The translations under genes were made by a program, and so were the position numbers. 10,681 nt of DNA from JBFLXN01 sp040755715 [NCBI: Candidatus Edwardsbacteria bacterium] (GTDB taxonomy: Bacteria; Edwardsbacteria; AC1; JBFLXN01), in NCBI GenBank assembly GCA_040755715.1, contig JBFLXN010000092.1, positions 1 to 10,681 of the forward strand, given 5' to 3'. The notes beneath the pieces were generated by a model, which saw only the letters and a list, made by a program, of their open reading frames with translations, searched no databases and was not told the origin of the DNA. Positions 1-10,681 of this stretch are shown here, in pieces. Positions within the stretch are counted from its first letter, which is position 1, and each line of letters opens with the position of its first letter.

Positions 1-1
1 C

Positions 2-190
2 AAGGCTGTGCTCAAAGTCTTGGCCTTGCCCACCTACAGCCCCTGGCTTAATCCTATTGAGCCAGTGTTTGGTGACCTTTACAAGAAGGTTATTGCAGGG
101 AGTAATTTTCGCTGGCCATCTAATATGGCGAAGGCTATACATAAATATTTCTTTCATAGAAATTACCAGAAACATGATAGCGATAATTAG
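2..190 (+). pseudogene. IS630-family transposase, C-terminal fragment
   Basis: The frame is open to the left edge, so the gene starts outside the window; the GTG at 8 is probably internal. The motif LPTYSPWLNPIE (about 33-68) is the signature around the third acidic catalytic residue of IS630/Tc1-mariner DDE transposases, and its last Glu is the metal-binding residue. About 40 residues follow, ending at the stop at 188-190. Family members usually have Trp a few residues after this Glu; here the sequence reads PVFGDLY. The end of the frame overlaps the first codons of the disrupted gene to the right, and I see no terminal inverted repeat or TA duplication. The copy may therefore have lost its right end and be immobile. 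The family call is firm; whether the part to the left is intact cannot be seen. Confidence 0.82.
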
Positions 191-435
191 TTGACGAAGC
201 ACTATACGATGAGAACAATCAAAACCATCTAATTGTATTATGTCCACGATTAGAAGAATGGATTTTGAAAGTAGCAAAGGATGCAGGAGTGGATGTGAAA
301 GCGTATAGTTTATCTGAGGTGGGTGAGGAACTCCATAAAATTATAAATATAAAACAAGATAAATTCTTGAAATTGATAGAAGATATTAAGGAAAAGAGTA
401 AAATGTTAAAGGCTTTGAAAGGACTCATAATTTAG
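187..435 (+). pseudogene. C-terminal remnant of an unrecognised gene, interrupted by the IS630 copy
   Basis: From 187 one frame is open for 82 codons to TAG at 433-435 with no plausible start; the first residues read LVDEALYDENNQNHLIV. It looks protein-like: a hydrophobic strand (HLIVLCPRLEEWI), then amphipathic charged helices (DKFLKLIEDIKEKSKML). A stop (184-186) lies just before it inside the transposase end, so the open frame begins at the insertion scar. This fits the 3' part of a gene whose 5' part was displaced or deleted. I do not recognise the family with confidence. The CPRLEEWI and ELHKIIN pieces faintly recall small proteins encoded next to AAA ATPases in defence loci, but this is only an impression. 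Stop-to-start spacing to the endonuclease gene is 34 bases. Confidence 0.5.
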
Positions 436-469
436 CCAGTATCCAGAAGTGAAGAGAAAGAGGATTTAA

Positions 470-1102
470 ATGTCAAGTCATTTGTTAGAAATATTTGAAG
501 ATGAAAAACTTGTAGAGAAAATAAAAAGAAGATTACCCTATCTATTTCAACTTGCAGAATTAGAATCTTCCAGAGCAGGGAAAACCGGAATGGAAGTTGG
601 TTCTGTTCGTGAAAGGATAATAGTTGCTTTGCTCATCTACAAATTTGGCGAAACAAATGTTGAGACTGAGATTCCCATTACCGAGCCAGAAGTGGATGCA
701 AAATTATTTGGAGAACCTGTATCCGTTAAAACGATTACAGGTAAAAGTTTCAGTGGCGTCAAATTGATATGGACAGTTGACGCCCAGAAAGCAAAAGAAT
801 TTCGTAAAGACTATTACCCTCATTGTGATATTTTACTTGTGCAGATTAACTGGAATGACCTCGGAGGATTTTATTTTATTCCACTGGAGGTTCAAAAGAG
901 GCTTTTTGATAAAATAGGTAGAGAAAATTATATTAAACTTCCTAAGGCGGGGACAAATCCAAGAGGTGTTGAAATTACTAAAGAAGCACTGTCAAATTTG
1001 GTTGAAGATGGCGACTCCAAGAGTATCGTAATAAATTGGGAAAGAAACAAGATAGAGTTTAATTCGTATAAAAGATGGGTTGACCTCTGGAGGGAAGAAT
1101 AG
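470..1102 (+). CDS. Type II restriction endonuclease, ThaI-like family
   Basis: This predicted DNA endonuclease of 210 residues would cut unmodified DNA at a short palindromic site. The resemblance to the ThaI family rests on blocks such as RAGKTGMEVGSVRERI (35-50), ETEIPITEPEVDAKLFG (65-81) and KAGTNPRGVEI (159-169); ThaI itself cuts CGCG. A PD-(D/E)xK-like active site can be read as Glu42 in the helix, Asp76 (PEVD) and, ten residues on, S-V-K with Lys87. AAAGAGG at 457-463, 6 bases before the ATG, supports the start. The stop is one base before the start of the methyltransferase gene, whose ribosome site lies within this gene, so the two are probably translated together. Restriction before modification is a risky order, usually balanced by control of expression; no controller gene is visible. 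The specificity is inferred from the family. Confidence 0.8.
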   Translation: MSSHLLEIFEDEKLVEKIKRRLPYLFQLAELESSRAGKTGMEVGSVRERIIVALLIYKFGETNVETEIPITEPEVDAKLFGEPVSVKTITGKSFSGVKLIWTVDAQKAKEFRKDYYPHCDILLVQINWNDLGGFYFIPLEVQKRLFDKIGRENYIKLPKAGTNPRGVEITKEALSNLVEDGDSKSIVINWERNKIEFNSYKRWVDLWREE

Positions 1103-1103
1103 A

Positions 1104-2024
1104 ATGGGACTTAATCAAAGAAGAAGAGGGACTAAAACAAGTGCTTTCGGTTCTCCGGGAAGAATCAACCACGATTCTACTCCATTCTACACAAGCAGGT
1201 TATATGAGGGGTTACCTAAAGAGGAAATAATCAAATATATAGAGAATTCTATAGCTTCTGAATTTATAGATAAGATCTTCTGCAAAACAAGTGAACGAAT
1301 GGAAGAATTGCCCGATAATAGCATTCATTTGATGGTTACTTCTCCTCCTTACAATGTAGGAAAAGAGTATGACGAGAATCTTACTCTAAATGAGTATAGA
1401 GCATTTTTGAAAAGAGTTTGGGGCGAAGTTAAAAGAGTTCTTGTCCCTAGTGGAAGAGCATGCATAAATATTGCAAATCTAGGAAGGAAGCCGTATATTC
1501 CCCTTCATGCTTTTATTGTTGAGGATATGCTTGATTTAGGATTTCTAATGCGTGGTGAAATCATCTGGAATAAAGCCTCAAGTGGTAGTCCCTCAACCGC
1601 TTGGGGTAGCTGGCTTTCTGCTAAAAACCCCACGCTGAGGGATATTCACGAATATATTTTGATTTTTTCTAAAGGTATGTTTTCAAGAGGAAATCCCGGA
1701 GGAAAGAGCACAATTTCTAAAGAGGAATTTCTTGAATTTACAAAAAGTGTGTGGACATTTTCTGCAGAACCTGCTACAAAAGTTGGACATCCTGCTCCTT
1801 TTCCCATAGAATTACCTTACAGATTGATTCAACTTTACACTTTTGAGGGGGAGGTTGTTTTAGACCCATTTATAGGAAGCGGACAGGCTGCTATTGCCGC
1901 AATAAAAACCAGACGCCATTATGTCGGATATGATGTGAATAAAGAATATGTGAAATTGGCAGAAAAGCGGATTAGAGAGTTTTCATCTACCCTTAATCAG
2001 CAAAAATTATGCGCCACTAAATGA
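1104..2024 (+). CDS. DNA methyltransferase, beta class, probably N4-cytosine
   Basis: Predicted modification partner of the upstream endonuclease, transferring methyl from SAM to an exocyclic amino group. The 306-residue protein has the circularly permuted beta-class order: catalytic motif IV TSPPYN at 79-84, a variable middle region (about 110-225) that should hold target recognition, motif X around HPAPFP (229-234), then SAM-binding motif I DPFIGSG (254-260) and HYVGYDVN (272-279). SPPY rather than DPPY favours N4-cytosine over N6-adenine, though this is not absolute. I choose ATG 1104 because GGAGGG (1089-1094) lies 9 bases upstream; an in-frame TTG at 1080 is possible but has no comparable ribosome site. 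The last codons overlap the next start as ATGA (2021-2024), the usual sign of translational coupling. All catalytic motifs look intact, so the enzyme should be active. Confidence 0.93.
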   Translation: MGLNQRRRGTKTSAFGSPGRINHDSTPFYTSRLYEGLPKEEIIKYIENSIASEFIDKIFCKTSERMEELPDNSIHLMVTSPPYNVGKEYDENLTLNEYRAFLKRVWGEVKRVLVPSGRACINIANLGRKPYIPLHAFIVEDMLDLGFLMRGEIIWNKASSGSPSTAWGSWLSAKNPTLRDIHEYILIFSKGMFSRGNPGGKSTISKEEFLEFTKSVWTFSAEPATKVGHPAPFPIELPYRLIQLYTFEGEVVLDPFIGSGQAAIAAIKTRRHYVGYDVNKEYVKLAEKRIREFSSTLNQQKLCATK

Positions 2025-2449
2025 ACAAGTTATTTTGTTTAGGGAAAATAAAATTTGATTTAAGAGACCCGGATGAGGTCTATTTTGCCCAAAAGGAATT
2101 TGATGCATTATTGGGGATAAAGACAAATTTTATAAAAACTCTCGCCGTTTTGATGAGAGAAAGCCCCTTTGGTTTGCTTGATGACCAAGTAATTCATTTA
2201 ATGACCCGATTGGCTTATCTTGGTGAAGGACAGGGCCTACTTGCGAGAATACCTGTTCGTGAGATCGTAAGCATAGTTAAAAAGGTAACATTCTTAAGAG
2301 AAATATACATCATTTTTGAAGCCAAAACTGTAGATGAAGTTAAAGCTATACTTCTTGAGATAGGATTAAAGGTAAAGGATGTTAATTCGCAAACCAAATC
2401 CTTGAATATTAATCCATACTCTCAACTATTCTTGAAACGCAAAAAGTGA
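2021..2449 (+). CDS. N-terminal part of a broken second methyltransferase (142 aa)
   Basis: The ATG overlaps the stop of the upstream methyltransferase (ATGA), so the frame is expressed with the R-M genes. The 142-residue product begins KIKFDLRDPDEVYFAQKEF, has a helical centre (LARIPVREIVSIVKKVTFLR) and ends abruptly after NINPYSQLFLKRKK. It carries no catalytic motif. Its build loosely recalls the domain preceding the catalytic domain in THUMP/Trm11-type amino-methyltransferases. The next frame, from about 2442, resumes inside a methyltransferase catalytic domain but lacks the SAM-binding motif that should lie between. I infer that both are halves of one former gene, joined by an internal deletion that also shifted the frame near 2430-2450. 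Alternatively it is a stand-alone small protein of unknown role. Confidence 0.55.
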   Translation: MNKLFCLGKIKFDLRDPDEVYFAQKEFDALLGIKTNFIKTLAVLMRESPFGLLDDQVIHLMTRLAYLGEGQGLLARIPVREIVSIVKKVTFLREIYIIFEAKTVDEVKAILLEIGLKVKDVNSQTKSLNINPYSQLFLKRKK

Positions 2450-2459
2450 CTCCACAAAT

Positions 2460-3020
2460 ATGTCAATGATTCCTGATAATTCAATAGATGGCATTCTTAC
2501 CTCTCCACCTTATTTTGATGCACTGGATTACATTGGCAATAATAAGCCATCTATCTTGATTCTTGGATTTGATGAGGATTTAATATGGCCGTCCACAAAA
2601 GTGTTTTATGAATCAAAACACAGAGATGAAACGAAATATGCAGAGCAATTGCCACTTATGGTTAGTGACAGATATTTTTTAATCCAGTTACCTCAGTCAA
2701 GTCTTAACCTGATAAAACTGCTCAATGAATCCCGGAGGGTCTACAAATCTAAAATAGTTGAGAATTATCTCAAGATGATGAAACTTTCGTTTGGGCAATG
2801 TTATAGAGTTCTAAAGAGGGAGAAATACTATCTTATGGTTATCAGTAAATATCACTTGTGGCTTATTCGCGGTAAGGAGGAAGTGATTGAAACATCCTCT
2901 ATATTAGCCGACTTGGGAAAGTCTGTCGGTTTTAAAGTTGTTGACATTATTGAACACGGTCTATCAAAAGCAGATAAAGGTAAGATTGGCGTTGAGGATA
3001 TAATAGTCTTTCAAAAATGA
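2460..3020 (+). pseudogene. Catalytic-domain fragment of a second amino-methyltransferase lacking motif I
   Basis: The first ATG gives 186 residues, but methyltransferase-like sequence already runs in this frame from about 2442 (SDST before NMSMIPDNS), just after a stop at 2433-2435. Motif IV is clear: IDGILTSPPYFDALDY (residues 9-24). Next come a long spacer, a helix and strand typical of the region after motif IV (LSFGQCYRVLKREKYYLMVISKY), and the end IGVEDIIVFQK. No DxFxGxG motif I is found before or after, in contrast to the neighbouring methyltransferase. The family usually has motif I some 80-120 residues upstream of TSPPY, which points to an internal deletion between this piece and the frame ending at 2449. 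Alone it should not bind SAM. No good ribosome site precedes the ATG. Confidence 0.65.
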
Positions 3021-3088
3021 TGACCAAAATGTAAAATCTTCCTGCACCCCCTTTTTTAAAGGAGCAGATGGAAAACCGGAGGTAGAAC

Positions 3089-4411
3089 TTGAAAGTAGAA
3101 GTTAAGGAAACAAAGACCTATGAAAGGGTTCTGGAAGTTGAGGTTCCCCCCGAAAGAGTGAAACAGGCAATTGAAGAGACCTACAATTCCTACGCCCGCA
3201 AAGCGAAAATTCCCGGCTTCCGTAAAGGAAAGGTGCCAAAGGAAATCCTCAAAGCCCGATTCGGCCCAGCCATTGAACAAGAAGCAATTGATAACCTCAT
3301 TCCCAAAATCTACAAAGAGGCTTTGAAAGAAACCGGACTCTCTCCTGTTAGTGAAGGTATTATTGAAGATTTCTCTGTGACCGAAGACAAAATTCTCAAG
3401 TTTAAGGCGAAATTGGAAGTGATGCCTCCAATTCCTCTACAAAGATATAAGGGCATTACGGTAAAGCGAGAAATCAAGGAAATTACCGACGAAGATGTGG
3501 AAAAAGAATTAGAGTCCTTGCAAAATCTCTATGCAGAATACACTCCCTCTGAAAACGAAGCCAAGAGAGGCGATTTGCTGACTGTAGATTATCAATTGTT
3601 AGACCAGTATGGATTGCCCATCATCGGTGAAAGAGTGGAAAATTACGCGTTTGAACTGGGTTCACCTGAGGTTCTCGCAGACTTCAATGAGGCATTGATT
3701 GGTATTAAGATAAATGAAGAACGAAGAATCGTGGTAGAATATCCCTTAGACCATCAAAATCAAAAACTTGCTGGTCAAAGGGCATCTTTTTTGGTAAAGG
3801 CAAAAGAGGTAAAAGAAAAGAAAGCCCCTGAACTTTCCGATGAATTTGCTAAGACAGTAGGAGAATTCCAAAATCTTCAGGAACTGAGAACAAGACTTAG
3901 AGAACAATTGAGATTGAACGAAGAACAAAGGTCAATTCAGTCCGCCAAAACAAAGATTCTTAATACACTTATTGAGGAGAATCCTTTTGAACTCCCAGAA
4001 TCAATGATTAAAAATTCCTTGGATGCCATTGTAGAAGATATGAAACACCGGCAAAAGAATCAAACTTTAGACGAAGAAAAAATCCGTGAGTCCTATCGTC
4101 TAGCGGCCATCTGGGAAATTAAAAGAATGCTATTTCTGGAAGAAGTTGTTAAACGACAGAATTTAACATCAACGGAAGAAGATTTAGAAAAATATTTTGA
4201 GAGCATAGCTATTTCTCAACAAAAAAGCAAAGAGAAAATCAAGCAAAAATTTGTGCAGGACAGAGAGGAATTGGAACATCTAAAAAATGAAATCCGCCGA
4301 CAGAAGGCGATAGATTGTTTGTATGCCAATGCTGAAGTTATAGAAGAAATTATTAAAAAAGAAAAACCTAAAAGTCCAGAAAAGAAAAGGAGATTCTTAT
4401 TATGGGACTAG
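3089..4411 (+). CDS. tig: Trigger factor, ribosome-associated chaperone
   Basis: Trigger factor docks on the large ribosomal subunit beside the exit tunnel and shelters nascent chains. The 440-residue protein has the usual three parts. The N-terminal ribosome-binding domain carries the signature [10 protein letters not shown] (41-50). A FKBP-type prolyl isomerase domain (about 155-245) runs from GDLLTVDYQ through FNEALIGIK to [19 protein letters not shown] long charged helical C-terminal domain forms the chaperone arms. It starts at TTG 3089, chosen because GGAGGT (3078-3083) lies 5 bases upstream and the product begins [20 protein letters not shown] as in the family; no in-frame ATG would do. 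The last 10 bases overlap clpP. It begins the housekeeping operon 68 bases after the R-M remnant. Confidence 0.97.
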
Positions 4412-5019
4412 TACCAATCGTTATTGAACAAAGTGGTCGTGGTGAGAGAGCTTACGACATCTACTCACGACTGTTGAAGGAACGGATTATCTTCATCGGT
4501 ACACCCATTGAAGATATGGTGGCTAATCTCATCATTGCCCAACTTCTCTTTTTGGAAGCCGAAGACCCTGAAAAGGACATATCACTTTACATTAATACTC
4601 CGGGAGGTTCAGTAGCTTCAGGGTTAGCGATTTATGATACCATCCAATATATCAAACCAGATGTGGCGACTATCTGTATGGGTATGGCGGCCAGCCTCGG
4701 AGCCCTGCTCTTAGCCTGCGGTACCAAGGGAAAACGGTCAGCCCTGCCGCATTCAAGGATTATGATTCATCAACCGATGGGCGGCATCTCTGGCCAAGCC
4801 ACAGATATTGAAATTCACGCGCGGGAAATGCTGACAATCAGAGAACAACTCAATAAAATCCTGTCGCATCACACCAAACAGCCAATGGATAAAATTGCCA
4901 AAGACACTGACCGAAATTTTTGGATGTCTGCTACCGAAGCTAAGGAATACGGAATAATTGATGAAGTAGTGGAAACCCGTCACCAGGTGAAAAAGATAGA
5001 ACAAGATATGAAACCATAG
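4402..5019 (+). CDS. clpP: ATP-dependent Clp protease proteolytic subunit ClpP, variant triad
   Basis: Serine peptidase subunit that forms the two-ring barrel fed by ClpX. The 205-residue protein matches the family throughout: YINTPGGSV (63-71), nucleophile Ser98 in [10 protein letters not shown], His123 in MIHQPMGG, and the handle helix that follows. The third triad residue is unusual. Where most ClpPs read DTDRD or DTERD (Asp172 in S. aureus numbering, which coincides here), this one reads DTDRN (168-172), codon AAT. Asn at this position is known from Listeria ClpP1, which has weak activity alone and works in mixed complexes. AAGGAG (4387-4392) sits 9 bases before the ATG, inside tig, and the overlap suggests coupled translation. 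The first residues show no long propeptide. Confidence 0.97.
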
Positions 5020-5026
5020 AAACTTT

Positions 5027-5109
5027 ACCACTAAAGCACGGAATTAAGGAGACACTGAAATTAGTAGGATAGTTAATTAGATTTTTCAATATTTCCGTGA
5101 TTCCATGGT
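5027..5109. repeat. Imperfect inverted repeat in the clpP-clpX gap
   Basis: Two 17-base arms, ACCACTAAAGCACGGAA (5027-5043) and TTCCGTGATTCCATGGT (5093-5109), are reverse complements at 13 of 17 positions, with the ACCA ends and CACGGAA cores perfectly matched. About 50 AT-rich bases separate them. The element fills most of the 128-base gap between clpP and clpX. It has no T-run at its right edge, so it is not a standard terminator. A decayed miniature inverted-repeat element or a REP-like dispersed repeat seems more likely. Other copies cannot be tested within this window. Confidence 0.5.
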
Positions 5110-5147
5110 TAAATTTGACATTACCAATACTGAAATGAGGAGGAAAA

Positions 5148-7689
<2,542 letters not shown>

Positions 7690-7693
7690 AATT

Positions 7694-7723
7694 TAGGGGG
7701 TAATTTCCGCAGAATTGCTCCTA
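7694..7723. repeat. Hairpin between purA and hisS
   Basis: TAGGGGGTAATT (7694-7705) can pair with AATTGCTCCTA (7713-7723) around a 7-base loop, giving 11 pairs including two G-U pairs and one bulged G. It fills most of the 45-base gap and replaces the place where a ribosome site for hisS would be expected. No T-run follows, so it is a poor terminator. Its ends (TAGG..CCTA) resemble those of the perfect palindrome inside hisS, which suggests related dispersed elements. Confidence 0.5.
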
Positions 7724-7734
7724 CAATTTCCATT

Positions 7735-9198
7735 ATGAAAAAGACTAAAATTTCTGTTATTGAACCTCGCATCTTGAAAGGGTTTCGGGATTATTTCCCT
7801 GCCGAAATGATTGCCCGACAAAAGATGATTGATACTATCAGAAAGGTCTATGAACTGTATGGCTTTGAGCCTCTGGAAACACCGGCCTTGGAATACAAAG
7901 AGACGCTTTTGAGTTGCGGGGAAGAGGCAAGCAAAGAATTCTATGAATTTAAAGATGTTGAGGGCAATGAAGTTGCTTTGCGCTTTGATTTGACTGCTTC
8001 ACTATCCCGCGTAATAGCCCAGTACAAAGAACTACCAAAGCCGTTTAAACGGTATCAAATCGCCAGTGTCTGGCGAATGGATAAGCCGGGACCAGGACGC
8101 TTTAGAGAATTTATCCAATTTGATATTGATACTGTTGGCTGTGAATCAATGATTGCGGATGCCGAGATTATTTCTGCTACTGTTTTTACCTTAGAAGCTC
8201 TGGGAATGTTGAACTACAAGGTAAGAGTCAATAACCGAAAAATTCTAAATAGCTTGATGGCTTTCGCCAATATTCCCGAAGACACCGCCAAAGATGTCTT
8301 TCGAGTTCTGGATAAACTTGATAAACAGGGATTAGAGGCAGTAAAGCAGGAATTAACCACTGGTAGAATTGATGCTTCTGGCGACAGGATTCCTGGTCTA
8401 GGGTTAGAAGAAAATCAGGTGCGCTGCCTTGAGGAATTCCTCAGTAGGGGTTTGATTAATCAAACCCCTACAAGAAAAAGACGTACCGAGATTCTAGGAA
8501 ATGTAAGCCAACTCTTTAAGGATATTCCGGGGGCAGAAGAAGGTATCTCTGAATTGCGACAGATTGATGAATGTCTTTCCGCCTCAGGGATTAGTGAAGA
8601 GAAAGTGGTGATTGATTTGAGTTTAGCCAGAGGTTTAGATTACTATACTGGACCAGTCTTTGAAACTATCTTTTTAGATGCCACCGAATACGGAAGTGTT
8701 TTTGGGGGGGGGCGATATGATGGTTTAGTAAAGCGATTTTTGAGTGAGGAAATTCCGGCGACTGGAATTTCTATTGGAGTGGACCGCCTTTTTGCGGCAT
8801 TACAAAAACTTGGTCTGGTAGACCTTTCCTCCTCAACCGCACAGGTATTGGTAACGGTAATGGACCAGACTTACCTGAAGGAATACCAAAAGATTGCCCA
8901 GGAGCTCCGACAGGCAGGCATTAAGACAGAACTTTATACGGGAATGGAGAAAAGTTTGCGCAAGCAATTGGAATATTGTGACCGCAAAAGGATACCAATT
9001 GTCATTATCGCCGGTTCAATTGAATTTGAAAAAGGAGAAATCTCCATTAAAAATATGAGAATTATAGGGGCAGGTCACGAATTACCCTCAGAGATTAAGG
9101 AGCGTCAAGCATGGCTACAAGCGAGGGTAGGTCAGCGAAGTGTGCCCAGAGCAAATATGATAAAAGAAATTAAGGAGATGCTCTCAAAAAGTTGCTGA
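7735..9198 (+). CDS. hisS: Histidyl-tRNA synthetase
   Basis: Class II aminoacyl-tRNA synthetase charging tRNA-His in the cytoplasm. The 487-residue protein is longer than the roughly 420-430 residue E. coli type, because of an extended middle insertion domain. Motif 1 lies around GFRDYFPAEM and YELYGFEPLETP (16-50), with ALRFDLTASLSR (81-92). Motif 2 is YQIASVWRMDKPGPGRFREF (107-126). The histidine signature is ARGLDYYTG (298-306), and motif 3 is ATGISIGVDRLF (342-353). An anticodon-binding domain follows (about 370-487). ATG 7735 is the only reasonable start and fits the family, yet no Shine-Dalgarno sequence precedes it. Residues 237-246 are encoded by a perfect palindrome (listed separately) in the insertion domain, away from catalytic motifs. 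Confidence 0.97.
   Translation: MKKTKISVIEPRILKGFRDYFPAEMIARQKMIDTIRKVYELYGFEPLETPALEYKETLLSCGEEASKEFYEFKDVEGNEVALRFDLTASLSRVIAQYKELPKPFKRYQIASVWRMDKPGPGRFREFIQFDIDTVGCESMIADAEIISATVFTLEALGMLNYKVRVNNRKILNSLMAFANIPEDTAKDVFRVLDKLDKQGLEAVKQELTTGRIDASGDRIPGLGLEENQVRCLEEFLSRGLINQTPTRKRRTEILGNVSQLFKDIPGAEEGISELRQIDECLSASGISEEKVVIDLSLARGLDYYTGPVFETIFLDATEYGSVFGGGRYDGLVKRFLSEEIPATGISIGVDRLFAALQKLGLVDLSSSTAQVLVTVMDQTYLKEYQKIAQELRQAGIKTELYTGMEKSLRKQLEYCDRKRIPIVIIAGSIEFEKGEISIKNMRIIGAGHELPSEIKERQAWLQARVGQRSVPRANMIKEIKEMLSKSC
8444..8471. repeat. Perfect 28-bp palindrome inside hisS
   Basis: The left half GTAGGGGTTTGATT (8444-8457) is exactly repeated as its reverse complement AATCAAACCCCTAC (8458-8471) with no spacer. 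In the hisS frame it codes for most of SRGLINQTPT (237-246), in the non-conserved insertion domain before ELRQIDE. A perfect 28-base palindrome inside a coding gene is very unlikely by chance. It looks like a dispersed palindromic element that landed in frame, or a gene conversion of intergenic repeats into the gene. Confidence 0.8.
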
Positions 9199-9205
9199 AA
9201 AAGAG

Positions 9206-9234
9206 TTCAAATCTTGAATGAAATGTAGTATAAT
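9206..9234 (+). promoter_or_regulatory. Candidate sigma-70 promoter downstream of hisS
   Basis: TTCAAA (9206-9211) and a perfect TATAAT (9229-9234) are separated by 17 bases, just 8 bases after the hisS stop. The -10 is ideal and the -35 matches 4 of 6 consensus bases. Transcription would start near 9241, in the hairpin that opens the G+C-richer, gene-free stretch. No protein gene follows on this strand, so if real it would drive a non-coding transcript. In AT-rich intergenic DNA such matches also arise by chance. Confidence 0.4.
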
Positions 9235-9264
9235 AAGACCGTGGAAAAAGTTTCCAACGGTCTT
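9235..9264 (+). terminator. Long hairpin after hisS, possible terminator or RNA 5' stem
   Basis: AAGACCGT (9235-9242) pairs with ACGGTCTT (9257-9264). Inside it GGAAA (9243-9247) pairs with TTTCC (9251-9255) around a three-base loop, with one bulged A: 13 pairs in all. It starts 36 bases after the hisS stop. The following bases (GATTACACAG) have no uridine run, so it may slow but not cleanly end transcription; it could equally be the first stem of an RNA starting at the promoter beside it. Confidence 0.45.
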
Positions 9265-9530
9265 GATTACACAGATTTTCCTGGCCCAACTACTTCGCCT
9301 ATTTTTCTAGCGGGTCAAGGGAAGACTGCAACCACCCTGGTCGTTGAGCAAGAATGCAAAGCCAAACCTCCCCGTTGTGTCAAGATGCAGAGCCAACGGT
9401 CAGGGCGGGCACGCAGATGGACATTCACCCCGCACCTATCCTCCACGCCCGCCTCTCCTCTTCGCAAAGACGAAGGGCCGAGGATGTCAAGCGCCGAATT
9501 TAGGATAGGTGCGAGGCAGGGATAGACACA
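9265..9530. other. G+C-richer, gene-free stretch with degenerate repeats and pairing arms
   Basis: No convincing protein is encoded: the open frames are rich in Arg, Ser and Pro without any family pattern and lack ribosome sites. The base composition is clearly higher in G+C than the flanking genes. Two imperfect 24-base direct repeats, starting CGTTG and ending GAGCCAA or AAGCCAA, occur at 9342-9365 and 9373-9396, 31 bases apart (18 of 24 identical). CCAACGGTC occurs twice (9254-9262 and 9393-9401). A 12-pair stem is possible between CGCACCTATCCT (9431-9442) and AGGATAGGTGCG (9502-9513), enclosing a small hairpin CTTCG/CGAAG (9460-9464/9471-9475). GGCGGGC upstream can also pair with GCCCGCC near 9448-9454. 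This is either a structured RNA or a cluster of decayed dispersed repeats. Confidence 0.4.
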
Positions 9531-9573
9531 GATTACTCTTTGGGGTAATTAACCGCCCATTGTCAATCCAAAC

Positions 9574-9640
9574 TCATCCCCTCTTGAGAGGGGGTAGGGT
9601 GTGTCATCCCCTCTCCCCTTCTCTTTCAAAGAGAAGGGGA
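9574..9640. repeat. Two CCCCTC-type palindromes with a direct repeat
   Basis: TCATCCCCTCT occurs at 9574-9584 and again at 9604-9614. The first copy starts a hairpin CCCCTCT/AGAGGGG (9578-9584/9587-9593). Near the second lies a near-perfect palindrome, CCCCTTCTCTTT (9615-9626), one central base, then AAAGAGAAGGGG (9628-9639), extended by a T-A pair outside. Such CCCCTCTCCC hairpins are typical of dispersed REP-like repeats. Neither is followed by a T-run. Confidence 0.6.
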
Positions 9641-9773
9641 TGCAAGTGGTTGAGTTCAGTTTATACCTTTAAACATCCTAATGAATTTGAAAAAATCATA
9701 ACCCTGAATAGAGAGGAACAGTGCAGTTTGCACAAAGTTTGGAATAGCGCGAGTTTTCATAATATGCCTCTTG

Positions 9774-9820
9774 TTCTACTATTCCATTGTTCCACAATTG
9801 TAGAATAATGGAATAATGAA
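9774..9820. repeat. Imperfect palindrome centred on CAATTG
   Basis: ATTCCATTGTTC (9780-9791) pairs with GAATAATGGAAT (9802-9813) around a CACAATTGTA loop, with one G-U pair; outer TTCTAC and related bases add partial symmetry. It has no attached gene on either strand. It belongs to the run of palindromes that fills this gene-free stretch, and may be another dispersed element. Confidence 0.5.
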
Positions 9821-9840
9821 ATTGAAGGAAATCCATCTAA

Positions 9841-9945
9841 TGCACCGGACAGAGTGAGGACTAACGGTAGGCCAGAGGAGAGGGATACCTCTCCTCTGTA
9901 TCGTTTGGCGGAGGAAGGGCAGACAAAAATGTCTGGACTATAGTA
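9841..9945 (+). ncRNA. Candidate structured RNA of unknown family
   Basis: About 105 bases can fold into a compact structure. CAGAGGAGAGG and CCTCTCCTCTG form 11 perfect pairs capped by a GATA tetraloop (about 9873-9898). After a GGC bulge, the stem continues with AACGGTA (about 9863-9869) and TATCGTT (about 9899-9905), 7 more pairs with one G-U. Then come a purine-rich GGCGGAGGAAGGGC, a small AGACA/TGTCT hairpin (9921-9934), and CCGGAC (about 9845-9850), which could close the whole with GTCTGG. A terminator-like hairpin follows at once. I tried to match RNase P, SRP, tmRNA, 6S and T-box signatures and found none. The same symmetry would exist on the minus strand, so direction is inferred only from the terminator. 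It may instead be a dispersed palindromic repeat. Confidence 0.35.
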
Positions 9946-9948
9946 AGC

Positions 9949-9981
9949 AAAAAGCCGTTCCGACTGACGGAACGGCTTTTG
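9949..9981 (-). terminator. Rho-independent terminator, possibly bidirectional
   Basis: AAAAGCCGTTCC (9950-9961) and GGAACGGCTTTT (9969-9980) form 12 perfect pairs, closed by a G-C pair over a 5-base loop. Read on the minus strand, the stem ends in five T residues, about 25 bases after the stop of the T9SS fragment at 10004. That is normal for the end of that gene. On the plus strand four T residues follow, so it could also end a transcript from the structured RNA candidate. Confidence 0.85.
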
Positions 9982-10003
9982 CATTCCCACAAAAAAACTT
10001 CGT

Positions 10004-10090
10004 CTACCTCACAACCGCGATCTTCTCCACATCTTGAAACTGACCTGCCTACAAAATGGAGAAATACACATCATTTGCTAGCGGCGCTGT
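10004..10090 (-). pseudogene. Remnant of a type IX secretion C-terminal sorting domain
   Basis: Read on the minus strand in a frame different from the lipoprotein gene, this stretch gives TAPLANDVYFSIL, a TAG stop, then AGQFQDVEKIAVVR and a final stop at 10004-10006. This follows the pattern of type A T9SS sorting domains, which end with a (G/N)xYFxxL strand, a short turn with Ala-Gly, a lysine-rich strand and a terminal Arg. Such domains direct proteins across the outer membrane through the type IX system. The in-frame stop shows it is broken. The terminator 25 bases downstream supports this as the true 3' end of a former gene whose body has been lost. The proposed frame shift or deletion joins it to the lipoprotein gene. 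Confidence 0.6.
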
Positions 10091-10529
10091 CGAGAAATTT
10101 TGAAATACGCCTAATACCAATAAACTTAGGAAGGAAAAAAGACCGAACGTTTGACCACTTGCCAAAAACACAAGCGCCCCCAAAAGCGCCTACACGCCAA
10201 TATAGAGTTTCAGGTCCATTTATTGATTCCGATAAAAAATTATAAGAATAACTCGTCCCTTTTATGTCTGTTTTGTCTACAATCAGGGTAGTTGAAGCAA
10301 AATTTACAGATTTACCGACCTCTATTTCATAATGGTCGGCATTACTTACAGCATTCCAAATAAAAGTTACCTCTGGACTTTTTAGAGTATCACCATCGGC
10401 AGGTTCAACTAAAGTTGGCGCTGATGATGGCTCTAATGGTTTTTTTGCGCTTCTACAGTTTGACAAAACAAATGAAAAGAATAGAAGCGCCGTGATGATA
10501 TTCAAGAAATTCCTTTGTCGAATAGACAT
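10071..10529 (-). CDS. Lipoprotein with a fibronectin-III-like domain, probably 3'-truncated
   Basis: The 152-residue product has a lipoprotein signal: positive MSIRQR, hydrophobic core about 8-22, and lipobox LSNC with Cys25 for lipid attachment. From about 37 to 132 it reads as one beta-sandwich of the FnIII-like kind common in surface proteins of FCB-related bacteria: PTLVEPADGDTL, FIWNAVSNADHYEIEV, LYWRVGAFG, KWSNVRSFF. Its role may be adhesion or surface binding, but the ligand cannot be told. GGAGGG (minus strand, 10536-10541) lies 6 bases before ATG, a strong ribosome site. The tail after SFFLP (KFIGIRRISKFLDSAASK) looks unlike the domain, and a T9SS sorting remnant lies in another frame just beyond. 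I infer a frameshift or deletion replaced the true C-terminus. Confidence 0.75.
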   Translation of the reverse strand: MSIRQRNFLNIITALLFFSFVLSNCRSAKKPLEPSSAPTLVEPADGDTLKSPEVTFIWNAVSNADHYEIEVGKSVNFASTTLIVDKTDIKGTSYSYNFLSESINGPETLYWRVGAFGGACVFGKWSNVRSFFLPKFIGIRRISKFLDSAASK

Positions 10530-10574
10530 TTTAGACCCTCCTTTGTTATTTAAGTTAAGACTTCTGTAAAATTC

Positions 10575-10601
10575 ATAACCTGCTGATATTTTGCAGGTTA
10601 T
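10575..10601. promoter_or_regulatory. Inverted repeat in the divergent intergenic region
   Basis: ATAACCTGC (10575-10583) and GCAGGTTAT (10593-10601) are perfect 9-base reverse complements around a 9-base spacer. The centre lies 13 bases before the -35 box of the rightward promoter and about 60 bases before the lipoprotein start. Its size and place fit an operator for a dimeric regulator or, on the minus strand, a 5' leader hairpin. No regulator gene is visible in the window. Confidence 0.45.
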
Positions 10602-10614
10602 CTGATTATTTTTC

Positions 10615-10643
10615 TTGACTTTTCCTCCAGCTTTTGATATAAT
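10615..10643 (+). promoter_or_regulatory. Near-consensus sigma-70 promoter pointing right
   Basis: TTGACT (10615-10620) matches 5 of 6 bases of the -35 consensus, TATAAT (10638-10643) is a perfect -10, and the spacer is 17 bases. Transcription should start near 10650 and serve a gene beyond the right edge. The match is the best of the window, so that gene is probably well expressed, perhaps controlled through the inverted repeat just upstream. Confidence 0.8.
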
Positions 10644-10681
10644 TTAACTCGTTATAAACAAAAACCTTACATCAAAAAACA

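Follow-up and report, generated by a model that had tools for sequence, protein, structure and literature searches.

The window, by which we mean the whole stretch of 10,681 nucleotides that was analyzed, carries the genes tig-clpP-clpX-purA-hisS, and a perfect 28-bp palindrome lies within the coding sequence of hisS (Table 1). The hisS product matched the histidyl-tRNA synthetase (HisRS) model TIGR00442 with 389.6 bits (cut-off, 286.75). Restriction genes lie upstream of this series, at 470-2024: a gene for a ThaI-type restriction endonuclease (PF15514, 333 bits) adjoins an adenine-methyltransferase-like gene whose NCBIfam matches were below the cut-offs. The ORF at 2460-3020 had no match in Pfam or NCBIfam; it encodes TSPPY, presumably a methyltransferase-like motif. 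Three inverted repeats follow hisS (9614-9640, 9780-9815, and 9950-9980), all with sequences unlike that of the palindrome, and the second has 18-bp arms that are 89% complementary (fold z, −3.94). The purA gene of the window had its best match, at 62%, in a nine-genome phylum set that gave the best purA matches among those searched, and no other window gene adjoined purA in the six purA regions examined from that set.

Table 1. Features of the hisS locus in the window and, in the last three rows, transposase-like genes with an in-frame GTAG repeat at other loci (positions within the respective locus).
Feature	Position	Strand	Remarks
hisS, histidyl-tRNA synthetase, 487 aa	7735-9198	+	Host gene; TIGR00442 and PDB HisRS chain matches
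28-bp perfect palindrome GTAGGGGTTTGATTAATCAAACCCCTAC	8444-8471	none (.)	REP core plus CTAC; each strand reads GTAG plus hairpin
24-nt GTAG-REP core	8444-8467	+	GTAG, stem GGGTTTGAT, loop TA, stem ATCAAACCC
24-nt core on opposite strand	8448-8471	-	Element symmetrical
Codons of predicted loop (residues 238-249), with most of the insert	8446-8481	+	AlphaFold model
Transposase-like gene, L128	1426-1818		In-frame GTAG repeat
Transposase-like gene, L846 (Monoglobus)	2998-3363		In-frame GTAG repeat
Transposase-like gene, L850 (phage contig)	ORF from 106		In-frame GTAG repeat

The palindrome equals its own reverse complement and consists of two 14-bp arms without a spacer, just as the first-pass annotation had read it. 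None of 300 simulated first-order Markov versions of the whole window had a spacerless arm longer than 11 bp, and the simulations never reached 14 bp (0/300); the analytic expectation for spacerless 14-bp arms is ~6e-5 per window. Folded as single-stranded DNA, the palindrome gave z scores of −5.62 and −5.68 for the two strands. In the window, GTAG preceded a perfect hairpin once, visible on both strands, and none of five other tags did so; this copy is single, with no paired or clustered partner. The same annotation had likened the ends of the palindrome to a hairpin just before hisS (7688-7732, minus strand), but we rejected this hairpin as a second copy, as its fold z was −0.64 and it was absent from a GTAG-hairpin scan that allowed two mismatches. 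An intrinsic terminator was also ruled out, since the palindrome sits in the middle of the gene and the sequence 3′ of it, AAGAAAAAG, has no T run. Rfam gave no matches across the window at gathering thresholds.

Starting at codon position 2, the palindrome encodes ten residues of HisRS, SRGLINQTPT (residues 237 to 246), and leaves the reading frame uninterrupted, in agreement with what had been annotated. We take these residues to belong to the HisRS insertion domain. Only one of the three frames of the element is free of stops (RGLINQTP), and it is this frame that hisS uses; because the element is symmetrical, the single open frame holds on the other strand too. We then aligned the HisRS sequences of 13 of 16 hisS loci, setting aside L014, L015, and L016 (36, 28, and 24% identity). 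Between the flanking Leu and Arg, 12 of the 13 relatives had exactly 6 residues, whereas the window HisRS had 13, a net gain of 7 residues, or 21 bp. The remaining relative, from a planctomycete, had 17 residues there, and so the site tolerates at least one other change in length. With the closest relative only 59% identical to the window HisRS, the exact insertion footprint is not readable. The gain of 21 bp would fit a 20-nt stem-loop plus one base entering after a pre-existing GTAG, but other 21-bp cuts fit equally well. In an AlphaFold model of the protein (mean pLDDT 80.8, 14 sequences), the predicted loop listed in Table 1 lies between helices 226-237 and 250-260, and residues 243 to 246 have a pLDDT below 50.

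The layout of the element matches that of the GTAG REPs. As described in parts of the text of PMC3733652, these repeats have a terminal, unpaired GTAG, a stem of 5 to 13 bp (mostly 6 to 9), and a short loop, often TY; according to portions of two papers, they are 20 to 40 bp long and also occur as pairs (HH/TT) and clusters (Di Nocera et al. 2013, PMC3733652; Nunvar et al. 2010, PMC2817692). The hisS element has the same tag, a 9-bp stem, a 2-nt loop, and a length within that range, and its relatives elsewhere occur as opposed pairs and in tandem, although the window copy itself is single. It departs from the published elements in that its GTAG is paired with CTAC, as it also is in another genome (G044), giving a 28-bp palindrome that is readable on both strands. 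A further difference is that few copies of its arm type were found per genome. The arm GGGTTTGAT does not occur in the text portions of PMC3733652 and PMC2817692 that we compared, figures and supplements aside. Among the openly licensed PMC papers listed by our literature searches, none dealt with the arm sequence, and no title in the string-search listings pointed to REPs; one of the string-search papers, PMC4192349, contained just primers in the passages compared.

To see where else this type of arm occurs, we looked for the pattern GTAGGGGTTTGATN{0,6}ATCAAACCC in a set of 386 genomes drawn around one genome, G311 (kinship not given). It was found at 10 places in 8 of the 386 genomes, and the backward control was found in none (0/386); viral contigs had it on 7 contigs, at 4 distinct sites. 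The pattern allowed loops of 0 to 6 nt, yet the loop was 2 nt in every genome and viral match, and the 24-nt layout was constant in length across the 8 genomes and 7 viral contigs. Both the window and G044 have the loop TA, and the other sites have TT, TC, or GA, with TC in G310, a genome of the phylum set that gave the best purA matches. Among the 14 other sites with this type of arm, 13 lack CTAC after the hairpin and a single one has it, so we define the core as GTAG, a 9-bp stem, a 2-nt loop, and a 9-bp stem. The site with CTAC carries a 28-mer identical to that in hisS (G044:C74:3116-3143); it is intergenic, lying where a beta-barrel protein gene and one for a B12-binding radical-SAM protein run toward each other, and its flanks differ from those in the window. 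The proposal that the palindrome represents a family able to invade genes therefore stands in part: there are repeats elsewhere, including the identical 28-mer, and 12 of 13 HisRS sequences are without the extra residues, but the family is that of the GTAG REPs and not a new one.

Several further properties of these sites were apparent. Stem variants in G092 were compensated on both arms (TTTG/CAAA, TTCG/CGAA, and CTTG/CAAG), and reading of the flanks revealed an opposed second hairpin at L788/L789, L792, and L798 and a tandem at L797. Copies of the exact arm type were few: the 8 genomes with a match had one or two apiece. Clear intragenic placement was seen at none of the 14 other sites, though several overlapped ORFs in a mechanical ORF list. 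The exact 28-mer, with up to three mismatches allowed, was absent from all 8 genomes of hisS relatives, and the exact 28-mer gave no matches in viral contigs. Searching viral contigs with the arm GTAGGGGTTTGATT alone was abandoned, as its matches were mostly due to chance: among the 120 matches listed, the hairpin continued only in L220, L225, L278, and L280.

We also considered the wider class of GTAGGGG palindromes. Matches to GTAGGGG N{6,24} CCCCTAC, chance matches included, were present in 86 of 290 genomes, with a maximum of 153 in G174 (control, 7); in genomes with few matches, the control was often equal or higher. In viral contigs, the center of GTAGGGG N14 CCCCTAC was fully complementary in 48 of the 134 matches listed (21 distinct), compared with 1 of the 120 matches listed for the control GATGGGG N14 CCCCATC. 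When the spacing was allowed to vary, 19 of 24 perfect cases among the matches listed were 28 or 29 bp long, in a viral sample that partly overlaps the N14 sample. Samples taken from contig starts had 30 GTAG hairpins in G174 (0 to 3 for each of seven other tags) and 20 in G085 (0 to 5), two genomes picked as palindrome rich, with symmetrical elements counted twice. Contig-start samples of G310, G044, and G062 had no perfect GTAG hairpins, and that of G092 had one; other tags reached 2 in G310. Thirteen hisS loci together had 5 GTAG hairpins, none of them GTAGGGG, against 0 to 2 for other tags.

Elements of 28 to 29 bp numbered 145 distinct sequences in the loci examined, and 56 of these lay within an ORF of at least 100 codons. 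Nearly all of the 56 (52/56) were in loci above 50% G+C, in which ORFs often arise by chance; below 50% G+C, the figure was 4 of 18. When 20 ORFs spanning a palindrome were searched with Pfam, a domain was found in 11, and in none did the palindrome lie inside the domain. The gene for a Mu-like phage portal protein (L371, 5464-7053, minus strand) reads through a GTAGGGG palindrome of 28 bp in frame, within a linker of variable sequence, with homology flanking the palindrome on both sides; because the linker is too variable, insertion is not provable there. A homologue search with L432 returned only the query itself. At four loci of G084 (L175, L179, L182, and L183), differing palindrome centers lie inside one longer flanking repeat (ATACCAAATT ... 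GCAAGGG.ATAAT), which looks as if the center alone had been exchanged. A 29-bp palindrome, GTAGGGGCGACCCGGCGGGTCGCCCCTAC, is common to G263, G025, and G207, the kinship of which is not given.

GTAG REPs are thought to be mobilized by REP-associated tyrosine transposases, according to parts of PMC3733652 and PMC2817692. Among 38 of the 290 genomes, Y1_Tnp (PF01797) occurred in 15 of the 19 that were rich in GTAGGGG palindromes and in 12 of the 19 that had none. This gives no separation, and we discarded the idea that carrying Y1_Tnp predicts palindrome richness. G310 has the repeat and no Y1_Tnp match. Among 30 Y1 loci taken from the scanned genomes, 2 had GTAG hairpins within ~1.5 kb; over all 30, GTAG gave 4 hits, GATG 2, GGTA 1, and five other tags 0. 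A stricter test that required the terminal CTAC was positive at 1 of 17 Y1 loci from rich genomes and at 0 of 13 others.

One locus, L128 of G359, has a transposase-like ORF that matched NF047646 with 56.5 bits, below the cut-off of 80, and that is preceded in frame by a stop. The same GTAG hairpin occurs before and inside this ORF, and two looser GTAG hairpins follow it. Homologues of the ORF in plasmid and phage records had GTAG hairpins within 1 kb at 4 of 9 loci, the nine being all the homologue places found. These loci gave 13 GTAG hits, compared with 0 to 2 for each of seven control tags; among the 13, the hit at 2648 of L846 belongs to a simple repeat, the element of Spirosoma contributes two, and all four control-tag hits also fall in the Spirosoma locus. 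Six GTAGGGG hairpins surround a REP-type transposase gene in Leptolinea, and a symmetrical 28-mer lies directly 3′ of the transposase gene in Spirosoma; the other two positive loci are those from Monoglobus and a phage contig. NCBIfam scans covered five of the nine genes; each of the five matched NF047646, the RAYT model, two of them above the cut-off. Genes of this kind have GTAG hairpins nearby in Leptolinea, Monoglobus, Spirosoma, and the phage contig, and no transposase was found for the repeat of the window itself. Taken together, the evidence for a transposase link is mixed.

The GTAG repeat lay in frame inside a transposase-like ORF at 3 of the 39 loci (30 Y1 loci and 9 plasmid and phage loci; Table 1). 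In each of the three ORFs one copy falls in a loop after an MPNH(F/L)H motif and is in the codon phase found in hisS, its end being read as Pro-Thr (CCT-ACN). Against a fixed phase, a second copy in L850 is in frame in a different phase, and the copy in the portal gene of L371 also differs from the hisS phase. Two more CCCTAC matches in L850 lie beyond the ORF and were excluded from the count. Given so few cases, and given that stops in part dictate the phase, a common phase rule is a conjecture. We consider it distinctly doubtful that GTAG repeats are tuned for tolerance inside proteins, keeping an open frame and entering flexible loops, those of their own transposase genes included.

The reading that we favor, with a probability of about 0.84, is that the hisS palindrome is a copy of a GTAG-type REP that was inserted in frame and has persisted in a length-tolerant loop of HisRS. 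A 24-nt GTAG REP core, extended by CTAC to the 28-bp palindrome, would have been inserted into hisS rather than built up there gradually, and a REP-associated tyrosine (Y1/HUH) transposase may have moved it as single-stranded DNA. Its survival would reflect the length tolerance of the loop together with its use of the only stop-free frame of the three, with a net gain of 21 bp (7 codons), and the loop itself may be neutral. Most likely, the palindrome is without a function of its own in the host. Intragenic GTAG REPs were already reported in 2013, among them copies in tRNA synthetases of X. oryzae and others, along with the proposal that such inserts are possibly neutral in linkers or loops (PMC3733652, in part). 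What is added here to the cases in that part of PMC3733652 is the host gene hisS, a symmetrical version of the element, and transposase genes with a copy inside them.

It is conceivable that the element is a GTAG REP but that no transposase was involved, and that replication slippage, hairpin-templated strand switching, or gene conversion gave rise to it or spread it, the CTAC end arising as an imperfect hairpin was perfected. The failure of Y1_Tnp to track palindrome richness (15/19 versus 12/19), the repeat of G310 without a Y1_Tnp match, and the presence of hairpins near only 2 of 30 Y1 loci all favor such an origin, as does a single stem in G085 that occurs with CTAC, CTAG, CTCC, CTTG, and CAAC ends. 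A transposase contig may be missing from draft genomes, however, and the constant length and GTAG tag amid unrelated flanks in different genomes, together with the four cases of REP-type transposase genes with GTAG hairpins nearby (Leptolinea, Monoglobus, Spirosoma, and the phage contig), argue against it, so that we regard an origin of this kind as unlikely but as deserving some weight. It is far harder to see the palindrome as a functional RNA or DNA signal of hisS maintained by selection, be it a hairpin in the mRNA at which translation or transcription is slowed or halted, or a site where a protein binds. The hairpin is indeed stable (fold z, −5.62 and −5.68), and PMC3733652 considers REPs as RNA elements. 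It sits mid-gene with no T run downstream, however, Rfam gave nothing for the window at its gathering thresholds, 12 of 13 relatives do not have the additional residues, and the 28-mer occurs between unrelated genes in G044, all of which make this very improbable.

We think it highly improbable that the palindrome belongs to another class, either the Rickettsia palindromic elements (RPEs) or the MITEs. RPEs are likewise palindromic repeats found in frame inside coding genes, and the first-pass annotation had drawn this comparison, but it did not survive closer inspection: the tag of the hisS element is GTAG and not CGTC, the superfamily in which RPE-4 and RPE-6 have been placed, and RPE-1 is called longer (PMC3733652, in part). 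MITEs, defined in the same portion of PMC3733652 as 70 to 300 bp long with terminal inverted repeats of 15 to 30 bp, were ruled out by the total length of 28 bp (24 bp for the core) and by the different flanks in the window and G044. Chance or an assembly artifact has next to no plausibility given that no simulation of 300 reached such a palindrome, that the identical 28-mer exists in another genome, and that the insert is in frame, in the sole open frame.

If the palindrome is a GTAG-type REP copy, the essential enzyme HisRS joins the proteins known to carry this repeat. Beyond hisS, GTAGGGG hairpin repeats of a fixed 28 to 29 bp are indicated in many genomes, and the transposase genes with an in-frame repeat offer a direct test bed for the movement of REPs and their survival inside genes.

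Finally, we searched for empty sites by comparing spacers between genomes. Between G174 and G368, presence and absence were seen within spacers, but the spacers were scrambled and neither a clean empty site nor a footprint emerged; the same was true among G376, G374, G380, G378, and G359, where spacers were too scrambled for a footprint. At site A, the repeat was present in G376 only (1 of 5 genomes), and at site B it was present in 3 of 5. Site C had an intact repeat in G374 and a degenerate one in G378, and the three other genomes were without it. In the degenerate GTAG repeat of G378 at site C (L776), the right arm contains another hairpin, apparently nested within it.
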